Below, piece by piece: positions 1 to 64,000 of a stretch of DNA of 64,000 bases. This DNA is from Gloeobacter kilaueensis JS1 (GTDB lineage Bacteria; Cyanobacteriota; Cyanobacteriia; Gloeobacterales; Gloeobacteraceae). The stretch is taken from assembly GCF_000484535.1 (NCBI RefSeq), contig NC_022600.1, forward strand, positions 1,116,001 to 1,180,000. The letters are read 5' to 3'. The position numbers were made by a program, and so were the translations under genes. The notes below the pieces were generated by a model, which saw only the letters and a program-made list of their open reading frames with translations, was not told the DNA's origin and made no database searches. Each line of letters opens with the position of its first letter. The first letter of the stretch is position 1.

Positions 1-923
1 TTGAATAGAGCGATTGCCCGGTCGTTGTCTGCTTTGTTGGTGCGCCGATAATATTCGAGGCCCTTGAGGTAGAAGTCGTAGGCGGTCAGGCTTGCCGTCG
101 GTACCTGATCGATGTGGTTTTTTTCGGTGTCGGTGAGCTTTGCTTTGAGCTTGTGGGCGATCTGGGTGGCCACGTCCGCCTGAATAGCAAACACGTCCGT
201 CAACTTGCGGTCGTAGTCCTCCGACCACAGTTGGGCGCTGGTGCGCGGATCGATGAGCTGCCCGACGATGCGCACGCGGTTGCCCTCCCGGCGCACCGAA
301 CCGGTGAGAACCGTGCTGACTTTTAATTCTTCGGCGATCGCGGCGATGCTTTTTTTGCTGCCCTTGTACTGGAGGGCGGCACCGCTGGAGATCACCGTCA
401 GATCGGCGATTTTGCCCAGTTCGTTGGTGATATCGACCGTCATGCCGTCGCTGAAGTAGGCACTCTGCCTGTCGCCGTCGAGGTTCTCAAAGGGCAACAC
501 GGCGATCGAGTGGCCTGCGGCTGCTGGGAGCGTCGCCCGCGTCCCCCACCAGAAGACAACGGCGAGCAGCACCACCTCCAGCACTGCAATACCCGCCAGA
601 AGCGCGTAGCGCCGTTTGAACAAAGAAGCGAACCAGCCACTGCCGGGACTGCTCGCCTCGACGCTGGTGGTAGCTGAAGCTTTGGCCGGGGCGTTGTTGA
701 GCTGGTAGCTGAGGACGCCGATGATCAAAATACAGCCAATCGTCACCCCCAACAGCAGGGGGCTGGTGACGACTCTTTGATCGGAGAGCCGGGAATTGAG
801 CCAGGTGAGTATGGAGTTGAGCAACACCACACTGACTGGCAGCACAAGGGGATGGAGCCTGGACAAGGAGGGAAAGCCAATCGCGCGGAAAACCAGCTTA
901 AATGCTGGGGAGCCCAAATGCAC
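1..923 (-). CDS. Membrane-anchored TolB-like/TPR protein (3' end outside window)
   Basis: The reading frame stays open to the left edge, so the C-terminus is missing; about 307 codons are visible. I place the start at GTG 921-923, just beyond the stop of the upstream M61 peptidase gene. Three hydrophobic segments (roughly residues 12-32, 48-70 and 100-120) precede a soluble domain beginning SIAVLPFENL and containing VLTGSVRREG and AQLWSEDYDR. These are hallmarks of the CsgG/FlgO-like domain found next to TPR repeats in adenylate-cyclase-like regulators. The last visible residues (AYDFYLKGLEYYRR) look like the first TPR helix. Family members usually carry a cyclase or winged-helix domain at the N-terminus; here membrane helices replace it. 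The function is unknown; a scaffold or sensory role is only an inference. Confidence 0.7.
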   Translation of the reverse strand, partial: MHLGSPAFKLVFRAIGFPSLSRLHPLVLPVSVVLLNSILTWLNSRLSDQRVVTSPLLLGVTIGCILIIGVLSYQLNNAPAKASATTSVEASSPGSGWFASLFKRRYALLAGIAVLEVVLLAVVFWWGTRATLPAAAGHSIAVLPFENLDGDRQSAYFSDGMTVDITNELGKIADLTVISSGAALQYKGSKKSIAAIAEELKVSTVLTGSVRREGNRVRIVGQLIDPRTSAQLWSEDYDRKLTDVFAIQADVATQIAHKLKAKLTDTEKNHIDQVPTASLTAYDFYLKGLEYYRRTNKADNDRAIALF

Positions 924-940
924 GCATTCGATACACAGCG

Positions 941-2671
941 TTAAGCCGGACCCAGCCAGGCTGTGAGCCGTTCGCGCTGCTCATTGGTTGCGTCGTTGGA
1001 GACGCTCAGGGTATAGCCCGTCGGTCGCGGTGCATCCAGCCAGACCGTGCTGCTCACCAGCTCCTCGCGGCGGAAGTAGGCCACCTCGATAGCCGTCCCA
1101 GGCTGCAGCTCCGCGAGGCGGTCCTTGAGGGTGGCGTGGGTCACCTTCCAGCCGCCGAGAGCGACCAGTTCGTCGCCGTGGTTGAGCCCTGCTTTTTGAG
1201 CCGGAGAATCGGCTTCGACGGTCTGCACGAGGGTGCGGCCATTTTGCTCCTGGGTGCGCAGGCCCAGACAGGGCGGTGCGTCCTCCAGTCCCTGGGCGAC
1301 AAGTTTCAGACCGTAGGGCGCAAAGCCAGCGTCAAAATCGAGTTCCGCCGTCGAGCGCAAGTAGCGATCGAAAAAGTCGCCAGGCTCGTATCCTGCTGCC
1401 TGGGCGATGATCTGCTCCAGCTCATCCTCCGGGAAACTCACATCCTCTCTGCCGTAGTGCTGCCAGAGATAGCGCATTGCCGCGTCGAGCGAGCGCTCGC
1501 CCCCGGTTTGCAGCCGAATGTCGAGATCGAGAAGCAAGCAGACGAGCTGGCCTTTGAGGTAGTACGAAATCTGGGCGTTGGCTGAATTTTCGTTCGGGCG
1601 GTAGAGCTTGATCCAGGTATCGAAGCTCGATTCGGCGAGGGGCTGCACCCGGCGGCCAGGGGTAGCAAGAAAACGGCTGATCTGCCCACCCAGCAATTTT
1701 AGATAGTGCTTGCGGTTGTAGAGGCCCGCCCGCAGGGGAATCAACTCGTCGTAGTAGCTGGTCGCCCCCTCCATGAACCAAAGGGCGCGGGTGTAATTTT
1801 CTTGCCCGTAGTCGAAGCGATCTAAAGTCGAGGGCCGGATGCGCTTGACGTTCCAGAGATGAAAAAATTCGTGGGCGACCAGATTGAGAAACTTAAAATA
1901 TTTTTCTTCGGGCTGCAGCTCGAAGCGCGGATAGAGTAGCGTCGTCGAGTTGCGGTGCTCAAGACCACCGTAGCTGTCGGCAAAGTGGACGATAAAGACG
2001 TAGTGATCGTAGGGCAATTCGCCAAAGAGCTTGGCCTCGGTGACGATGATACTTTCGAGATCCGGCAAAAAGCGATTGAAATCGAGGTTGCTCTTGCCCC
2101 AGACTGCCAGGGTGTGGGGCCTGCCCAGCACCGTAAACGGGATGATCCGGTGGGTGCCCACCTCAAAGGGGCTATCGACCAGCTCGTCGTAGCTGGTAGC
2201 GCGGTAAGTGTTTTGTTGCCGCTCCACTGCGCTCAGGGCCGTTGTCACCCGCCATTCAGGATGGAGCGGCTCGACGCTCACCTCGCAGGGCAGCGCTTCG
2301 AGGCCGGGAACGTACAGAAACAGACAGGCACCGTTGAAGTAGGCGTGGGTGGTGTCGAGGTGGCTGGTGCGCACGGTCAGTTCGTTGGCGTAGACCCGAT
2401 AAGTGATGTGCAGGCTGGCGATACCGGCTGTTTCGACCTGCCAGGTCTGCTTGGCGGTCTTGCGCCAGCGCGGCGATGCTCCGGCGGCACTTTGAACCGC
2501 AAAATCCTGCAGATGTCGGCTGTACTCGCGCACCAGGTAGGAGCCGGGTGTCCAGACGGGCAATTTTAGCCACAGACTGTCCGATTGCCAGCCTTCGATC
2601 ACCATCTCGACATCAAAAAGGTGGGCATGGGCCTGTTCCATGCTCACCCGATAGCGGATCGTCGTCGTCAT
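941..2671 (-). CDS. M61 family metallopeptidase with PDZ domain
   Basis: This 576-residue protein matches the M61 glycyl-aminopeptidase-like family (COG3975). Its N-terminal beta-rich domain is followed by a gluzincin catalytic core with GGLEH at 235-239, the zinc motif HEFFH at 267-271 and the presumed third ligand Glu301 in WFMEGATSYY. A PDZ domain with the carboxylate-binding loop CLGLR lies in the last quarter, about 455-545. No signal peptide is visible, so the enzyme is probably cytosolic and removes N-terminal residues, typically Gly or Ala, from peptides. It ends 17 nt before the start of the TolB-like gene and could be co-transcribed with it. Confidence 0.88.
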   Translation of the reverse strand: MTTTIRYRVSMEQAHAHLFDVEMVIEGWQSDSLWLKLPVWTPGSYLVREYSRHLQDFAVQSAAGASPRWRKTAKQTWQVETAGIASLHITYRVYANELTVRTSHLDTTHAYFNGACLFLYVPGLEALPCEVSVEPLHPEWRVTTALSAVERQQNTYRATSYDELVDSPFEVGTHRIIPFTVLGRPHTLAVWGKSNLDFNRFLPDLESIIVTEAKLFGELPYDHYVFIVHFADSYGGLEHRNSTTLLYPRFELQPEEKYFKFLNLVAHEFFHLWNVKRIRPSTLDRFDYGQENYTRALWFMEGATSYYDELIPLRAGLYNRKHYLKLLGGQISRFLATPGRRVQPLAESSFDTWIKLYRPNENSANAQISYYLKGQLVCLLLDLDIRLQTGGERSLDAAMRYLWQHYGREDVSFPEDELEQIIAQAAGYEPGDFFDRYLRSTAELDFDAGFAPYGLKLVAQGLEDAPPCLGLRTQEQNGRTLVQTVEADSPAQKAGLNHGDELVALGGWKVTHATLKDRLAELQPGTAIEVAYFRREELVSSTVWLDAPRPTGYTLSVSNDATNEQRERLTAWLGPA

Positions 2672-2703
2672 GAGTCTTGCTTACGGTTTGGCGTGGGTCT
2701 ATT

Positions 2704-2991
2704 TTAGACCGGCAGGGAGCGCAGCCCTTCGACCAGCAACTGGCCGCCTACCTGCAATGCCAGAAACGCCAGGATGGGCGAGAGGTCGATGCCGCCTAGA
2801 GGCGGGATGATCGAGCGGAAGAGGTTGAGGTAAGGGTCGGTCAACTGGCTCAATATCGCCCAGGGATTGCGCGACCAGTCGATATTCGGGAACCAGCTCA
2901 GTAGCACCCGTACAAACAGCAGGACAATGTAGATCTGAATAAAATTTCCCAGCGCATCCGCCAGAGTCTGTGAGATCATCGCTACCGTCAC
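2704..2991 (-). CDS. YggT family membrane protein
   Basis: The 95-residue protein has two hydrophobic hairpins (about 10-32 and 68-90) flanking the signature WFPNIDWSRNPWAILSQLTD and YLNLFRSIIPP, which define the YggT/YlmG family. In cyanobacteria and plastids, YlmG proteins affect nucleoid or cell-division organisation, and E. coli YggT has been linked to osmotic tolerance; the role here is inferred only from family. The gene lies 32 nt upstream of the M61 peptidase gene on the same strand. No ylmF/sepF or divIVA neighbour is present. Confidence 0.85.
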   Translation of the reverse strand: MTVAMISQTLADALGNFIQIYIVLLFVRVLLSWFPNIDWSRNPWAILSQLTDPYLNLFRSIIPPLGGIDLSPILAFLALQVGGQLLVEGLRSLPV

Positions 2992-3028
2992 CGAATGCTT
3001 CTTTCTTTAGGGTAGTCGATCGTTTCGC

Positions 3029-3340
3029 TCAGGGGGAAGCGGCAGGTGCCGCCGGATCCGGCGGCTCGTCGGGTTGAGCGCTCGTCGAGGTGAGCCGATC
3101 GCGGGTCTGCTCGATTGCCTGGTTCAGTTCGGCAATTTTTTCGTCGAGCACGCGCCGGGCATCTTCGAGGCTGCTCGGAGCCACTGGTTGCTGGGGCACG
3201 CTCTCGGGCTCGGCGGTGCGATCGCGGCGCAACCGTGGCATCAGCAAGCCCGTGAGTACCCCGCCGACGACTGCTCCGATCACAGCGCCCGTCACCAGCC
3301 CATCTAAAAAGCCGTCCTGCTCGCCGCTACCTTGCGCCAT
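3029..3340 (-). CDS. Small YtxH-like membrane protein
   Basis: This 103-residue protein has one glycine-rich membrane segment (LVTGAVIGAVVGGVLTGLL, about 14-33). A basic stretch, a Pro-rich linker, a short amphipathic helix (LDEKIAELNQAIEQTRDRL) and a Pro/Ala tail follow. The layout resembles YtxH-type stress-associated proteins, but no catalytic motif is seen. It precedes yggT by about 37 nt on the same strand and diverges from deoC. Function unknown. Confidence 0.6.
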   Translation of the reverse strand: MAQGSGEQDGFLDGLVTGAVIGAVVGGVLTGLLMPRLRRDRTAEPESVPQQPVAPSSLEDARRVLDEKIAELNQAIEQTRDRLTSTSAQPDEPPDPAAPAASP

Positions 3341-3455
3341 GATCTGTCTTTCCTGTTTTTCTCAAGAATAGCGGTTGGACGGCGCTGCTCCTCTATCCCA
3401 ACCAGCGAATCAGAGTATTCTGTTGAAAAATTCACCACTGAAAGGATCGATCCCG

Positions 3456-4136
3456 ATGATCAGCAGCCATCCTGAGATCGAACTGGCCGGTTTTATCGAA
3501 CAGACCTGCTTGAAGCCGACCACCACCGCAGACGATATTCGTCAAATCTGCTGGGAAGCGCAGCGCTACCGCTTTGGGGCCGTCTGTGTCGCTCCTGTCT
3601 ATGCCCGGCTCGCCGTCGAGCAACTGCACAAGCAAAAGCCCAAAATCTTCACCGTCGTCGGTTTTCCCCTCGGTCTGAGCACGGCGGCAGCCAAGCTCTA
3701 CGAGGCGGAGGAAGCGGCGGCGATGGGCGTGGACGGGCTGGAGGTGATGGTCAATCTCGGCGCTGTCAAATCCGGGCAGTACAACGTTATCTACGAAGAA
3801 CTGGGCCGGATCGTCGATGCGGTCAGCTGCGAGGTGCGCGCCATTCTCGAATGGAATTTGCTCGACGGCGACGAGCGCAAACACCTCGCCGAGGTCTGCC
3901 TCGATGTCGGTGTCAGTATGCTCAAAACCAGCGCCGGCTGGTCCGGCCTGGTCAAGACAGAAGATGTTCAGGCGCTCCGGCGCGTCGTGCGCAACCAGCT
4001 GGGCATCAAGGTGGCAGGTGGCGTCCACAGCCTCAGCCAGGCGCTCGAACTGCTCGCCGCCGGTGCCAATCGCCTCGGTACCAGCCGGGGAGTCGAGATT
4101 CTGCGCGAACAGCACCGGCTGGAGGAGACCGCCTGA
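3456..4136 (+). CDS. deoC: Deoxyribose-phosphate aldolase
   Basis: This class I aldolase (226 aa) interconverts 2-deoxyribose 5-phosphate with glyceraldehyde 3-phosphate and acetaldehyde in deoxynucleoside catabolism. Lys157 in SMLKTSAGW is the expected Schiff-base residue and Lys185 in IKVAGGVHS the proton-relay lysine. In the strand motif usually written DEIDMV, this protein has DGLEVM, so Glu replaces the usual Asp. I chose ATG 3456 because AAAGGA stands about 10 nt upstream and the protein then begins at the family's usual N-terminus; the frame is open further upstream without homology. Its stop overlaps the ATG of the next gene (TGATG). Confidence 0.93.
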   Translation: MISSHPEIELAGFIEQTCLKPTTTADDIRQICWEAQRYRFGAVCVAPVYARLAVEQLHKQKPKIFTVVGFPLGLSTAAAKLYEAEEAAAMGVDGLEVMVNLGAVKSGQYNVIYEELGRIVDAVSCEVRAILEWNLLDGDERKHLAEVCLDVGVSMLKTSAGWSGLVKTEDVQALRRVVRNQLGIKVAGGVHSLSQALELLAAGANRLGTSRGVEILREQHRLEETA

Positions 4137-5026
4137 TGAAGGCCGGGCGAATCGTTGCGCTGGCACTCGCTATTTTTGCCGCGCTCGCGCCTGGCGGTTG
4201 GGCGGAGGAGCTGGCGCTCCGGCGAGTCAACGGCATCTACGAGCTGCCGGTGCGGATCAACAACGCCCTCACCCTCAACTTCATCGTCGATACCGGAGCA
4301 GCGGAGGTGTCGATCCCGGACGAGGTCGGTCTGTCGCTGGTGCGGGCCGGGGTGCTCCAGCCACGGGACGCCCTGCCCGACCGCATCTACACCGACGCCA
4401 GCGGTCAGGCGGTTCGTCGCCGCCGGGTGATGCTGCGCAGCCTCAAAGTCGGCAGCTTCGAGGTGCGCAACGTTCCAGCCAGCATCGGCGGCAGCGCGGG
4501 CCTGTTGCTTCTGGGGCAGAGTTTTCTCGCCCGCGTTCCTTCCTGGACGATCGACAACCGCCGCCAGGTGATCGCTATCGGGCCGCCCGCCCTCAAAGCT
4601 GCCGCCGCACCGCTCGCCGAGGACGTCAACGAACCCGACGCCAATGGCCGCACGCCCCTGATGCGCAGTGTCATCGACGGCAACACCGTCAATGTCCGTA
4701 CCCTGCTCGTGCGGGGAGCGGACGTTGGCCGCCGCGACAACGCCGGTTGGACCGCCCTGATGCTCGCCGCTGCCCAGGGCGATGCGCTTCTCATCAAAAC
4801 CCTCGCGGAGGCAGGGGCTGACCCCAACGCCAAAAACAGCGCTGGTTGGACGGCTCTACTCTCGGCGGCGTCGCGGGGCGATCTGGCCGTCGTTCAGGCT
4901 TTGATCTCAGCTGGTGCCGACGTCAACATCCGCAACAACAGCGGCTGGACCGCCCTGATGGCAGCCCAGCAACACAACGATGCCCAGATGATCCAGCTCC
5001 TTAAAAAAGCGGGGGCCACAAACTGA
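4136..5026 (+). CDS. Secreted retropepsin-like aspartic protease with ankyrin repeats
   Basis: A signal peptide (about residues 1-23, ending GGWA) is followed by a retropepsin-like domain with the catalytic FIVDTGAAEVSI motif (Asp52-Thr53-Gly54) and a later hydrophobic LLLLGQSFL segment matching the family's second signature. From about residue 170 four ankyrin repeats follow (GRTPLMRSV, GWTALMLAA, GWTALLSAA, GWTALMAAQ). One DTG per chain implies a homodimeric protease. The ATG overlaps the deoC stop, so translation is probably coupled, though no metabolic link to deoC is evident. Export is predicted from the signal peptide; the substrate is unknown and ankyrin repeats may provide it. Confidence 0.78.
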   Translation: MKAGRIVALALAIFAALAPGGWAEELALRRVNGIYELPVRINNALTLNFIVDTGAAEVSIPDEVGLSLVRAGVLQPRDALPDRIYTDASGQAVRRRRVMLRSLKVGSFEVRNVPASIGGSAGLLLLGQSFLARVPSWTIDNRRQVIAIGPPALKAAAAPLAEDVNEPDANGRTPLMRSVIDGNTVNVRTLLVRGADVGRRDNAGWTALMLAAAQGDALLIKTLAEAGADPNAKNSAGWTALLSAASRGDLAVVQALISAGADVNIRNNSGWTALMAAQQHNDAQMIQLLKKAGATN

Positions 5027-5050
5027 CCTGTGCTCAGCCGCCCAAAAAAA

Positions 5051-5075
5051 GGGAGCCTGGTGGCTCCCTGAATAC
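5051..5075 (-). terminator. Intrinsic terminator of the BAX inhibitor-1 gene
   Basis: GGGAGCC (5051-5057) and GGCTCCC (5062-5068) form a perfect 7-bp stem with a 4-nt loop. Read on the minus strand the hairpin is followed by seven T residues (the A-run at 5044-5050), which is the classical rho-independent layout for the gene ending at 5090. On the plus strand there is no T tract, so termination of the protease gene from that side would be weak. Confidence 0.75.
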
Positions 5076-5089
5076 CTCCCCCTGCAAAC

Positions 5090-5773
5090 CTAGTCGCGGC
5101 TGCTGCCGCCGAAGATGCGCAAGAAAGCCAGGAACAAATTCAGAAAATCAAGGTAGAGGTTCAAGGCGATCTGGCCGGCGGTCTGGTTGAAGCGGTTGTC
5201 GCGGGCCATGTTCAGATCGAAGGCGGTAAAGGCGGTGAAGACAATCACCGTGATCCACGAGATCACCAGATCCGTGACCGGCGACTTGAGCAAGAAGATG
5301 TTGAGCAGCGAGGAGATGATGATCCCCAACAGGGCCATAAACAGAATGCTGCCCCAGTTGCTCAGATCTTTTTTGGTCGTCCAGCCGTAGATCGCCCCCG
5401 CTGCGAACGTCGCTCCGGCAGAGACGAGCGCCTTGAGCAAAATGCCCTGGCCGACACTGCTGGCTAGATAAATGCTCGCGATCGGTGCGAGGACCAGACC
5501 TGTGACACCGGCATAAACAAAAAGCAAGACCAGCGAGAGGTTGTCGGCGTTTTTGGACCACGAACGTACAGTCCCGATCGCTAGGATCAGCCCGAACTGA
5601 ACGATGATGAGCGGCCAGAACCAGGCGGCGATGCCGGGCAAGAAGGACGCCCACCAGGAGATCGCTCCAGTCAGGCCCAGAGAGATGCCCATCGCCGCAA
5701 ACGCGCCCGGCAGGTTGGAAGCGCGCAACTCCCGCTGTCTATTTAGACCCGTCGAATCGGAGTAACCGTACAT
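5090..5773 (-). CDS. BAX inhibitor-1/YccA family membrane protein
   Basis: The 227-residue protein has seven hydrophobic helices and the BI-1 family pattern, including a C-terminal FTAFDLNMARD with membrane-proximal Asp residues and a final amphipathic LYLDFLNLFLAFLRIFGG. BI-1/YetJ proteins are pH-sensitive calcium-leak channels. I chose ATG 5773 (MYGYSDSTG) rather than the open frame upstream, which would run into the divergent xth leader. A strong terminator follows the gene at 5051-5075. Confidence 0.88.
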   Translation of the reverse strand: MYGYSDSTGLNRQRELRASNLPGAFAAMGISLGLTGAISWWASFLPGIAAWFWPLIIVQFGLILAIGTVRSWSKNADNLSLVLLFVYAGVTGLVLAPIASIYLASSVGQGILLKALVSAGATFAAGAIYGWTTKKDLSNWGSILFMALLGIIISSLLNIFLLKSPVTDLVISWITVIVFTAFTAFDLNMARDNRFNQTAGQIALNLYLDFLNLFLAFLRIFGGSSRD

Positions 5774-5875
5774 TGAACGTTTCTCATCAGGATGTACAGC
5801 ACTTATTTTAACACCACGATTTTTTACAGGCATCTCCATTCAGCGCTGACACCGGGCGGTGATAGTCTCAAGAGC

Positions 5876-6706
5876 GTGAACACGCTGACCGTTGCCTCCT
5901 GGAACGTCAATTCGATCACCGTGCGCCTCGCCCAGGTGATCGACTGGCTGAATGTCCACCGTCCGGACGTGCTCTGTCTGCAGGAGACAAAGATCCCGGA
6001 CGAGCGCTTTCCGAAAGCGGCGATCGAAGCGGTGGGCTATCAGGTCGTCTACAGCGGCCAGAAAGCTTACAACGGCGTTGCCATCCTCAGCCGCCTGCCC
6101 ATATCCCAGGTGCGTTCCAGCCTGCCGGGAGACGACGAGACTGCCCAGAAGCGGCTGATCGCAGCGACGATCGCCGGTATCGAGGTCGTCAACGTCTATG
6201 TTCCCAACGGCTCGGAGGTCGGTTCCGAAAAATTTGCCTACAAGCTCGCCTGGCTCGAACGGCTGTACCGGTGGTTCGAGCGCGACTTTGATCCCCAGGG
6301 TGCGGTGCTGCTGTGCGGCGACTTTAACATTGCCCCGGAGGCCCGCGACGTCTACGACGCCCAGGCTGTTGCGGGCAAGGTGCTCTTTCACCCGGACGAA
6401 CACGCCGCCCTCGCCCGCCTGCAGCAATGGGGTCTTATCGATACATTGCGCATCCACACCGAAGAGGCGGGGCTTTTTAGCTGGTGGGACTACCGCGCCG
6501 CCGCCTTCCGGCGCAACCTCGGGATGCGCATCGATCAGATCTGGGTGAGCGCCCCTTTAGCAGCGCGCTGCACAGCAGGCTGGATCGACCGACAGATGCG
6601 CGCCGCAGACTCGCCCTCCGATCATGTGCCGGTGGTGGCTTCTTTTGAAATAGATTCAGAGGCGCGGGATCCCGGCGGGAGCGTCCTGGAACTGGAGAGC
6701 CGGTAG
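5876..6706 (+). CDS. xth: Exodeoxyribonuclease III
   Basis: This 276-residue endonuclease/exonuclease/phosphatase-fold enzyme acts in base excision repair by cleaving AP sites. Visible motifs are the N-terminal SWNVNS, Glu37 in CLQETK for metal binding, CGDFNIAP with the catalytic Asp/Asn pair, and the C-terminal SDHVPV. The most likely start is GTG 5876 because the protein then begins NTLTVASWNVNS, as in the family. The 3' end overlaps the convergent phosphoesterase gene by 51 nt. Confidence 0.92.
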   Translation: MNTLTVASWNVNSITVRLAQVIDWLNVHRPDVLCLQETKIPDERFPKAAIEAVGYQVVYSGQKAYNGVAILSRLPISQVRSSLPGDDETAQKRLIAATIAGIEVVNVYVPNGSEVGSEKFAYKLAWLERLYRWFERDFDPQGAVLLCGDFNIAPEARDVYDAQAVAGKVLFHPDEHAALARLQQWGLIDTLRIHTEEAGLFSWWDYRAAAFRRNLGMRIDQIWVSAPLAARCTAGWIDRQMRAADSPSDHVPVVASFEIDSEARDPGGSVLELESR

Positions 6707-7549
6707 CGGGAGGGCAATCCGGCCAGAGCGATCGCAGTTGCCGCCTGTCACCAGTGGGTACCAGAGGGGCGTTTGCCCCTCTGGGCGCACCGGCAGCCAG
6801 TCGTAGCGCAGATAGACCTGGCCTGCCTCGCGAAGGATCTGGATCGGGCGGATCGCATTCGGGGGGCCACCGAGGGCCGGGGCACTCAGGTGCGCTCGGC
6901 GGCCAGTGCGCCAGAAGCGCGGAAAGTGCAGGTGACCGTTGACGAGCACTGCGACGTTCGGCGCTGCAGCCAGAGCCTCGCTCAATTGCAGACTGTCCGC
7001 TGGCCGAAAGCGCCAGTCCCAGCCAGGAGCTGCGACGATGGGCGGATGGTGCAGGGCAACGATTGTTACTTCTTCGCGGTGGATTCGTAGCTCCTCGCCC
7101 AGCCATGCCTGCTGTTCGGCGGAGAGTACCCCCTGCATCCGGGGAGCAGTCTCGGGGATCGAGTCGAGGGCGATGAGCCGGTAGCCATTTTTAAGGGCAC
7201 AGCTGTAAAAAAGCCGCCCCGGCAATCCCAGCCGTCGAGCCAGTGCCCGTTTGCCCAATTGCCCCGGCCCCGGCTCGACTGCGACGTCGTGGTTACCGGC
7301 CACCACATAGTAGGGGCAGGGGAGATCGGCGACAATTTCGAAGAACTGATCGAGGGCGGCTTCCTCCGCTCGATCGAGCAGGTCGCCCGTAAAGAGGACG
7401 AACTCCACCCCCGGCAGGCGCTGGACAGCTTCGACAGCCCTGCGCAGCAGCGCCGCCGGGTCCGCCGACAGCCACCAGTTGGTTGGAGCCAACCCAGCCC
7501 GCAGGTGGATGTCGGATATCTGAACGAAGTTGAGCAAAGTTTCAGTCAT
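6656..7549 (-). CDS. Icc/CpdA-like metallophosphoesterase
   Basis: This 297-residue protein carries the full class III cyclic-nucleotide phosphodiesterase motif series: SDIHL near the N-terminus, FTGDLLDRA, VAGNHDVAV, ALHHPPI and NGHLHFP. These supply the dinuclear metal site. The substrate cannot be read from sequence; cAMP hydrolysis, as in CpdA, is one possibility. The gene lies just beyond secA on the same strand (78 nt). Its last 51 nt overlap the end of xth on the other strand. Confidence 0.85.
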   Translation of the reverse strand: MTETLLNFVQISDIHLRAGLAPTNWWLSADPAALLRRAVEAVQRLPGVEFVLFTGDLLDRAEEAALDQFFEIVADLPCPYYVVAGNHDVAVEPGPGQLGKRALARRLGLPGRLFYSCALKNGYRLIALDSIPETAPRMQGVLSAEQQAWLGEELRIHREEVTIVALHHPPIVAAPGWDWRFRPADSLQLSEALAAAPNVAVLVNGHLHFPRFWRTGRRAHLSAPALGGPPNAIRPIQILREAGQVYLRYDWLPVRPEGQTPLWYPLVTGGNCDRSGRIALPLPALQFQDAPAGIPRL

Positions 7550-7627
7550 AAAGTCAGGGAGAAATAGCCAGAAAGTCAGTCTGTCTTCTTTGCTCTAGCC
7601 GGACCGCGAACTGAAGGCTTCTGGTAC

Positions 7628-10477
7628 TCAGGCGTAGGCCATCCCGTCGTCGATGGGCGGGTTGTACTGGGGCTGGAAGTGGTAGAGCGCAAAGACGACG
7701 TTGCGGCGCACTTCGGCGAGCATTTCCAAAAACAGCTCGTAGCCTTCGTTTTTGTACTCGATGAGCGGGTCTTTTTGCCCGTAACCGCGCAGACCAATCA
7801 TCTCGCGCAGGGCGTCCATCTGCTGGAGGTGCTCGCGCCAGAGGTTATCGATCTGATTGAGGATAAAGAAGCGCTCCGCCTCGCGCATCAGCTCGGGCTG
7901 AATCGCGTTGATATAGTCTTCGCGCGTCTCGTAGGCAAGGCGGGCCTGCTCCTTGAGGTCTTCTTCCAGCTCGATCGCCGAGAGGTCGCCCAGTTGTACC
8001 GGGTCGAGCTGGTTTTCGAGCAGCGGGATGAGCTGCTGCATCGCAGCGATGAGACGGGGCAGATCCCACTCTTCGGGGGGCCGCTCCGGATCGACGCAGC
8101 TACGGACGATTTCGCTTATCGTCTCGTCGATGTACTGGCGGACGACAGGGCTCAGATCCTCGCCCTGCAGGACACGGCGGCGCTCGGCGTAGATCGCCTT
8201 GCGCTGGTTGTTCATCACCTCGTCGTACTCGAAGACCTGCTTGCGCTGGTCGTAGTAAAAGGTCTCGACCTTGCGCTGGGCATTTTCGAGGCTCTTGGTG
8301 AGCAGGCCCGACTCGATGGGCATGTCCTCCTCGACCTTGAACGCCTCCATCAGCCCCGCCACCCGCTCACCGCCGAAGATGCGCAGGAGGTTGTCGCCCA
8401 GGGAGAGAAAGAACCGGGCCGAGCCGGGGTCGCCCTGGCGTCCGGAACGACCGCGCAACTGGTTATCGACCCGCCGCGACTCGTGGCGCTCGGTGCCGAT
8501 CACGTGCAGGCCGCCGAGGCGAACGACTTCCTCGTGTTCGTAGTCGGTGACCGCCTGGTACTCCTTGTAGATGAGCCGGTAGACATCGCGCAGGCGCTGA
8601 ACCACCGGATCGCTGGTCGGCCCCTTCTCGGAGGCAATTGCGATGAGATCTTCGACCTGCAGCGCCGGTTGCGATTCGGCCCCCAGTTGTTCGACGGCGA
8701 AGGCAACCGCCTCTTTGAGCGCCTTCTGGGTCGGTTCGCTCAACTCGCACGGAAACAGATCCGCCCTGGGCAGTGCTTTTTTCTTGGCGGCAGCGCCAAA
8801 ACCCACCCCCCGACTATCACCGCCCGATAGCAGAGTCAGCATCGGTGAGAAGAGATCTTCCTCGTCGCTCACCAGGGCCGGGAAGACGGCTTCTTTGAGC
8901 TTGAGGCGGGCCATATATTCGGCGTTGCCCCCCAGCAGGATGTCGGTACCCCGGCCTGCCATGTTGGTGGCGATCGTGACCGCTCCTTTGCGCCCGGCTT
9001 GGGCGACGATCTCAGACTCGCGCTCGACGTTTTCGGGCTTGGCGTTGAGCAGGTTGTGGGCGATGCCCTTTTGCTTGAGCAGATCCGAGAGCACTTCGGA
9101 TTTTTCGACCGAAGTGGTGCCCACCAGCACCGGGCGGCCTACCTTGTTCATCTCGGCAATTTCGTTGGCGACGGCGCTCCACTTGCCGTTCTCGCTCTTG
9201 TAGACCTGATCGGCGAGGTCGGTGCGGATCACCTTGCGGTTGGTGGGCACCGCCGTCACCTCAAGGCCGTAGATCTTGCCGAATTCGGGTTCTTCGGTGA
9301 CGGCGGTGCCGGTCATCCCGGCCAGCTTTGGATAAAGCAAGAAAAAGTTTTGATAGGTGATCGAGGCGAGGGTCTGGGTCTCGTTTTGAATGGTTGCCCC
9401 TTCTTTGGCCTCGACCGCCTGGTGCAGCCCCTCGGACCAGCGCCGACCGGGCATGACGCGGCCTGTAAATTCATCGACGATCACCACCTCGTCGTTGCGG
9501 ACGATGTACTGCACGTCGCGGATAAACAGTTCCTTGGCCTTGACGGCGTTGAAGACGAAGTGTGCCCAGGGGTCCTTGGGGCTGAACAGATCGTCGGTGT
9601 CCAGCATCTGCTCGGCGAGGACGAAGCCCTCGTCGGTGAGGGTGACGTTGCGCTGCTTTTCGTCTACTTCGTAGTGCTTTTCGCGCTCGAGAGCCTGGGC
9701 CACATCGTTGGCCCGCAGGTACTTCTCGGCAGGTTTGCCGACGGCACCCGAGATGATGAGCGGCGTGCGCGCCTCGTCGATCAAGATCGAATCGACCTCG
9801 TCGATGATGCAGTAGTTAAAGGGCCGCTGCACCAACTCCTCCTGGCTGGTGGCCATGTTGTCGCGCAGGTAATCAAAGCCCAGCTCGGAGTTGGTGGCGT
9901 AGGTAATGTCGGCGGCGTAATTTTCGCGGCGCTCGACAGAATCCATGCCCTGCTGGATAAGACCGACGCTCAGCCCCAAAAAGCGATGCACCTGGCCCAT
10001 CCACTCCGAGTCGCGCCGGGCCAGATAATCGTTGACCGTGACGATATGCACGCCTCTGCCGGTAAGGGCGTTGAGGTAGGCAGGCAGGGTGGCGACGAGG
10101 GTCTTGCCCTCGCCCGTCTTCATCTCGGCGATCTGCCCCTCGTGCAGGACGATGCCGCCCACCAGCTGCACGTCGTAGTGGCGCAGGCCGATGACGCGCT
10201 TTGCTGCCTCGCGGACGATGGCGAACGCTTCGGTGAGCACCGTCTCAAGGGCAGCGTCGATGCGGCGGCGCTGTTCGCGCAGATCGAGGCCATCGAGTTG
10301 CACGTCTTTGAGCTGTTCGGCGACGCGCTTTTGCAATTCGGCGGTTTTGGCGCGCAACTGTTCGTCGCTGAGGGCAGCGATCTCCTCTTCGATAGCGTTG
10401 ATCTCCGCGACCCTGGGCTGGTACTTCTTAGTCTTGCGCTCCTGCGGATCGCCGAAGATTTTGTTCCACCACGCCAT
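7628..10477 (-). CDS. secA: Preprotein translocase motor ATPase SecA
   Basis: SecA drives post-translational export through SecYEG and, in cyanobacteria, also thylakoid-type translocation. The 949-residue sequence has Walker [10 protein letters not shown] (about 119-127), Walker [17 protein letters not shown], the PPXD region, [13 protein letters not shown] and the helicase II motif [16 protein letters not shown] long insertion with [16 protein letters not shown] in NBD2 and the lack of a C-terminal Cys-rich zinc domain fit cyanobacterial SecA. I chose ATG 10477 ([11 protein letters not shown]), which aligns with the family N-terminus; an in-frame TTG four codons upstream is less likely. Confidence 0.97.
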
Positions 10478-10573
10478 AGTGCTTACCAAATCGTTGCCGG
10501 ATAGGACCGATCTTAACCCAAGGTGACCCTGGAGCCTGCAGGATGTCCGGCCAACTGTCTTGACGCTAAAAAG

Positions 10574-12058
10574 TCACTCTCTTGAGGGCAGTTCGATCGT
10601 AAATGTCGAACCCTGGCCCTCCCCGGCACTCTCGGCGCGGACCTGTCCACCATGCAGCTCGACGATGTGCCGGACGATCGACAGTCCCAGTCCCAGCCCG
10701 CCGTGGAGCCTGGTGCTGCCGCTGTCTGCCTGGCGAAAGCGCTCAAAAACGTGGGGCAAAAAAGCACTCGAGATGCCCTGGCCGGTATCTGCCACCTGCA
10801 GGCGGACGTGTTCGCCGACGCGCCCGACCCCGATACTCATCTTTCCCCCCACTGGCGTAAATTTTACAGCGTTGGTGAGCAGGTTCCAGACCACCTGCTG
10901 CAGGCGGGTTGCATCCCCATTCAGCAGACTGTTCTCGCCAAAACAGGTCTCGATTGTGATTTTTTTGGCTTCGGCAGCGGCGCGCACCGACTCGATGGCA
11001 GCCAGGACCACCGGCAGGAGATCCATTGGTTGCAGCTGAACGCGCAGCTTGCCTGAGATGATTCGCGAGACGTCGAGCATGTCCTCGATCAGCTGCGACT
11101 GGAGCCGACCGTTGCGCTCGATCGCCTCCAGCGCCCGCTCAACATTCGCTTCGTTGGTACGACCGCGCCTGAGCAACTGGGCAAAGCCGATGATCGGGTT
11201 GAGGGGGGTGCGCAGTTCATGGCTGAGCATGGCTAAAAATTCGTCCTTGGCGCGGTTGGCCGCCTCCGCTGCCTCGCGGGCCGCCTGCTCGCGCTCCAAC
11301 AGTTGCAGCCGCTCCTCATCGGCGCGCTTGATCAAGGAAATATCGGTGAGGATGGCCACAAAGCCAGTCCCGTGATTCTGTTCGTCCTGCACCCTTGTCA
11401 GGTTCAGCCGCCACCAGCGCTCCCCCGCCCGCCATTCCACCGCTTCGCCGCCCGCAAAGGGCCAGGGGAGAATCCCCTCGCGCAGGTCCAGTTTCTCCTG
11501 CAGCAGTTGTTCGTAGAACTGCCCAATAAGAGCTTCAGAAGACATTGCCAGGATCGTTCTCATCGCCTGGTTGCAGCGGATGAGAACGCCCTGGGTGGTG
11601 AGCAAACTGATGCCGTCGGCGATGGTATCGAAGGTGGTCTGCCACTGTCTGGCCTCGTTTTTGGCCGCTTCCTCCGCCTCGTGTACCCGCAGCAGGGAAC
11701 GGACCGTCGCTACCAGTTCCCGTGGCTCGACCGGGCGCACCAGATATCCGTCAGCTCCCACCTCCAGACCCTGCACCTTGCTGTCGCTGCCGGTGCGGCT
11801 CGCCGTCAGGTGCAAAATTGGCAGCGAGCGCGTCAGCGGATTGGCGCGCAGACGGCGGCAAACCTCAAAGCCATCGATGTCGGGCAGATTGATGTCTAAG
11901 ATCATCAGATCGCACCCGACTGCCCGTTCGAGTGCTTCGCTGCCACTTGCTGCCTCCTCCAGCCGGAAGCCCGCCTTCTCAAGAACGCGGCCCACTGCGT
12001 AGCGGTTGGCCGCGCTGTCGTCCACGTTTAAGATCGTGATCGCATCAACCGCTCTCAT
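10574..12058 (-). CDS. Response regulator-PAS-histidine kinase hybrid
   Basis: This 494-residue protein has an N-terminal receiver (phosphoacceptor Asp55 in MILDINLPD), a short coiled linker, a PAS-like domain (about 135-245), then HisKA with His280 in MLSHELRTPLNPI and a C-terminal HATPase with NLLTNAVKF and LGLGLSIVRH. The receiver's usual KP dipeptide is RP (LVRPVEP), so the conserved lysine is replaced by Arg. It is the last gene of the rsb-type operon; its ATG lies within the end of the preceding hybrid kinase (14-nt overlap). No transmembrane segment is seen. It is probably an output kinase of the stress module. Confidence 0.9.
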   Translation of the reverse strand: MRAVDAITILNVDDSAANRYAVGRVLEKAGFRLEEAASGSEALERAVGCDLMILDINLPDIDGFEVCRRLRANPLTRSLPILHLTASRTGSDSKVQGLEVGADGYLVRPVEPRELVATVRSLLRVHEAEEAAKNEARQWQTTFDTIADGISLLTTQGVLIRCNQAMRTILAMSSEALIGQFYEQLLQEKLDLREGILPWPFAGGEAVEWRAGERWWRLNLTRVQDEQNHGTGFVAILTDISLIKRADEERLQLLEREQAAREAAEAANRAKDEFLAMLSHELRTPLNPIIGFAQLLRRGRTNEANVERALEAIERNGRLQSQLIEDMLDVSRIISGKLRVQLQPMDLLPVVLAAIESVRAAAEAKKITIETCFGENSLLNGDATRLQQVVWNLLTNAVKFTPVGGKMSIGVGRVGEHVRLQVADTGQGISSAFLPHVFERFRQADSGSTRLHGGLGLGLSIVRHIVELHGGQVRAESAGEGQGSTFTIELPSRE

Positions 12059-13799
12059 GACTGAAAGTCCTCAGCATCTGCAGTAGCCACTCGCGCTCGA
12101 TTGGCTTGACGCAGAACCCGTCCGCTCCGAGAGCCACCGCTTTTTGGTGATTGTCCACAACTGTCGCAACCAGTACTGGTATCGTGCGGGTCGCCTCGTC
12201 TTCTTTGATTTGTTTGAGAAAGCCCCATGTATTTTCGTCCCCGAGCAGCACGTCGAGCAGAACAACGGCAGGCCGAGCATTATCGAGGACACGCTGCGCT
12301 TCTTTTAATGTAGGGGCGGGGTGCAAACTGTAGCTCGTTCCCAGTAGGTATTTTTGATAAAGCAGGAGGGTCTCAAGATTGTCTTCGATGGCGAGCACAA
12401 ACGGTCCAGCCGGATTGCAGTCGCAGTCAGCGGCTGCAAGATCTCGCTCGCTGTCGTAGCACACCGGAATTTCGAGGTAAAAGGTCGAGCCCCGTCCGGG
12501 CGAGCTGCCCACCCAGACGCGCCCTTTTAGAAGTTGGGCGAGCTGGCGCGAGAGAGGTAAGCCCAGCCCGGTCCCCTTCGTCCGTTGCTGCAGAGGGCTA
12601 TCGATCTGGGTGTATTCCTCGAAGATACGTTCTTGATCTTCAAAAAGAATGCCAATACCGGTATCCGCAACCGAGAAGACAACAGTAGCACTCGCTGCCG
12701 GGCCGGGCCGGGCGGTGACCCGCACCTCGCCCTGCTCGGTAAATTTTAAGGCGTTGGAAATAAAGTTTCGGAGGATCTGAGACACTTTGCCCTCGTCGGT
12801 GTAGAGCACCGGTAGACCGGGCAACTCCTCGAAGACAAGGTTGATCGCCGAATTGGGTGCAAGCAGCGGCTTGAGCATCCCGCGCAGAGCGCCGAACAGG
12901 CTCTCTACTTGAAATTCGCTCGGATGGACGCTCACCTTGCCCGCTTCGACCTTGGCCATGTCGAGCAGGTCGTTGACCAGATCCGAAAGCCCCTGGGCGG
13001 ACTGCTGGATAAAGCTTACCTGCTTGTGCTGCTCCGGGGTGAGGTCGCCGTCCACGCGATCTAAAAGCAGCGCCGAGAGGCTCAAGATCGCATTGAGCGG
13101 CGTGCGAAACTCATGGCTCATGTTGGATAAAAACGCGGTCTTCAGTTCGTTGGCCCGAGCGAGGGAGTCCGCTTTTTCGTTGAGTTCGGTGTAGAGGGCG
13201 ACCACCCCCCGGTTGGTGTCCTCCAGTTCGAGGTTCAATTCGAGCAATTCTGCCTGCCGCTCGCGCAACTCCTCCAGCGTGCTGAGCAATTCTCGGTTTT
13301 GCTGCTGGATCTCGCTGAACGGGTCGCGGGGCAGGTCGCGGGCGATCTTCTCGGCGATCTTTTCGATCCCTTCCGCTACCAGCCCATTTTGCCTGGGCAG
13401 GACTTTGCCCATGAGCACCACCGTTCCAGTCTTGCTGTCGGTGGTGATTTCAAAACGATCCATCAGGCGGCGAGCGCCCACAATCCCCAGACCCAGGCCG
13501 TTGCTCGTGCTGGGACGGCCCTCCAGCACCGCGTCAAGCTCGGCGATGCCAGGCCCCCGATCGCTCACCCGCACCAGCAAGGTGGCAGGAGGCTGCTCAT
13601 CGAGTAAAAATTCGGCCCTGCCGCCGCCGCCGTACTCGAAGGCGTTGCGGGCAATCTCTGAAACTGCCGTGGCGATCCGGGTCTGCTCCTGGACGCTGAA
13701 GCCGAGCGCCTGCGCCACCTGGCGCGCCCGCTGGCGCACAAGGACCACATCCTGCTGAGAACGAATGCCGGCGCTCAAAATCGTTTTATTTTTTTTCAT
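12045..13799 (-). CDS. RsbT-like ATPase fused to hybrid histidine kinase
   Basis: This 584-residue protein begins with an anti-sigma-type HATPase (about 1-135) with SEIARNAFEYGGGG, VSDRGPGI and GLGLGIVGARRL, all also seen in the operon's RsbT. A coiled coil (about 160-220) leads to HisKA with His229 in NMSHEFRTPLNAI and a kinase HATPase with ISNALKF and GTGLGLPLSR. The C-terminal receiver has VVLLDVLLGDE and VKPIE intact. ATG 13799 overlaps the preceding gene by 14 nt and has GGAGG upstream; translational coupling is likely. The fusion offers a direct way for released RsbT-type signals, or RsbS binding, to control a phosphorelay. Confidence 0.9.
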   Translation of the reverse strand: MKKNKTILSAGIRSQQDVVLVRQRARQVAQALGFSVQEQTRIATAVSEIARNAFEYGGGGRAEFLLDEQPPATLLVRVSDRGPGIAELDAVLEGRPSTSNGLGLGIVGARRLMDRFEITTDSKTGTVVLMGKVLPRQNGLVAEGIEKIAEKIARDLPRDPFSEIQQQNRELLSTLEELRERQAELLELNLELEDTNRGVVALYTELNEKADSLARANELKTAFLSNMSHEFRTPLNAILSLSALLLDRVDGDLTPEQHKQVSFIQQSAQGLSDLVNDLLDMAKVEAGKVSVHPSEFQVESLFGALRGMLKPLLAPNSAINLVFEELPGLPVLYTDEGKVSQILRNFISNALKFTEQGEVRVTARPGPAASATVVFSVADTGIGILFEDQERIFEEYTQIDSPLQQRTKGTGLGLPLSRQLAQLLKGRVWVGSSPGRGSTFYLEIPVCYDSERDLAAADCDCNPAGPFVLAIEDNLETLLLYQKYLLGTSYSLHPAPTLKEAQRVLDNARPAVVLLDVLLGDENTWGFLKQIKEDEATRTIPVLVATVVDNHQKAVALGADGFCVKPIEREWLLQMLRTFSHESG

Positions 13800-14814
13800 G
13801 CTCTTGCGCCTCCGGCTGCCAGACCAGCACCGTCGCATCGTCGCGGGTGCGTCCAAAGTCACGGTACAGGATACCTGCAATTAAGGCGGGATGCCTGAGA
13901 ACCAGTCCACTGTAGCGTTCAAGCTGCCAGTGTGAACTGAGACCGTCGGTGTGCAGGATAAGCAGTGAACGCGGGCTCCAGGGGTAGTCGAACTGTTGAA
14001 AGCGCTCCGCCCGGTGTCCAAGGGTACCGTTATGGGAGATGAGCCCCCGTCTCTGCCTACCGGTGATGAGCGTCGCCCCAATGTTGCCGATCCCGGCAAA
14101 GCGCAGAATTTGCTGAGCCGGGTCGATTTCGACCGCCGCCGCTGCTGCTCCCCGCGTATGGCGCAAGGCCCCATGGACGGACTGCAGGGCAAAGACGGGG
14201 CTGGACCAGATGTGGCCCTCGAACGATTCGATCGCAGCGATAGCGGCCTTCTCAGCTAAAAGACCGTGACCCAGCCCATCGACCACCAGAACGCGGGTAC
14301 AGCCGTCTTTTTCGAGGATGGCCCAACCGTCGCCGCAGGCTTTTTCTCCGGCCCGCGCCCGATGCACCACCCCCAGGCGAACGGTGAACGGGGGTCTTGC
14401 AGGAGTCTGCAACCAGAAGCGCGATAGCAGGGCTGTGCCCTGGTCGGGGCGAGAATAAATTTCAAGACTGTCCGATAGACGTGCGATCGCTCCCAGGCCG
14501 GTACCGCTGCTGCCCACTGTCGAGAAGCCATCGACCATACACTGCTCGACATTGCCCATTCCAGGACCGCTGTCGAGGGCCAGGATCTCAAGGCCACTAT
14601 TACCGGAGCATGGAATAGATTGCAGCACGATCGCACCGCCGCCGCCATGCTTGAGAATGTTGCTTGCGGCCTCGGTGGCGATGAGGCCCACCCTGGCGCA
14701 CACCAGCGGCGCAAAGTTGAGCCGCTCCGCCAGCGCCAGCGCCTGTCTGCGCGCTTCGCCGATCTGGCTCAATTCCTCGATCGAGACAGTACTCGAGGTG
14801 CTGATCGTTTTCAT
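13786..14814 (-). CDS. HATPase-PP2C (RsbX/SpoIIE-like) phosphatase
   Basis: Residues 1-140 form an RsbT/RsbW-type ATPase (TEAASNILKHGGGG, LDSGPGMGN, GTGLGAIARL). Residues about 145-342 form a PP2C phosphatase with VVDGLGHGLLA, LHTDGLSSHW and RDDATVLVW, which supply the metal-binding aspartates. In Bacillus, RsbX dephosphorylates RsbS and RsbR to reset the stressosome; the operon position after rsbT supports that role here. The fused ATPase domain is not present in Bacillus RsbX, though the same architecture is known elsewhere. The gene starts 58 nt after the rsbT stop and overlaps the next gene by 14 nt. Confidence 0.88.
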   Translation of the reverse strand: MKTISTSSTVSIEELSQIGEARRQALALAERLNFAPLVCARVGLIATEAASNILKHGGGGAIVLQSIPCSGNSGLEILALDSGPGMGNVEQCMVDGFSTVGSSGTGLGAIARLSDSLEIYSRPDQGTALLSRFWLQTPARPPFTVRLGVVHRARAGEKACGDGWAILEKDGCTRVLVVDGLGHGLLAEKAAIAAIESFEGHIWSSPVFALQSVHGALRHTRGAAAAAVEIDPAQQILRFAGIGNIGATLITGRQRRGLISHNGTLGHRAERFQQFDYPWSPRSLLILHTDGLSSHWQLERYSGLVLRHPALIAGILYRDFGRTRDDATVLVWQPEAQEHEKK

Positions 14815-14872
14815 CCTTGCTCCCGATGCTGCGGGCAGTTCAACCAGCCAAGCGCCGGACTGTCCGCAGCGG

Positions 14873-15277
14873 TTATCGCCATCTGGTGATCGTTACCTGG
14901 GTTCCCTGGCCGGGATGAGAGGTGATTGCAAATTCGTCCACCAATCGCCTCGCGCCTCCCAGGCCGAGGCCCATGCCGCTACCGGTCGTGTATCCGTCTT
15001 TAAGCGCCAGATCGACGTTCGCAATGCCCGGTCCCTCGTCCTCGAAGCGCAGCCTCAGTCCAGCGCGCGCGCCCTCCATCAGGCTTTCAAGAACACAGAT
15101 GCCGCCGCCGCCGTGCTCGAAGGTGTTGCGCGCCAGTTCGCTCGCTGCTGTCACCAGCTTGGTCTGATCCACAATACTGAAGCGCAGGCGCACGCTCCAG
15201 TGGCGCACAATCTGACGCACCCGCACGATGTCGCCTGACTGACGGATGGCTATCTTCTCACTCCCCTCGACGATCAT
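14873..15277 (-). CDS. rsbT: Switch kinase RsbT
   Basis: This 134-residue anti-sigma-type serine kinase has an N box with Asn51 (SELARNTFEHGGGG), a G1 box FEDEGPGIANV and a G2 box GMGLGLGGARRL. In the stressosome RsbT phosphorylates the STAS proteins RsbS and RsbR and then leaves the complex to activate a downstream partner. ATG 15277 overlaps the 3' end of rsbS by 20 nt. No RsbU-type phosphatase is present in the window, so the downstream partner is probably encoded in this operon. Confidence 0.9.
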   Translation of the reverse strand: MIVEGSEKIAIRQSGDIVRVRQIVRHWSVRLRFSIVDQTKLVTAASELARNTFEHGGGGICVLESLMEGARAGLRLRFEDEGPGIANVDLALKDGYTTGSGMGLGLGGARRLVDEFAITSHPGQGTQVTITRWR

Positions 15278-15674
15278 GGCGGCTCTCCGCAGGCGGGGAG
15301 GTGCCGAGGGCGGCATGCAAAAGCGCGATGCCCCGCTCGAGATTGAGGGCTGTGCGGATGCCGGGTAGCGGCAGGCCCAGCTCCACCAGGGTAATCGCGA
15401 CGGCAGGCTGCATTCCGACGACGACTGTCTGAGCGTCGAGAACGCGGGACAACTGGGCAATGTTGCCCAAAATCCGGCCAATAAAAGAATCGACGATATC
15501 GAGGGCGGTGATGTCAATCAAGACGCCCTTTGCCCTGGTCGCGCTGATGCGCTGGGTCAATTCTTCCTGCAGTCTTATCGCCAGCCTGTCGTGCATATCG
15601 ACCTGGATGGTGACGAGCAAAAATTCGCCCATCCTTAAGATCGGAATGCGCTCGGCCAGCCCTCCCTCATCCAT
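15258..15674 (-). CDS. rsbS: Stressosome STAS protein RsbS
   Basis: This single STAS domain (138 aa) has the phosphorylatable Ser63 in DITALDIVDSFIGR, matching Ser59 of Bacillus RsbS. RsbS sequesters RsbT in the unstressed complex. I start at ATG 15674 because the domain then begins normally; this start overlaps the end of rsbR by 8 nt, giving rsbR-rsbS-rsbT in the canonical order. Confidence 0.9.
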   Translation of the reverse strand: MDEGGLAERIPILRMGEFLLVTIQVDMHDRLAIRLQEELTQRISATRAKGVLIDITALDIVDSFIGRILGNIAQLSRVLDAQTVVVGMQPAVAITLVELGLPLPGIRTALNLERGIALLHAALGTSPPAESRHDRRGE

Positions 15675-16536
15675 GGTCGCTGGCCGGGCAGATCTTGAGG
15701 TTGCTACGCGCCAGGGCGACGGCAAAAGCGTCCGCGAGCACCGCCTTGGTAGTCACGCTGCTCAAATCCAGACCCAGGTGAATAATTGTCTGAGCAATTT
15801 GCGGTCGAATGCCGCTGATGATGCACTCGGTGCCCATCAGGCGAGCGGCGGCGACGGTTTTGAGCAGGTACTGCGCTACCTGGGTATCCACCGTCGGCAC
15901 ACCGGTGATGTCGATGATCACAAACTGCGCACTGGTCTCGACGATCTGTTGCAGGAGCGACTCCATCACCTCCTGGGTGCGGGAGCTGTCGAGGGTACCG
16001 ACAAGCGGCAGAGCGAGGATTCCCCGCCACAGCTGCACCACCGGCGTAGATAGCTCAAGCATTTCTTGCTGCTGGCGAGTGATCACCGCCTCGCGCTCAA
16101 GTTGAAAGACCTCCGTCGTCCAGAGCGCCAGCTTGTCGATCAAGGCGGTCGATGACCAGATCGTTTCGACTAAAGCGCCGGCGTCTTCACCGTAGGCGCG
16201 GCGCAGATTCTCAAACAGCGGCTGCTTGAATGAAAGAACAAAAGTGGCGATGGCCATCGGTGTAAAGCCCTGCTCCAGGCGGCTTGCTACGATATCCCGC
16301 AGAAAATCGCGCAATGCGTCCCAGGCAGCGGTCTTGAAATCTGCGGAATAGTCGCTGTTGAGCGTCCCGCTAAGAAGCTGCACAAATTCTGTGCATTGCT
16401 CGGTCAATTCAGCCCTGCCGATCAGGCCGTTCTGCCAGACTTTAAGGGCACTTTGCTCCTCGATCCAATCATCGACGAGCTTCTGCCTGTTCTCTATCAA
16501 CACGGTCAGCAGCCGGTTCTCGCCCGTTGAACCCAT
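15667..16536 (-). CDS. rsbR: Stressosome sensor RsbR
   Basis: The 289-residue protein has an N-terminal helical sensor (about 1-160) resembling the RsbR_N globin-like fold and a C-terminal STAS domain. Both regulatory threonines of Bacillus RsbRA are conserved: Thr218 in TGVPTVDTQVA and Thr250 in GIRPQIAQT. ATG 16536 has AGGGGAT upstream and begins the operon; 147 nt separate it from the divergent hydrolase start. The N-terminal domain would receive the unknown stress signal. Confidence 0.9.
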   Translation of the reverse strand: MGSTGENRLLTVLIENRQKLVDDWIEEQSALKVWQNGLIGRAELTEQCTEFVQLLSGTLNSDYSADFKTAAWDALRDFLRDIVASRLEQGFTPMAIATFVLSFKQPLFENLRRAYGEDAGALVETIWSSTALIDKLALWTTEVFQLEREAVITRQQQEMLELSTPVVQLWRGILALPLVGTLDSSRTQEVMESLLQQIVETSAQFVIIDITGVPTVDTQVAQYLLKTVAAARLMGTECIISGIRPQIAQTIIHLGLDLSSVTTKAVLADAFAVALARSNLKICPASDHG

Positions 16537-16683
16537 CTTCGATCCCCTGCGCGCAATGGACCAGAATCCATTTACTACACCGACGCTCTCCACGTTCACG
16601 GCAAAATGAGGGTAGAGACCTCTTTTTTAGTATGGCGAGAAAATCGAAAATCAGGCGCTGTCTGGAGGGGGTCTGAGCCGATA

Positions 16684-17409
16684 ATGGGTCTGCAAGTCGA
16701 AACTTTGCTCATCCAGATGAATAAGCACCTGCCCACTGTGATCGTGCCCGGTTATCTCGCCTCGGCAGGCGAGTACGCTCAGCTGGCTCGCGATCTTGAG
16801 GCGGCGGGTTTTCCGGCTCTTGTGGTGCCCATCCAGTGGTACGGCTGGCTGCCGACTCTGGGCGACAGGCCGATGACGCCGGTCTTAAAGCTGCTCAAAG
16901 GTGCAATCGACCTGGCGCTTACCCGCTATCCTGCAGCGGACCGGGTGAATATCGTCGCCCACTCCGCCGGGGGCTGGATCAGCAGGCTGCTTTTAGGTGA
17001 CAAAGAGTACGCCGGTCGCACCTGGGCGGAGCGGGAGCGGGTGGCCTCGCTCATCACCCTGGGCACGCCCCACCTGAGCATGGAGAAGTACACCGTCAAG
17101 AACATGACCTTCGTCAACTCCCAATATCCGGGAGCGTTCTACCGCGACAGTATCCGCTACGTCTGCGTCGCCGGCAGGGCGGTCTTCGGCAAAAAAGGCA
17201 GCTTCTGGGAGAACTTTACCTACCGCAGCTACGAACTCACCGTCGGGTGCGGCGAATGCTGGGGCGACGGCATCACCCCGGTCGAAGCGGCCCACCTGGA
17301 GGGGGCGACGAACCTGACGATCGAGGGCGTTCTGCACTCGCCGCGCAGCGGGCGCTACTGGTACGGCTCGCCCGAAGCGTTCAGTCAGTGGGTGGGACAA
17401 CTCATCTAG
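16684..17409 (+). CDS. Alpha/beta hydrolase (lipase-like)
   Basis: This 241-residue protein has the nucleophile elbow VNIVAHSAGGW with a presumed catalytic Ser, an early oxyanion segment TVIVPGYLASAGEY, and a late His in GVLHSPRSG; the acid residue is uncertain. It resembles lipase-like hydrolases annotated as conserved in cyanobacteria, but the substrate is unknown. ATG 16684 has a GGAGGGGG stretch upstream; a second ATG at 16717 is possible. The gene stands between the divergent rsb operon and rpsA. Confidence 0.78.
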   Translation: MGLQVETLLIQMNKHLPTVIVPGYLASAGEYAQLARDLEAAGFPALVVPIQWYGWLPTLGDRPMTPVLKLLKGAIDLALTRYPAADRVNIVAHSAGGWISRLLLGDKEYAGRTWAERERVASLITLGTPHLSMEKYTVKNMTFVNSQYPGAFYRDSIRYVCVAGRAVFGKKGSFWENFTYRSYELTVGCGECWGDGITPVEAAHLEGATNLTIEGVLHSPRSGRYWYGSPEAFSQWVGQLI

Positions 17410-17463
17410 CCGTACTTCCGCTTGCGCCGGCCTTCAGGTTTGTTTAAACTAGGTAGGTACTGT

Positions 17464-17487
17464 CGGTTTGGACAAAACCGGCTTTTT
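17464..17487 (+). terminator. Hairpin with T run in the rpsA leader
   Basis: CGGTTT (17464-17469) and AAACCG (17475-17480) pair perfectly around a 5-nt loop and are followed by GCTTTTTC. The element lies 44 nt before the rpsA ATG and 55 nt after the hydrolase stop. It may terminate the hydrolase transcript, or act as an attenuator if the rpsA promoter lies upstream of it. The sequence alone does not decide. Confidence 0.5.
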
Positions 17488-17530
17488 CTGTCTTTGTGCG
17501 TCCGCAAGCGTTGGAGGAACGTCTATTTTG

Positions 17531-18481
17531 ATGGAACTTGGCATCCCAGCCCCTGCTGCTCCAGACATCGGTTTTACCCGCGACGACTTTGAAAAGCTGC
17601 TTTCGCAGTACGATTACCGCTTCAACCCCGGAGACATCGTCAAGGGAACGGTTTTTAGCCTGGAGCCGAGGGGCGCGCTGATCGACATCGGCGCAAAGAC
17701 CGCCGCTTACCTGCCGCTGCAGGAGATGTCCATCAACCGCGTCGATGATCCCTCCGAAGTGCTGCACGAGGGCGACACACTCGACTTTTTCATTCTTTCC
17801 GACGAAAACGAAGAGGGCCAGCTCACCCTTTCGATCCGCCGCATCGAGTACATGAAGGCGTGGGAGCGGGTGCGCAAGCTCCAATCTGAAGATCAGACCG
17901 TGCGCGCCAAGATCTTTGCGGTCAACAGAGGCGGTGCCCTGGTCCGCATCGAGGGTCTGCGCGGCTTTATTCCAGGTTCGCACCTGAGTACGCGCGAACC
18001 CAAAGAAGAACTGATCGGCGAGGAGTTGCCCCTCAAGTTCCTCGAAGTTGACGAAGAGCGCAACCGCCTGGTGCTCTCGCACCGCCGCGCCCTGGTCGAG
18101 CGCCGCATGAACAAGCTCGAAGCCGGTCAGGTGGTGATTGGCCGCGTGCGGGGCATCAAGCCCTACGGCGCGTTCATCGATATCGGCGGTGTCTCGGGAC
18201 TCCTGCACATCAGCGAGATCTCCCACGATCACATCGAGACGCCCCACTCGGTCTTCAACGTCGGCGACGAGGTCAAGGTGATGGTCATCGACCTCGATGC
18301 CGAGCGGGGCCGCATTTCGCTCTCGACCAAGCAGCTTGAGGAGACGCCGGGTCAGATGACCCAGGACAAGCAGGCGGTCTTCGACAATGCCGAGGTGATG
18401 GCTGAGAAGTATCGCCAGCAGATGGCTGCCAAGGCGGCGGGCGAAGAGATTTCGACCGCTGACGCGGAGCCGACGGACTGA
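17531..18481 (+). CDS. rpsA: 30S ribosomal protein S1
   Basis: The 316-residue protein has three S1 RNA-binding repeats (about 33-105, 120-190 and 205-275), each with the VKGTV or VIGRV type opening and GAxIDIG core, as expected for cyanobacterial and chloroplast S1. It helps 30S subunits bind mRNA. The start ATG 17531 has GGAGGAA about 15 nt upstream. The C-terminal tail is acidic. The gene is followed after 38 nt by ribBA on the same strand. Confidence 0.95.
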   Translation: MELGIPAPAAPDIGFTRDDFEKLLSQYDYRFNPGDIVKGTVFSLEPRGALIDIGAKTAAYLPLQEMSINRVDDPSEVLHEGDTLDFFILSDENEEGQLTLSIRRIEYMKAWERVRKLQSEDQTVRAKIFAVNRGGALVRIEGLRGFIPGSHLSTREPKEELIGEELPLKFLEVDEERNRLVLSHRRALVERRMNKLEAGQVVIGRVRGIKPYGAFIDIGGVSGLLHISEISHDHIETPHSVFNVGDEVKVMVIDLDAERGRISLSTKQLEETPGQMTQDKQAVFDNAEVMAEKYRQQMAAKAAGEEISTADAEPTD

Positions 18482-18519
18482 TCTCGAACTTCGACGCGGC
18501 CCAAAAACGTAGCGGACGT

Positions 18520-20235
18520 GTGGCAGTGGAGAAGAAGTTTCATACCGTTCCTGAAGTTCTCGAAGACCTGCGCACCGGCAAAGCGGTCGTCGTCGTCGAT
18601 GATGAGAGCCGCGAAAACGAAGGGGATCTCATCTGCGCGGCCCAGTTTGCCACAGCCGAGATGGTCAATTTCATGGCCCGGCACGCCCGTGGTCTCATCT
18701 GCCTGGCGATGACTGCCGAGCGGCTCGACCAGTTGCAGTTGCCGCTCATGGTCAGCGAAAACACCGACCGCAACCAGACGGCCTTTACCGTCAGCATCGA
18801 CGCCGGTCCCCATCTGGGGGTGAGCACCGGTATCTCCGCCGCCGACCGTTCCCGAACAATTCTGGCGGCGATCGATGCGCGCACCCGGCCCCTCGATCTC
18901 ACCCGGCCCGGCCACATCTTTCCGATTCGGGCCCGCGAGGGCGGTGTGCTCAAGCGGGCCGGTCACACCGAAGCGGCGGTCGATCTCGCCCGCATGGCGG
19001 GTCTGTATCCCGCCGGGGTGATCTGTGAAATCCAGAACGCCGACGGTTCGATGTCGCGGCTGCCGGAACTTTTTGAGTATGCCCGCCACTTTGGTCTCAA
19101 GATTGTCACGATCGCCGAGATCATCGCCTACCGCCTGCAGACCGAGCGCTTCATCAGGCGCGAGACCCAGGCGATGCTGCCCACTGCCTTCGGCAACTTT
19201 GAGATCTTTGCCTACCGCGACACCCTCGACGGCAAAGAACACGTCGCCCTCGTCCGCCGTCCCCAGCAGGCCGCCTCCACCCTCTTCGACACCGGTGCGC
19301 CCTTCGCCGGTAGCGATGAGCCGGTGCTGGTGCGCGTCCACTCCGAGTGTCTCACCGGCGACACGTTCGGTTCGCTGCGCTGCGACTGCCGTCAGCAACT
19401 GCAGGCCGCCCTCAAGCTCATCGACCACCACGGCCAGGGCGTCGTCGTCTACCTCCGCCAGGAGGGCCGGGGCATCGGCCTCATCAACAAACTCAAAGCC
19501 TACGCCCTGCAGGATATGGGCCTCGATACGGTCGAGGCGAACGAGCGGCTGGGCTTTGCCGCCGACCTGCGCAGCTACGGCGTCGGTGCCCAGATCCTCA
19601 ACGACCTGGGGGTGCGGCGCATGAAGCTCATCACCAACAACCCCCGCAAGATCGCCGGACTGAGCGGCTACAACCTCGAAGTGGTTGATCGCGTCCCCCT
19701 CATCATCGAAGAGAACGACTACAACTACACCTACCTCAACACCAAAGCCCAGAAGCTCGGCCACCTGCTGCCGAACGTGCGGCTGCTCACCCTTGGCCTG
19801 CTCTGGCCTGATGCACCCCTGCAGCCGCTGGCCCCGGAGCGTTCCAACCAGATCGAGGGGCTGCGCCACCTGTTCGCCCAGCACGATCTGTTGATTCAGG
19901 AGGAACGCCGCCCGGTGGCGAGTGCTGTCTTCGGCCCCGCCGCCCTCGTCGTCCACGTTGGCCTGCCGCCAGGAACGGTGTCCCTGCCCAACGAGTGGTA
20001 CGCCGATCTGACCAGCCCCTGCCGCCGGGCGATCCTCGCGGCCCTCGAAGAGTTGGCCGTCACCAGTGCGCCCCGCGTCCTGCAATTTCTGGTGAGTTCC
20101 GGTGCTGATCCGCTCAACCACCTGAGTGAGAAGCTGCAGCACCGCGAAGCAGAACTTGACCACCTCTCCGAAATTCTCAAGGGCACACTTGAACCTGAAG
20201 TCGTTTATACCTTCGAGGCCACATCCCCTGCATAG
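18520..20235 (+). CDS. ribBA: Bifunctional DHBP synthase/GTP cyclohydrolase II
   Basis: RibBA makes the two precursors of riboflavin: 3,4-dihydroxy-2-butanone 4-phosphate from ribulose 5-phosphate and a pyrimidine from GTP. The DHBP domain (about 1-205) has DDESRENEGDLICA and RAREGGVLKRAGHTEA. The GCH2 domain (about 210-395) has the zinc cysteines in HSECLTGDTFGSLRCDC, then RQEGRGIG and LGVRRMKL. A C-terminal extension of about 150 residues follows and ends in an acidic helix; similar extensions are usual in cyanobacterial RibBA. The start is GTG 18520. ribD, needed for the next step, lies 6 kb downstream. Confidence 0.95.
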   Translation: MAVEKKFHTVPEVLEDLRTGKAVVVVDDESRENEGDLICAAQFATAEMVNFMARHARGLICLAMTAERLDQLQLPLMVSENTDRNQTAFTVSIDAGPHLGVSTGISAADRSRTILAAIDARTRPLDLTRPGHIFPIRAREGGVLKRAGHTEAAVDLARMAGLYPAGVICEIQNADGSMSRLPELFEYARHFGLKIVTIAEIIAYRLQTERFIRRETQAMLPTAFGNFEIFAYRDTLDGKEHVALVRRPQQAASTLFDTGAPFAGSDEPVLVRVHSECLTGDTFGSLRCDCRQQLQAALKLIDHHGQGVVVYLRQEGRGIGLINKLKAYALQDMGLDTVEANERLGFAADLRSYGVGAQILNDLGVRRMKLITNNPRKIAGLSGYNLEVVDRVPLIIEENDYNYTYLNTKAQKLGHLLPNVRLLTLGLLWPDAPLQPLAPERSNQIEGLRHLFAQHDLLIQEERRPVASAVFGPAALVVHVGLPPGTVSLPNEWYADLTSPCRRAILAALEELAVTSAPRVLQFLVSSGADPLNHLSEKLQHREAELDHLSEILKGTLEPEVVYTFEATSPA

Positions 20236-20289
20236 AGAGCCCACCTGCGTTCTAAGACTTTTTTGAACTGAACTTGTGGGACAAATGCG

Positions 20290-20913
20290 ATGCCGCCCGC
20301 CGAAGATACGCAGGAAGGGCCCGGACCCGACTGGAGTGGCAGGGACCTCGACGGCGCGGACCTGCGCTTCGCTCGACTGGCACGGGCGAACCTGCAGGAG
20401 GCGAGCCTGGTACGGGCCCGGCTTACCGCAGCGGATCTTCAAAGGAGCGACCTGCGCGGCGCACTGTTGCGTGAGGCGGATCTTTCTGGGGCGCTGCTCA
20501 CCGGTGCCTGCCTGCAGCGGTGCGATTTGATTGGAGCTGAGCTGAGCTATGCCCACCTGCGGGGAGCAAACCTTGAGCAGGCCAGTTTGAGCGAAGCAGA
20601 ACTGTACCGCGCCGATCTCGAAGGTGCCCGCCTGATCGAGGTCGGCCTCCACCAGACCAACCTCGATCAGGCCAACCTCAGAGGCTGCGATCTGCGTCAG
20701 GCCCAACTGTGGCGGACCAACCTGCATTCTGCCGATCTAACGAACGCGAACCTGGCGGGCGTAGAACTGGTTCTCTGCAACCTGCTCGCCGCAAACCTCA
20801 GCGGTGCGAACCTCGAAAATTGCCGACTCGATCAAAGTATTTTTAACCGCCAGACCGTCTTCCCAATGCGCTTCGACCCCCTGCAGGTCGGCGCTGTCCT
20901 CTTTGAGCAGTAG
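20290..20913 (+). CDS. Pentapeptide-repeat protein
   Basis: From about residue 15 to 180 the 207-residue protein is made of A(D/N)LxxA-type pentapeptides (for example LRFARLARANLQEASLVRA), giving roughly 30 consecutive repeats of a right-handed quadrilateral helix. No other domain or signal peptide is present, so it should be cytosolic. Cyanobacteria carry many such proteins with unknown roles; some bacterial members mimic DNA to protect gyrase, but nothing here indicates that. ATG 20290 was chosen over an out-of-frame ATG at 20285. Confidence 0.85.
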   Translation: MPPAEDTQEGPGPDWSGRDLDGADLRFARLARANLQEASLVRARLTAADLQRSDLRGALLREADLSGALLTGACLQRCDLIGAELSYAHLRGANLEQASLSEAELYRADLEGARLIEVGLHQTNLDQANLRGCDLRQAQLWRTNLHSADLTNANLAGVELVLCNLLAANLSGANLENCRLDQSIFNRQTVFPMRFDPLQVGAVLFEQ

Positions 20914-20921
20914 CCCCCACT

Positions 20922-21143
20922 TCAGGCGGTCTTGCTGGCCGGCAGACGATCAGATAGGGGCAGGTGCTCGATTGCCTCATCCAGATCCGAGCGAAATAGC
21001 GGGAAAAGCTCAAGTAGCCCGTCGATCGGGCAGGTTTCCCAGAGGAGCACTTCGGTCGCGTGCCACTGCGAGCGCCTGCCGCAGACCGGACAGTTCGTCT
21101 CCAGTTCAAGGCGGCGTGGATAATTGACAGGGCCGTGCAACAT
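20922..21143 (-). CDS. Small zinc-ribbon-like protein
   Basis: This 73-residue protein has CPVC at 18-21 and a single Cys at 38 (ETCPIDG), a possible incomplete zinc ribbon, followed by an acidic helix. AAGGG lies upstream of ATG 21143. It ends 8 nt from the convergent pentapeptide gene and begins 56 nt downstream of the YqiA-like gene. I do not recognise the family. Confidence 0.55.
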   Translation of the reverse strand: MLHGPVNYPRRLELETNCPVCGRRSQWHATEVLLWETCPIDGLLELFPLFRSDLDEAIEHLPLSDRLPASKTA

Positions 21144-21199
21144 AAGCCCTTACCTCAGCGCGGACTATCCATCATCAAATTAAAAACGCATCTGCACCT

Positions 21200-21850
21200 C
21201 TACCGGGCGGTAGATATCTCGAAAGCGAGAAAGTCAGCGACCTGCTCCCAGATCTGGGGCAACACATCGCCCATCCCGTGATCGGTGTCAAAAAGCTGGA
21301 GCTGCACAAAGGGACGGCTCTCAGCAAAAGCACAGCTCAGTTCGCTCAGGGCCACCTCGTCGTGGCGACCGTGGAGAATCAAAGTCGGCACCGCTCGTGT
21401 GAGGCGCTCCTCGTCGTAGGCGAGGGCGTCATCGAGGATGTCGGCTTTGAGGTTGCACTCGCAGCGATAGGCGTGGTGCCAGAAGGCGAGCTTACCTGTG
21501 CGCTGCCACTGCTCGATCGCCTCTACGCCCAGGTGGAAGCAAAGACGTTCGCGGAAGCGAAAAGCCGGTGCCATCAGGATCAGCCGCTCGATGCGCGGGT
21601 CGTCTATCGCTGCGAGCACCGCAATAAGACCGCCCAGGCTGGAGCCAAATAGCCCAATCGGCCCCGCCAAACCCGCCAGGGTTCGATCGAGGACAGCCAG
21701 CTGGGAGCTGAAGGTGAGCGAGGTAAACGAAGGAGCGTTGAGATCCGGCAGCAGCAGCTCGTGCCCCAACTCAGCCAGTTGTTTTTGCAGAAAGCGGCCC
21801 TTGCGGGAGTGCGGACCGGAGGCAAAACCGTGCAGGTAGACAAAATGCAC
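21200..21850 (-). CDS. YqiA-like alpha/beta hydrolase
   Basis: This 216-residue serine hydrolase has FVYLHGFASGP at the N-terminus (oxyanion region), the nucleophile elbow LFGSSLGGL, an Asp in LHGRHDEVA and a C-terminal His in DTDHGMGD. Length and motifs fit the YqiA esterase family. The gene starts only 3 nt after the upstream DUF2808 gene stop, so the two are probably co-transcribed. The substrate is unknown. Confidence 0.83.
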   Translation of the reverse strand: MHFVYLHGFASGPHSRKGRFLQKQLAELGHELLLPDLNAPSFTSLTFSSQLAVLDRTLAGLAGPIGLFGSSLGGLIAVLAAIDDPRIERLILMAPAFRFRERLCFHLGVEAIEQWQRTGKLAFWHHAYRCECNLKADILDDALAYDEERLTRAVPTLILHGRHDEVALSELSCAFAESRPFVQLQLFDTDHGMGDVLPQIWEQVADFLAFEISTAR

Positions 21851-21853
21851 AAC

Positions 21854-22366
21854 TTACTCGATCGAGATGGACCAGGTGCCGACGTAGCGGTAGATCGGGT
21901 TGGCCTCGGTGCCCAGGACGCGGGCGACGAGCTTGTAGATCCCGTCGGTGCTCGGGTTGAGCACCTGCGAGAAGACAAGCTGAATTTCTTCTTGGGCCGG
22001 GATCGGCTTAGCAAGCACGATCGTCACCGTCCGTTGATCGTTGTCCCATTCTGTTGACTCGACGGCGTAGGTTGCGCCGGAAGTGCGCGAAGCGACATCG
22101 ATCGCCTTGAGATCAAAGCGGCCATCGAAGGCAGGGTCGGTGAGAATTTGAATTTGTTTGACCGCGACATTCTCAGGGCGCATCCAGAGGTAATAGCGAT
22201 CGGAGGTGTAGTCGTGCTCGCGATTTTCGATCTTGTAGTTGAGGATGTACTCCGGCTCCTTGGCACAGCCAAAAAGACAGAATCCTGATTGGGCCGTCGC
22301 TGAGTGTCCGCTTCCTACCAGCAGCAAGCCGACGACGGCGATTCCTCCAAGCCAGCGCTTCAGCAC
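21854..22366 (-). CDS. DUF2808 secreted protein
   Basis: The 170-residue protein has a signal peptide (about 1-25, ending SATAQ). The mature part contains YYLWMRPENVAVKQIQI and IPAQEEIQLVFSQVLNPSTDGIYKL, typical of DUF2808, a cyanobacterial secreted family with unknown role. Two Cys residues soon after the cleavage site (FCLFGC) could form a disulfide or lipid anchor; the site is not a classical lipobox. It is followed almost immediately by the YqiA-like gene. Confidence 0.8.
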   Translation of the reverse strand: MLKRWLGGIAVVGLLLVGSGHSATAQSGFCLFGCAKEPEYILNYKIENREHDYTSDRYYLWMRPENVAVKQIQILTDPAFDGRFDLKAIDVASRTSGATYAVESTEWDNDQRTVTIVLAKPIPAQEEIQLVFSQVLNPSTDGIYKLVARVLGTEANPIYRYVGTWSISIE

Positions 22367-22393
22367 CCTGCACTCCTCTACTATTACTGGCAG

Positions 22394-22732
22394 CTATTTT
22401 AGGTCATGTTCCGCTTCGAGCTGTTTGAAGCGCGCCTTGAGCGTCTCGTCGGCGCGAATGGAGATCGTCTCAAGATTGGCGATGCGCTCTTCAAGGGCGC
22501 GCAGGCGCGGGCCTCCCGGCAACGACTCGGTGGAGGGGGACGGAGCGGCTTTCCAGACAGCGTAAGTGGCGACGACCGCCCCGCCGACGACCGCCAGGGG
22601 CAACAGCACCGCGCCGCTGCCGGCGACGGCAATAATTGGAATGGAGATGCCCAACATGCCGGTGGCACAACCCCAGATCGCTCCGGTCGCCTTCAGGCGG
22701 GTGTCCTCTCGAGTGCCAGTTGCGTCATTCAT
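22394..22732 (-). CDS. Small glycine-rich membrane protein with coiled coil
   Basis: About 112 residues: a glycine-rich hydrophobic stretch (GMLGISIPIIAVAGSGAVLL, extended by VVGGAVVATYAVW) that could form two helices, then a C-terminal coiled coil (LRALEERIANLETISI, DETLKARFKQLEAE). The start is uncertain: ATG 22732 (MNDATG) or ATG 22756. A TATACT box sits directly before 22756, which favours the shorter form if it is the promoter -10. It is divergent from purK. Function unknown. Confidence 0.6.
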   Translation of the reverse strand: MNDATGTREDTRLKATGAIWGCATGMLGISIPIIAVAGSGAVLLPLAVVGGAVVATYAVWKAAPSPSTESLPGGPRLRALEERIANLETISIRADETLKARFKQLEAEHDLK

Positions 22733-22844
22733 TCGATTGCTCTGAATGCCTGTCATTTCAGTATAAAAGTCTAGCAGTGCCGATTCAGGCTGTCTGTGGC
22801 CGCCTGCGATTAAGATAAAGATCTTTGGTTTACGAATTTTGACG

Positions 22845-24020
22845 ATGCAACCGGGAGCACTGGAGGTAGAGGCGGTCCAGCCATCGATCAGAAGGGTAGC
22901 AGGACTGCCCACCGTCGGTATCATCGGCGGTGGCCAGCTCGGTCGGATGCTCGCCCTGGCGGGCCACACGATGGGAATACGCAGCATCGTGCTCGATCCT
23001 GACCCGGCGAGCCCCGCTGCCCAGGTGGTGCCCATTGCGCTTACAGGTTCGCTCGCTGAGCTGGCCAGTCTGCGCGAGTTGGCCCGGCTCAGCGATCTGG
23101 TGACTTTCGAGAACGAATGGGTCGATCCAGCCCTGGTGCGGGCACTGGAGATCGAAGGTTACTCTGTCTGGCCTTCGAGCCAGACGCTCGGATACATCCA
23201 GGACAAATTTCACCAGCGCCGCCATCTCCAGCAGGCGGGCCTGCCGGTTCCCCGCTTTCGGGCGGTCGATCGCCTCGATCAGCTCGCCGACTGGCAACAA
23301 TGGCCCCTGGTACTTAAAACCCGCCGCCAGGGCTACGACGGACACGGCGTTCGGATCGTCCCCACAGCCGCCCAACTGGCGGCAGCCTGGGAGGAACTGG
23401 CTGGCCAGCCGCTCATCGTCGAAGCCTTTGTCCCGTTTGAGCGCGAACTGGCGGTGATGGTCGCCCGTTCGGCCAGCGGCGAGGTACGCTCCTTCCCGGT
23501 GGTGGAGACCCGTCAGCAACAGCACGTCTGCCATACCGTGATCGCCCCGGCCCCGGTAAGCGCTGCGGTACACGAGCGCGCTGCGGCGATTGCCGTCGCT
23601 GCTATTGAGGCGATTGCCGGAGTGGGCATCTTTGGCGTCGAGTTGTTTGTCGAACCCGATGGCACAGTGACGATCAACGAACTCGCTCCCCGGCCCCACA
23701 ACTCGGGCCACTACACGATCGATGCCTGCGACGTCAGCCAGTTTGAACAGCACCTGCGCGCTGTCCTCGGCTGGCCGCTGGCAGCAGCGACCATGCACAG
23801 CCCGGCAGCGGTGATGGTCAATATTCTTGCTCAGACGACGACAGAACAGGCGCAGCCGGATCTGGCCGCTGCCCTCGCTCTGCCGGGGGTGAAGGTGCAT
23901 TGGTACGGCAAACACGCCGCCCGGCCCGGTCGCAAGCTGGGCCACCTGACGGCGGTGGCAGCGGACTGGCAGATCGCCCTCGAGCGCGCCCTGAGTGCGC
24001 GGCAGGTTTTAGGAGTCTAA
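22845..24020 (+). CDS. purK: N5-carboxyaminoimidazole ribonucleotide synthase
   Basis: PurK uses ATP and bicarbonate to carboxylate AIR in purine synthesis. The 391-residue ATP-grasp protein has the N-terminal [35 protein letters not shown] and the metal-binding segment [17 protein letters not shown], all diagnostic for PurK. The start ATG 22845 is preferred over the in-frame TTG 22839. It is followed by purE after 2 nt, making a purKE operon. Confidence 0.95.
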
Positions 24021-24022
24021 CG

Positions 24023-24544
24023 GTGCAAGCGATGAATCCGCTGGTGAGCATCATCATGGGCAGCGACTCGGACCTGCCGACGATGAAGGCTGCCGCCGAA
24101 GTGTGCGCCGAATTTAATGTGCCCTGCGAGGTGGCGATCGTCTCTGCCCACCGCACCCCCGAGCGGATGATCGAATTTGCCAGCACCGCCCATAGCCGGG
24201 GGATTCGGGTAATCGTCGCCGGCGCTGGGGGAGCCGCCCACCTGCCGGGAATGGTCGCATCGCTGACACCGCTGCCGGTGATCGGCGTGCCGGTGGCGAT
24301 TACCGCCCTGGCAGGCGTCGATGCCCTCTATTCGATCGTGCAGATGCCCGCCGGTATTCCGGTGGCGACCGTGGCGATCGGCAACGCCAGAAACGCAGGT
24401 CTTTTAGCCGTGCGCATCCTGGCTACGAGCGATCGGCAGCTGCAGCAGCGCCTTGAAACGTATCGCGAAAGTTTGCGCGTCGCGGTTGAACAAAAGCAGG
24501 CCCGCCTGGAGCAGACCGGCTGGCAAGATTATCCCCTAGCCTGA
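24023..24544 (+). CDS. purE: N5-carboxyaminoimidazole ribonucleotide mutase
   Basis: This class I PurE (173 aa) converts N5-CAIR made by PurK into CAIR. Motifs are [19 protein letters not shown] with the catalytic His, and [15 protein letters not shown] 24023 is the likely start: AGGAG lies 7 nt upstream inside the purK end, whereas ATG 24032 would be too far from it. The stop falls within the palindrome CTGATATCAG. Confidence 0.95.
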
Positions 24545-24644
24545 TATCAGCCTGCATTTTTTGTTCTCTCCCTTTATGCTGATGATCGCTGCGGGGCGAG
24601 TGTAGTAGGTTCGCTGCGCATCAATTTCTTACAGCGAATCTTCT

Positions 24645-26219
24645 ATGAAAAAGTGGGCGATTGGGCTGGTCGTTGGCCTGGCAGGCGTGCAGTTATCCCT
24701 CACCCTCAGCCGACTGGGGGCTCAGGGCAATCCTTTCAGTCTCCAGGTGAATTTTGAGCCCGCTACCTCCGCTGTCCCGGCGAGCTATATCGCCGATACA
24801 GGGGCTGCCTACAGCACCAGTCGCGGCTACGGCTGGGTAAGCCAGGACAGCCTTTCTACCTCCACCCACACACCCATCGACATCTCACCCAACTCCCGCG
24901 ACCGCAACCTCGCCTGGCTCGATCCGCGCCTGGGGACGCTGCTGCACATGCAGTACCCTCCTGACTACTCCAATAGCACCGCCGTCAAGACGCCCGCTGC
25001 CTGGGAGTACACCCTGCCCAACGGTACCTACAGCGTCAATGTCAGCGTCGGCGATCAGCCCTTCAGCCTGGGCTACGACAGTCAGCACACGATCAACGTC
25101 GAGGGTGTGAGCGCAATCAGCCAGTTTCAAGCGAGCGATGCCCAGCAGTACAAGCAGGCGCTCGTCAAGGCGACCGTCTCCGACGGCAAGCTCACGATCG
25201 ACGCCGTCGATGGCTTCAACACCAAGATCAACTACCTGCAGGTGGCGAGCTGGCCCGGCTTTACGAGCGTTGGCTGGGGCTACGGCAAAGCCTCTCCGGT
25301 TCCGCGCCTGGAAGCGGACGGCGGCTTTGTCGGCGGCAAGCTGTACGTTTTTGGCGGTTACATCGACACGACCTTTTATCCAACCGCCCGCAGCGATGTC
25401 TACGACCCCACTACCGACAGCTGGAAGCAGATCGCCAACATGCCCGTACCCACCACCCACGCCGGTACGGCGATCGTTGGCAAGTACGTTTATCTGGCAG
25501 GAGGCTACTACGGCAATTCGAGCGGTGGCCAGACCTTTGCGACCACGAACGTCTGGCGCTACGACACGGCAGCAAACACCTGGACTTCGCTGCCGCCCTT
25601 GCCGGCAGCCCGTGGAGCTGGCGCACTGGCCGTGCTCGGACGGGAACTACACTTTTTTGGTGGAGCCGACATCAACCGCAGCGACAAGGCCGATCACTGG
25701 CTCTTGAGGCTGGATGGAGGCACGAGCTGGACGACGGCAGTAGCGCTGCCCAATGCGCGCAATCACCTGGGAGCGGTTGTTCTTGGGGGCAAAATCTACG
25801 CTGTCGGCGGCCAGCACGGCCAGGACAACGCAGCTGTCGCTCAGAACACGGTAAATATCTGGGATCCGGCGCTGCCCAACAGTTGGACGACGGCGGTCAG
25901 TTTGCCGACAGCTCTGTCCCATATTCTCGGCTCGACTTTCGTGCTGGACAATCGCCTGTTTGTGATCGGCGGGCAGCCCAATCCGTCCTCTGCTGCTGCT
26001 ACGGTCCTTGCCTTCGATCCCCTCGGCAATAACTGGACAACGCTGACGCCGCTGCCGGATGGCCGTTATTCGGGCGTCGCTGGCAGCTTCAACGGTCAGA
26101 TTTTTTACGCGACCGGCAGTTTGACTAACACGCTTTACAAGGGGCAGGTGGGCCAGGAAACAGCGGCGGCCTGGTTGGCCGCCCCCACGCACACCGCCGC
26201 GATCCAGCATCGTCACTGA
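24645..26219 (+). CDS. Secreted Kelch-repeat protein with N-terminal beta domain
   Basis: The 524-residue protein has a signal peptide (about 1-26), a first domain (about 30-205) resembling malectin/galactose-binding modules (NFEPATSAVPASYIADTG, WEYTLPNGTYSVNVSVGD, NYLQVASWPG), and about five Kelch motifs (VFGGYID, YLAGGYY, HFFGGAD, YAVGGQHG, FVIGGQPN, each followed by a W-containing strand). This architecture is seen in extracellular carbohydrate-related proteins; binding to a glycan is an inference. No enzymatic motif was found. About 100 nt separate it from purE, and a TTACAG/ATCTTCT stretch precedes the ATG without a clear Shine-Dalgarno. Confidence 0.8.
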   Translation: MKKWAIGLVVGLAGVQLSLTLSRLGAQGNPFSLQVNFEPATSAVPASYIADTGAAYSTSRGYGWVSQDSLSTSTHTPIDISPNSRDRNLAWLDPRLGTLLHMQYPPDYSNSTAVKTPAAWEYTLPNGTYSVNVSVGDQPFSLGYDSQHTINVEGVSAISQFQASDAQQYKQALVKATVSDGKLTIDAVDGFNTKINYLQVASWPGFTSVGWGYGKASPVPRLEADGGFVGGKLYVFGGYIDTTFYPTARSDVYDPTTDSWKQIANMPVPTTHAGTAIVGKYVYLAGGYYGNSSGGQTFATTNVWRYDTAANTWTSLPPLPAARGAGALAVLGRELHFFGGADINRSDKADHWLLRLDGGTSWTTAVALPNARNHLGAVVLGGKIYAVGGQHGQDNAAVAQNTVNIWDPALPNSWTTAVSLPTALSHILGSTFVLDNRLFVIGGQPNPSSAAATVLAFDPLGNNWTTLTPLPDGRYSGVAGSFNGQIFYATGSLTNTLYKGQVGQETAAAWLAAPTHTAAIQHRH

Positions 26220-26279
26220 GGCGAGCGGACGGCGATAAGCTGGTTCTGTAGTTGATAATCAGCGGTTTCCAGCCCAAAG

Positions 26280-27365
26280 ATGAACGACGAACAGTGGATG
26301 GAGCGCTGCCTGGTGCTCGCGGAGCGCGCCTGGGGCCGAACCAGTCCCAATCCGCTGGTGGGCGCAGTGATCGTCAAAGAAGGGGTAGCAGTGGGAGAGG
26401 GCTTTCACCCAAAAGCCGGTGAACCCCACGCCGAGGTTTTTGCCCTGCGCGCCGCCGGGGACGAGGCCCGAGGCGCCACTCTCTACGTCAATCTCGAACC
26501 GTGCAACCATCGAGGCCGCACCCCTCCCTGCACCGAAGCAATTCTTGCCGGCGGTATCCGGCGGGTGGTCGTGGGGATGATCGACCCAAATCCGCTGGTC
26601 GCAGGCAGCGGCATCGAACGGCTGCGCAGTGCGGGGCTGGAGGTGACGGTGGGTGTACTGGCTGAGCGCTGCCAGAAGTTCAACGAAGTTTTCAGCCACT
26701 GGATCACGACGGGCCGCCCCTTTGGCGTCCTCAAGTACGCGATGACCCTCGACGGCAAGACAGCGACCCGCACCGGCCACAGTTTTTGGGTGAGTGGCGA
26801 GGCAGCCAGGGCGCGTGTGCATCGCCTGCGCGCCCTCTACGACGCCACGATCGTCGGTGGGAACACTGTCCGCCTCGACGACCCGCAGCTGACGGTCCGC
26901 CTTGCAGAAGGGCGCGACCCTCTGCGCGTCGTGCTCTCGCGCAGCCTGCAACTACCTGTGAGCGCCCGGCTGTGGCAGGAGCAGGACAAAGCTCCCACCC
27001 TCGTCTTCACCACCGCTGAGGCCGATCCGACCGTTCGCGCCCAGCTGGAGCGCCTCGGGGTAGAAGTGGAGGCGATGCCCGAGCTGACCCCCGCCGCTGT
27101 CCTTGCCGTGCTCGCCCGTCGCCGCTGCACCTCGGTGCTCTGGGAATGTGGCGGTACCCTTGCCTGGTCGGCCCTGCGCGACGGTTCGGTGCAGAAGGTG
27201 ATGAGCTTTGTCGCCCCCGCTTTGATCGGAGGGGCGGCAGCCTTCACGCCCGTGGCAGGAGCGGGTTTTGAGAAAATGCACGAGGCAATCCGTTTGGAAC
27301 GGCTGATCGCCGAACCGGTGGGCGCGGACTGGCTGCTGAGTGGGTATTTACCTTCTGGCGACTGA
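26280..27365 (+). CDS. ribD: Riboflavin biosynthesis deaminase/reductase
   Basis: RibD deaminates and then reduces the pyrimidine made by GTP cyclohydrolase II. The 361-residue protein has the zinc deaminase site HAE in GEPHAEVFAL and PCNHRGRTPPC in residues 1-145, and an NADPH-dependent reductase domain (about 150-361) with KYAMTLDGKTATRTG and GGNTVRLDDPQLTVR. It supplies the step after RibBA, encoded at 18520-20235. It ends 3 nt before a small convergent gene. Confidence 0.95.
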   Translation: MNDEQWMERCLVLAERAWGRTSPNPLVGAVIVKEGVAVGEGFHPKAGEPHAEVFALRAAGDEARGATLYVNLEPCNHRGRTPPCTEAILAGGIRRVVVGMIDPNPLVAGSGIERLRSAGLEVTVGVLAERCQKFNEVFSHWITTGRPFGVLKYAMTLDGKTATRTGHSFWVSGEAARARVHRLRALYDATIVGGNTVRLDDPQLTVRLAEGRDPLRVVLSRSLQLPVSARLWQEQDKAPTLVFTTAEADPTVRAQLERLGVEVEAMPELTPAAVLAVLARRRCTSVLWECGGTLAWSALRDGSVQKVMSFVAPALIGGAAAFTPVAGAGFEKMHEAIRLERLIAEPVGADWLLSGYLPSGD

Positions 27366-27368
27366 GTT

Positions 27369-27551
27369 TTATAGATCTGGGGGCAGTTCTGATTCAGGAG
27401 CACAGGCACTACCGTAGATGCGCTCCAGGCGCGAGACGGCAGCGCGGTGTAAAAACTGGTCGCCCCGCATGAAGAGGTACTTTATCTGGGATTCGTCCTG
27501 CTCGGGCTGATCGGGATTGCGGTCGTCGTTGCTGAAGTTCGGGTGGCTCAT
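27369..27551 (-). CDS. Small hypothetical protein (60 aa)
   Basis: This is a hydrophilic 60-residue frame with an acidic, Asp/Asn-rich N-terminus and a helix-like LFMRGDQFLHRAAVSRLERIY. It fills the gap between ribD and rarA and shows no known domain. The Shine-Dalgarno is weak (ACGAAG). It has a protein-like composition, but it is short enough that chance cannot be excluded. Confidence 0.45.
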   Translation of the reverse strand: MSHPNFSNDDRNPDQPEQDESQIKYLFMRGDQFLHRAAVSRLERIYGSACAPESELPPDL

Positions 27552-27635
27552 CTTCGTGAATGCTCATGAAGTTAGATTAAAAAAAGCACAGCCTGGGCCG
27601 AAGCGCAAGAGTGCTGCGATTTGAAGATGAACTGT

Positions 27636-29840
27636 TTAGGCGGGATGGGCGCTCAGATAGGCGGTCGTGCTGGTCCAGGGCTTGAGCTGGTGCAGCAACT
27701 TTTGGACGAAGAGGCGGTGAACCTGCTCAACCTGCTCAGGCGCGAGCAGGGCAGCAAGCCGGGTCGCATAGCTGCTCGGAGCGGCACTGAACCACCGCTC
27801 GATGACGCTGGCGCTGATTCGTAGTTCCGAATCGAAGGAAGCAGTGACGATCTGAGCCTGCCAGCCCGCCGCTTCGGCGATGGAGCGCAGATCGGCGGCC
27901 TGCCAGGCAAGCAGCGGGTCGCTGCGGTACAGTTCCTCCTCCGCGTCGATGAGCCGCCTGTAAAGTGCCTGCGGTAGCCAGCCGGGGTCAAACAACTGGT
28001 AGAGCCTCTGGCCCTGGGAGGGGAGGTTCTCGGCCAGGACGAGCCTACCGGCGGGGGCGATCAGCGCCTGCCAGTTCTGGAGAAGGCTCTGCCTGTCGTG
28101 TATCGATTTGAGGGCGTTGCGCCCGACGATGCGATCGAAGCGCAGGCCGGGGGTGTGGGCAGCGATTGCCTCGCTGAGACGGTCTACTTCTGCGACGAGC
28201 ACGATTGGTCGGCCTGACGCACCGAGAGCCTGGGCCTGGTTGGTGAGAGCGGCAGCGTCGGCAGCACCCCCGGTGCAGGCGTAGACGCCCCCACCGGGGG
28301 TGCGGCGGATCGCCTCCCAGACGAGCAGACCGCTACCGGCTGCTACGTCCAGGATGACGTGGTGGCGCTCGGGTGCTGCCAGATCGAACAGGCGGTCGCG
28401 CAGTTGGCCCAACTGTTCGCCGGTCCGGCTGAGGGTGCGCTGCAGCCAGCGCTCGTCCGCCCGATCGAGGGGTGAGCCGGCGTACACCGGCTCGGTTGGG
28501 CTAGTAGTCTCAAGCAGGGCCGCCAGTTGGGCCTCGCGACGGCGGGCCACCGCCGATTGGATCTGGGCTTCGTAGCCTTGATCGCCGGGCTGATAAAAAA
28601 GCTGGCCCTGCAGGCTGGTGGGCAGGTACTGCTGTGCGACCCAGTGATCGCGGTAGGCGTGGGGATAGAGATACCCCTGGCCGTGGCCAAACCCTTCGCC
28701 GTCGCGGTTGCCGTCCCTGAGGGGGTTGGGAATATCGCTGGAGCGCTCGCGTTCCACCGCTGCGAGAGCGTCGAAGAAGGCCATCGTGCTGTTGGACTTG
28801 GCGGCGGTGGCAAGATAAAGCGTCGCCTGGGCCAGGGGATAGCGCCCCTCCGGCAGGCCGATGCGGTCAAACGATTCGGCGCAGGCAGCGACTACCGCCA
28901 CTGCCTGGGGATCGGCAAGGCCCACGTCCTCGCTTGCCAGGATCAACAGCCGCCGGAAGATAAAGCGCGGATCTTCACCGGCGTAGATCATCCGTGCCAG
29001 CCAGTAGAGCGCCGCGTCCGGATCGGAGCCGCGCACGCTCTTGATAAAGGCGCTGATCGTATCGAAGTGGGCGTCCCCTTCTTTGTCGTAGAGGACCGCC
29101 CGGCGCTGGATCGACTCTTCGGCGACGGCAAGAGTGATTTCGATCGTCCCTTCGGCATCGGGGGGTGTCGTCTCGACGGCCAGTTCCAATGCGTTTAAGA
29201 GGGTGCGCGCATCGCCCCCGGCCACGTCCACCAGATGCTCCAGGGCGGCGGGTTCGAGCCTGACGCTCCGATGGCCGTAGCCGCGATCGAGATCGCTCAG
29301 CGCCTGGTGGGCGACGGCGCACAGATCCTCTGGCTCCAGCAGTTTGAGCTGAAACAGGCGCGAGCGGCTTACCAGTGCCTTGTTGACCTCGAAGTAGGGA
29401 TTTTCGGTGGTTGCTCCCACCAGCACGATCGTGCCGTTCTCGACCCAGGGCAGCAGGGCATCCTGCTGGGCTTTGTTGAAGCGATGGACCTCGTCGATAA
29501 ATAGAATCGTCCGCTGGCCGTCCTTGGTGCGGCGCTCCTGGGCCTCAGCAATCGCAGCGCGGATGTCTTTGACACCGGCGAGCACGGCGTTGATCGCGAT
29601 GAAGTGGGCGCGGGTGGTGCCTGCGATGATGCGCGCCAGGGTGGTTTTGCCTGTGCCGGGCGGGCCGTAGAAGATAAGCGAGCTGAGCTGGTCAGCCTGG
29701 ATCGCTCTTCTGAGTAGACGACCAGGGCCGATGATCTGCTGCTGGCCTGCAAATTCGTCGAGGGTGCGCGGACGCATCCGGTCTGCGAGCGGTGCCTCCG
29801 CCTCCTGCCTGCGCCTGCGCTGCTGCTCGAATAGATCCAC
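27636..29840 (-). CDS. rarA: RarA/MgsA-type AAA ATPase fused to methyltransferase-like domain
   Basis: The N-terminal ~435 residues are a RarA replication-maintenance ATPase: Walker [13 protein letters not shown], Walker [12 protein letters not shown], sensor [11 protein letters not shown], and the MgsA C-terminal region with LPTSLQG. The last ~240 residues look like a Rossmann SAM-dependent methyltransferase ([16 protein letters not shown]). The same fusion is known in cyanobacteria. I start at GTG 29840 ([23 protein letters not shown]), the cyanobacterial N-terminus, 43 nt beyond the oppF stop; the frame is open upstream but without similarity. The total is 734 residues. RarA acts at stalled forks; the role of the fused domain is unknown. 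Confidence 0.88.
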
Positions 29841-29883
29841 GTGGGTCTGATACTCTGGCGGGACATGGACGCCTGAACATATC

Positions 29884-30927
29884 CTAACCTCCGACAGCTC
29901 TGGTTTCAGGCGGCGGAACCCTGCCGTGCTGGGGAGATTCGAGCAAAAAGCAGGCGGCTTTATGGCCATCGCCCGCGTCGATCAAGGCGGGTTCTTCGCT
30001 GCGGCAACGATCCATGACGCAGGGGCAGCGGGTATGGAAGCGGCAACCGGCAGGCGGGTTAATTGGGCTTGGCACATCGCCTGCAAGTACGATCCGGCGG
30101 CGGGTGCGCTCGATGGTCGGGTCGGGTACGGGAACGGCGGAGATGAGCGCCTGGGTGTAGGGGTGCAGGGGGCGGCGGTAGATGTCGCGGCTGGGGGCGA
30201 TCTCGACCAGTTTGCCCAGGTACATCACCGCTGTCCGGTCGCTGATGTGGCGCACGGCCCGCAGGTCGTGGGAGATAAAGAGAGTCGTCAGGCCCAGATC
30301 GCGGCGCAGTTGGGCCAGCAGATTGAGAATCTGGGCCTGAATCGAGACGTCGAGGGCGGCGATCGGCTCGTCGGCGACGATAAATTCGGGCCGCCCCGCC
30401 AGGGCACGGGCGATACCGATGCGCTGGCGCTGGCCACCAGAAAACTCGTGGGGATAGCGCCGAATAAAGGCGGGGTTAAGGCCCACCGTCTGCATCAACT
30501 CCTGCACGCGGCGATCGAGGGCGGGCCTGGGCATCGGCTCGAAGAGGCGAATCGGCTCGGCGATGATACTGCCTGCGGTCAGGCGCGGGTTGAGCGAGGC
30601 GTAAGGATCTTGAAAGACCATCTGCAGGTGGCGGCGCACCGAGCGCAGCCGGGCGGCGCTCAAAGTCGTGAGGTCAGTGCCCCGGTAGGAGATCCGGCCT
30701 GCAGTAGCAGGGACCAGCTGCAGAATTGCCCGGCCCAGGGTCGATTTGCCGCAGCCCGATTCGCCCACCAGACCCAGCGTCTCCCCCGGCCAGATGTCGA
30801 GGCTGAGCCCGTCGATCGCCCGGATCACCTTTGGGGCTGCCTGGCCCACGAAGCGGTCGAGCCTGCCCGGTGAGCCGGCCTGAAAGTGAACTTTTAGATC
30901 CTCGATCGCAATCAGCGCTTCAGACAC
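29884..30927 (-). CDS. oppF: Peptide ABC transporter ATPase OppF
   Basis: This 347-residue ATPase has Walker [10 protein letters not shown], signature FSGGQRQR, Walker [13 protein letters not shown] and a C-terminal oligopeptide-transporter extension with CPCVMDRC. It powers the importer encoded upstream. The GTG start at 30927 has GGAG about 8 nt upstream and overlaps the oppD end by 8 nt. Confidence 0.92.
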
Positions 30928-31903
30928 GGGTCTCACTCCGCAGGTTGAGCCAGCAGGCGGAGCGGTGGGCCGCCGCCACCGTCACCAGGCCGGGCGGCTC
31001 GCAGCAGCGCTCGAAGGCGTGGGCGCAGCGGGGCGAAAAGGCGCACCCGGCAGGCAATCTGCTCAGATCCGGCGGCAGGCCGGGAATCTGAAAAAGTTCG
31101 TCTCGATCTTGATTGGGGTCCGGCATCGAGCGCAGCAGGCCCTGGGTATACGGATGGGCTGGGGCGGCAAAAAGCGGGGCGGTCGGAGCCGATTCGACCA
31201 GCCTGCCCGCGTACATCACCGCCACCCGATCGGCCATGCCCGCCACCACCCCCAGGTCGTGGGTGATCAAGATCACGGCGGTGCCGAGGCGCGCTTTGAG
31301 GTCTTTGATCAGCTCCAGAATCTGGGCCTGGATCGTCACATCGAGGGCAGTGGTGGGTTCGTCGGCGATGAGCAGCTGAGGGTTGCAGCTGAGGGCCATG
31401 GCGATCATCACCCGCTGGCGCATTCCACCGGAGAACTGGTGCGGATAGTCGTCTACCCGGCCTGCCGCATCAGGGATGCCCACCAGTTCCAGCATCTCAA
31501 TTGCCCGGTTGCGGGCCGCCCGGCGGCCCAGGCCCAGGTGCAATTCGGAGATCTCGCTGAGTTGCCGGGAGATGCGCAAAAAAGGATTGAGCGAACTCAT
31601 CGGGTCCTGAAAGATCATCGCCACCCGTTTGCCCCGGATGCTCCGCATCTGCCGGTCGCTCAAGCGCAGAAGATCCTGGCCGTCGAAGATTACCTGACCG
31701 CCTTTGATCTGGCCGGGCGGCGTCGGGATGAGCCTGAGGATCGATAAACTGGTGACCGACTTGCCACTGCCGGATTCGCCGACGATGCCGAGCGTCTCGC
31801 CCGCCGCAAGGTCGAAGCTGACCCGATCGACCGCCTTTATCTCGCCCTCGCGGGTAAAAAATGACGTTTGCAGCTCGCGCACAGAAAGGAGTGGATCGCT
31901 CAT
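30920..31903 (-). CDS. oppD: Peptide ABC transporter ATPase OppD
   Basis: The 327-residue protein has Walker [10 protein letters not shown], signature FSGGMRQRV, Walker [13 protein letters not shown] and the oligopeptide_HPY tail [15 protein letters not shown]. It pairs with OppF, as usual in Opp/Dpp systems, and starts 17 nt after the oppC stop. Confidence 0.93.
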
Positions 31904-31920
31904 GGCGGGTGGTTTTGGGC

Positions 31921-32826
31921 TCAGTCGGCCCGCGATTGGGGATCGAGGGCGTCGCGCAGGCCGTCGCCCAAAAAATTCAAGCTAAAGAGGGTCGCAGTCA
32001 TCAGTAGCCCCGGAAAAAGCAGGTGCCAGGGGTAGACCGAGATCGCCCCCACCCCCTCCTGCACGAGGGTGCCCCAACTGGAGAGGGGCGGCTGGACCCC
32101 CAGGCCGAGAAAGCTCAAGAACGCCTCGGTGAGCATGACGCTCGGGATTGTAAGGGTCGTGTAGACGATCACCGGCCCCAGGGTGTTCGGAACGATGTGG
32201 CGAAAGATGATCTGCCCAGTGCCGACGCCGATGGCGCGGGCCGCCTCGACGAACTCGCGATTTTTGATCGAGAGCACCTGGCCGCGCACGATGCGGGCCA
32301 TCGTGAGCCAGGAGATCGCCCCTAACATGCCAAAGAGCACGAACAGGTCTTTGCTGAAGAAGGCAAGCAGGACGATGATGAGAAAAATATCCGGCAGCGA
32401 GTAAAGAATATCGACAAACCGCATCATCGCCTCGTCCACCCTTCCCCCGAGGTAGCCTGCCACCGCCCCGTAGGTGACGCCGATAACCAGGCTCACCACC
32501 GAGGCGACCACCGCCACCAGAAGCGAGATCTGTCCCCCCACCAGCGAGCGGACCAGTAGATCCCGGCCCAACTGGTCGGTGCCGAACCAGTGGGCCGGGC
32601 CGGGCGGCTGGTAGACGGCGGCAGCGTCGGTGAGTTCGTAGGTGTAGCCCCAGGTAAGAGCGATGATCTTTGGCCCGAGCAGCACGGCGATCAAGATGAT
32701 CGAAAAGACGATCCCGCTCGCTACCGCCAGTTTGTTGCGCAGTAGCCGCCGCCAGGCATCCTGCCAGAGGCTGCTGCCTTTTACGGGTTCAAATGGTGTT
32801 TCGACGGGGGAGGAGGACGTTTGCAT
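31921..32826 (-). CDS. oppC: Peptide ABC transporter permease OppC
   Basis: The 301-residue permease has an N-terminal cytoplasmic segment and a first helix (LAVASGIVFSIILIAVLL), GTDQLGRDLLVRSLVGG, five further helices and the EAA loop EAARAIGVGTGQIIFRHIVPN. It starts 6 nt after oppB. Confidence 0.93.
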   Translation of the reverse strand: MQTSSSPVETPFEPVKGSSLWQDAWRRLLRNKLAVASGIVFSIILIAVLLGPKIIALTWGYTYELTDAAAVYQPPGPAHWFGTDQLGRDLLVRSLVGGQISLLVAVVASVVSLVIGVTYGAVAGYLGGRVDEAMMRFVDILYSLPDIFLIIVLLAFFSKDLFVLFGMLGAISWLTMARIVRGQVLSIKNREFVEAARAIGVGTGQIIFRHIVPNTLGPVIVYTTLTIPSVMLTEAFLSFLGLGVQPPLSSWGTLVQEGVGAISVYPWHLLFPGLLMTATLFSLNFLGDGLRDALDPQSRAD

Positions 32827-32832
32827 GGGCGG

Positions 32833-33753
32833 TCACTTGTAGGCGATGCGCGGATCGATGAGCGCGTAGACGATATCGACGAGCAAGTTGAGCACGGTGA
32901 GCAGGCTTGCCACCACCAGGGTGACGCCGACGACGATAAAGCTGTCGCGGGCGTTGGCGGCCTCGATAAAAAAGTTACCGAGGCCGGGGATCAAAAACAG
33001 TTTTTCGACGACGATCGTGCCGCCGAGCAAAAAGGCGAGGGCCGGGCCGGAGTAGGAGACCACCGGCAGGATGCTGCCTTTGAGGGCGTGGCGCAGCAGA
33101 ACCGTACTCTCGCTGAGCCCCTTGGCGCGGGCGGTGCGGATGTAGTCGGAGCGCAGCACCTCCACCAGACCGCTCCTGGTGAGCCGGGCGATGTAGGCGG
33201 TGTAGAGGGCGCTCAGGGTAAAAGCAGGCAAGATCAAGTGGGCGAGATCGCCCCAGCGGGCGGGGGGCAACAGATACAGCGACAGCGACAGGCCGATGAC
33301 CAGAATCGGCCCCAGCACAAAGTTGGGAATCGAGACGCCGAGTACAGCCACCGCCATCGCCCCGTAATCGACCAGCGTGTTCTGGCGCAGGGCGGCGACG
33401 ATGCCGATGCCCAGGCCGAGAACGAGGGCAATCAGGTAGGCCGTCGCCCCCAGGATCATCGAGTTGGGTAGACCCTGGGCGATCACGTCGGTGACGCTCC
33501 GATCGAGGTAGCGGGTAGAAGGCCCGAGATCGAAGTGAAAAAGTACCCGATTCATGTAATTGAAGTACTGCACCGGCAGGGGTTTGTCGAGGCCGTACTT
33601 CTGGTTGAGCCTTTCGATCACCGCCGGGGGATAGGCGCGCTCCTCGCTAAAAGGACCGCCGGGGGCCAGGCGGACCAAAAAAAAGCTGATCGTGATCACC
33701 GTAAGCAGAACGGGAATGGCGAGCAGCAGGCGTCTGAGGATGAATTTGAGCAT
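32833..33753 (-). CDS. oppB: Peptide ABC transporter permease OppB
   Basis: This 306-residue permease begins MLKFILRRLLLAIPVLLTV and has the conserved YGLDKPLPVQYFNYM stretch and the EAA-like RTARAKGLSESTVLLRHALKG. ATG 33753 was chosen over the upstream open frame, which lies inside the oppA end. The gene starts 10 nt after the oppA stop. Confidence 0.93.
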   Translation of the reverse strand: MLKFILRRLLLAIPVLLTVITISFFLVRLAPGGPFSEERAYPPAVIERLNQKYGLDKPLPVQYFNYMNRVLFHFDLGPSTRYLDRSVTDVIAQGLPNSMILGATAYLIALVLGLGIGIVAALRQNTLVDYGAMAVAVLGVSIPNFVLGPILVIGLSLSLYLLPPARWGDLAHLILPAFTLSALYTAYIARLTRSGLVEVLRSDYIRTARAKGLSESTVLLRHALKGSILPVVSYSGPALAFLLGGTIVVEKLFLIPGLGNFFIEAANARDSFIVVGVTLVVASLLTVLNLLVDIVYALIDPRIAYK

Positions 33754-33763
33754 GGCGGCAGGT

Positions 33764-35425
33764 TCAGGGTGTGGGGGCGATCGGATGCTGTTGCCAGTCG
33801 CGGTCGATCCAGACAAACTTGAAGGGATGCTGATCGAGCAGGTTCGGATACCAGCCTGCAACCCAGGGCTTTTTCATATAGCTCAGAGCATAAAAGTAGA
33901 TCGGGATCACCGGCACCTGATCGAGCAGATAGCTTTCGGCGCGGGCCAGTAGCTGGTTGCGCCGTTCTTCGTTCGGCTCGGCGTTGGCCTGGGTCATCAG
34001 CCGGGTGTACTTTGGATCGGTCCAACCGGCGTGGTTGTTGAGCGTGTCCTCGCTCATCAGATCTAAAAAAGTGCTCGGATCGATGTAATCGCCCGTCCAG
34101 GCGTCGCGGGCCACATCGAAGTCGCGCCGCTCGCGCCGGGCCTGGAAGGTCTGCCATTCTTCGTTCTGCAACTCGACTTTGATGTGCAGTTGCTGCTTCC
34201 ACATCTGCTGGACGGCCTGGGCGACGGTGCGGTGGACCTCGGCGGTGTTGAAGGCGATCGTTATTTTTGGGAACCCCCGGCCATCCGGATAGCCCGCCTG
34301 GGCGAGCAGACGGCGGGCCAGAGCGGGGTCGTAGCCCGGCCCGGTTGGCGGTCGGTAGCCCGGCACCCCCGGCGGCACAAAGGTCGTCGCCGCCACCTCG
34401 CCTCGACCGATAAATTCCTCGGCGATCGCCCGCTTGTCGATAGCGAGGTTCAGCGCCCGGCGGACCAGCACGTTGTCGAAGGGTTTGCGCCTGACGTTGA
34501 GATCGTAGTAGTAGTTCGTGAAGAATGCGCCCCCCTGGTAGTCCCGGTAGCGGCGCAACTGGCGGATGAGCGGGGCCGGCAGCGTGTTGCTGAAGAGGGC
34601 GTCAGCCTCACCGGCCCGGTAGAGATTGGCGTTCTGCGATTCTTCTTGAACCGGCAGGAGCACTACTTTGTCGAGTCTGACCTGGGCCCGGTCCCAGTAG
34701 GTCGGGCTTTTGGTGAGGACTACCTGGCTGTAGGGCGTCGCCTCGGCGATGCGAAAGGGGCCGTTGCCCACAAAATGATCCGGCTGGGTCCAGCGGTCGC
34801 CCCAGCGCTCGATCGCCCGGCGCGGCACGACCGTAAAGGCGTAGTGGGGCGTCATCTTGACAAAAAAAGCGGTGGGCCGCTCCATCTCGACGCGCAGGGT
34901 GTAGTCGTCCACCGCCCGCACCCCCAGGTCCGCCGGGGTGTACTTGCGCCCATCCGGACGCACCCGCCCCTCGGCGATCGCCTGGGCGTTTTTGACGTAG
35001 TACATCAAGTTGGCGTAGGGCGAGGCGGTGGCCGGATCGATGATCCGCCGCCAGCTCCAGACAAAATCGTGGGCTGTGACCGGTGTGCCGTCGCTGAAGC
35101 GGGCGTCGTGGCGCAGAAAAAAAGTCCAGACGCTCGCCGTCTTGTTGGTCCGCCAGCGCAGCGCTGTGGCCGGTCGGGGTGCGAGGGTCTTCGGGTCGTA
35201 GCCGGTCAACCCCTCGTAGACGCTACCGAAGATATGCTGCTCCGGGATACCGGCGGATTTGTGGGGATCGAACGAGCGCGGTTCCGGGCCGTTGCCTACA
35301 TAAAGCACGTTTTCGGCAGGGGGAACCAGCCGACCAAAGTACAGCGCGTCGGCGGTCGAGGCGGTGCAACCGGCCAGGGCCAGGGCCGCGAGGGCGAGCA
35401 CAATTTTAGAGGGTTTTGCGTTCAC
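33764..35425 (-). CDS. oppA: Peptide-binding lipoprotein OppA
   Basis: This 553-residue SBP_bac_5 family protein has a lipobox (LALAGC, Cys at about 19) and the core motifs VGNGPEPRSFDPHK, IFGSVYEGLTGYDP and DPSTFLDLMSED. The start is GTG 35425, which overlaps the cyanophycinase 3' end by 20 nt. It would deliver short peptides to OppBCDF. Position after cphB suggests cyanophycin-derived dipeptides as a possible ligand; sequence alone cannot prove specificity. Confidence 0.9.
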   Translation of the reverse strand: MNAKPSKIVLALAALALAGCTASTADALYFGRLVPPAENVLYVGNGPEPRSFDPHKSAGIPEQHIFGSVYEGLTGYDPKTLAPRPATALRWRTNKTASVWTFFLRHDARFSDGTPVTAHDFVWSWRRIIDPATASPYANLMYYVKNAQAIAEGRVRPDGRKYTPADLGVRAVDDYTLRVEMERPTAFFVKMTPHYAFTVVPRRAIERWGDRWTQPDHFVGNGPFRIAEATPYSQVVLTKSPTYWDRAQVRLDKVVLLPVQEESQNANLYRAGEADALFSNTLPAPLIRQLRRYRDYQGGAFFTNYYYDLNVRRKPFDNVLVRRALNLAIDKRAIAEEFIGRGEVAATTFVPPGVPGYRPPTGPGYDPALARRLLAQAGYPDGRGFPKITIAFNTAEVHRTVAQAVQQMWKQQLHIKVELQNEEWQTFQARRERRDFDVARDAWTGDYIDPSTFLDLMSEDTLNNHAGWTDPKYTRLMTQANAEPNEERRNQLLARAESYLLDQVPVIPIYFYALSYMKKPWVAGWYPNLLDQHPFKFVWIDRDWQQHPIAPTP

Positions 35426-36245
35426 GGAGGTTGTAGCGCAGTCCCTGGGCCATCACCGACAGTCTGAAGCTGCCGACGCTGAGCGGTTGATACGCCTGGA
35501 TCTCGTTGATTGTGTTGTAGATCAGTTCGCTGCCATCGACGATCGTGACCGTCCCCTCGCCGATCACCTCCAGCGTGCCTTCCGCGTGCAGAATGCAGGC
35601 TGTATTTTCATCGATGCCGATACCCAGACAATCGGGCCGGGCCGCCACCGCCGTCATCAGCCTGGGCAGACGATTGCGGTTGTGGAAGTGCTGATCGACA
35701 ATTACATTCTTTAGAATCCCCAGCCCTTCGGAAAGTTCCACGATGTTGCGCTTGGGTGCCTCGCCGCTGTAGCCACGGGCGATCATGCAGGCACCCAGGG
35801 CTGACGCTCCGGCGCTCGTACCTGCGAGTACAAGCTGCCCTAGAATCGAGCCCTGTTGCATTGCCCGCGCCAGAGCGCTGTGGGCGATCAGGTTGCACAG
35901 CCGCACCTGATCGCCGCCGGTCATAAAGACACCGCTGCTGGCGCGCACCCGCTCGACAGTTTCTACGAGATCTGCCTCGAAGCGGCTTGTGATGTTGAGC
36001 ACATCGACCTTTGCCGCCCCCATCTGCACGAAGACGAGCCGGTAGACCTCCGCTAAGATCTCGGGCATACTCGACGCGCTCGGAATGATCAAAATCCGGG
36101 CCTGGGGACCACCTGCAATCGTAAAAAAAGTTTTGAGGATGCTTTTTTCGCGTTCCTTGTCCTCTGCGCCACCGATGACGACGAGTGGACTGCCCTGCGG
36201 ATAGATACGCGGCTGTTGATCGAGCGTCGGCAGCGGTTGCACCAA
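35406..36245 (-). CDS. cphB: Cyanophycinase
   Basis: This 279-residue S51-type serine peptidase would cleave cyanophycin (poly-Asp backbone with Arg side chains) into beta-Asp-Arg dipeptides. The nucleophile elbow is AGTSAGAS with Ser144; FMTGGDQVRL and DQHFHNRNRLPRL are the other family motifs, and VVIGGAEDKE marks the N-terminus. No secretion signal is visible, so it would act in the cytoplasm. It heads a cphB-oppABCDF operon by overlap and common strand. No cyanophycin synthetase gene is in the window. Confidence 0.92.
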   Translation of the reverse strand: MVQPLPTLDQQPRIYPQGSPLVVIGGAEDKEREKSILKTFFTIAGGPQARILIIPSASSMPEILAEVYRLVFVQMGAAKVDVLNITSRFEADLVETVERVRASSGVFMTGGDQVRLCNLIAHSALARAMQQGSILGQLVLAGTSAGASALGACMIARGYSGEAPKRNIVELSEGLGILKNVIVDQHFHNRNRLPRLMTAVAARPDCLGIGIDENTACILHAEGTLEVIGEGTVTIVDGSELIYNTINEIQAYQPLSVGSFRLSVMAQGLRYNLRERKTL

Positions 36246-36268
36246 ATGACCTTCACCTTCCGATTCAA

Positions 36269-36288
36269 ATGCTGGTGGGCACCAGCAT
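36269..36288. promoter_or_regulatory. Inverted repeat between cphB and the response regulator
   Basis: ATGCTGGT (36269-36276) and ACCAGCAT (36281-36288) are perfect 8-bp arms around GGGC, 24 nt upstream of the cphB start and 81 nt upstream of the regulator start. It may be an operator or a transcript hairpin; no protein is assigned. Confidence 0.45.
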
Positions 36289-36368
36289 CTAGCCTACCCC
36301 AAGCTGGCGAGTCCCAGGCAGCGGGCTACGGTGGATGGTAGGATATTCTCGCCTGCAGAGGATCTCGA

Positions 36369-37073
36369 ATGGAATCGACCGTGAACCGCCAGACCGTGCT
36401 GGTCGTCGATGACGCCGAACTGATCCGCGAGACGGTAGGTATGGCTCTTGGCGAAGAAGGCTACAGCGTCGTTCTGGCAGAAGATGGCCGTCAGGCGCTC
36501 GAACTGATGCGCAGCACCGACGAAGTCGATCTGATCGTGCTCGATCTGATGCTGCCCCACCTCAATGGCCTCGATCTGTGCCGGTTGTTGCGCCGCGAGG
36601 GCAACGGGGTGCCGATCTTGATGCTGACGGCCAAGGCCGCTGAAACTGACCGGGTGGTGGGTCTCGAAGTGGGTGCGGACGACTACCTGGCCAAGCCCTT
36701 CGGGATGCGCGAGCTGGTTGCCCGTTGCCGGGCGGTGCTGCGCCGCCATTCGCGCACCCAGGCGCTCGACGAGCACGCCACCCTGCGCTGCGGGGATCTC
36801 TGGATGAACACCCAGGAATGCCGGGTAAACGTGCGCGGTGTGGCGAGCGACCTGTCGCCCAAAGAATTTCGGTTGCTGGAACTCTTTATGCGCAACCCCC
36901 GCCGGGTCTGGTCGCGCGAACAGCTCATCGAGCGCGTCTGGGGACCAGATTTTATGGGCGACAGCAAGACCGTCGATGTGCATATCCGCTGGTTGCGCGA
37001 AAAGCTCGAAAAAGACCCGAGCCGCCCCGAGTACCTGGTGACGGTGCGGGGCTTCGGCTACCGCTTCGGCTGA
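36369..37073 (+). CDS. OmpR/PhoB-family response regulator (orphan)
   Basis: The 234-residue protein has a receiver with acidic pocket VVDDAE, phosphoacceptor Asp59 in VLDLMLPHLNG and lysine in LAKPFGMRE. A winged-helix domain follows with LSPKEFRLLELFMRNP, VDVHIRWLREKLE and VTVRGFGYRFG. ATG 36369 has AGAGGA upstream. No histidine kinase adjoins it. Resemblance to the phosphate regulator SphR/PhoB or RpaB is possible but I cannot separate them by eye. It is divergent from the cphB-opp operon and could control it. Confidence 0.9.
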   Translation: MESTVNRQTVLVVDDAELIRETVGMALGEEGYSVVLAEDGRQALELMRSTDEVDLIVLDLMLPHLNGLDLCRLLRREGNGVPILMLTAKAAETDRVVGLEVGADDYLAKPFGMRELVARCRAVLRRHSRTQALDEHATLRCGDLWMNTQECRVNVRGVASDLSPKEFRLLELFMRNPRRVWSREQLIERVWGPDFMGDSKTVDVHIRWLREKLEKDPSRPEYLVTVRGFGYRFG

Positions 37074-37169
37074 TTCTAGACCCGCGTACATAATCCAAAA
37101 AGAAGAACGCATCGCGTGTATTTGCTGGGCCCGTCAAAGTTTGTATCGAGCAACGACAAAACAGCGCGA

Positions 37170-38003
37170 TCAGCGCCCCTGGTCGGCAACTGTCCTGGGG
37201 CTCCCGGCATGCATCCCCAGAGCAACACCGACCAGTCTCTGCCAGAGCCCGTCCGGCAGCAATCCGCGTAGCAGCAGGTACGGTCCGGGCTGGGCCGGGT
37301 AGCGCAACCGGGACGACCCGTCGGTGGCAGCCCGGTAGATCACCTTTGCCACCCCCTCGGGGCCGGGCAAGCGGTCATCCAGTTGCCGGGCCATCTCCTG
37401 AAAGCGCCGCAGCGGCCCTTCGTAGGCAGGGTGGGAGGCCCACTGCTGGGAGCGCGAGAGGAAGTCGGTTCGCGTGCCGCCGGGCTCCACCAGCTTGACC
37501 TGGATACCAAAAGGCAGCAGTTCGAAGCGCAGGGATTCCGATAGCCCTTCGACTGCAAACTTGGTGGCATGGTAGGCGCAGCCGAAGGGAAAAGCCAGCC
37601 GACCGCCGATCGAAGAAACGTTGACGATCGTGCCGCCCCGCTCGCGCAGCACCGGCAGCACCAGGCGAGTGACCGCAGCAAGACCAAAGACGTTCGTATG
37701 GAACTGATGCTCCAGTTGCTCCGGGGCAATGCCCTCCAGGGGCCCGTTCAAACCGTACCCCGCGTTGTTGACGAGTACGTCGATCGCGCCAAATTGTGCG
37801 ACTACCTGCTCGACAGCACCGCCGATCGTCTGCTCGTCGGTAACGTCCAGCCGGGGTGTGACCACCTTTCCTGCCATCCGGGGAAATGTCAGCTCCCCCC
37901 GGCGCGAGGTCGCCGCCACATTCCAGCCCGCCCGCGCAAATACTTCAGCGGTTGCCCGACCGATCCCACTCGAACTTCCCGTGATCAGTACCGTCCTTGC
38001 CAT
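37170..38003 (-). CDS. Short-chain dehydrogenase/reductase
   Basis: This 277-residue SDR has the nucleotide-binding ITGSSSGIGRATAEVF, NNAGYG, catalytic Ser in NVSSIGG and YHATKFAVEG (Tyr and Lys). It is a classical SDR with unknown substrate. ATG 38003 is favoured over the upstream TTG 38021. It is divergent from a marR gene, and the shared promoter carries a strong palindrome, so it is probably repressed by that regulator and released by an aromatic or oxidative ligand. Confidence 0.9.
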   Translation of the reverse strand: MARTVLITGSSSGIGRATAEVFARAGWNVAATSRRGELTFPRMAGKVVTPRLDVTDEQTIGGAVEQVVAQFGAIDVLVNNAGYGLNGPLEGIAPEQLEHQFHTNVFGLAAVTRLVLPVLRERGGTIVNVSSIGGRLAFPFGCAYHATKFAVEGLSESLRFELLPFGIQVKLVEPGGTRTDFLSRSQQWASHPAYEGPLRRFQEMARQLDDRLPGPEGVAKVIYRAATDGSSRLRYPAQPGPYLLLRGLLPDGLWQRLVGVALGMHAGSPRTVADQGR

Positions 38004-38021
38004 CGCCAGAGCTTTAATCAA

Positions 38022-38056
38022 ATTACGATTTTCATAATATACGAATTTCGTATAAT
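38022..38056. promoter_or_regulatory. MarR-type operator and divergent promoters
   Basis: A perfect dyad TATACGAA-T-TTCGTATA spans 38038-38054. It abuts an imperfect one (ATTACGA-TTT-TCATAAT, 38022-38038); their centres are about 16 bp apart. TATAAT at 38051-38056 is a plausible -10 for marR, and TATTATG on the minus strand overlaps the other side as a -10 for the SDR gene. A bound MarR dimer would thus cover both promoters. Confidence 0.7.
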
Positions 38057-38110
38057 TGGCGATAGGTCTGCCCGGTTGTCGCGGGGGTGAGCTTCCGGTA
38101 TGGTGTGCCC

Positions 38111-38581
38111 ATGTCGAGCATGGCGATCACCGAGGAGCAGCTCGTACTGCTCTACCAGTCAGTGCAGCAGCTGATCCGCAGCCTGAAGGTAGCCCAGCCC
38201 CAGGGGCGCGGAGGTGGGGAGGGTTTGAACCCGACCGACCAGCAGGCTCTGACCCTGATCGGCGAGAGCGGTCCATGCACCCTGGGCGAGGTCGCCGAGA
38301 GCCTGGGTGTGCCGCTCTCGACAGCCAGTAGTGCTGTCGAGCGGCTGGTGCAAAAAGGGCTGGTCGAGCGCAGTCGCGTCGCCTCGAATCGACGGATCGT
38401 CCGCCTTGCATTGACCGCTGCGGGCAAAGCGATGTTCGCCGAGGTAGCCCGCGAGCAGTTGCACCAGTGCCAGGCGATGCTGGAAGCCCTCGATGGACCG
38501 GAGCGCGAGGTCTTCATCGCTTTGATGGCCAAGATCGCAAGCCGGACCGCCCCGGCCCCCACCTTGAGAGCCGATTTGTGA
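38111..38581 (+). CDS. MarR family transcriptional regulator
   Basis: A 156-residue winged-helix regulator: TLGEVAESLGVPLSTASSAVERLVQKGLVERSR is the helix-turn-helix and start of the wing, flanked by dimerisation helices. Starts are ambiguous: GTG 38087, ATG 38111 or ATG 38120; I use 38111 because it is the first ATG. It is divergent from the SDR gene across a MarR-like operator and probably represses both itself and that gene. Confidence 0.85.
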   Translation: MSSMAITEEQLVLLYQSVQQLIRSLKVAQPQGRGGGEGLNPTDQQALTLIGESGPCTLGEVAESLGVPLSTASSAVERLVQKGLVERSRVASNRRIVRLALTAAGKAMFAEVAREQLHQCQAMLEALDGPEREVFIALMAKIASRTAPAPTLRADL

Positions 38582-38583
38582 GC

Positions 38584-39708
38584 TTACGAGCCGCCCTCGC
38601 CCTTGACCTCCGTCCAGGTGCGGTCCCAGAGGGGCGTCTCGCTGCCTTTGTCCTCGACGGGCTGGGCACGCTTTAAGAAGGCGGGGTCGGGGTTGGTGGC
38701 AGGAGAAGCCATATAGGCGCTGTAGAGCTTTGGCTCTGTTCGCCTGAGCAGTTCGAGGGCGGAGCGGTTCGGGTTGGAGTACGGGTACGCCTGGGTGATG
38801 AGAATACCTGCTTCCGGGCTCAGCGAAAAGTTGATGAACGCGAGGGCCGCCTCCTTGTGGCTTGCTCCCTTTGGAATCGCCCAGTTGTCGTGCCAGATGC
38901 CACACCCTTCTTGAGGACACAGATAGCGGATCGCCGGATCTTCGCGCTGGGCGAGGGCCGCCTCACCGTTCCAGACCATCCCGAGCCAGGCTTCGCCGGA
39001 AAGAAGGGCTGTCTTCGGGCTGTCGCTGTCGAAGAGCTTGATGTTGGGGCGCAGGCGCAGTAGCTTCGCCTGCGCTGCCCGAAGCTGGCTGGGGTCTTTG
39101 GTGTTCTTGTCGTAGCCCAGGCTCTGCAGGGCCATGCCCAGCACCTCGTACTCGTCGTCAAGGAGCACCACTTTGCCTTTGAAGGCCGGATCCCACAGAT
39201 CCGCCCAGCGGGTAATCGGGCGCTGGAGTTTGCGGGTGTTGACAGCAAGACCCACCGTTCCCCACTGGTAGGGCACCGTAAAGCGATTACCCGGATCGTA
39301 GGGGGGGTTTTTGAAGCTTGAATCGATGTTTTTGAAGTTGGGCAATCTTGCCGGGTCGAGCGCCTCCAGTTGTTGCTGCTTTTTGAGAATATCGACGGTG
39401 TAATCGCTCACGATAATCAGGTCGTAGCCTTTGCCTCCGGCCTGCAACTTGGCGAGCAGTTCTTCGTTGGAGGAGAAGGTGTCGTAGTTGACCTTGATGC
39501 CGGTCTTGCTGGTAAATTCATCGAGCATTTTCGGAGGAATGTACTCCGACCAGGCGTAGAGGTTTAATTGTTTTTGGGCGGGCGAGCCGCTGGTGGAGCC
39601 GCAGGCGGTGAGGAGAGCGACCACCAGCAACAAAAGCAGAACGACGGGCGGGCGAAACAGGCGCAGCATCGGCAACAATCGAAGATTCTTGCCCAGACGA
39701 TAGGCCAT
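38584..39708 (-). CDS. PotD-like polyamine-binding lipoprotein (orphan)
   Basis: This 374-residue protein has a lipobox (LLTAC, about residues 32-36) and the PotD/PotF pattern NLYAWSEYIPPKMLDEF, VNYDTFSSNEELLAKLQ, DLIIVSDYTV and VPYQWGTVGLAVN. It would bind spermidine or putrescine outside the inner membrane. No potABC genes are nearby, so it depends on distant permease and ATPase genes. ATG 39708 has AGGAG upstream. It converges with marR with only 2 nt between stops. Confidence 0.88.
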   Translation of the reverse strand: MAYRLGKNLRLLPMLRLFRPPVVLLLLLVVALLTACGSTSGSPAQKQLNLYAWSEYIPPKMLDEFTSKTGIKVNYDTFSSNEELLAKLQAGGKGYDLIIVSDYTVDILKKQQQLEALDPARLPNFKNIDSSFKNPPYDPGNRFTVPYQWGTVGLAVNTRKLQRPITRWADLWDPAFKGKVVLLDDEYEVLGMALQSLGYDKNTKDPSQLRAAQAKLLRLRPNIKLFDSDSPKTALLSGEAWLGMVWNGEAALAQREDPAIRYLCPQEGCGIWHDNWAIPKGASHKEAALAFINFSLSPEAGILITQAYPYSNPNRSALELLRRTEPKLYSAYMASPATNPDPAFLKRAQPVEDKGSETPLWDRTWTEVKGEGGS

Positions 39709-39759
39709 CTTGCTTGCTCCTGTACAGAGGGAAAGCTTCTGGGGCTGTAGGCTGGGAGC

Positions 39760-40728
39760 ATGGCGACGCTGATTACCGGTGCATCGGGATTTTTAGGCAA
39801 ACAGCTGGCGCTGCGCCTGCTCAAGGAGGGCCGGGCTGTCACCTACCTGGGCCGCCGGGCTGTAGGCGAGCTGGACCAGTGGGGGGCCACCTATATAAGT
39901 GGCGATATCACCGACGCCGGTGCCGTCGAGCGGGCGATGGCCGGAGTCAAGCGCGTCTTTCACCTGGCGGCCTGGTTTGACCTGGGCATCCGCGAACCTG
40001 AGAAGATGGAGCGCATCAACGTCGGCGGTACGCGCAACGTGCTCGGTGCCGCCCTTGCTCACAAAGTCGAGCGGGTGGTCTATTCGAGCACGGTCGGCAT
40101 CTTTCATCCCACCAGCGGCATTGCCACCGAAAAGACGCCGGTGAGCGAAAAGCACCTCTCGCACTACACGCGCACCAAAGCCCAGGCCCACGCCGTCGCC
40201 CTCGAATTGTTTGCCCAGGGCTGTCCGGTGGTGATCGCCCTGCCGGGCTACGTCTACGGCCCGGCGAGCGACGGGCTTTTTGGCCGCCTGGTGCGTCAGT
40301 TTCTGGCGGGCGAACTGCCGGCGGTGGTGGGAGCGGAGCAGCGCTCGAGCTACGTCCACGTCGATGACGTCGTCGAAGGGCTGCTGCTTGTCGAGGCAAA
40401 GGGCGTTCCCGGCCAGTCCTACATCCTGGCGGGCGAGGCGATGAATCTGCGCGAATGGTTCAAGCTGGCCGCCGAAGTGAGCGCAAAAGCGGCCCCGGCC
40501 CTCGAGTTGCCGCTCTGGGCGCTCTACCCGGTCGCATTTTTTTCGGACTGGTTTTCGAGCATCGGCGGTCCCAATTCGGTGATCACCCGCGAGGCCCTCG
40601 ACTACCTGCAGGGAGATCTGGTGGCCTCCGCAGCGCGGGCCGAACGGGAATTGCAGTGGCACTCCCGGCCCCTGGTTCCGGCGATGGCCGAGACAATCCG
40701 CTGGTATCAGGAGCATCCAGGATCTTGA
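39760..40728 (+). CDS. NAD-dependent epimerase/dehydratase (HpnA/DFR-like)
   Basis: The 322-residue extended SDR has the Rossmann motif ITGASGFLGKQLALRL, SSTVGIF with catalytic Ser/Thr, and HYTRTKAQAH with Tyr and Lys, followed by PGYVYGP and SSYVHVDDVVEGLLL. The pattern resembles dihydroflavonol reductase-like and hopanoid-associated sugar epimerases; the substrate is not identifiable. Its stop overlaps the ATG of the following recombinase gene (TGATG), indicating coupled translation. Confidence 0.85.
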   Translation: MATLITGASGFLGKQLALRLLKEGRAVTYLGRRAVGELDQWGATYISGDITDAGAVERAMAGVKRVFHLAAWFDLGIREPEKMERINVGGTRNVLGAALAHKVERVVYSSTVGIFHPTSGIATEKTPVSEKHLSHYTRTKAQAHAVALELFAQGCPVVIALPGYVYGPASDGLFGRLVRQFLAGELPAVVGAEQRSSYVHVDDVVEGLLLVEAKGVPGQSYILAGEAMNLREWFKLAAEVSAKAAPALELPLWALYPVAFFSDWFSSIGGPNSVITREALDYLQGDLVASAARAERELQWHSRPLVPAMAETIRWYQEHPGS

Positions 40729-41579
40729 TGGAACTTCCCGAGGCGATCGAGCACTGGCTGGATAACCTGATTGCTTCCGGAGAGCTGGCGAGCAACACAC
40801 TTCGAGCCTACCAGGGAGATCTCGATGATTTTGTACGCTTTGTCGAGAGCGAAAAAGCCGACTGGGCTACTCTCGACGCCGCTGCCGCCCAGAGCTTTGC
40901 CTGTGCCCTCAAGCAGCAACACCTGAGCACTGCCTCGATCGCCCGCAAACTGGCAGCGCTGCGCTCGTTCTACCGCCATGCCGGATCTCAAGGCTGGGTC
41001 GCGGGCGATCCTGCCGCCCGGATCCCCACTTTAAGTGCAGCGCTAGGCCGCAATCTGCCCCGCGTTCTGAGCGTCGCCGAGGTGACAGCCCTCATCGATG
41101 GCAGCCCCTCGCCCTTCGAGCGGGCTGTGCTCGAACTGCTCTACAGCGCCGGGCTCAAGGCCAACGAGCTGTGCGAGCTGCAGCGGGGGGATCTGTCGTT
41201 TGCCGAGGCGTACCTGTGTCTGAAAAGTAGCAGTGGCCGCGAGCGGGTCGTACCGCTCCTGGACACTACCCTCGAAGCGGTGAGCCGCTACCTGGAGACG
41301 CTGCCTGCTCCCCGACAGCCGCTTTTTAGCACTCCCCAGGGCCGTCCCCTCAACCGCTTTGCCCTTTATCGGCTGGTGCGCGAGGCGGCTGTCCGCGCCG
41401 GTATTGGCTGGCCGGTCACCCCCGATACCCTGCGCCATAGCCTGGCGGTCCACCTGCTCGAAGGGGGGGCGGACCTGGCTACAGTCCAGGAACTGTTGGG
41501 CCACGCCAGCATCGCCACCACCGAGATCTACAGCCGCCTTGCCCGCAACCGTGCGCCGCTTTCAGCGAAAGATCGCTGA
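40728..41579 (+). CDS. XerC/XerD-like tyrosine recombinase with altered active site
   Basis: The 283-residue protein has the SAM-like N-terminal domain (about 1-90) and a catalytic domain ending LRHSLAVHLLEGGADLATVQELLGHASIATTEIYS, a near-canonical box II with His, Arg, His and Tyr region. But two usual residues differ: the Arg of GLRxxEL is Lys (LLYSAGLKANEL) and the His of PHTLRHS is Asp (TPDTLRHS). The catalytic Lys position is also shifted (LKSSSGRERVVPL). The tyrosine remains. It may be a weakened or specialised recombinase; the chromosomal dif system usually needs an intact set. It is coupled to the epimerase gene. Confidence 0.85.
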   Translation: MELPEAIEHWLDNLIASGELASNTLRAYQGDLDDFVRFVESEKADWATLDAAAAQSFACALKQQHLSTASIARKLAALRSFYRHAGSQGWVAGDPAARIPTLSAALGRNLPRVLSVAEVTALIDGSPSPFERAVLELLYSAGLKANELCELQRGDLSFAEAYLCLKSSSGRERVVPLLDTTLEAVSRYLETLPAPRQPLFSTPQGRPLNRFALYRLVREAAVRAGIGWPVTPDTLRHSLAVHLLEGGADLATVQELLGHASIATTEIYSRLARNRAPLSAKDR

Positions 41580-42245
41580 GGCGACATTTTTGACTGCAGG
41601 CAGCCGCTCCCGGTGCTCCCGGCTTTGCTGGCGGAGATAAAAGACCAGACCGACGTAGAGCAGATCGAAGCCGAAGATGGCAACGAACATAAACGGCAGC
41701 ACAAGCGAAGCTTTTGTGATCGGGGCAAAAAGATAAAAGGCGAGGGAGGCGCAGGCGGTGCCTGAAAGCTTGCAGACAGCGATCGTCAGCGACTGGCCGC
41801 GCAGCGAGCGGCGGCGGTAGAGCATGACGACAAACAGCACCGACATCAGCAGGTTCTGACCAAAGGCGGCGTAGGCACCGGCTGGATCGTGAAATTCGAG
41901 CGAGACGAAAAGCACCATGCAGAAGGCCGTTACGAGAACCAGCCCGGCAAAGCCATAGAGGGCTCCCTTGCGCAGATCGGCAAATTCTCGTGGCCCGTAG
42001 CGGACGAGCTGAAAGGCGATGAGCAGATCCAGAGCGAACCACAGAACATCGATCGTGCGCTGAAAGGGCTTGTGGGGCAAAACGAACGAGAAGATGAACT
42101 CCCAACTCAGATTGGCTGCGAGGGCCGCAAGCGGCATCCCGTAGGTCTTGTCAGCAAAACCCTGACGGATGATGAGCAGGTAGGTCGCAATCCAGAACAG
42201 GCCGGAGGCGAGCATCAGCAGTACGTACATGGAATGATTTTCCAC
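41562..42245 (-). CDS. Seven-helix membrane protein, PaxB/Pyr4-like terpene cyclase family
   Basis: About seven transmembrane helices fill 227 residues. GMPLAALAANLSWEFIFSF has an acidic Glu49 in a WEF motif, and IFGFDLLYVGLVF near the C-terminus carries an Asp (about 193). These two acidic positions recall the Glu and Asp required in fungal transmembrane terpene cyclases (Pyr4, PaxB). Bacterial homologues of this superfamily exist but most are unassigned. No isoprenoid-pathway gene adjoins it. It converges with the recombinase gene and overlaps it by 18 nt. The function is an inference from motif only. Confidence 0.65.
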   Translation of the reverse strand: MENHSMYVLLMLASGLFWIATYLLIIRQGFADKTYGMPLAALAANLSWEFIFSFVLPHKPFQRTIDVLWFALDLLIAFQLVRYGPREFADLRKGALYGFAGLVLVTAFCMVLFVSLEFHDPAGAYAAFGQNLLMSVLFVVMLYRRRSLRGQSLTIAVCKLSGTACASLAFYLFAPITKASLVLPFMFVAIFGFDLLYVGLVFYLRQQSREHRERLPAVKNVASAIFR

Positions 42246-42341
42246 TTCTCTACCAGCTAAAGCGCAAAGCAGCCGCAGGCCAGGCCAGCGACCGACAGCC
42301 CCCCGGATCTAGCATGGAAGAAGGGAGGCCAGGCCAGAGCG

Positions 42342-42605
42342 ATGAAACATCAGCGCCGCTGCATCAGTTGCCGACGCCTGGACGATCGCGCCAGCTTCTG
42401 GCGGATTGTCCGGGTCCACCCCGGCTGGCAGATACAATTGAACAGGGGAATGGGTCGCTCGGCTTACCTGTGTCCCTGCGAGGAATGCCTGCGGCAGGCG
42501 CAGCGCAAAAATCGGCTGGCGCGGGCGCTCAAGGCGCGAGTAGATGAGACATTCTACGAGCTGTTGCGCTGCGAGTTGGCTAAGATCGCAAAGCCTGAGA
42601 CATGA
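42342..42605 (+). CDS. ylxR: YlxR family RNA-binding protein
   Basis: The 87-residue protein has the signature CISCRR at the N-terminus and [13 protein letters not shown], with four possible zinc cysteines. YlxR (DUF448) binds RNA, and in Bacillus it is encoded next to infB in the nusA operon; here it precedes infB by 37 nt, while nusA is not in the window. AAGGGAGG lies upstream of ATG 42342. Confidence 0.9.
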
Positions 42606-42642
42606 GCGACCGTTGCACCAGAATCTAGTGGAGGGCCAGTGT

Positions 42643-45306
42643 ATGACCAATGCGAACATGCAAGGAAAAGTACGAATCTACGACCTGGCTCGCGACCTCA
42701 AACGGGACAACCGGGATGTGATGGCAGTATGCCAGCGTCTGGGTATTCCGCACAAGTCCCACAGCAGCACAATTTCCGAAGAAGAAGCCGAGCGCATCCG
42801 CGAAACTTTTCAGCGGGGTCTGCCCCCTGGTGGCAGCAAAAAAGAGAAGATCCAGCAGCAGGGAGCGGCCAATGCCAACAAACAACAAATTCTCGAAGTG
42901 CGTCGGCCCCCAGCCGGTTATCAGCCGGCTATCAAAGAGGTACCGGTGATCGCAGCTGTCAATCCTCCCCGGCCAGTGGTCATCGAGTCCCCAAGCCCTG
43001 TGCCGACCATCGTCGTCAGTGAGCCACCCACCCGGCCCCTCGTCGAGGAGCAGCCGCTGGCAGCCACAGCCTCCGTTCCTGAACTGGTCGCAGAACCCGC
43101 CATCGCCGAAAGCCCGGCCCCGGTTCTGGTGAACCCAGAAATCGTCGAGGCGGTACCGGAGGAAGCGCCAGTTCCCCAGCCAGTCGCGAGAGACACCGAA
43201 GCTCCCCGCCCCGCCCCGAGTCAACCTGTACGGCCCGCCGCCAATCCGCCTGCCGACAACAACCGGCGCGAGGAGCGCCGGGCAGCGCAGCCCGCTCAGC
43301 CGTCGGGACGCGCCGACAACCGCCGGGGTGGCCCGGTGATCAGTCCCAACCGGGGAGGCCAGAACCGACCAGTCGCCGCCCAACCCACAGCACCCAGCCC
43401 GAGTGCCGGACGCTCCGGCTCGGGGATCGCCAAAAAGGGCACCCAGGCCCGGCCCAATACCGGGCGACCGAACGGGCCGATGCGCCGTCGCGACGAGCGC
43501 GAAGTCCAGGTGAGCGAAGAGCAGCCAAAGCAGATCGTCTTGAACGGCAATATTTCCGTGCAGGATCTGGCAGCGCGGATGCATGTTCCGACCACCGAGA
43601 TCATCAAGGCGCTCTTTATGAAGAGTGTGATGGTCAATATCAACCAGACCCTCGATCAGCCCACCGCCGAACTGGTGGCCCGCGAACTCGGCTTCGAGGT
43701 GCAGACCGAGCAGACTGTCACCCAGACCACCAGGACCGAAATGCTCGATCTCGAAGATATCGAAAGTCTTGAGCCGCGCCCGCCGGTGGTGACGATCATG
43801 GGCCACGTCGATCATGGCAAGACTTCGCTGCTCGATGCCGTCCGCTCAGCGCGGGTCGCCGAGGGCGAAGCCGGTGGCATCACCCAGCACATCGGTGCCT
43901 ACCAGATACAGATTTCCGGTGAAGAGGGCGAGCGCAAGCTGACTTTTCTCGATACACCGGGCCACGAGGCGTTCACCGCCATGCGCGCTCGCGGTGCCAA
44001 AGTCACCGACATCACGGTGCTGGTGGTGGCCGCCGACGACGGTGTCAAACCCCAGACCGTCGAGGCGATCAACCACGCCAAGGCCGCCGGTGTTCCGATC
44101 GTCGTCGCGATCAACAAGATCGACAAACCCGACGCCAACCCCGACCGCGTCAAGCAGGAACTCACCGAGTACGAACTGGTGCCCGAGGAGTGGGGCGGCA
44201 AGACGGTGATGGTGCCGGTGAGCGCCAAGCAAAAGCTCAACCTCGATCTGCTCCTTGAGAACCTGCTGCTGGTAGCGGACTACGAACTGGACCTGCAGGC
44301 CAACCCCAACCGCGAAGCCAAAGGCACGATCATCGAGGCCAACCTCGACAAGTCGCGGGGTCCGGTCGCCACCGCTCTTGTGCAAAATGGCACCCTGCAC
44401 CTGGGCGACATTCTGGTCGTGGGTGCCATCTACGGCAAGGTGCGCGCCCTCTACGACGATCGGGGCAACCGGGTCGATTCCGCTCCGCCCTCGACGCCTG
44501 TGCAGGTGCTGGGCCTCACCGAGGTGCCCCAGGCCGGTGACGAGTTCGAGGTCTACTCCGACGAGCGCGAGGCGAGGCGCATCGCCGACGAGCGCGCCCG
44601 CAAGCTGCGCGAAAGCCGGCTGCTGGAGCAGGCGGCGGCCCGCAGTGCCCGCGTCTCGCTCGGTTCCTTCTCTGCCAAGGCCAAAGAAGGCGAACTCAAA
44701 GAACTCAACATCATCCTGCGCGCCGACGTTCAAGGTTCGGTCGAGGCGATTCGCGCCTCGATCGAAAAGCTGCCCCAAAACAAGGTACAACTGCGCGTGC
44801 TCCAGGCGGCTCCCGGCGAAGTCTCCGAAACCGACATCGATCTGGCTGCTGCCTCCAACGCCGTCATCCTCGCCTTCAACACCACCTTTGCGAGTGGAGC
44901 GAGGCAGGCGGCGGAGCAGGCTGGGGTGGACGTGCGCGAGTACGACGTGATCTACAAGCTGCTCGAGGACGTGCAGCTGGCGATGGAAGGTCTGCTCGAT
45001 CCAGAACTGATCGAGGAGCCGCTCGGTACCGCCGAGGTGCGCCAGGTCTTCCCCGTGGGCAAGGGCCAGGTGGCAGGCTGCTACGTGCGCGAGGGCAAAT
45101 TGCTGCGCAACGCCCAGATGCGCGTGCGCCGGGGCAAGGATGTCGTCTTCGAGGGCCACATCGATTCGCTCAAGCGCTTCCGCGAGGATGCCAAAGAAGT
45201 GGCGACCGGCTTCGAGTGCGGCGTCGGCAGCGACAAGTTTGCCTCCTGGCAGGTGGGCGATCTGATCGACTGCTTCCGGATGGTCACCCAAAAGCGCACA
45301 CTCTAA
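42643..45306 (+). CDS. infB: Translation initiation factor IF-2
   Basis: This 887-residue GTPase positions initiator tRNA on the 30S subunit. The N-terminal ~330 residues are Pro/Ala/Arg-rich and low-complexity (a family trait) after an IF2_N helix ([14 protein letters not shown]). The G domain has [22 protein letters not shown] and NKIDKPD, followed by domains II, III and the tRNA-binding C2 ([17 protein letters not shown]). ATG 42643 has GGAGG 9 nt upstream; the frame is open upstream and overlaps ylxR but lacks similarity. A strong hairpin follows. Confidence 0.96.
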
Positions 45307-45322
45307 CGGCTAACCGTGATTC

Positions 45323-45357
45323 AAGCCCGCGACGGGGAAGCCGTCGCGGGCTTCTTG
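45323..45357 (+). terminator. Hairpin after infB
   Basis: Perfect 13-bp arms (AAGCCCGCGACGG, 45323-45335, and CCGTCGCGGGCTT, 45341-45353) around a 5-nt loop. The downstream T content is low (CTTGG after the stem), so it is a stable hairpin but only a moderate rho-independent terminator. Confidence 0.7.
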
Positions 45358-45427
45358 GTCAAACCTTAACCTGGGCCGTCTACTGTGCTCTTGCAGCGAC
45401 AGTGCAAGCGTACCGGAGGAGTGGGTT

Positions 45428-47614
45428 ATGGGACGAAGGCAGTGGAGTGGGGTTTTACTTGTTCTGGGAGTTGGCCTGGGATCAAGACCGGCCCTTGCGG
45501 AGGTGTTACCGGCCAATCCACCCACCCAGTTCGAGTTGCGTCAGCACGAGGGAGCGGTTCTGCAAACTGCTCAAGCACTCGGCCAAATCCAGAGCGCCCA
45601 GCCTCCCGAGCCGTCCGCCGTTATCGGCAGCGGCTCGCTTTTAGAGGAGGTGAACGTGACTGCCAACCGCCGCGAGGCAGCGACGTTCCGCACCCCCGAG
45701 AGTTTGAGTGTGATCAGCCGCGATGAGATCGAGTCGATGCTGCCCCTCGCCCAGAACCTCACCGGCCTGCTGCATCTGGTGCCGGGGGTACAGACCGGGT
45801 TAGGCACCAGCCCCCTTGAGGCCAACGTCAGCATCCGTGGCCTCGGCGACGACCGCTCGCCCGTTCTCATCGACGGCGAGCGGCAGAACGTCTCCCAGGG
45901 TGAAATTCGCGAGGATCTCTTTTCGGTGGACCTGCGCGACATCGAGCGCGTCGAGATTTTGCGCGGCTCTGCCTCCGGCACCTACGGCTCGGATACGACT
46001 GGCGGCCTCATCAACATCATCACCCGCCAGCCAGGGGCCAATTCGTCCCCCAAACTCGAATACCAGGGCTACTTCGGCGGCTACTCTACCTACCACCAGG
46101 GCCTGCGCTTTACAGCGGGCGGTGACAAATTTTCCCTGGCCCTGAGCGGCACCTACCACAACACCGGCGACTACTTCGACGCGGCGGGCAACTTTGTGCC
46201 CAACCAGCAGGACTACCAGACCTACACCGGTCGGGTGTCGATCTTCCCGGACGCCGACAACCGGATCACCCTCAAGTACAGCGCCTACCGCTTTCACTCC
46301 GCCCTGCTCGCCATCTCCGACGTTCCAGAAGAAGCAGCCGGGCTGCCCCTCGCCTCCAAGGACCGCTTCGGCATCGAGTGGACCAGCCGCAACATCTTCG
46401 GTTCGACCACCGACTTAAAACTGAGCGCCTACTACAACCAGCTTTTTCAGAACTTCAGCCAGCAGGTCTTTGAAACCGACGCGGAGGGCGAGCGCGAACT
46501 GGTCTTCGGCAACACGAGCACGATCCGGATCAACACCGTCGGCACCAACTTTCAGTTGAGCACCCCGATTGGCAGCGCTCGGCTCACCTACGGCCTCGAC
46601 TTCTTTCAAGAAAACGGCACCAACAGCACCCTCACCACCAGCGAGGACGAGGGCACAGGCGAGCAGCCCCTGGTGCCGGATGGCCGCCAGACGGGCCTGG
46701 CAGGGTATCTGTTTCTCGACTACCCGATTATCCCTGAGTTGCAGCTGAGCGCCGGGGTGCGCTACGACTCCTTCAAGAGCGAAGGTTTCCCGGTATCGTC
46801 TTTCTACGGCACCGGCACCAGCTTCAGTGGCCAGAGCATCGACGAATCGGCGGTAACGCCCAAGGTCGGCCTCGTCTGGAACTTCACCCCCGGCTTTCGT
46901 CTGCGGGCCAACTACAGCCAGGGCTTTCGCGTTCCCACGATCAAGGAGCGCTTCTTCCAGGGTTTTGCCGGACCCCTCAACGCCGAGATCGAGGACATCG
47001 TCATCGGCGGCGAGGCACCGCCCTTCATCATCCTCCAGGGCAATCCGAACCTCACCTCCGAGCGCACCACCTCCTGGGAGGTAGGCTTCGGAGGCAACCT
47101 GGGCCGCGCGTCCTTCGATGTCGTCTACTTCAACAATTCAGTAAGTGGCCTGCTCAATGCCCGCCAGATCGGCGAAGACGACGACGGCGTGCCGATCTTC
47201 CAGTTCGGCAACATCCAGAACGCCCGCATCCAGGGCATCGAAGTACAGAGCATCGTCCAGTTCGATCCCCAGTGGCGGCTCAGGGGCGTCTTCAGCTGGA
47301 CCGATGCCATCGACTCAACCACCCGCCAGCAACTGGCGAGCGTCGTCCCTACCTTCGGTACCCTCCAACTGCGCTACCTCAGTCCAGGCGGCTGGCTCGC
47401 CCTGCTGCAGGCCCGCGCTGCCAGTTCCCGCATCGGGGCCGGGAGCTACGGCACCGTCGATCTCAACTTCGGCGTGCCGATCGGGGCGGGGCTGCAGCTC
47501 ACCCTCACCGCCACCAACCTCTTCAACACCCTCTACCGCGAGTCGCTCATCGGCTTCAACGCCCCCGGCCCCCAGCTATTTGTCGGCTTGAGTACCCGCG
47601 ACGGCGGCGAGTAA
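45428..47614 (+). CDS. TonB-dependent outer-membrane receptor
   Basis: The 728-residue protein has a signal peptide (about 1-25, LGSRPALA), a TonB-box-like LEEVNVTANRREA, a plug domain (RTPESLSVISRDEIESML, SIRGLGDDRSPVLIDGE, EILRGSASGTYGSDTTGG) and a beta-barrel ending in an NLFNTLYRESLIGF-type C-terminal strand. It would import iron-siderophore, heme or a related ligand; specificity is not seen. GGAGGAG precedes ATG 45428. Its final ~11 codons recur downstream at 49123-49175. Confidence 0.92.
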   Translation: MGRRQWSGVLLVLGVGLGSRPALAEVLPANPPTQFELRQHEGAVLQTAQALGQIQSAQPPEPSAVIGSGSLLEEVNVTANRREAATFRTPESLSVISRDEIESMLPLAQNLTGLLHLVPGVQTGLGTSPLEANVSIRGLGDDRSPVLIDGERQNVSQGEIREDLFSVDLRDIERVEILRGSASGTYGSDTTGGLINIITRQPGANSSPKLEYQGYFGGYSTYHQGLRFTAGGDKFSLALSGTYHNTGDYFDAAGNFVPNQQDYQTYTGRVSIFPDADNRITLKYSAYRFHSALLAISDVPEEAAGLPLASKDRFGIEWTSRNIFGSTTDLKLSAYYNQLFQNFSQQVFETDAEGERELVFGNTSTIRINTVGTNFQLSTPIGSARLTYGLDFFQENGTNSTLTTSEDEGTGEQPLVPDGRQTGLAGYLFLDYPIIPELQLSAGVRYDSFKSEGFPVSSFYGTGTSFSGQSIDESAVTPKVGLVWNFTPGFRLRANYSQGFRVPTIKERFFQGFAGPLNAEIEDIVIGGEAPPFIILQGNPNLTSERTTSWEVGFGGNLGRASFDVVYFNNSVSGLLNARQIGEDDDGVPIFQFGNIQNARIQGIEVQSIVQFDPQWRLRGVFSWTDAIDSTTRQQLASVVPTFGTLQLRYLSPGGWLALLQARAASSRIGAGSYGTVDLNFGVPIGAGLQLTLTATNLFNTLYRESLIGFNAPGPQLFVGLSTRDGGE

Positions 47615-47634
47615 TATCGGGAGCGGTCCTCTTT
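47582..47634 (+). repeat. 53-bp direct repeat, copy 1 (3' end of TonB receptor)
   Basis: This unit covers the last codons and stop of the TonB receptor and about 20 nt beyond. It matches 49123-49175 in 49 of 53 positions by eye. See the second copy. Confidence 0.85.
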
Positions 47635-47646
47635 CTAGATGCATCT

Positions 47647-47973
47647 GTGAAAAAACTCTCCGCCCTGTTGCCGCTGCTGCTGGTGGTGCTGCCTGTGACC
47701 GCCCTGGCTCTGCCTCCCGGCGACCCGGACGATGCGATTCGCGCCGGTCTTAAAAGCGAGGTGCCCCTTGCTCCGAATCTCCAGGACGCCCACCTCACCT
47801 CACCGGCTCAAGTGCAGCAGATGATCGCCCGGCAGACCAGAGCGCCGATCACCCGCCTCGAACTGGAGATCAAAAACGGCTACCTCTTCTACGAAGTCGA
47901 AGCAGGGGGCAAAGAATTCTGGATCGACCCTGGCAGCAACCGTATTCTGCAGACCCTCAAGGCCCGACGGTAG
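47647..47973 (+). CDS. PepSY-like secreted protein
   Basis: This 108-residue protein has a signal peptide (about 1-22, LLPLLLVVLPVTALA) and a mature part with ITRLELEIKNGYLFYEVEAGGKEFW and IDPGSNRIL, a PepSY-type fold. GTG 47647 is the only suitable start; the nearby ATG 47639 is in another frame and stops at once. It follows the TonB receptor by 32 nt and probably shares its transcript. PepSY proteins act near iron-uptake and protease systems; the role here is unknown. Confidence 0.75.
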   Translation: MKKLSALLPLLLVVLPVTALALPPGDPDDAIRAGLKSEVPLAPNLQDAHLTSPAQVQQMIARQTRAPITRLELEIKNGYLFYEVEAGGKEFWIDPGSNRILQTLKARR

Positions 47974-48074
47974 ATGCGGGAAGCAGGAGCGGTCGCATGC
48001 TTAACAAACAGCTTTTTCCACGTTCTCTCAGTTAGGAGCCAACTTTTAGAACTCAAAAGCTGTGCTATTTATGT

Positions 48075-48560
48075 TCAATAAAAGTGAATGTGGTTGAAGT
48101 TAATTGCATCACATCCAACACTCGTTGAGTATTGAGATAGCTTGAAATCATCCGTGAGAATTAGGTATTTGTCGTGTCAAATATGGATTATCGAAGAATC
48201 AGTAAGGCCAAACCTTGGAAAGTCAGTCCTGATTGAAAGTTCATGGCTCGATATGTATTGTTCTTCTAGATTTATCAGCAGGGTGGAAAATCTTTGGAAG
48301 TAGCTCTGCATATTTTCTATTGGCAATTGATTGGATAAATTGCTTACTTCTGTGAGGACATTTGGAGTTGTAATCAGTTTACTGAAAAGCGCAACTATCT
48401 TTACTAAAACTTCAAAACTGTTTTGGTCGAAAGTCGATAACCTTTTGTATTTCGTTATCAGTCTTCTATCATATGATCCAACAAATAGTAATAGAAGAAT
48501 ATTTGAGTCAATGAATAATCCTCTGGTGCCATACTTTTGTATTAGCTCGTCAATCATCAA
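48075..48560 (-). pseudogene. PIN-domain toxin-like gene interrupted by in-frame TGA
   Basis: The intact upstream part (48177-48560, 127 codons) has LFIDSNILLLLFVG (first PIN Asp), TPNVLTEVSN (Glu) and FGLTDSSII (Asp). A TGA (48177-48179) ends it. Reading through in the same frame gives HDKYLILTDDFKLSQYST and CDAINFNHIHFY to a second stop at 48075, including the fourth acidic residue of PIN nucleases (LTDD). Thus the original protein was about 161 residues with a nonsense mutation at codon 128. The stop is followed by C, a context known to be leaky. The start overlaps the upstream antitoxin-like gene by 11 nt. Confidence 0.8.
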
Positions 48561-48876
48561 CCTTCCTGATTTTCATAGATTCAACCAGTCCCGTCTCTGC
48601 ATCTACCGCAAATAACTTATATTCCCTCTTGATTTGTTGTTTCAATGCCTCAAAGATCGCACTCGCAGAGGAAGTCATGCCCGACACGTCTGCCAACTTA
48701 CGAGTAAATCCGAGTGTGATTATCCATTTGGACATGTCTGGTGAAATTTCAACTTCCTCGACCAGAATGTCATAAATACGAATATCGCTGTACAACTCTT
48801 CTAAGCACTTGCGAGCTACTTGTACGGCCTCCTTAAGCGAAATTCTCTGGCCTTGATTTGCAATCTCCATGTCCAT
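48550..48876 (-). CDS. Antitoxin-like partner of the PIN gene
   Basis: The 108-residue acidic protein lies upstream of and overlaps the PIN gene (11 nt), as in toxin-antitoxin pairs. It has SLKEAVQVARKCLEELYSD and ITLGFTRKL, predicting an alpha-beta fold, with a KLFAVDAETGLVESMKI strand pair at the C-terminus. I do not recognise a DNA-binding motif, so the antitoxin role rests on arrangement only. The region is AT-rich, unlike the flanking GC-rich genes, which suggests recent acquisition. Confidence 0.6.
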   Translation of the reverse strand: MDMEIANQGQRISLKEAVQVARKCLEELYSDIRIYDILVEEVEISPDMSKWIITLGFTRKLADVSGMTSSASAIFEALKQQIKREYKLFAVDAETGLVESMKIRKVDD

Positions 48877-49197
48877 GTGCCCTTTATATTGTACTAATCA
48901 GTTTAGCTAAGCTGAATGACGGTTGCAGCCTTGCTGTAGCTTCTGCTTATAGGATGAGGTGCGCATCGACGAGCGCACCGGTAAAGTCTTCATCACCGGC
49001 TCTACTCGCCGCCTCGAATAGCAAGATTTCCTGCAGACAGCGATGTGCGAGCGGTGCTGGAGGAGGCACTGCGCCGCAAGCGGAGCCTGCAGTAACTTTT
49101 GGAAAGAAGCTGTAAACGATTCGTCGGCTTGAGTACCCGCAACGGCGGCGAGTAATATCGGGGGCAGCCCTCTTTCGAATAAAAAAGGGATCGAATC
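48877..49197. other. Gap with gene remnant and repeat copy
   Basis: No intact gene seen. From 48953 to 49018 the plus strand reads DEVRIDERTGKVFITGSTRR and continues to TAG; a shifted frame from 49015 reads ARFPADSDVRAVLEEALRRK to TAA at 49093-49095. The two pieces look like one decayed GC-rich gene end with a frameshift at about 49015. The family was not recognised. Copy 2 of the 53-bp repeat follows at 49123-49175. Confidence 0.4.
49123..49175 (+). repeat. 53-bp direct repeat, copy 2
   Basis: This segment repeats the last codons, stop and following ~20 nt of the TonB receptor (47582-47634) with four mismatches; it is not part of a gene here. The two copies flank the PepSY gene and the AT-rich PIN island, 1541 bp apart, start to start. 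Confidence 0.85.
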
Positions 49198-49773
49198 ATG
49201 GTCGGAGCAACGGACAGGCTATTGACCCTACAAGAATTTCTGGCCCTGCCGAAGAGTGATGCCCGCTGGGAGTACGTAGCAGGACGAGCAGTTGCGAAGA
49301 TGGCACCGAAATATCACTCCATCCGACTGCAGCGGGCACTAGAAGACTTGTTTGAGGCGTGGAGCATCGACCGGGGCCGGGCAGAGCGCGAATGGCTGAC
49401 CGCGCTCGTCCGCGCAGGTGAGAACTGGGCACCGCTACCGGACTTTAGTTTTGTTTCCTTCGAGCGCTTGCCCCGCGAGTGGAACGAGAATGCCGCCTGT
49501 CCGGCCATTCCGGAACTGGTGGTAGAGGTGGTTTCACCGGGCCAATCTTTTGGCGAGTTGGCGAAGAAGGCCGAGGATTATCTTGCTGCCGGGGTGGACC
49601 GGGTGTGGATCATCGATCCCGTGGAACGTACACTCACCGTGTTCTTTGGCGATCTTGCCCCGCGCACATTTGCCGATGAGCAGCCGATCATCGACTCGCT
49701 TTTTCCTGGTCTGGAGTTTTCGGTGGCAGCGCTTTTCGGACGGGCGGGCCTGCCGGGGGCACCGTCCAGTTGA
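49198..49773 (+). CDS. Uma2 family (DUF820) restriction-endonuclease-like protein
   Basis: The 191-residue protein has RLLTLQEFLALPKSD at the N-terminus and the PD-(D/E)xK pattern: APLPDFSFV (Asp), ELVVEVVSPGQ (Glu) and the following KKAEDYLAAGVDRVWIIDP. Uma2 proteins are abundant and mobile in cyanobacteria; their role is unknown. It stands between the 53-bp repeat and an IS110 element, supporting an accessory region. ATG 49198 is clear though a strong Shine-Dalgarno is absent. Confidence 0.88.
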   Translation: MVGATDRLLTLQEFLALPKSDARWEYVAGRAVAKMAPKYHSIRLQRALEDLFEAWSIDRGRAEREWLTALVRAGENWAPLPDFSFVSFERLPREWNENAACPAIPELVVEVVSPGQSFGELAKKAEDYLAAGVDRVWIIDPVERTLTVFFGDLAPRTFADEQPIIDSLFPGLEFSVAALFGRAGLPGAPSS

Positions 49774-49929
49774 AGGAGGATAGTTATCGTCTCTGTGAGC
49801 TGGCAAGATGCCTGTTCTATCCAGCAGTTCTCAGTAGACGAAGGTCATTAAACGTCAGCTCTAAGCAGCCCTACGTCCCTTGCAGCAGAAGAAAAATAAG
49901 ACGAGCCTGCAACTAACTTCACTTAGCCC

Positions 49930-50110
49930 CTCTGCAGCCCAGTTACAGTGAACCCCCCCTCGTATATTGCTATTGGTTCCAAGGTAGCGGTGAGGACTGT
50001 GCCCCCCCTTGCGGCTTTGACCGCGTGGAAGAGATTGTCCCCCGCTATCAAGGACCGGCAAAGCTGAACCGTATCGAGTGGCACTGACCACGTATCACGA
50101 GGCTAGACTT
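49930..50110 (+). ncRNA. Candidate IS110 bridge RNA region
   Basis: About 390 nt lie between the Uma2 stop and the transposase start without a gene. The segment can fold: CCTC (49958-49961) pairs with GAGG (49992-49995), enclosing a stem GCTA-TTGG-TT-CCAA-(GG)-TAGC at 49969-49988 with an internal loop between them. GCGG-CTTTGA-CCGC follows at 50011-50024. Two C7 tracts (49953-49959, 50002-50008) flank the first structure. IS110-group elements encode a bridge RNA with loops that pair donor and target DNA in this position, so this is a candidate; exact ends and loops are not resolved. Confidence 0.4.
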
Positions 50111-50164
50111 TTGCCGTCCTGCGGAACTTGCCTACCTCCTCTGAAGCTTCAACTGGAGACACTC

Positions 50165-51193
50165 ATGCAGCGAGACGGTTCACAAAACGACTATCAGCTA
50201 TTTGTCGGTATTGATGTGGCGGCACTCACTGTCACTGCCGCCTGGCTGCTCACCCACGCAAAGCCTACCGCTGCCATCACACTGCCCCAAACCCCCGAAG
50301 GACACTGCCAATTGGCCGAACGCTTACTCGCCGTCTGTCCCACCGCCGCTGAGGTGTTAGTGGTCATCGAAGCCACAGGCTCCTACTGGATGCGACTGGC
50401 CACATTTCTGGCGCTCAAAGGTTTTGCCGTCAGTGTGGTCAACCCCGCTCAGTCTCATTACTTTGCCAGGGCACTGCTCAAGCGTTCCAAAAGCGATGCG
50501 CTTGATGCCCAGACGCTTGCCCAACTCGCTGCCGCCCTGCAACCTGGTCTTTGGCAGCCGCCGCCTGAGATTTATTACCAACTCCAACAGCGCCTGCAGC
50601 ATCGCGATGCCTTGCTGCAGCAACGCCAACAACTGCACAACCAGTTGCACGCTCTGCGGCAATTTCCGTTGGTGGTGGCGGCGGTACAAGCGAGTCTGGA
50701 GCAGTTGAGCCACACCTTCGATGAGCAGATTGCGCAGATGGAAGCTCAGCTAGAAGCGCTGCTCGCCCAAGACTCGCTTTGGCATCAAGCTGCAACCAAG
50801 CTGCGCACTATCAAAGGCATTGGGTCTGTCACCGCTGGGTGGGTGTTGGTGAGTACCCTCAACTTCGGCTGCTGTGCAACGGTGGAAGCGGCGGTGGCCT
50901 ACGCGGGTCTCGCTCCCCGCTCCCACCGTAGCGGCACCAGCCTTCATAGACCAGAGCGCATCGGCCATGCAGGCAATGCCCGCTTACGCACGGCGCTGTA
51001 TATGGCGAGCTTGAGTGCGATCCGCTGCAATCAGCAGATTAAAAGCTTTTACCAGCGGCTACGAGCAGCCGGTAAACCGGCAAAGGTAGCGCTTTGCGCT
51101 GCGGCTCGCAAACTCTTACACATTGCCTGGGCGGTTGTGAAAACAGACACGCCTTTCGATGCAGAGCACGGCAGGTTGGTTTGCTTGCAGTAG
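50165..51193 (+). CDS. IS110 family DEDD transposase
   Basis: The 342-residue transposase has the RuvC-like tetrad Asp17 (VGIDVAAL), Glu69 (VVIEATGSYW), Asp111 and Asp114 (KSDALDAQTLAQL). A central coiled coil (about 135-205) follows, then the C-terminal domain with IKGIGSVTAGW and the presumed nucleophile Ser256 in PRSHRSGTS, then GHAGNARLRTALYMAS. All residues look intact, so it may be active. The start is ATG 50165. No flanking terminal inverted repeats were recognised, as expected for IS110. Confidence 0.9.
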   Translation: MQRDGSQNDYQLFVGIDVAALTVTAAWLLTHAKPTAAITLPQTPEGHCQLAERLLAVCPTAAEVLVVIEATGSYWMRLATFLALKGFAVSVVNPAQSHYFARALLKRSKSDALDAQTLAQLAAALQPGLWQPPPEIYYQLQQRLQHRDALLQQRQQLHNQLHALRQFPLVVAAVQASLEQLSHTFDEQIAQMEAQLEALLAQDSLWHQAATKLRTIKGIGSVTAGWVLVSTLNFGCCATVEAAVAYAGLAPRSHRSGTSLHRPERIGHAGNARLRTALYMASLSAIRCNQQIKSFYQRLRAAGKPAKVALCAAARKLLHIAWAVVKTDTPFDAEHGRLVCLQ

Positions 51194-51426
51194 GGCGGAG
51201 GAAGAGAAGAAAGGAGGAGGCTGCTTGACTCTCAATACCGTATCTCTTCTCCTCTGCCCGGCGGGGCAGCCCCCCATTCGGGGGGCAGGAGGAGGAGAGC
51301 GGGGGGCAGGGGGGGTGTGGAGGGGTGGGGACCGTTTTAGCAAGTACCCAAAAACAAAAGAACGCCCCCTCCAAAGAATCTACTTCCCCCACTCCAGCCC
51401 AAAACCTGCTGCCTATTTAGCTTCGT
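51194..51426. other. Purine/G-rich non-coding tract after the IS110 transposase
   Basis: No gene seen. It contains a hairpin GCCCCCC-ATTC-GGGGGGC (51269-51286), within a larger imperfect pairing of CTCTTCTCCTC and GAGGAGGAGAG, and a G-rich stretch at 51301-51330 (G6, G7, G4, G4 with short loops). It probably includes the right end of the insertion sequence, whose exact boundary is not visible. Confidence 0.5.
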
Positions 51427-51837
51427 CTACTTAGAAGACGAGAAGAGAGCAGCGAGGATTGCAGCGAGCAGCTCCGGCTTGTTGGCGGCCTTAATGCAGA
51501 TGAAGCGCTCGAAGGGACTGAGAGCCTGCCAGCTTTGATCGTCGAGCCCACAGTGCGGTTCCAGTTGCCAGGGAGATGGATCGACGGCGATGGGCAGGAG
51601 GGGAAAGTCATAGCGAGTAGCCAGTGCGGCGAGGGTCGCCTGGAAGTGGGCCAGCGCCTCGGGACTGTCGCAGGGAAGGGCAACTAGCTGGGCCCGCTCG
51701 GCTGAACTCAGGAGTTGCCAGTGGCGCAGGCTCACCTTCGTCTTGCAGCTGTCGAGCTTGAAGCGCACGCCCATCGGCACGCACTCAAGGTCGGGCCAGA
51801 AATCTTTCTCGAAAAACTGCAACTGGTCAGGATCCAT
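51427..51837 (-). CDS. narM: Nitrate-reductase-associated protein NarM
   Basis: This 136-residue protein matches the cyanobacterial nitrate-reductase-associated family: FFEKDFWPDLECVPMGVRFKLD, VSLRHWQLLSSAERAQLVALPCDSPE and FERFICIKAANK. NarM is needed for activity of the NarB nitrate reductase in some cyanobacteria, with an unresolved biochemical role. No narB or nrt genes lie in the window. It is downstream of a PstS-like gene on the same strand. Confidence 0.85.
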   Translation of the reverse strand: MDPDQLQFFEKDFWPDLECVPMGVRFKLDSCKTKVSLRHWQLLSSAERAQLVALPCDSPEALAHFQATLAALATRYDFPLLPIAVDPSPWQLEPHCGLDDQSWQALSPFERFICIKAANKPELLAAILAALFSSSK

Positions 51838-51885
51838 CGTGCCCCGTTTGAGAAGCCGATTTCAGCTTAGACGACAGGCGAGAGC

Positions 51886-53076
51886 CTACTGCTGAGAACT
51901 GCTGCCCTGGATCGGGATGAAGCCCTGCTTTTGCACCCACTGCTGGCCTTCGTCGCTCAGTAGCAGGTTGGTGTAGGCGGTGCCCGCCTGCTCGTCGAGG
52001 CGGCCATCGTGCTTGACAATCACGTAGAGGCGGCGGGTGATCGGATAGCTGCCACTCGTGAAGGCAGATTCGTTGATCCGTCCGCTGCGGTCGAATGGGG
52101 CGATGCGGGTGTTGTTTTTGATGAGGGGCAGGGGGTGAATACCGCGCTGGCCAACCACTTCAGCAGCGGTGGCGTAACCGATGCCGCCGGGGATGGCGCT
52201 CACCTTGCGCAGCGAGTCGGTGGTGTCCTGCACAAGGCGGACACTGCGGCCCAAACCTTTGCGGTTAAAGACGTGCTCGTTCATAAAATCGACCGTGCCA
52301 CCGGCCCTGAGATCGCGGCTAAAGGGGACGATGGGCAGGTTTGGGCCGCCCACCTGCCGCCAGTTGGTCGCTCTACCGGTATAAATCTGCTCAAGCTGGA
52401 CCAGCGAAAGGCCGCTGATCGAATTGGCTGGATTGACGTAGACAGCGATACCGTCGATGGCGACCGGCACCTGCTCCAGATCGATGCCCCGGCGCTCGGC
52501 GGCGGCGATCTCGGCTTCTTTGAGGGGACGGGAGGACTGGGCAAAGCTCAATTCGCCCAGCAGCAGCATCTCGATGCCGGTGCCGGAGCCAGGTTTTTGA
52601 CCCAACGGGTCGGTGTAGCGCAACCGGAAACCAGGATGGGCCTGCTCGATCGCCTGCACCAGTCGCCCGGTGCGCAGCGGAGCGAAGGTCGTCGAGCCGC
52701 CGTAGTTGAAGATGCCCCGTGGAACGTTCGTTACATCGATAAAGCGCGTAAAGGTGCCGTCAGACTGCTCCGGTGGCTGGGTGTTGCCCCCGGAAGACGG
52801 TCTGGCAGCGGAGGTAAAAGCGGCCTGCTGCGGGGAGGACGGCTTTTGGTTCGTCGTCTGCACCCACCAGACTCCGCCTCCCACCGCCGCCAGAGCAGCG
52901 AGAACGAGCAGGAGCGGCAGGGGTTGCAGGCGGCCCCGCTGCAGGCTCACGGGAGCATTGGGCCGGGGCAGTGAGCAGATCCAGCAGGTGTCGGTGTAAT
53001 TTTCGACCTCGGTGTGGGGCGGTACGCCCTCCCGGCCACCGGCACAGATCCAACGCTTGGGGGGAGCCTCGTTCAT
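51886..53076 (-). CDS. Membrane-anchored PstS-like phosphate-binding protein with N-terminal cysteine module
   Basis: This 396-residue protein begins with a small cysteine module (Cys11, Cys31, Cys34 in WICAGG and TCWICSL, with His21 nearby), then a single membrane helix (about 52-72), a linker and a PBP-fold domain: NYGGSTTFAPLRTG, QKPGSGTGIEMLLLGELSFAQSSRP, SRDLRAGGTVDFMNEHV. The latter matches PstS-type phosphate binding. The N-terminal module would sit in the cytoplasm. ATG 53076 has GAGGAT upstream. It lacks a signal peptide and no pstCAB genes follow, so it may act as a sensor rather than a transporter component. Confidence 0.75.
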   Translation of the reverse strand: MNEAPPKRWICAGGREGVPPHTEVENYTDTCWICSLPRPNAPVSLQRGRLQPLPLLLVLAALAAVGGGVWWVQTTNQKPSSPQQAAFTSAARPSSGGNTQPPEQSDGTFTRFIDVTNVPRGIFNYGGSTTFAPLRTGRLVQAIEQAHPGFRLRYTDPLGQKPGSGTGIEMLLLGELSFAQSSRPLKEAEIAAAERRGIDLEQVPVAIDGIAVYVNPANSISGLSLVQLEQIYTGRATNWRQVGGPNLPIVPFSRDLRAGGTVDFMNEHVFNRKGLGRSVRLVQDTTDSLRKVSAIPGGIGYATAAEVVGQRGIHPLPLIKNNTRIAPFDRSGRINESAFTSGSYPITRRLYVIVKHDGRLDEQAGTAYTNLLLSDEGQQWVQKQGFIPIQGSSSQQ

Positions 53077-53255
53077 CGCTTGAATCCTCAGGATGCAATT
53101 GAAATTAGAGATAGCATTGCAACGCCATTGCCGCCCGATTGTTGAGCATCGGAAATAACCGGATGGTTCAGGATTCAGGCTGGAAACTGGCCTGTAAAAG
53201 TTAATTTTGCTTGCCCACACTCTGGTAGAGCCAGGGCGGGGGATTTATGCAATCT

Positions 53256-53819
53256 TTAGCTGTGCCCAAAAGCGGCGGCGACGATGAACAGATCGACTGC
53301 GAACATCAGCGCCACACAGACCAGCAGCGCCAGGTACATCCAGGGCTGGGCGAGGGGTTTGACCCGGCTGGTGTCGATGTCGGTCTGGGCTTCGAGGATG
53401 CGCAAAAAACGGGCAAAGCCGGCGATGCGCATCGGCAGCAGATAGCGCTCCCCCTGGCCAGTGAGCAGATAGTGAACCCGCCCACCCTGGCTGGTGGGGA
53501 CTGAGCGAATCTCGCGGATGTCTTGCCAGGCGACTTTCCAGTGGCGGCCCATAAAACCCGGTACCCAGGCGCTGTAGCGGACGGTGACGCCCCCGGCGTC
53601 CGTCTCGACCCGCTGGCTCAGCAGGCCCGCCAGAGCGACCAGGCCAACTGCAATGCCTGCTCCCGTCAGCCACAGCGGTACTGGCGCGTGCAGGCGGGCC
53701 TGCAGAATCGGCAGCGGCAGCACCAGGCTCACCAGCAGCCCAAAAAGGGTGTAGCGAATCAGCGGCGAGATGCGAAAGGTGTCCTGGGGCGCAAGGGGCG
53801 GCGGTGGCGTGGTGCGCAT
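53256..53819 (-). CDS. Membrane protein with PH-like domain
   Basis: The 187-residue protein has two N-terminal helices (about 20-42 and 48-68), a beta-rich soluble part (RVETDAGGVTVRYSAWVPGFMGRHWKVAWQDIREIR) resembling bacterial PH domains, and a C-terminal helix (about 160-182). No catalytic motif is seen. It is an isolated gene, divergent from the phosphoesterase. Confidence 0.7.
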   Translation of the reverse strand: MRTTPPPPLAPQDTFRISPLIRYTLFGLLVSLVLPLPILQARLHAPVPLWLTGAGIAVGLVALAGLLSQRVETDAGGVTVRYSAWVPGFMGRHWKVAWQDIREIRSVPTSQGGRVHYLLTGQGERYLLPMRIAGFARFLRILEAQTDIDTSRVKPLAQPWMYLALLVCVALMFAVDLFIVAAAFGHS

Positions 53820-53900
53820 GGGGTTCTGTAAACTTTCTTACAGGATAGCGGCCACTGACAAAACGCCCAAGCGGGCTGGCTGCAACCGCAGGGAGGGGGT

Positions 53901-55481
53901 GTGGATTTCGTCATCGACCCGCCGATCGCCGAGAAGATCGAGAAGATGAAGCAGCGCGTGCTCTGGCAGGAGCCCGCCCTGCTGGAGCGCGGCATCGATC
54001 AGACGCGCCTGGTGCTGGATGACGGCCAGGAGGACGCGACGCACTTTTCCTTTCTGGTCGTAGGCGACAGTGGGGCCGGTCCCTACCACGGCCAGAATCC
54101 CCAGCGGCGGATTGCTGAGCTGATGCTCTTTGAGCGCGACGATTGTCGCTTCGTGCTGCACACCGGCGATGTGATGTACCTGGTCGGTTCCGACGAGTAC
54201 TATCCAAAAAACTTCATCGAGCCTTACCGCGAATTTCTCGTAGGCGGCGAGCAGCCCCGCAAGATCGCCTACGACCAGATGGTTTTCAACCAGCCTTTTT
54301 TGCCGGTGCCGGGCAACCACGACTACTACGACCTGCCCTTTCTGTACGGTCTGCTCGCCCAGACGATGCAACCGCTGCGGCAACTGTTGGGCTTCAAGCT
54401 CGACCTCGATGTGGGCTGGCGCGGCTCGGACCGGGGCCGGGTCTACGCGCGCGCCTTTCTCGATTATCTCAAGCACTACACGGGTGAGGCCGAGCTGGCC
54501 CATCACCTCGACACCCACTACACCGCCCAGACGGCGACAGGCCGCTGTCTGCGCTATCGTCCCGGTGCCTTCACGCGCCTGCCGAACCGCTACTACCAGT
54601 TTGAGGCGGGCGGCATTGACTTTTTTGCCCTCGACTCGAATACTTTTAACGCCCCACCGGCCCTGCCCACCAGCAGCGAGGGCCAGGCATTCCGCCGTCA
54701 GATCGAAAATAAGCTGGCCGAACTGGAGGAGCACAAGCAACAGCTCCTGGAGAGCAGCGAACGGCTCGATCCCGAGCAGATCGAGGACCGCGAGCCCCTG
54801 GAGGAACTGCGCGCCCGCATCGAGCAACTGGAGGAGGTGCGCATGGACCTCGAAAAGCAACTCACCGCCGTCGAGAACACCGCCGTCGATCTCGAACAGC
54901 TTGACTGGCTGGAGGAGCGCCTCGTCGCCTCCTGGCAGTCTCCCGAGGCGCGGGGTCGGATCATCTATCTGCACCATCCGCCCTACGTCACCGAGGTGAC
55001 CAAGTGGAACCAGGCCCAGACCCTGGCGGTGCGCCGCCGCCTGCGGCGCGTCCTCGATGCGGTGGCCCGGCGCGTCGGTTCCCTATCCAAGGGCCGTCCC
55101 CTGGTGGATTTGATCTTTACGGGCCACGCCCACTGCTGCGAGTACCTGCGCACCGCCGACACCGGCCACGGCGATGCCCGCCTGCACCTGCTCATCTGCG
55201 GCGGCAGCGGCTTCAGCCTGCGCCGCCAGCGCCCGGAAGGCAGCGAACTCTCTGAGGAATTTCTCACCGATACCGGCAGCGAAGCGCGCACCGTCGCCCA
55301 CTCACAGTTTTATATTGGCCGCAGTGGCCAGGGCAGCGGCAAGCGCCGCCCCTACTCGTTTTTGCGCGTCGATGTGGCTGCGGGCACACCGCCCCGCTTC
55401 CGCGTGCGCGCCTTTACCGCCGAGTATTACCGGGGGCGCTGGCGCTCCGAGCAGCTCCAGCCCTTTACGATCGGCGAGTAA
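53901..55481 (+). CDS. Calcineurin-like metallophosphoesterase with coiled-coil insertion
   Basis: The 526-residue protein has the metallophosphoesterase motifs VVGDSG (51-57, lacking the usual DxH His), HTGDVMY (87-93), PGNHDYYD (137-144), YLHHPPY (356-362) and TGHAHCCEYL near 410. Between residues about 260 and 335 it carries a long charged coiled coil (IENKLAELEEHKQQLLES and further heptads) inserted before the DWLEERL strand. GTG 53901 has GGGAGGGGG upstream. Substrate unknown; homologous domains hydrolyse phosphomonoesters or diesters. Confidence 0.82.
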   Translation: MDFVIDPPIAEKIEKMKQRVLWQEPALLERGIDQTRLVLDDGQEDATHFSFLVVGDSGAGPYHGQNPQRRIAELMLFERDDCRFVLHTGDVMYLVGSDEYYPKNFIEPYREFLVGGEQPRKIAYDQMVFNQPFLPVPGNHDYYDLPFLYGLLAQTMQPLRQLLGFKLDLDVGWRGSDRGRVYARAFLDYLKHYTGEAELAHHLDTHYTAQTATGRCLRYRPGAFTRLPNRYYQFEAGGIDFFALDSNTFNAPPALPTSSEGQAFRRQIENKLAELEEHKQQLLESSERLDPEQIEDREPLEELRARIEQLEEVRMDLEKQLTAVENTAVDLEQLDWLEERLVASWQSPEARGRIIYLHHPPYVTEVTKWNQAQTLAVRRRLRRVLDAVARRVGSLSKGRPLVDLIFTGHAHCCEYLRTADTGHGDARLHLLICGGSGFSLRRQRPEGSELSEEFLTDTGSEARTVAHSQFYIGRSGQGSGKRRPYSFLRVDVAAGTPPRFRVRAFTAEYYRGRWRSEQLQPFTIGE

Positions 55482-55487
55482 GACTTT

Positions 55488-57005
55488 TCAGGCTCCGGCG
55501 GCTTCTTTGGCGGCGTACATCACTTCGAGGGTGATCTGGTTGCGGCCACTCTCGCGGGCAAACTTCTCGGTATTGCGCTTGACTTTGGAGCGCACAAAGC
55601 CGGGAATGCGGGCCAATTCGCGGGTGGCAGCCTCGTCCCACTCCAGTTCGGTGTCGGCGGTGAGGGTCTTGGTGACCACTTCTTTGGTGTCGTGGCCGCC
55701 GAAGACCTCCAGCAGGTGATCTTCCATGCCGAGGGTGAACGAGTTGTAGACCAGATCGGCGATCTGGTTGGTGCCCTCGTAGCCTAAGAAGGGCCGGTAG
55801 CCCACCGGAAAGTTCTGGATGTGGATGGGAGAAGAAATGACCCCGCAGGGGATGTCGAGGCGCTTACCGATGTGGCGCTCCATCTGGGTGCCGAAGATGG
55901 CAGCCGGCTCCGCCTGGGCAATCCGATCGCCGATCAGGGCGTGGTCGTCGCTGACAATCACCTCGTCGCACAACCCTTCGACCTGGGAGCGGAACCATTC
56001 GCCGTCGTACTTGCAAAAAGTACCGGCCCAGACGACGCGCACGCCCATCTCTTTGGCGAGAATGCGGGTAATCGCAGCAGCGTGCGTCCCGTCGCCGTAG
56101 ACGACGGCGCGCTTGCCCTGCAGGTTCTGGCAGTCGATCGAGCGCGAGAACCAGGCGGCCTGGGAGACAAAGAGGGTCTGCTCGCGGATGAACTCTTCGT
56201 AATCGACGGCGACGCCACCGGCGGTGAGAATTTGCTGGATCGCCCGGATAAACTGGGCGGTCTGGATGACGCCCATCGGCGTGATATCGACGAAGGGCTG
56301 GTGGGCCACCGATTGCAGGTACTCGGCCACCGGGCGGCCCAACTCGCGGTAGGGCACGACGTTGAACCAGGCGGCGGGTAATCTTTGAATGTCGTGGACG
56401 CTGCAGCCTTCGGGGGCGACGACGTTGACGGCGATTCCCAGATCGCCCAGCAGTCTTGTCAATTCCCGGCAGTCGTGGTGGTTGTGAAAGCCTAAAGTTG
56501 AGATGCCGAGAATGTTGGCCGAGGGCTTCTCGCTGCGCGCCGGCAGGTTGCCTTTGCACTTTTCGATATAAAAGCGCACGATCTGCTCGAAGGTGATGTC
56601 GGCGGCGGTCAGTTCGTTGTGGCGGTAGTGGTTGACATCGGCTAGAAGCACGTCCGCCTTCGATTGCTCCTGGGCGCGGGCGACGAAGTTGCTCAGATCT
56701 TCTTGAAGAATCGATGACGTGCAGGTGGGGGTGAGCACGATCAGATCCGGCGCTTCTTCCTGGTCCTTGCGGACGATGTTGGTCACCACCTTGTCCTGGG
56801 AGCCGCGCCCGAGCACCTTGCGATCGACGACCGAAGCGGTGACCGGCGTAAAGTCGCGCTCGCGCTCGAGCATCGAGCGCATGACGTTGAAATAATCGTC
56901 CCCCAGGGGCGCGTGCATGATCGCATGAACGTTTTTAAACGAACTGGCGATGCGCAGCGTACCGATGTGGGCAGGACCGGCGTACATCCAGTAGGCGAGT
57001 TTCAT
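55488..57005 (-). CDS. chlB: Light-independent protochlorophyllide reductase subunit B
   Basis: ChlB with ChlN forms the catalytic part of dark-operative protochlorophyllide reductase. The 505-residue protein starts [17 protein letters not shown] and has [15 protein letters not shown] (with a cluster Cys), [19 protein letters not shown] and a C-terminal PCP_red domain ([21 protein letters not shown]). ATG 57005 was chosen over upstream in-frame starts. chlN and chlL are not in the window. The stop is only 6 nt from that of the convergent phosphoesterase gene. Confidence 0.96.
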
Positions 57006-57071
57006 GCGTTCTCTTTTGCGATGGGCTGCAAACAGCAGTGTGCCTCGATTTAACCCGCTCCGCAAGGGGAA

Positions 57072-59321
57072 TTAGGAGCGCTTTTGTTCGCTGGCCGGTG
57101 CCTGGGCCTGCTTGAGGCCGATCTGCAACCGCTCGACGACCGCTTTGGCCGCCTGGCGCAGCGCCCCTCCTTCGGCTCCTTCGGCGATGTTGCGCACCTG
57201 GATGTCCTTCCAGAGCACCCGGCCCTGGCGGTCCACCAGCTCGAACTGCAGCACCACGTCCGCCGCCGCATTCTGCGAGAGGCCAAGCACACTGCCGGAG
57301 ACGTAGGTCGAACTGCGCACCAGCCCGAGCATCACCGCATCGACCCCGAGGGCGCGCGCCAAAAGCTTTGGGTCGGTGGTGAGAATCTGGGCCGGTTCGA
57401 TCCCCAGATCCGCCAGGCGCGAGAGCGCTTCGTCGGGGCCTTCTACCTGCCAGCCCAGCGCTTCGGCGAGGCGCGGTGCGATGAGTTGCCCGAGGCTCTC
57501 GGGGCTGTTGGTCGCATCGTTGAAGAGGGCCGAGTCTGGACCTAAAAGAGCGACCCGCCGCACATCCTTGAGGGCGTCGTTTTTGAGCAAGGGCGGCAGA
57601 TCGGCTTTGAAGCCGTTCGCTTTGATCTCGTTGTAGACGCCGTTGGAAAATTTGTTGGCGATGTCGTGGGCGGTGATCACCATCGCATTTGCCAGCAGCA
57701 CCGTGTCGGTCTTACCGGCAAAAAAAGCGCTGTCGGAGTTGACGACATCGCCCTTCCAGAGCGATTTGCCGCTTTGATCGAACGCTTCGGCCTTGCTGAA
57801 GACCTGGGGTGAAAAAAATTGTGGCACCAAAAAAGCGGCGATCGGGCTGATAAACGAGCTGAGCGCTTCGAGGTTGCGGTTGGGCATGTTCACCCTGAGC
57901 GGTGCCCCTACCAGGATGATGTCTGCCCCCAAAAGCGTCGCCACCTGGCGAATCGCCTCGGGATCGTTGCCCAGTTGCTCGCGAGCTAGATCGAGGCTCG
58001 CAAGCACCGACTTGACCTGAATCGGTGAGACGATCTCGTAGCGGCGCGTCCAGAGCAGATCGCCGCTAATCACATCGGCAATATTTGGGTAACGACCATA
58101 GCGAACTTCGCCCGTATCGAAGCCGACCACCGCCACCCTGGGCAGGCCCAGATTCTGGGTCGTCGAGACGGGCGAATCGGCCACCAGCAGGCGATTGGCT
58201 CCGCTTATCGCCTCAGTGAACTGGGCGATCGGAGGCAGGCGGTCCTTCTCGGGCTCCTTGAGGCTCTCGGCAGGAGTGTCGTTGCTCAACAGGTGGCTGC
58301 CGTCCCAGACGCGCAGCGTCGCCGGTTTGCCGCCTATCGCCGGGTGCAACGACCAGACGCGCTCGCCCTCGCCCATCGAGACATCGAGCGCCTGGGCGGC
58401 GAGGGGCTGCTCGGCCACCGCCACACCGTCGAGGGCGTCCCAGAGCACCAGCCTGCGGTTGGTCGCCACCCACAGGTGCCGATCGTCCGGGGTACTCAGC
58501 ACACGCTGCAGCCGCTCGCCCTTCTGGTTTGCCTTTGCAAGCCGGATTCGGCGCACGACGCTGTTGGAGCGGGTGTTGACCACCAGCAGGCTCTCATCCG
58601 CCGCCGGGACAAAGAGCAAATTGCCGTCGCGGCTGGTGGCCATCTGGGGCCGGGTCGGATCGAAGGCGACGGCGAGCGGCTCGCCCACCGCTCCGGTAAT
58701 CGGGTTGATCGAATAGAGGCGGCCCGCCGGCTCCGGCACCACTTCCACCGACGAAAGGTAGATGCGCAGGCCGTCGGCTGTGACCACCAGATCGCGGGGG
58801 TTGGCCACCTCTTTGATCGTGGCGAAGACCTGGACGCTTTTGGCCTGGGGGTCGATGCGGTAGAGGGTGACCACCTCCTCGTCGCGCACCCCCAGGTAAG
58901 CGGTGCGGGTGCGGGGGCTATAGCCGACGCCGATGAGGTGCCGACTGCGGGAAGTGGCCGGTTGCAGCACGGGAATGTCGGAACTGGCTTCTTTGAGGTT
59001 GGCCTCCACCACCGGGTCCGGCAGCGCCAACTGGCCTACCAGGCGGCCATCCGGTCCGATCAGGCTCACCGACGCATCGCCCGCCACCAGCAGGGTGCCG
59101 TCGGCTGTAAAAGCAGCGTTATGAAAGACGTTTGCCACCGGCACATTCAGCCGGACTGCCGCTTTGCCGGTGGTGAGATCTATTTTCTGGACCTGCTGGG
59201 CCTGGGGCACCAGCAAAAAGCCACCTGCCCCCCCAGGGAAGCCTGCTGCCCAAAGGGGACTCGCTTGCAGGAGCGCTCCACAGACGACGCCAATCCATGC
59301 TCTGGGCCAGAAGTCTCGCAC
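57072..59321 (-). CDS. Secreted beta-propeller protein with tandem CsgG-like domains
   Basis: The 749-residue protein has a signal peptide (about 1-25, SPLWAAG). Residues about 35-345 form a WD/NHL-like propeller (LVVTADGLRIYLSS, TSRDGNLLFVPAADES, LSTPDDRHLWVATN). Two alpha/beta domains follow, each of CsgG/TolB-N type: VAVVGFDTGEVRYGRYPNIAD...LGADIILVGAPLRV (about 400-500) and VALLGPDSALF...LGVDAVMLGLVRS (about 600-700), then VLQFELVDRQGRVLWKD. The combination suggests an envelope-associated assembly or stability factor; function unknown. It ends 66 nt before chlB. Confidence 0.68.
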   Translation of the reverse strand: MRDFWPRAWIGVVCGALLQASPLWAAGFPGGAGGFLLVPQAQQVQKIDLTTGKAAVRLNVPVANVFHNAAFTADGTLLVAGDASVSLIGPDGRLVGQLALPDPVVEANLKEASSDIPVLQPATSRSRHLIGVGYSPRTRTAYLGVRDEEVVTLYRIDPQAKSVQVFATIKEVANPRDLVVTADGLRIYLSSVEVVPEPAGRLYSINPITGAVGEPLAVAFDPTRPQMATSRDGNLLFVPAADESLLVVNTRSNSVVRRIRLAKANQKGERLQRVLSTPDDRHLWVATNRRLVLWDALDGVAVAEQPLAAQALDVSMGEGERVWSLHPAIGGKPATLRVWDGSHLLSNDTPAESLKEPEKDRLPPIAQFTEAISGANRLLVADSPVSTTQNLGLPRVAVVGFDTGEVRYGRYPNIADVISGDLLWTRRYEIVSPIQVKSVLASLDLAREQLGNDPEAIRQVATLLGADIILVGAPLRVNMPNRNLEALSSFISPIAAFLVPQFFSPQVFSKAEAFDQSGKSLWKGDVVNSDSAFFAGKTDTVLLANAMVITAHDIANKFSNGVYNEIKANGFKADLPPLLKNDALKDVRRVALLGPDSALFNDATNSPESLGQLIAPRLAEALGWQVEGPDEALSRLADLGIEPAQILTTDPKLLARALGVDAVMLGLVRSSTYVSGSVLGLSQNAAADVVLQFELVDRQGRVLWKDIQVRNIAEGAEGGALRQAAKAVVERLQIGLKQAQAPASEQKRS

Positions 59322-59368
59322 TGCACAGCTCCTACCTCTGTAGCCCCAATCATAGCGGCTGTTTGCCT

Positions 59369-60466
59369 TCAGGGAGAATCGGTGCGATCCCCCCTGCCGG
59401 CGGTTGGTTCCGGCAGCGAGGGCAGGGCCGGAGGCGGTTCTGAATGATGGGCAACCAGCGACTCGTAGAGGCTTTTAATGACGCCGCTTACCGGGATGGC
59501 GAGCAGCACCCCCAGAAGACCCGAGACTTTTGCGCCGATGAGCAGAGCTCCAAAGATGAGCACCGGACTGAGGCCCGTGAAGTTGCCCAGGATGCGCGGG
59601 GCAATCACGTTGTCTTTGATTTGCTGGATGACCACCGAACCTATCAGCACCCATAGCGCCAGAAGCGGATTTTGAGTGACACAGATAATCACGACGACGC
59701 TGATCCCGAGGGTCGCTCCGATAAAGGGGATCAACTCCATTACCCCTACAAATAGGGCCAACAGCAGGGCAAAGGGCACCCCCACAAATAGATAAAAAGG
59801 CGTCAGACACAGCGACATAAAAAGCCCCAGGATCAGCTGGCCAGTAAAAAAACCCCGCAGGTTGTACTGGAGCGATTCGGAGAAGCGCTCGCGAATCCGT
59901 CCGGGCAAAAAGCCGATCAACTCCTGCCAGAGCTTGTGTCCCTCCAGCAGCATGTAAAAGGCGATGACCAGGATCAAGACAAAGTTGAGCACACCGGTGA
60001 AGGTGCCCAGCAAAAATTCGAGCGACTGGGGCGAGGTGAGCACCTGCAACTGCTGCTGCAGGCGACTGCCCATCTCACTGACGAGCTGATCGGTATCGAC
60101 CGGCAAACCGAGCTTTCTCGCCCAGTTCAAAAATGCCTCCAGCTGCAGCGAACCGGAACGCACCAGATCCGGCAGCGAACGGACAAGTTGAACCGTCTGC
60201 TGGGAGACGAGGGGAGCGACGACCACCGCAAAAATGGCGACCACCAGCCCGGCCAGCGAATAGACGACAAAGGCTGCCGTCGAGCGCGGCAGGTACTTGC
60301 TTAAAAAAGCAACCGGATAGCTGAGCAAAAAGGCGATCAGCCCGGCGATCACAAAAATAGTTATAAACTCACGAAAATACTCCAGCACCTGCAAGGCGGC
60401 CCAGCTTCCGGCCACAAGCAACAGCCAGGTAATCAGCGATCGCTGCAGTGGAGTCAGTACAGGCAT
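59369..60466 (-). CDS. AI-2E family membrane permease (YdiK/PerM-like)
   Basis: This 365-residue protein has about eight membrane helices arranged as in the AI-2E family: N-terminal pairs, a long amphipathic middle section (LVSEMGSRLQQQLQVL), the signature GVMELIPFIGATLG and the C-terminal GALLIGAKVSGLLGVLLAIPVSGVIK. The family includes putative autoinducer-2 exporters, but many members serve other solutes. It is divergent from the sigma factor gene. Confidence 0.85.
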   Translation of the reverse strand: MPVLTPLQRSLITWLLLVAGSWAALQVLEYFREFITIFVIAGLIAFLLSYPVAFLSKYLPRSTAAFVVYSLAGLVVAIFAVVVAPLVSQQTVQLVRSLPDLVRSGSLQLEAFLNWARKLGLPVDTDQLVSEMGSRLQQQLQVLTSPQSLEFLLGTFTGVLNFVLILVIAFYMLLEGHKLWQELIGFLPGRIRERFSESLQYNLRGFFTGQLILGLFMSLCLTPFYLFVGVPFALLLALFVGVMELIPFIGATLGISVVVIICVTQNPLLALWVLIGSVVIQQIKDNVIAPRILGNFTGLSPVLIFGALLIGAKVSGLLGVLLAIPVSGVIKSLYESLVAHHSEPPPALPSLPEPTAGRGDRTDSP

Positions 60467-60648
60467 CGCCTCTATTGTTTCACAGCCGGCCCCGGCACCA
60501 TACCCTCCCTGCGGATAGGAGTTTTACTTGTGGGTAGGTGAACATTGGTTGCATTCAGTTAAAAAACACGAAGAACTGTAGACTGTCCCTTTGTGTTCCC
60601 CCGATGATGTTGGTCACGGGGATCGCACTATGGCATGGGGTATCGGTC

Positions 60649-61551
60649 GTGGCAGATTCAGGACAGGGCAAGGCAGTTGAAGTTCGCAAAACCCGGCAGA
60701 GCGCAACATTCGAGCGAGACTCGGTTGGACTCTACCTGCAAGAAATTGGCCGCATTCCTCTGCTCAAGCCAGAAGAGGAAGTGATGCTGGCGCGGGCCAT
60801 CTCCCAGGGCGGGCCGCGCGGCGAGTGGGCAAAGCGCAAGCTGGTGCAGGCCAACTTGCGGCTGGTGGTTTCGATCGCCAAGAAGTACCTCAACCGGGGT
60901 GTACCGTTTCTCGATCTGATTCAAGAAGGGTCGCTGGGGCTCATCCGGGCCGCCGAAAAGTTCGAGCACGAGCGCGGCTACAAGTTTTCGACCTACGCCT
61001 ACTGGTGGATTCGCCAGGCAATCACAAGGGCGGTGGCCTCCCAGGCGCGCACGGTGCGGTTGCCGGTGCATCTGGTCGAAAAGATCAACCGCGTCAAGAA
61101 GGTACGCCGTTCCCTCGCTCAAGATCTGGGCCGCACGCCGAGCCAGGCGGAACTGGCCGAGGCGCTCGAATTGAGCGAGGACGATCTTGAGCACATCTTG
61201 CGGGCAGCCAGGCGGACGGTATCGCTCAACATCACCGTCGGCAAAGAAGAAGACACCGAGCTGATTCACCTCATCGAAGACAGCCAGACCGATCAGCCCG
61301 ACGTCTACATCGACCGCGAATCGATGCGCGTCGAGGTGGGCGACCTGCTCGATCGGCACCTCACCCCCCGCGAGCGCGATATTTTGCAGTTGCGCTTCGG
61401 GTTGCGCGACGGCCAGCAGCGCACCCTCGATCAGGTGGGCAAGATGTTCGATCTCTCCCGCGAGCGCATCCGCCAGATCCAGGCCAAAGCCTTCCGCAAA
61501 CTGCGCCGGGTGCGCCAGCGCCAGCGCCTCCAGGACTGGATTGGTATTTAG
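60649..61551 (+). CDS. Group 2 RNA polymerase sigma factor (RpoD-like)
   Basis: This 300-residue sigma-70 family protein has region 1.2 ([14 protein letters not shown]), 2.1-2.4 ([52 protein letters not shown]), region 3 and 4.2 ([28 protein letters not shown]) and no acidic region 1.1, as in non-essential group 2 cyanobacterial sigma factors. I start at GTG 60649 with GGGG about 8 nt upstream; an in-frame ATG at 60604 would add 15 residues with no Shine-Dalgarno. TAGACT at 60579-60584 may be its -10. Confidence 0.9.
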
Positions 61552-61576
61552 TCGTGGCTTAAGCGACGGTGACCGC

Positions 61577-63772
61577 TCAGGGACTGGTGTTCAGTAGCAC
61601 CGAGACGTTGAGCGAGAATTCGTTAGCGGTGGCAAGATCCAAGCGCCTATCGCCGTCGAGGTCTGCGACTACGATCGCCCGCGAAGCGGCAGCCGCGACA
61701 GCAAAGCGTCCCGAGAGGGCAAATGTGCCCCGGCCATCGTTTGCAAGTACCACCGCCGCATTCGCTCCTCCGTCGGCCAGCACCAGATCCAGATCGCCGT
61801 CGCCGTCTAGATCTCCCTGGGCAATCGACTGCAGGTAATCCCCGATCTTGAGAGTGGTCTGGGGAGCAAAGGTGCCGTCGCCGTTGTTGAGCAGTACCGA
61901 GGCGGTGTTGGTGTTGGCACCGGCAATGTCGATATCGCCGTCGCCGTCGAAGTCTCCAGCCGTCAATTCGTTAGAGTTAGCAGAGAGGGTAGCGGCAGCG
62001 ACAAAATTGCCACCACCAGTATTGGCAAACAGGTGGATGGTGCCAGGAACGCCCACGGCCAGATCGTTGTCGCCGTCGCCGTCGAAGTCGGCAATCGCCA
62101 CCGCCTCGCTGTTGCCGCTGACGGCGAGCGAACGCACGGCAAAGTTGCCCGTGCCGTCGTTGGTGAGCAGATCGACGCGGTAGCTGCCCCTGTTGCCGAC
62201 CACCAGATCGAGATCGCCGTCACCGTCAAGATCTCCCTGAGCAATCGTTACCAGGTTGTCTGCTACGGTCACAGAGATAGCAGGAGCGAAGCTGCCGCTG
62301 CCGTTGTTCTTTAAGATCGCAACCTGGCCATCGCCAGTCCCGGAGACGTTGCCAAAAGCGGCGACTGCCAGATCGGTGTCACCGTCGCCGTCGAGATCGC
62401 CCGCTGCAATGGCGTAGGGCCGATAGATATCAGCTTGAATCGAACTGGTGCTGAACTGGGCCGTACCGTTGTTGGTGAGGACCGAAACATCGTCTCTGTC
62501 GTTGCTGTACACCGAAAACTCAGTAGCGGCGAGCAGATCGTTGTCGCCGTCGCCGTCGATATCCCCGGCGGCGACCGCCACGGGCTGACCGACAGTGGCG
62601 AAGGTCCGGGCCGCAACCAGCGTGCCATTGCCATTGCCCCGGAGCACCACTGCGCTATTGGCGAACAGGTCCGTTACAGCCACGTCCAGTTTGCCGTCGC
62701 CGTTGAGATCCGCAGCCACCACCGAAAAAAGCGCGTCTCCAGCCGCACTGAGCGAGGGAGCGCCAAAACTACCCCTGCCGTTGTTCTTGAGCACCGATAC
62801 GCTCTCAGAAAGACCGTTGGCTGTCACCACATCGAGGTCGCCGTCGCCGTCGAGATCGCCCAGAGTCAGAGCGTAGGGTGCCTCCGCGCCGACAGCGAAG
62901 TTCCGGCGCGCCGCAAAAGTGCCGTTTCCCTTATTGAGCAGGACGGAGATTGTTGCGTCGGTCTGGTTGACGGTGACTAGATCCAGATCGCCGTCGCCGT
63001 CGAGGTCGCCACTTTTGATCTCCAGCGGCTTGTCATCTACCGGCAGAGTCCGCGCTACAGTGAAGCTGCCGTTGCCGGAGTTGCGCAGGAGCGAGACGGT
63101 ACTCGGTTCTGCCGGAACAAATTGATCGGCGTTGCTGGTGGCCAGGTCGATGTCGCCGTCGCGGTCAAAATCGCCCGCCACGATGTCCGCCGGGTAGTTG
63201 CCTGTCGCAAACAGCCGGGCCGTAGCAAAGGTACCGTTGCCGTTGCCCGTCAGCACCGAAATATTGTCGGAGGCCGAGTTGGCCGTAGCCAGATCGAGTT
63301 TGCCGTCGCCGTTGAGATCGGCGGCGACGATCGCGACGGGAATATTGCCGCCCACATCGAAGTTGCGCCGCAACCCAAACGTGCCATCCCCCCGGTTGAG
63401 GAGAATCGATACGGTGTTATACGAACCGCGCAAGGCAGGATTGGCGGTGGCGATATCGAGGTCGCCGTCACCGTCGAAATCTCCAAGGGTCGCTGTTACT
63501 GGGCTGTAACCGGTCTTGAAGGATTGGGCACTGAAGCTGCCACCGCTATTTTTGAGGACGGTAACGGTGTTGTACGGTATACCGTTGACCGTCACCAGAT
63601 CGATGTCGCCGTCGCCGTCGAGGTCGCCTTTGGCGACGAACTCGGGCCCAGGTCCAGCCGAAAAAGAACTGGCCGCCGCAAAACTGATCTGAGCTGCCAC
63701 TGGCCTTGCTCCCAGGCTGAGCGTTGCAGCCAGCCCCACCAACCAGTAGCGCCATCGAGGCGAGAAGACCAT
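61577..63772 (-). CDS. Secreted FG-GAP/VCBS repeat protein (14 repeats)
   Basis: The 731-residue protein has a signal peptide (about 1-28, ARPVAAQ) and 14 FG-GAP repeats, each with a calcium loop of the form GDLDGDGDLDLVT (variants DLNGDGKLDLA, DFDRDGDIDLA). Fourteen repeats fit two seven-bladed propellers. The last repeat is degenerate (DLDGDRRLDLA). It is probably an exported calcium-binding surface protein. The DNA shows a recurring 20-odd-base GC-rich tract (tcgccgtcgccgtcgaggt) from the loop codons. Confidence 0.85.
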   Translation of the reverse strand: MVFSPRWRYWLVGLAATLSLGARPVAAQISFAAASSFSAGPGPEFVAKGDLDGDGDIDLVTVNGIPYNTVTVLKNSGGSFSAQSFKTGYSPVTATLGDFDGDGDLDIATANPALRGSYNTVSILLNRGDGTFGLRRNFDVGGNIPVAIVAADLNGDGKLDLATANSASDNISVLTGNGNGTFATARLFATGNYPADIVAGDFDRDGDIDLATSNADQFVPAEPSTVSLLRNSGNGSFTVARTLPVDDKPLEIKSGDLDGDGDLDLVTVNQTDATISVLLNKGNGTFAARRNFAVGAEAPYALTLGDLDGDGDLDVVTANGLSESVSVLKNNGRGSFGAPSLSAAGDALFSVVAADLNGDGKLDVAVTDLFANSAVVLRGNGNGTLVAARTFATVGQPVAVAAGDIDGDGDNDLLAATEFSVYSNDRDDVSVLTNNGTAQFSTSSIQADIYRPYAIAAGDLDGDGDTDLAVAAFGNVSGTGDGQVAILKNNGSGSFAPAISVTVADNLVTIAQGDLDGDGDLDLVVGNRGSYRVDLLTNDGTGNFAVRSLAVSGNSEAVAIADFDGDGDNDLAVGVPGTIHLFANTGGGNFVAAATLSANSNELTAGDFDGDGDIDIAGANTNTASVLLNNGDGTFAPQTTLKIGDYLQSIAQGDLDGDGDLDLVLADGGANAAVVLANDGRGTFALSGRFAVAAAASRAIVVADLDGDRRLDLATANEFSLNVSVLLNTSP

Positions 63773-63926
63773 GACTTATTCTCCAAGCGCCGACCGAATT
63801 GTACCCGTCGGACAGCGACAAGCTATGCAGCCTGCAACACTCGAAGTGTTTTTGTCAGCTTCTGCAGACACTTGATTTTTTTCAAGCCGCTATCGGCTCC
63901 TTCTGCGATCAGGCTATGCTGCAGCC

Positions 63927-64000
63927 ATGCAGCCAGCAATTACGATCGTCGGTCTTGGCCCCGGTGCGCCAGAGCATCTCACCCGGCAGGCTCTGGAGGC
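63927..64000 (+). CDS. Start of tetrapyrrole-methylase/MazG-type protein (partial)
   Basis: Only the first 24 codons are in the window: QPAITIVGLGPGAPEHLTRQ. The IVGLGPGxPExLT motif is the SAM-binding N-terminus of tetrapyrrole methylase-like domains; in cyanobacteria the arrangement with LTRQALEA often belongs to the MazG/YabN pyrophosphohydrolase. ATG 63927 is used. The rest is outside the window. Confidence 0.55.
   Translation, partial: MQPAITIVGLGPGAPEHLTRQALE

What the first reader, a model, noticed from the sequence alone, without database searches (positions are those of the whole stretch)
49800..50164. Structured non-coding leader of an intact IS110 element: candidate bridge RNA
The transposase keeps the DEDD tetrad and Ser256. 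Its upstream gap folds into a stem with internal loop and a second hairpin, as expected for bridge RNAs of the IS110 group, which direct recombination by pairing loops with target and donor DNA. Two C7 tracts at 49953 and 50002 may be loop or junction sequences. Target and donor guide segments were not assigned.
Basis: partly seen in the sequence, partly recalled or inferred. Interest (0 to 1): 0.6.

Follow-up and report, generated by a model that had tools for sequence, protein, structure and literature searches.

The report
Bridge RNA of a cyanobacterial IS110 element
The leader of this jumping gene is very probably a guide ("bridge") RNA: its four guide stretches match both the element's own ends and the one repeated hairpin into which all 17 copies in this genome have inserted, a clear new example of a kind of system first described in 2024.

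Summary
At 49961-51245 lies a 1,285-bp IS110-group element with 17 full copies (16 identical, one with 1 SNP), all inserted at the same base of a dispersed palindromic repeat. Empty repeats fix the ends: the first ~160 bases of the finding (49800-49960) are target repeat, not IS. The remaining leader (LE, 204 nt) is very probably a bridge RNA. A covariance model built without this sequence finds it (E 2e-25); 12 of 22 consensus pairs show compensatory changes. They match the insertion site and the element's own ends (both pairs together: 0 of 20,000 shuffles). In Chloroflexota relatives most guides change together with their flanks. Of 51 repeat copies, the 17 occupied all match the guides; 17 empty copies match and 17 do not (Fisher p = 1.6e-4). 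Joining the ends creates a TTGACT-N17-TATATT promoter. The C7 tract at 49953 is the target; the one at 50002 is the guide. New member of a known kind; expression and activity untested.

The parts
49829..49960 (+). left part of the target repeat (host DNA, not IS); its last bases CCCCCC-CT are the left target and core
   Evidence: matches empty repeat copies elsewhere in the genome
49959..49960 (+). core CT at the left junction (CTC shared, so 1-bp ambiguity)
   Evidence: comparison of filled and empty sites
49961..51245 (+). IS110-group element, 1,285 bp, 17 copies in the genome
   Evidence: ends fixed by 17 filled and 34 empty repeats; 16 copies identical, one with 1 SNP
49961..50164 (+). left non-coding end (LE), 204 nt
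   Evidence: between IS start and recombinase ATG
49963..49968 (+). -10-like box TATATT, completed only on the RE-LE circle junction
   Evidence: TTGACT-N17-TATATT, 10/12; 9 of 5,000 shuffles reach it; relatives 12/12
49975..50125 (+). predicted bridge RNA (ends approximate)
   Evidence: covariance model built without it: 49961-50119, 92.8 bits, E 2.4e-25; fold
49983..50049 (+). target-binding stem-loop
   Evidence: fold and covariation
50002..50009 (+). left target guide CCCCCCCU
   Evidence: equals left target plus core CCCCCC-CT
50028..50033 (+). right target guide GAAGAG
   Evidence: complement of core plus right target CT-CTTC
50051..50120 (+). donor-binding stem-loop
   Evidence: fold; hairpin helix conserved with one covarying pair
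50068..50075 (+). left donor guide ACCGUAUC
   Evidence: equals the right IS end ACCGTAT plus first core base; the second core base is not matched
50097..50101 (+). right donor guide ACGAG
   Evidence: complement of CT-CGT at the left IS end
50165..51193 (+). IS110 recombinase, 342 aa, DEDD plus S256
   Evidence: PF01548, PF02371, NF033542; aligned to ISCro4 and IS621 structures
51194..51245 (+). right non-coding end (RE), 52 nt, with LD ACCGTAT and core CT at its end
51225..51230 (+). -35-like box TTGACT
51246..51355 (+). right part of the target repeat (host DNA); approximate outer end
   Evidence: matches empty repeat copies

Best explanation
The element is an IS110-group insertion sequence whose left end encodes a bridge RNA. 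Proposed cycle: (1) the element is excised as a circle; (2) joining RE to LE assembles a sigma-70-type promoter that transcribes the roughly 150-nt LE RNA; (3) the RNA binds the DEDD/Ser recombinase; (4) its target loop pairs LTG with the left target CCCCCC-CT and RTG with the right target CT-CTTC of a genomic hairpin repeat, while its donor loop pairs LDG and RDG with the element's own RE-LE junction ACCGTAT-CT-CGT; (5) the recombinase exchanges strands at the CT core, which inserts the circle. Shown by sequence: element ends, guides and their matches, conserved structure, site-specific distribution of copies. Inferred by analogy with IS621: transcription, RNA binding, circle formation and catalysis.
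For: Intact IS110 recombinase with catalytic residues. Ends fixed by filled and empty sites. Held-out covariance model hit, E 2.4e-25; compensatory pairs. Four guides in the order LTG-RTG-LDG-RDG; 20,000 shuffles: target pair 3, donor pair 1, both 0; 0 of 3,545 pseudo-targets. Guides follow flanks in most relatives. 17/17 occupied repeats match the guides against 17/34 empty ones, p = 1.6e-4. Circle-junction promoter.
Against: No expression or activity data. Right guide does not match the right flank in both G586 copies and the left flank of L106 does not match its left guide. Folding energy alone is unremarkable (z -1.1 to -2.2). No 5' stem-loop like that of IS621 in the predicted fold. The second core base is unmatched in the left donor guide, and the core is unmatched in the left target guide of two relatives.
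Confidence: 0.93

Rival explanations
1. The leader is only a structured 5' untranslated region that regulates transposase translation, and site choice is by protein-DNA recognition of the hairpin repeat.
For: The leader lies directly upstream of the gene and folds stably. A long hairpin is present at the target.
Against: Four separate segments match both target halves and both donor halves and most change with the flanks in relatives, including different targets for related recombinases. A 5' UTR role predicts no such matches.
Confidence: 0.03
2. The shared flanks come from duplication or gene conversion of IS-containing repeats, so site preference and guide match say little about targeting.
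For: All copies sit in one repeat family and share about 28 bp of identical left flank.
Against: Flanks outside the repeat core differ between copies (mean ungapped identity about 0.27-0.35) while the IS copies are essentially identical; 34 empty copies exist; guide matches recur at unrelated sites in relatives.
Confidence: 0.03

Closest known systems
IS621 bridge RNA system (IS110 group; PMC11208160, PMC11208158)
   Same: DEDD/Ser recombinase, RNA in a long LE, order LTG-RTG-LDG-RDG, CT core, promoter formed on the RE-LE circle, ATA/TAT flanking the donor, insertion into a palindromic extragenic repeat
   Different: Distant protein (phmmer E 5e-34); other guides and target; right target guide pairs over 6 bp where IS621 uses 4; no 5' stem-loop in the predicted fold; repeat is specific to this genome
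ISCro4 (IS110 group, PDB 9t56)
   Same: Closest recombinase of solved structure (E 4e-38), same catalytic residues
   Different: RNA and target not compared here
IS110-like element of Herpetosiphon aurantiacus pHAU01 and relatives in Chloroflexota
   Same: About 48-57% identical recombinases, same RNA architecture, nearly the same donor (ACCGYAT-CT-YGTAT)
   Different: Other target guides and other targets; the Herpetosiphon target is not a multi-copy repeat
IS1111-group seekRNA elements (PMC11187229)
   Same: Related DEDD recombinases, RNA-guided insertion into structured sites such as REP and attC
   Different: RNA lies downstream of the gene and long subterminal inverted repeats are present; neither is so here

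Membership tests
IS110-group bridge RNA element | DEDD RuvC-like domain plus Tnp domain with conserved serine | tested here: met
   PF01548, PF02371, NF033542 above cut-off; D17, E69, D111, D114, S256
IS110-group bridge RNA element | Long non-coding LE with the RNA, short RE | tested here: met
   LE 204 nt, RE 52 nt; RNA model hit in LE
IS110-group bridge RNA element | Two stem-loops with internal loops, conserved by covariation | tested here: met
   12 of 22 pairs with both-side changes; covariation is mainly in the target-loop stem
IS110-group bridge RNA element | Guides LTG, RTG, LDG, RDG matching own target and donor | tested here: met
IS110-group bridge RNA element | Short core shared by target and donor, precise insertion | tested here: met
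   CT within a shared CTC
IS110-group bridge RNA element | Promoter formed on the RE-LE circle junction | tested here: met
   TTGACT-N17-TATATT as sequence only; transcription not tested
IS110-group bridge RNA element | 5' stem-loop before the two loops (IS621) | tested here: inconclusive
   absent from the predicted fold; IS110 RNAs are diverse in structure
IS110-group bridge RNA element | RNA is expressed, binds the recombinase and directs recombination | not testable with these tools
   needs experiments
IS1111 group | RNA in a long RE; subterminal inverted repeats of 7-17 bp | tested here: not met
   RE is 52 nt; only short ATA/TAT flank the donor, by inspection of the ends
TIGR-Tas | Matches the Tas model above cut-off | tested here: not met
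   NF052498 at 47.7 bits against a cut-off of 100
Any Rfam family | Match at the gathering score | tested here: not met

The most novel reading that the evidence does not exclude
Insertion depends on more than the guide match: all 17 occupied repeats carry CTCTTCTCC and none of the 7 guide-matched CTCTTCTTCC copies is occupied (Fisher p = 0.004), so the recombinase-RNA complex may also read the hairpin or bases beyond the known guides. Shared descent of repeat copies could also explain it.
Probability: 0.12. Interest if true: 0.5.

Novelty: new member of a known kind. Interest (0 to 1): 0.35.

Why it matters
Essentially identical copies at 17 of 51 copies of one repeat give a natural read-out of bridge-RNA target choice in a single genome. 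By its sequence identity the element spread very recently. It belongs to an early-branching cyanobacterium, has relatives in Chloroflexota, and has all four guides assigned, so it is a ready candidate for a programmable recombinase test.

Tried and rejected
Rfam: no match at the gathering score. Promoter and terminator scan of the linear locus: nothing useful. A first alignment with two loci in the wrong orientation (A2) was discarded. No relatives in phages; two weak relatives in viral contigs were not used. Whether the Herpetosiphon target is also a multi-copy repeat: only one exact copy in each of two genomes, so not supported. Distant elements (about 30-36% identity) were read by eye only: similar ends and guide-like matches, e.g. 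L089, but no statistics were made. IS1111 and TIGR-Tas membership rejected (see table).

Full report
Setting. The window lies in a 4,724,791-bp single-contig genome, the size published for Gloeobacter kilaueensis JS1 (PMC3806779). The recombinase ORF 50165-51193 (342 aa) carries PF01548 and PF02371 and matches NF033542, 'IS110 family RNA-guided transposase', above its cut-off. Against the IS621 and ISCro4 structures its residues D17, E69, D111, D114 and S256 fall on the catalytic DEDD and serine.

Ends of the element. The genome holds 17 full copies, and all 17 recombinases are identical. Extracted copies are all 1,285 bp; 16 are identical and one has a single substitution, so the spread is very recent. 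Every copy lies in the same dispersed repeat. Empty copies read ...ACAGTGAACCCCCC-CTC-TTCTCC..., left junctions ...AACCCCCC-CTC-GTATATTG and right junctions ...CCGTAT-CTC-TTCTCC. With the CT core convention of IS621 the element is 49961-51245, with a 1-bp ambiguity because CTC is shared. Therefore 49800-49960 of the finding is target repeat.

Guides. In IS621 the left target guide equals the top strand of the left target and the right guide is the complement of the right target, both including the core, with the donor loop built alike (PMC11208160). Here the leader contains CCCCCCCT at 50002 (left target CCCCCC-CT), GAAGAG at 50028 (complement of CT-CTTC), ACCGTATC at 50068 (right end ACCGTAT-CT; the second core base is not matched) and ACGAG at 50097 (complement of CT-CGT, the left end). 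The pairs flank the hairpins GCGG...CCGC and GTGG...CCAC. Of 20,000 dinucleotide shuffles of the leader, 3 held the target pair, 1 the donor pair and none both; none of 3,545 CT positions elsewhere in the window is matched as well. The guides were first noticed by eye, so these numbers test how rare the pairs are, not a prediction made beforehand.

Structure. Seven leaders (this one and six from relatives found in a Chloroflexota search; two pairs are near-identical) give a consensus of 22 pairs, 12 with changes on both sides; 93.5% of cells are paired, and none of 500 shuffles reaches the covariation score. A model built without this sequence finds it at 92.8 bits, E 2.4e-25, and finds two leaders that were in neither model, L112 and L105. 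Folding energy alone is modest: z -1.1 for 49961-50150 and -2.2 for 49976-50124.

Covariation of guides with flanks. With guide windows taken from alignment columns, the left guide matches its own left target over 6 nt here, 9 in Herpetosiphon, 7 in L084, and 7 and 8 in the two G586 copies, against 0-5 nt for unrelated elements. The G377 copy has one mismatch (6 of 7) with its own target. The right guide matches its own target over 6 nt here, 6 in Herpetosiphon, 7 in L106 and 7 in G377. Exceptions are both G586 copies (3 and 2 nt on the right) and L106, whose left flank looks like another copy's right end. Donor guides covary too, as read from the sequences: ACCGCATC with ACCGCAT in Herpetosiphon, and ACAAG with CTTGT in G586.

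Target use. The left half-motif of the repeat occurs 51 times at up to 2 mismatches, with none for the reversed control pattern. The 17 occupied copies all match the guides; 17 empty copies match and 17 do not (Fisher p = 1.6e-4; one empty copy, L033, was missed by the script's pattern and added). The 11-mer CCCCCCTCTTC occurs 19 times uninterrupted, 17 of them in the repeat. Repeat copies share descent, so these sites are not fully independent. No occupied copy has the TCTTCC variant (0 of 7), which the guides do not explain. The repeat folds into a long hairpin, about -66 kcal/mol for one empty copy, with the core in its left arm, and was not found in the five other genomes of the family that were searched.

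Expression. Joining RE to LE gives TTGACT-N17-TATATT, and TTGACA-N17-TATAAT in three relatives. In the integrated element the two boxes lie about 1.26 kb apart. The same arrangement is reported for IS621.

Verdict. It is a new member of a known kind. Searches of the held papers found no description of this element; ISfinder could not be consulted.

Noticed in passing
window 49829-49960 and 51246-51355; 51 places in the genome: A dispersed hairpin repeat, about 51 copies, was found only in this genome among six of its family. What spreads it is unknown.
   Followed up: partly
G000, empty repeats L029, L033, L034, L035, L039, L047, L058: Seven guide-matched repeats with CTCTTCTTCC are all empty, while all 17 occupied ones have CTCTTCTCC; the guides do not explain it.
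   Followed up: partly
L106 around 1250-1270: The left flank (ACACCGTATCT) resembles the right end of the element itself, as if left by a tandem copy or by donor-donor recombination.
   Followed up: no
L111 and L114: Two near-identical copies in one genome differ in the right target guide, and neither guide matches its right flank well.
   Followed up: no
L107 around 2640-2800: A second partial C-terminal recombinase copy seems to follow the first directly.
   Followed up: no
window 48177-48876, minus strand: Two small ORFs without a Pfam match in a stretch of low GC (48% in 48001-50000 against about 62% around), possibly acquired DNA next to the Uma2-family gene at 49198-49773.
   Followed up: no
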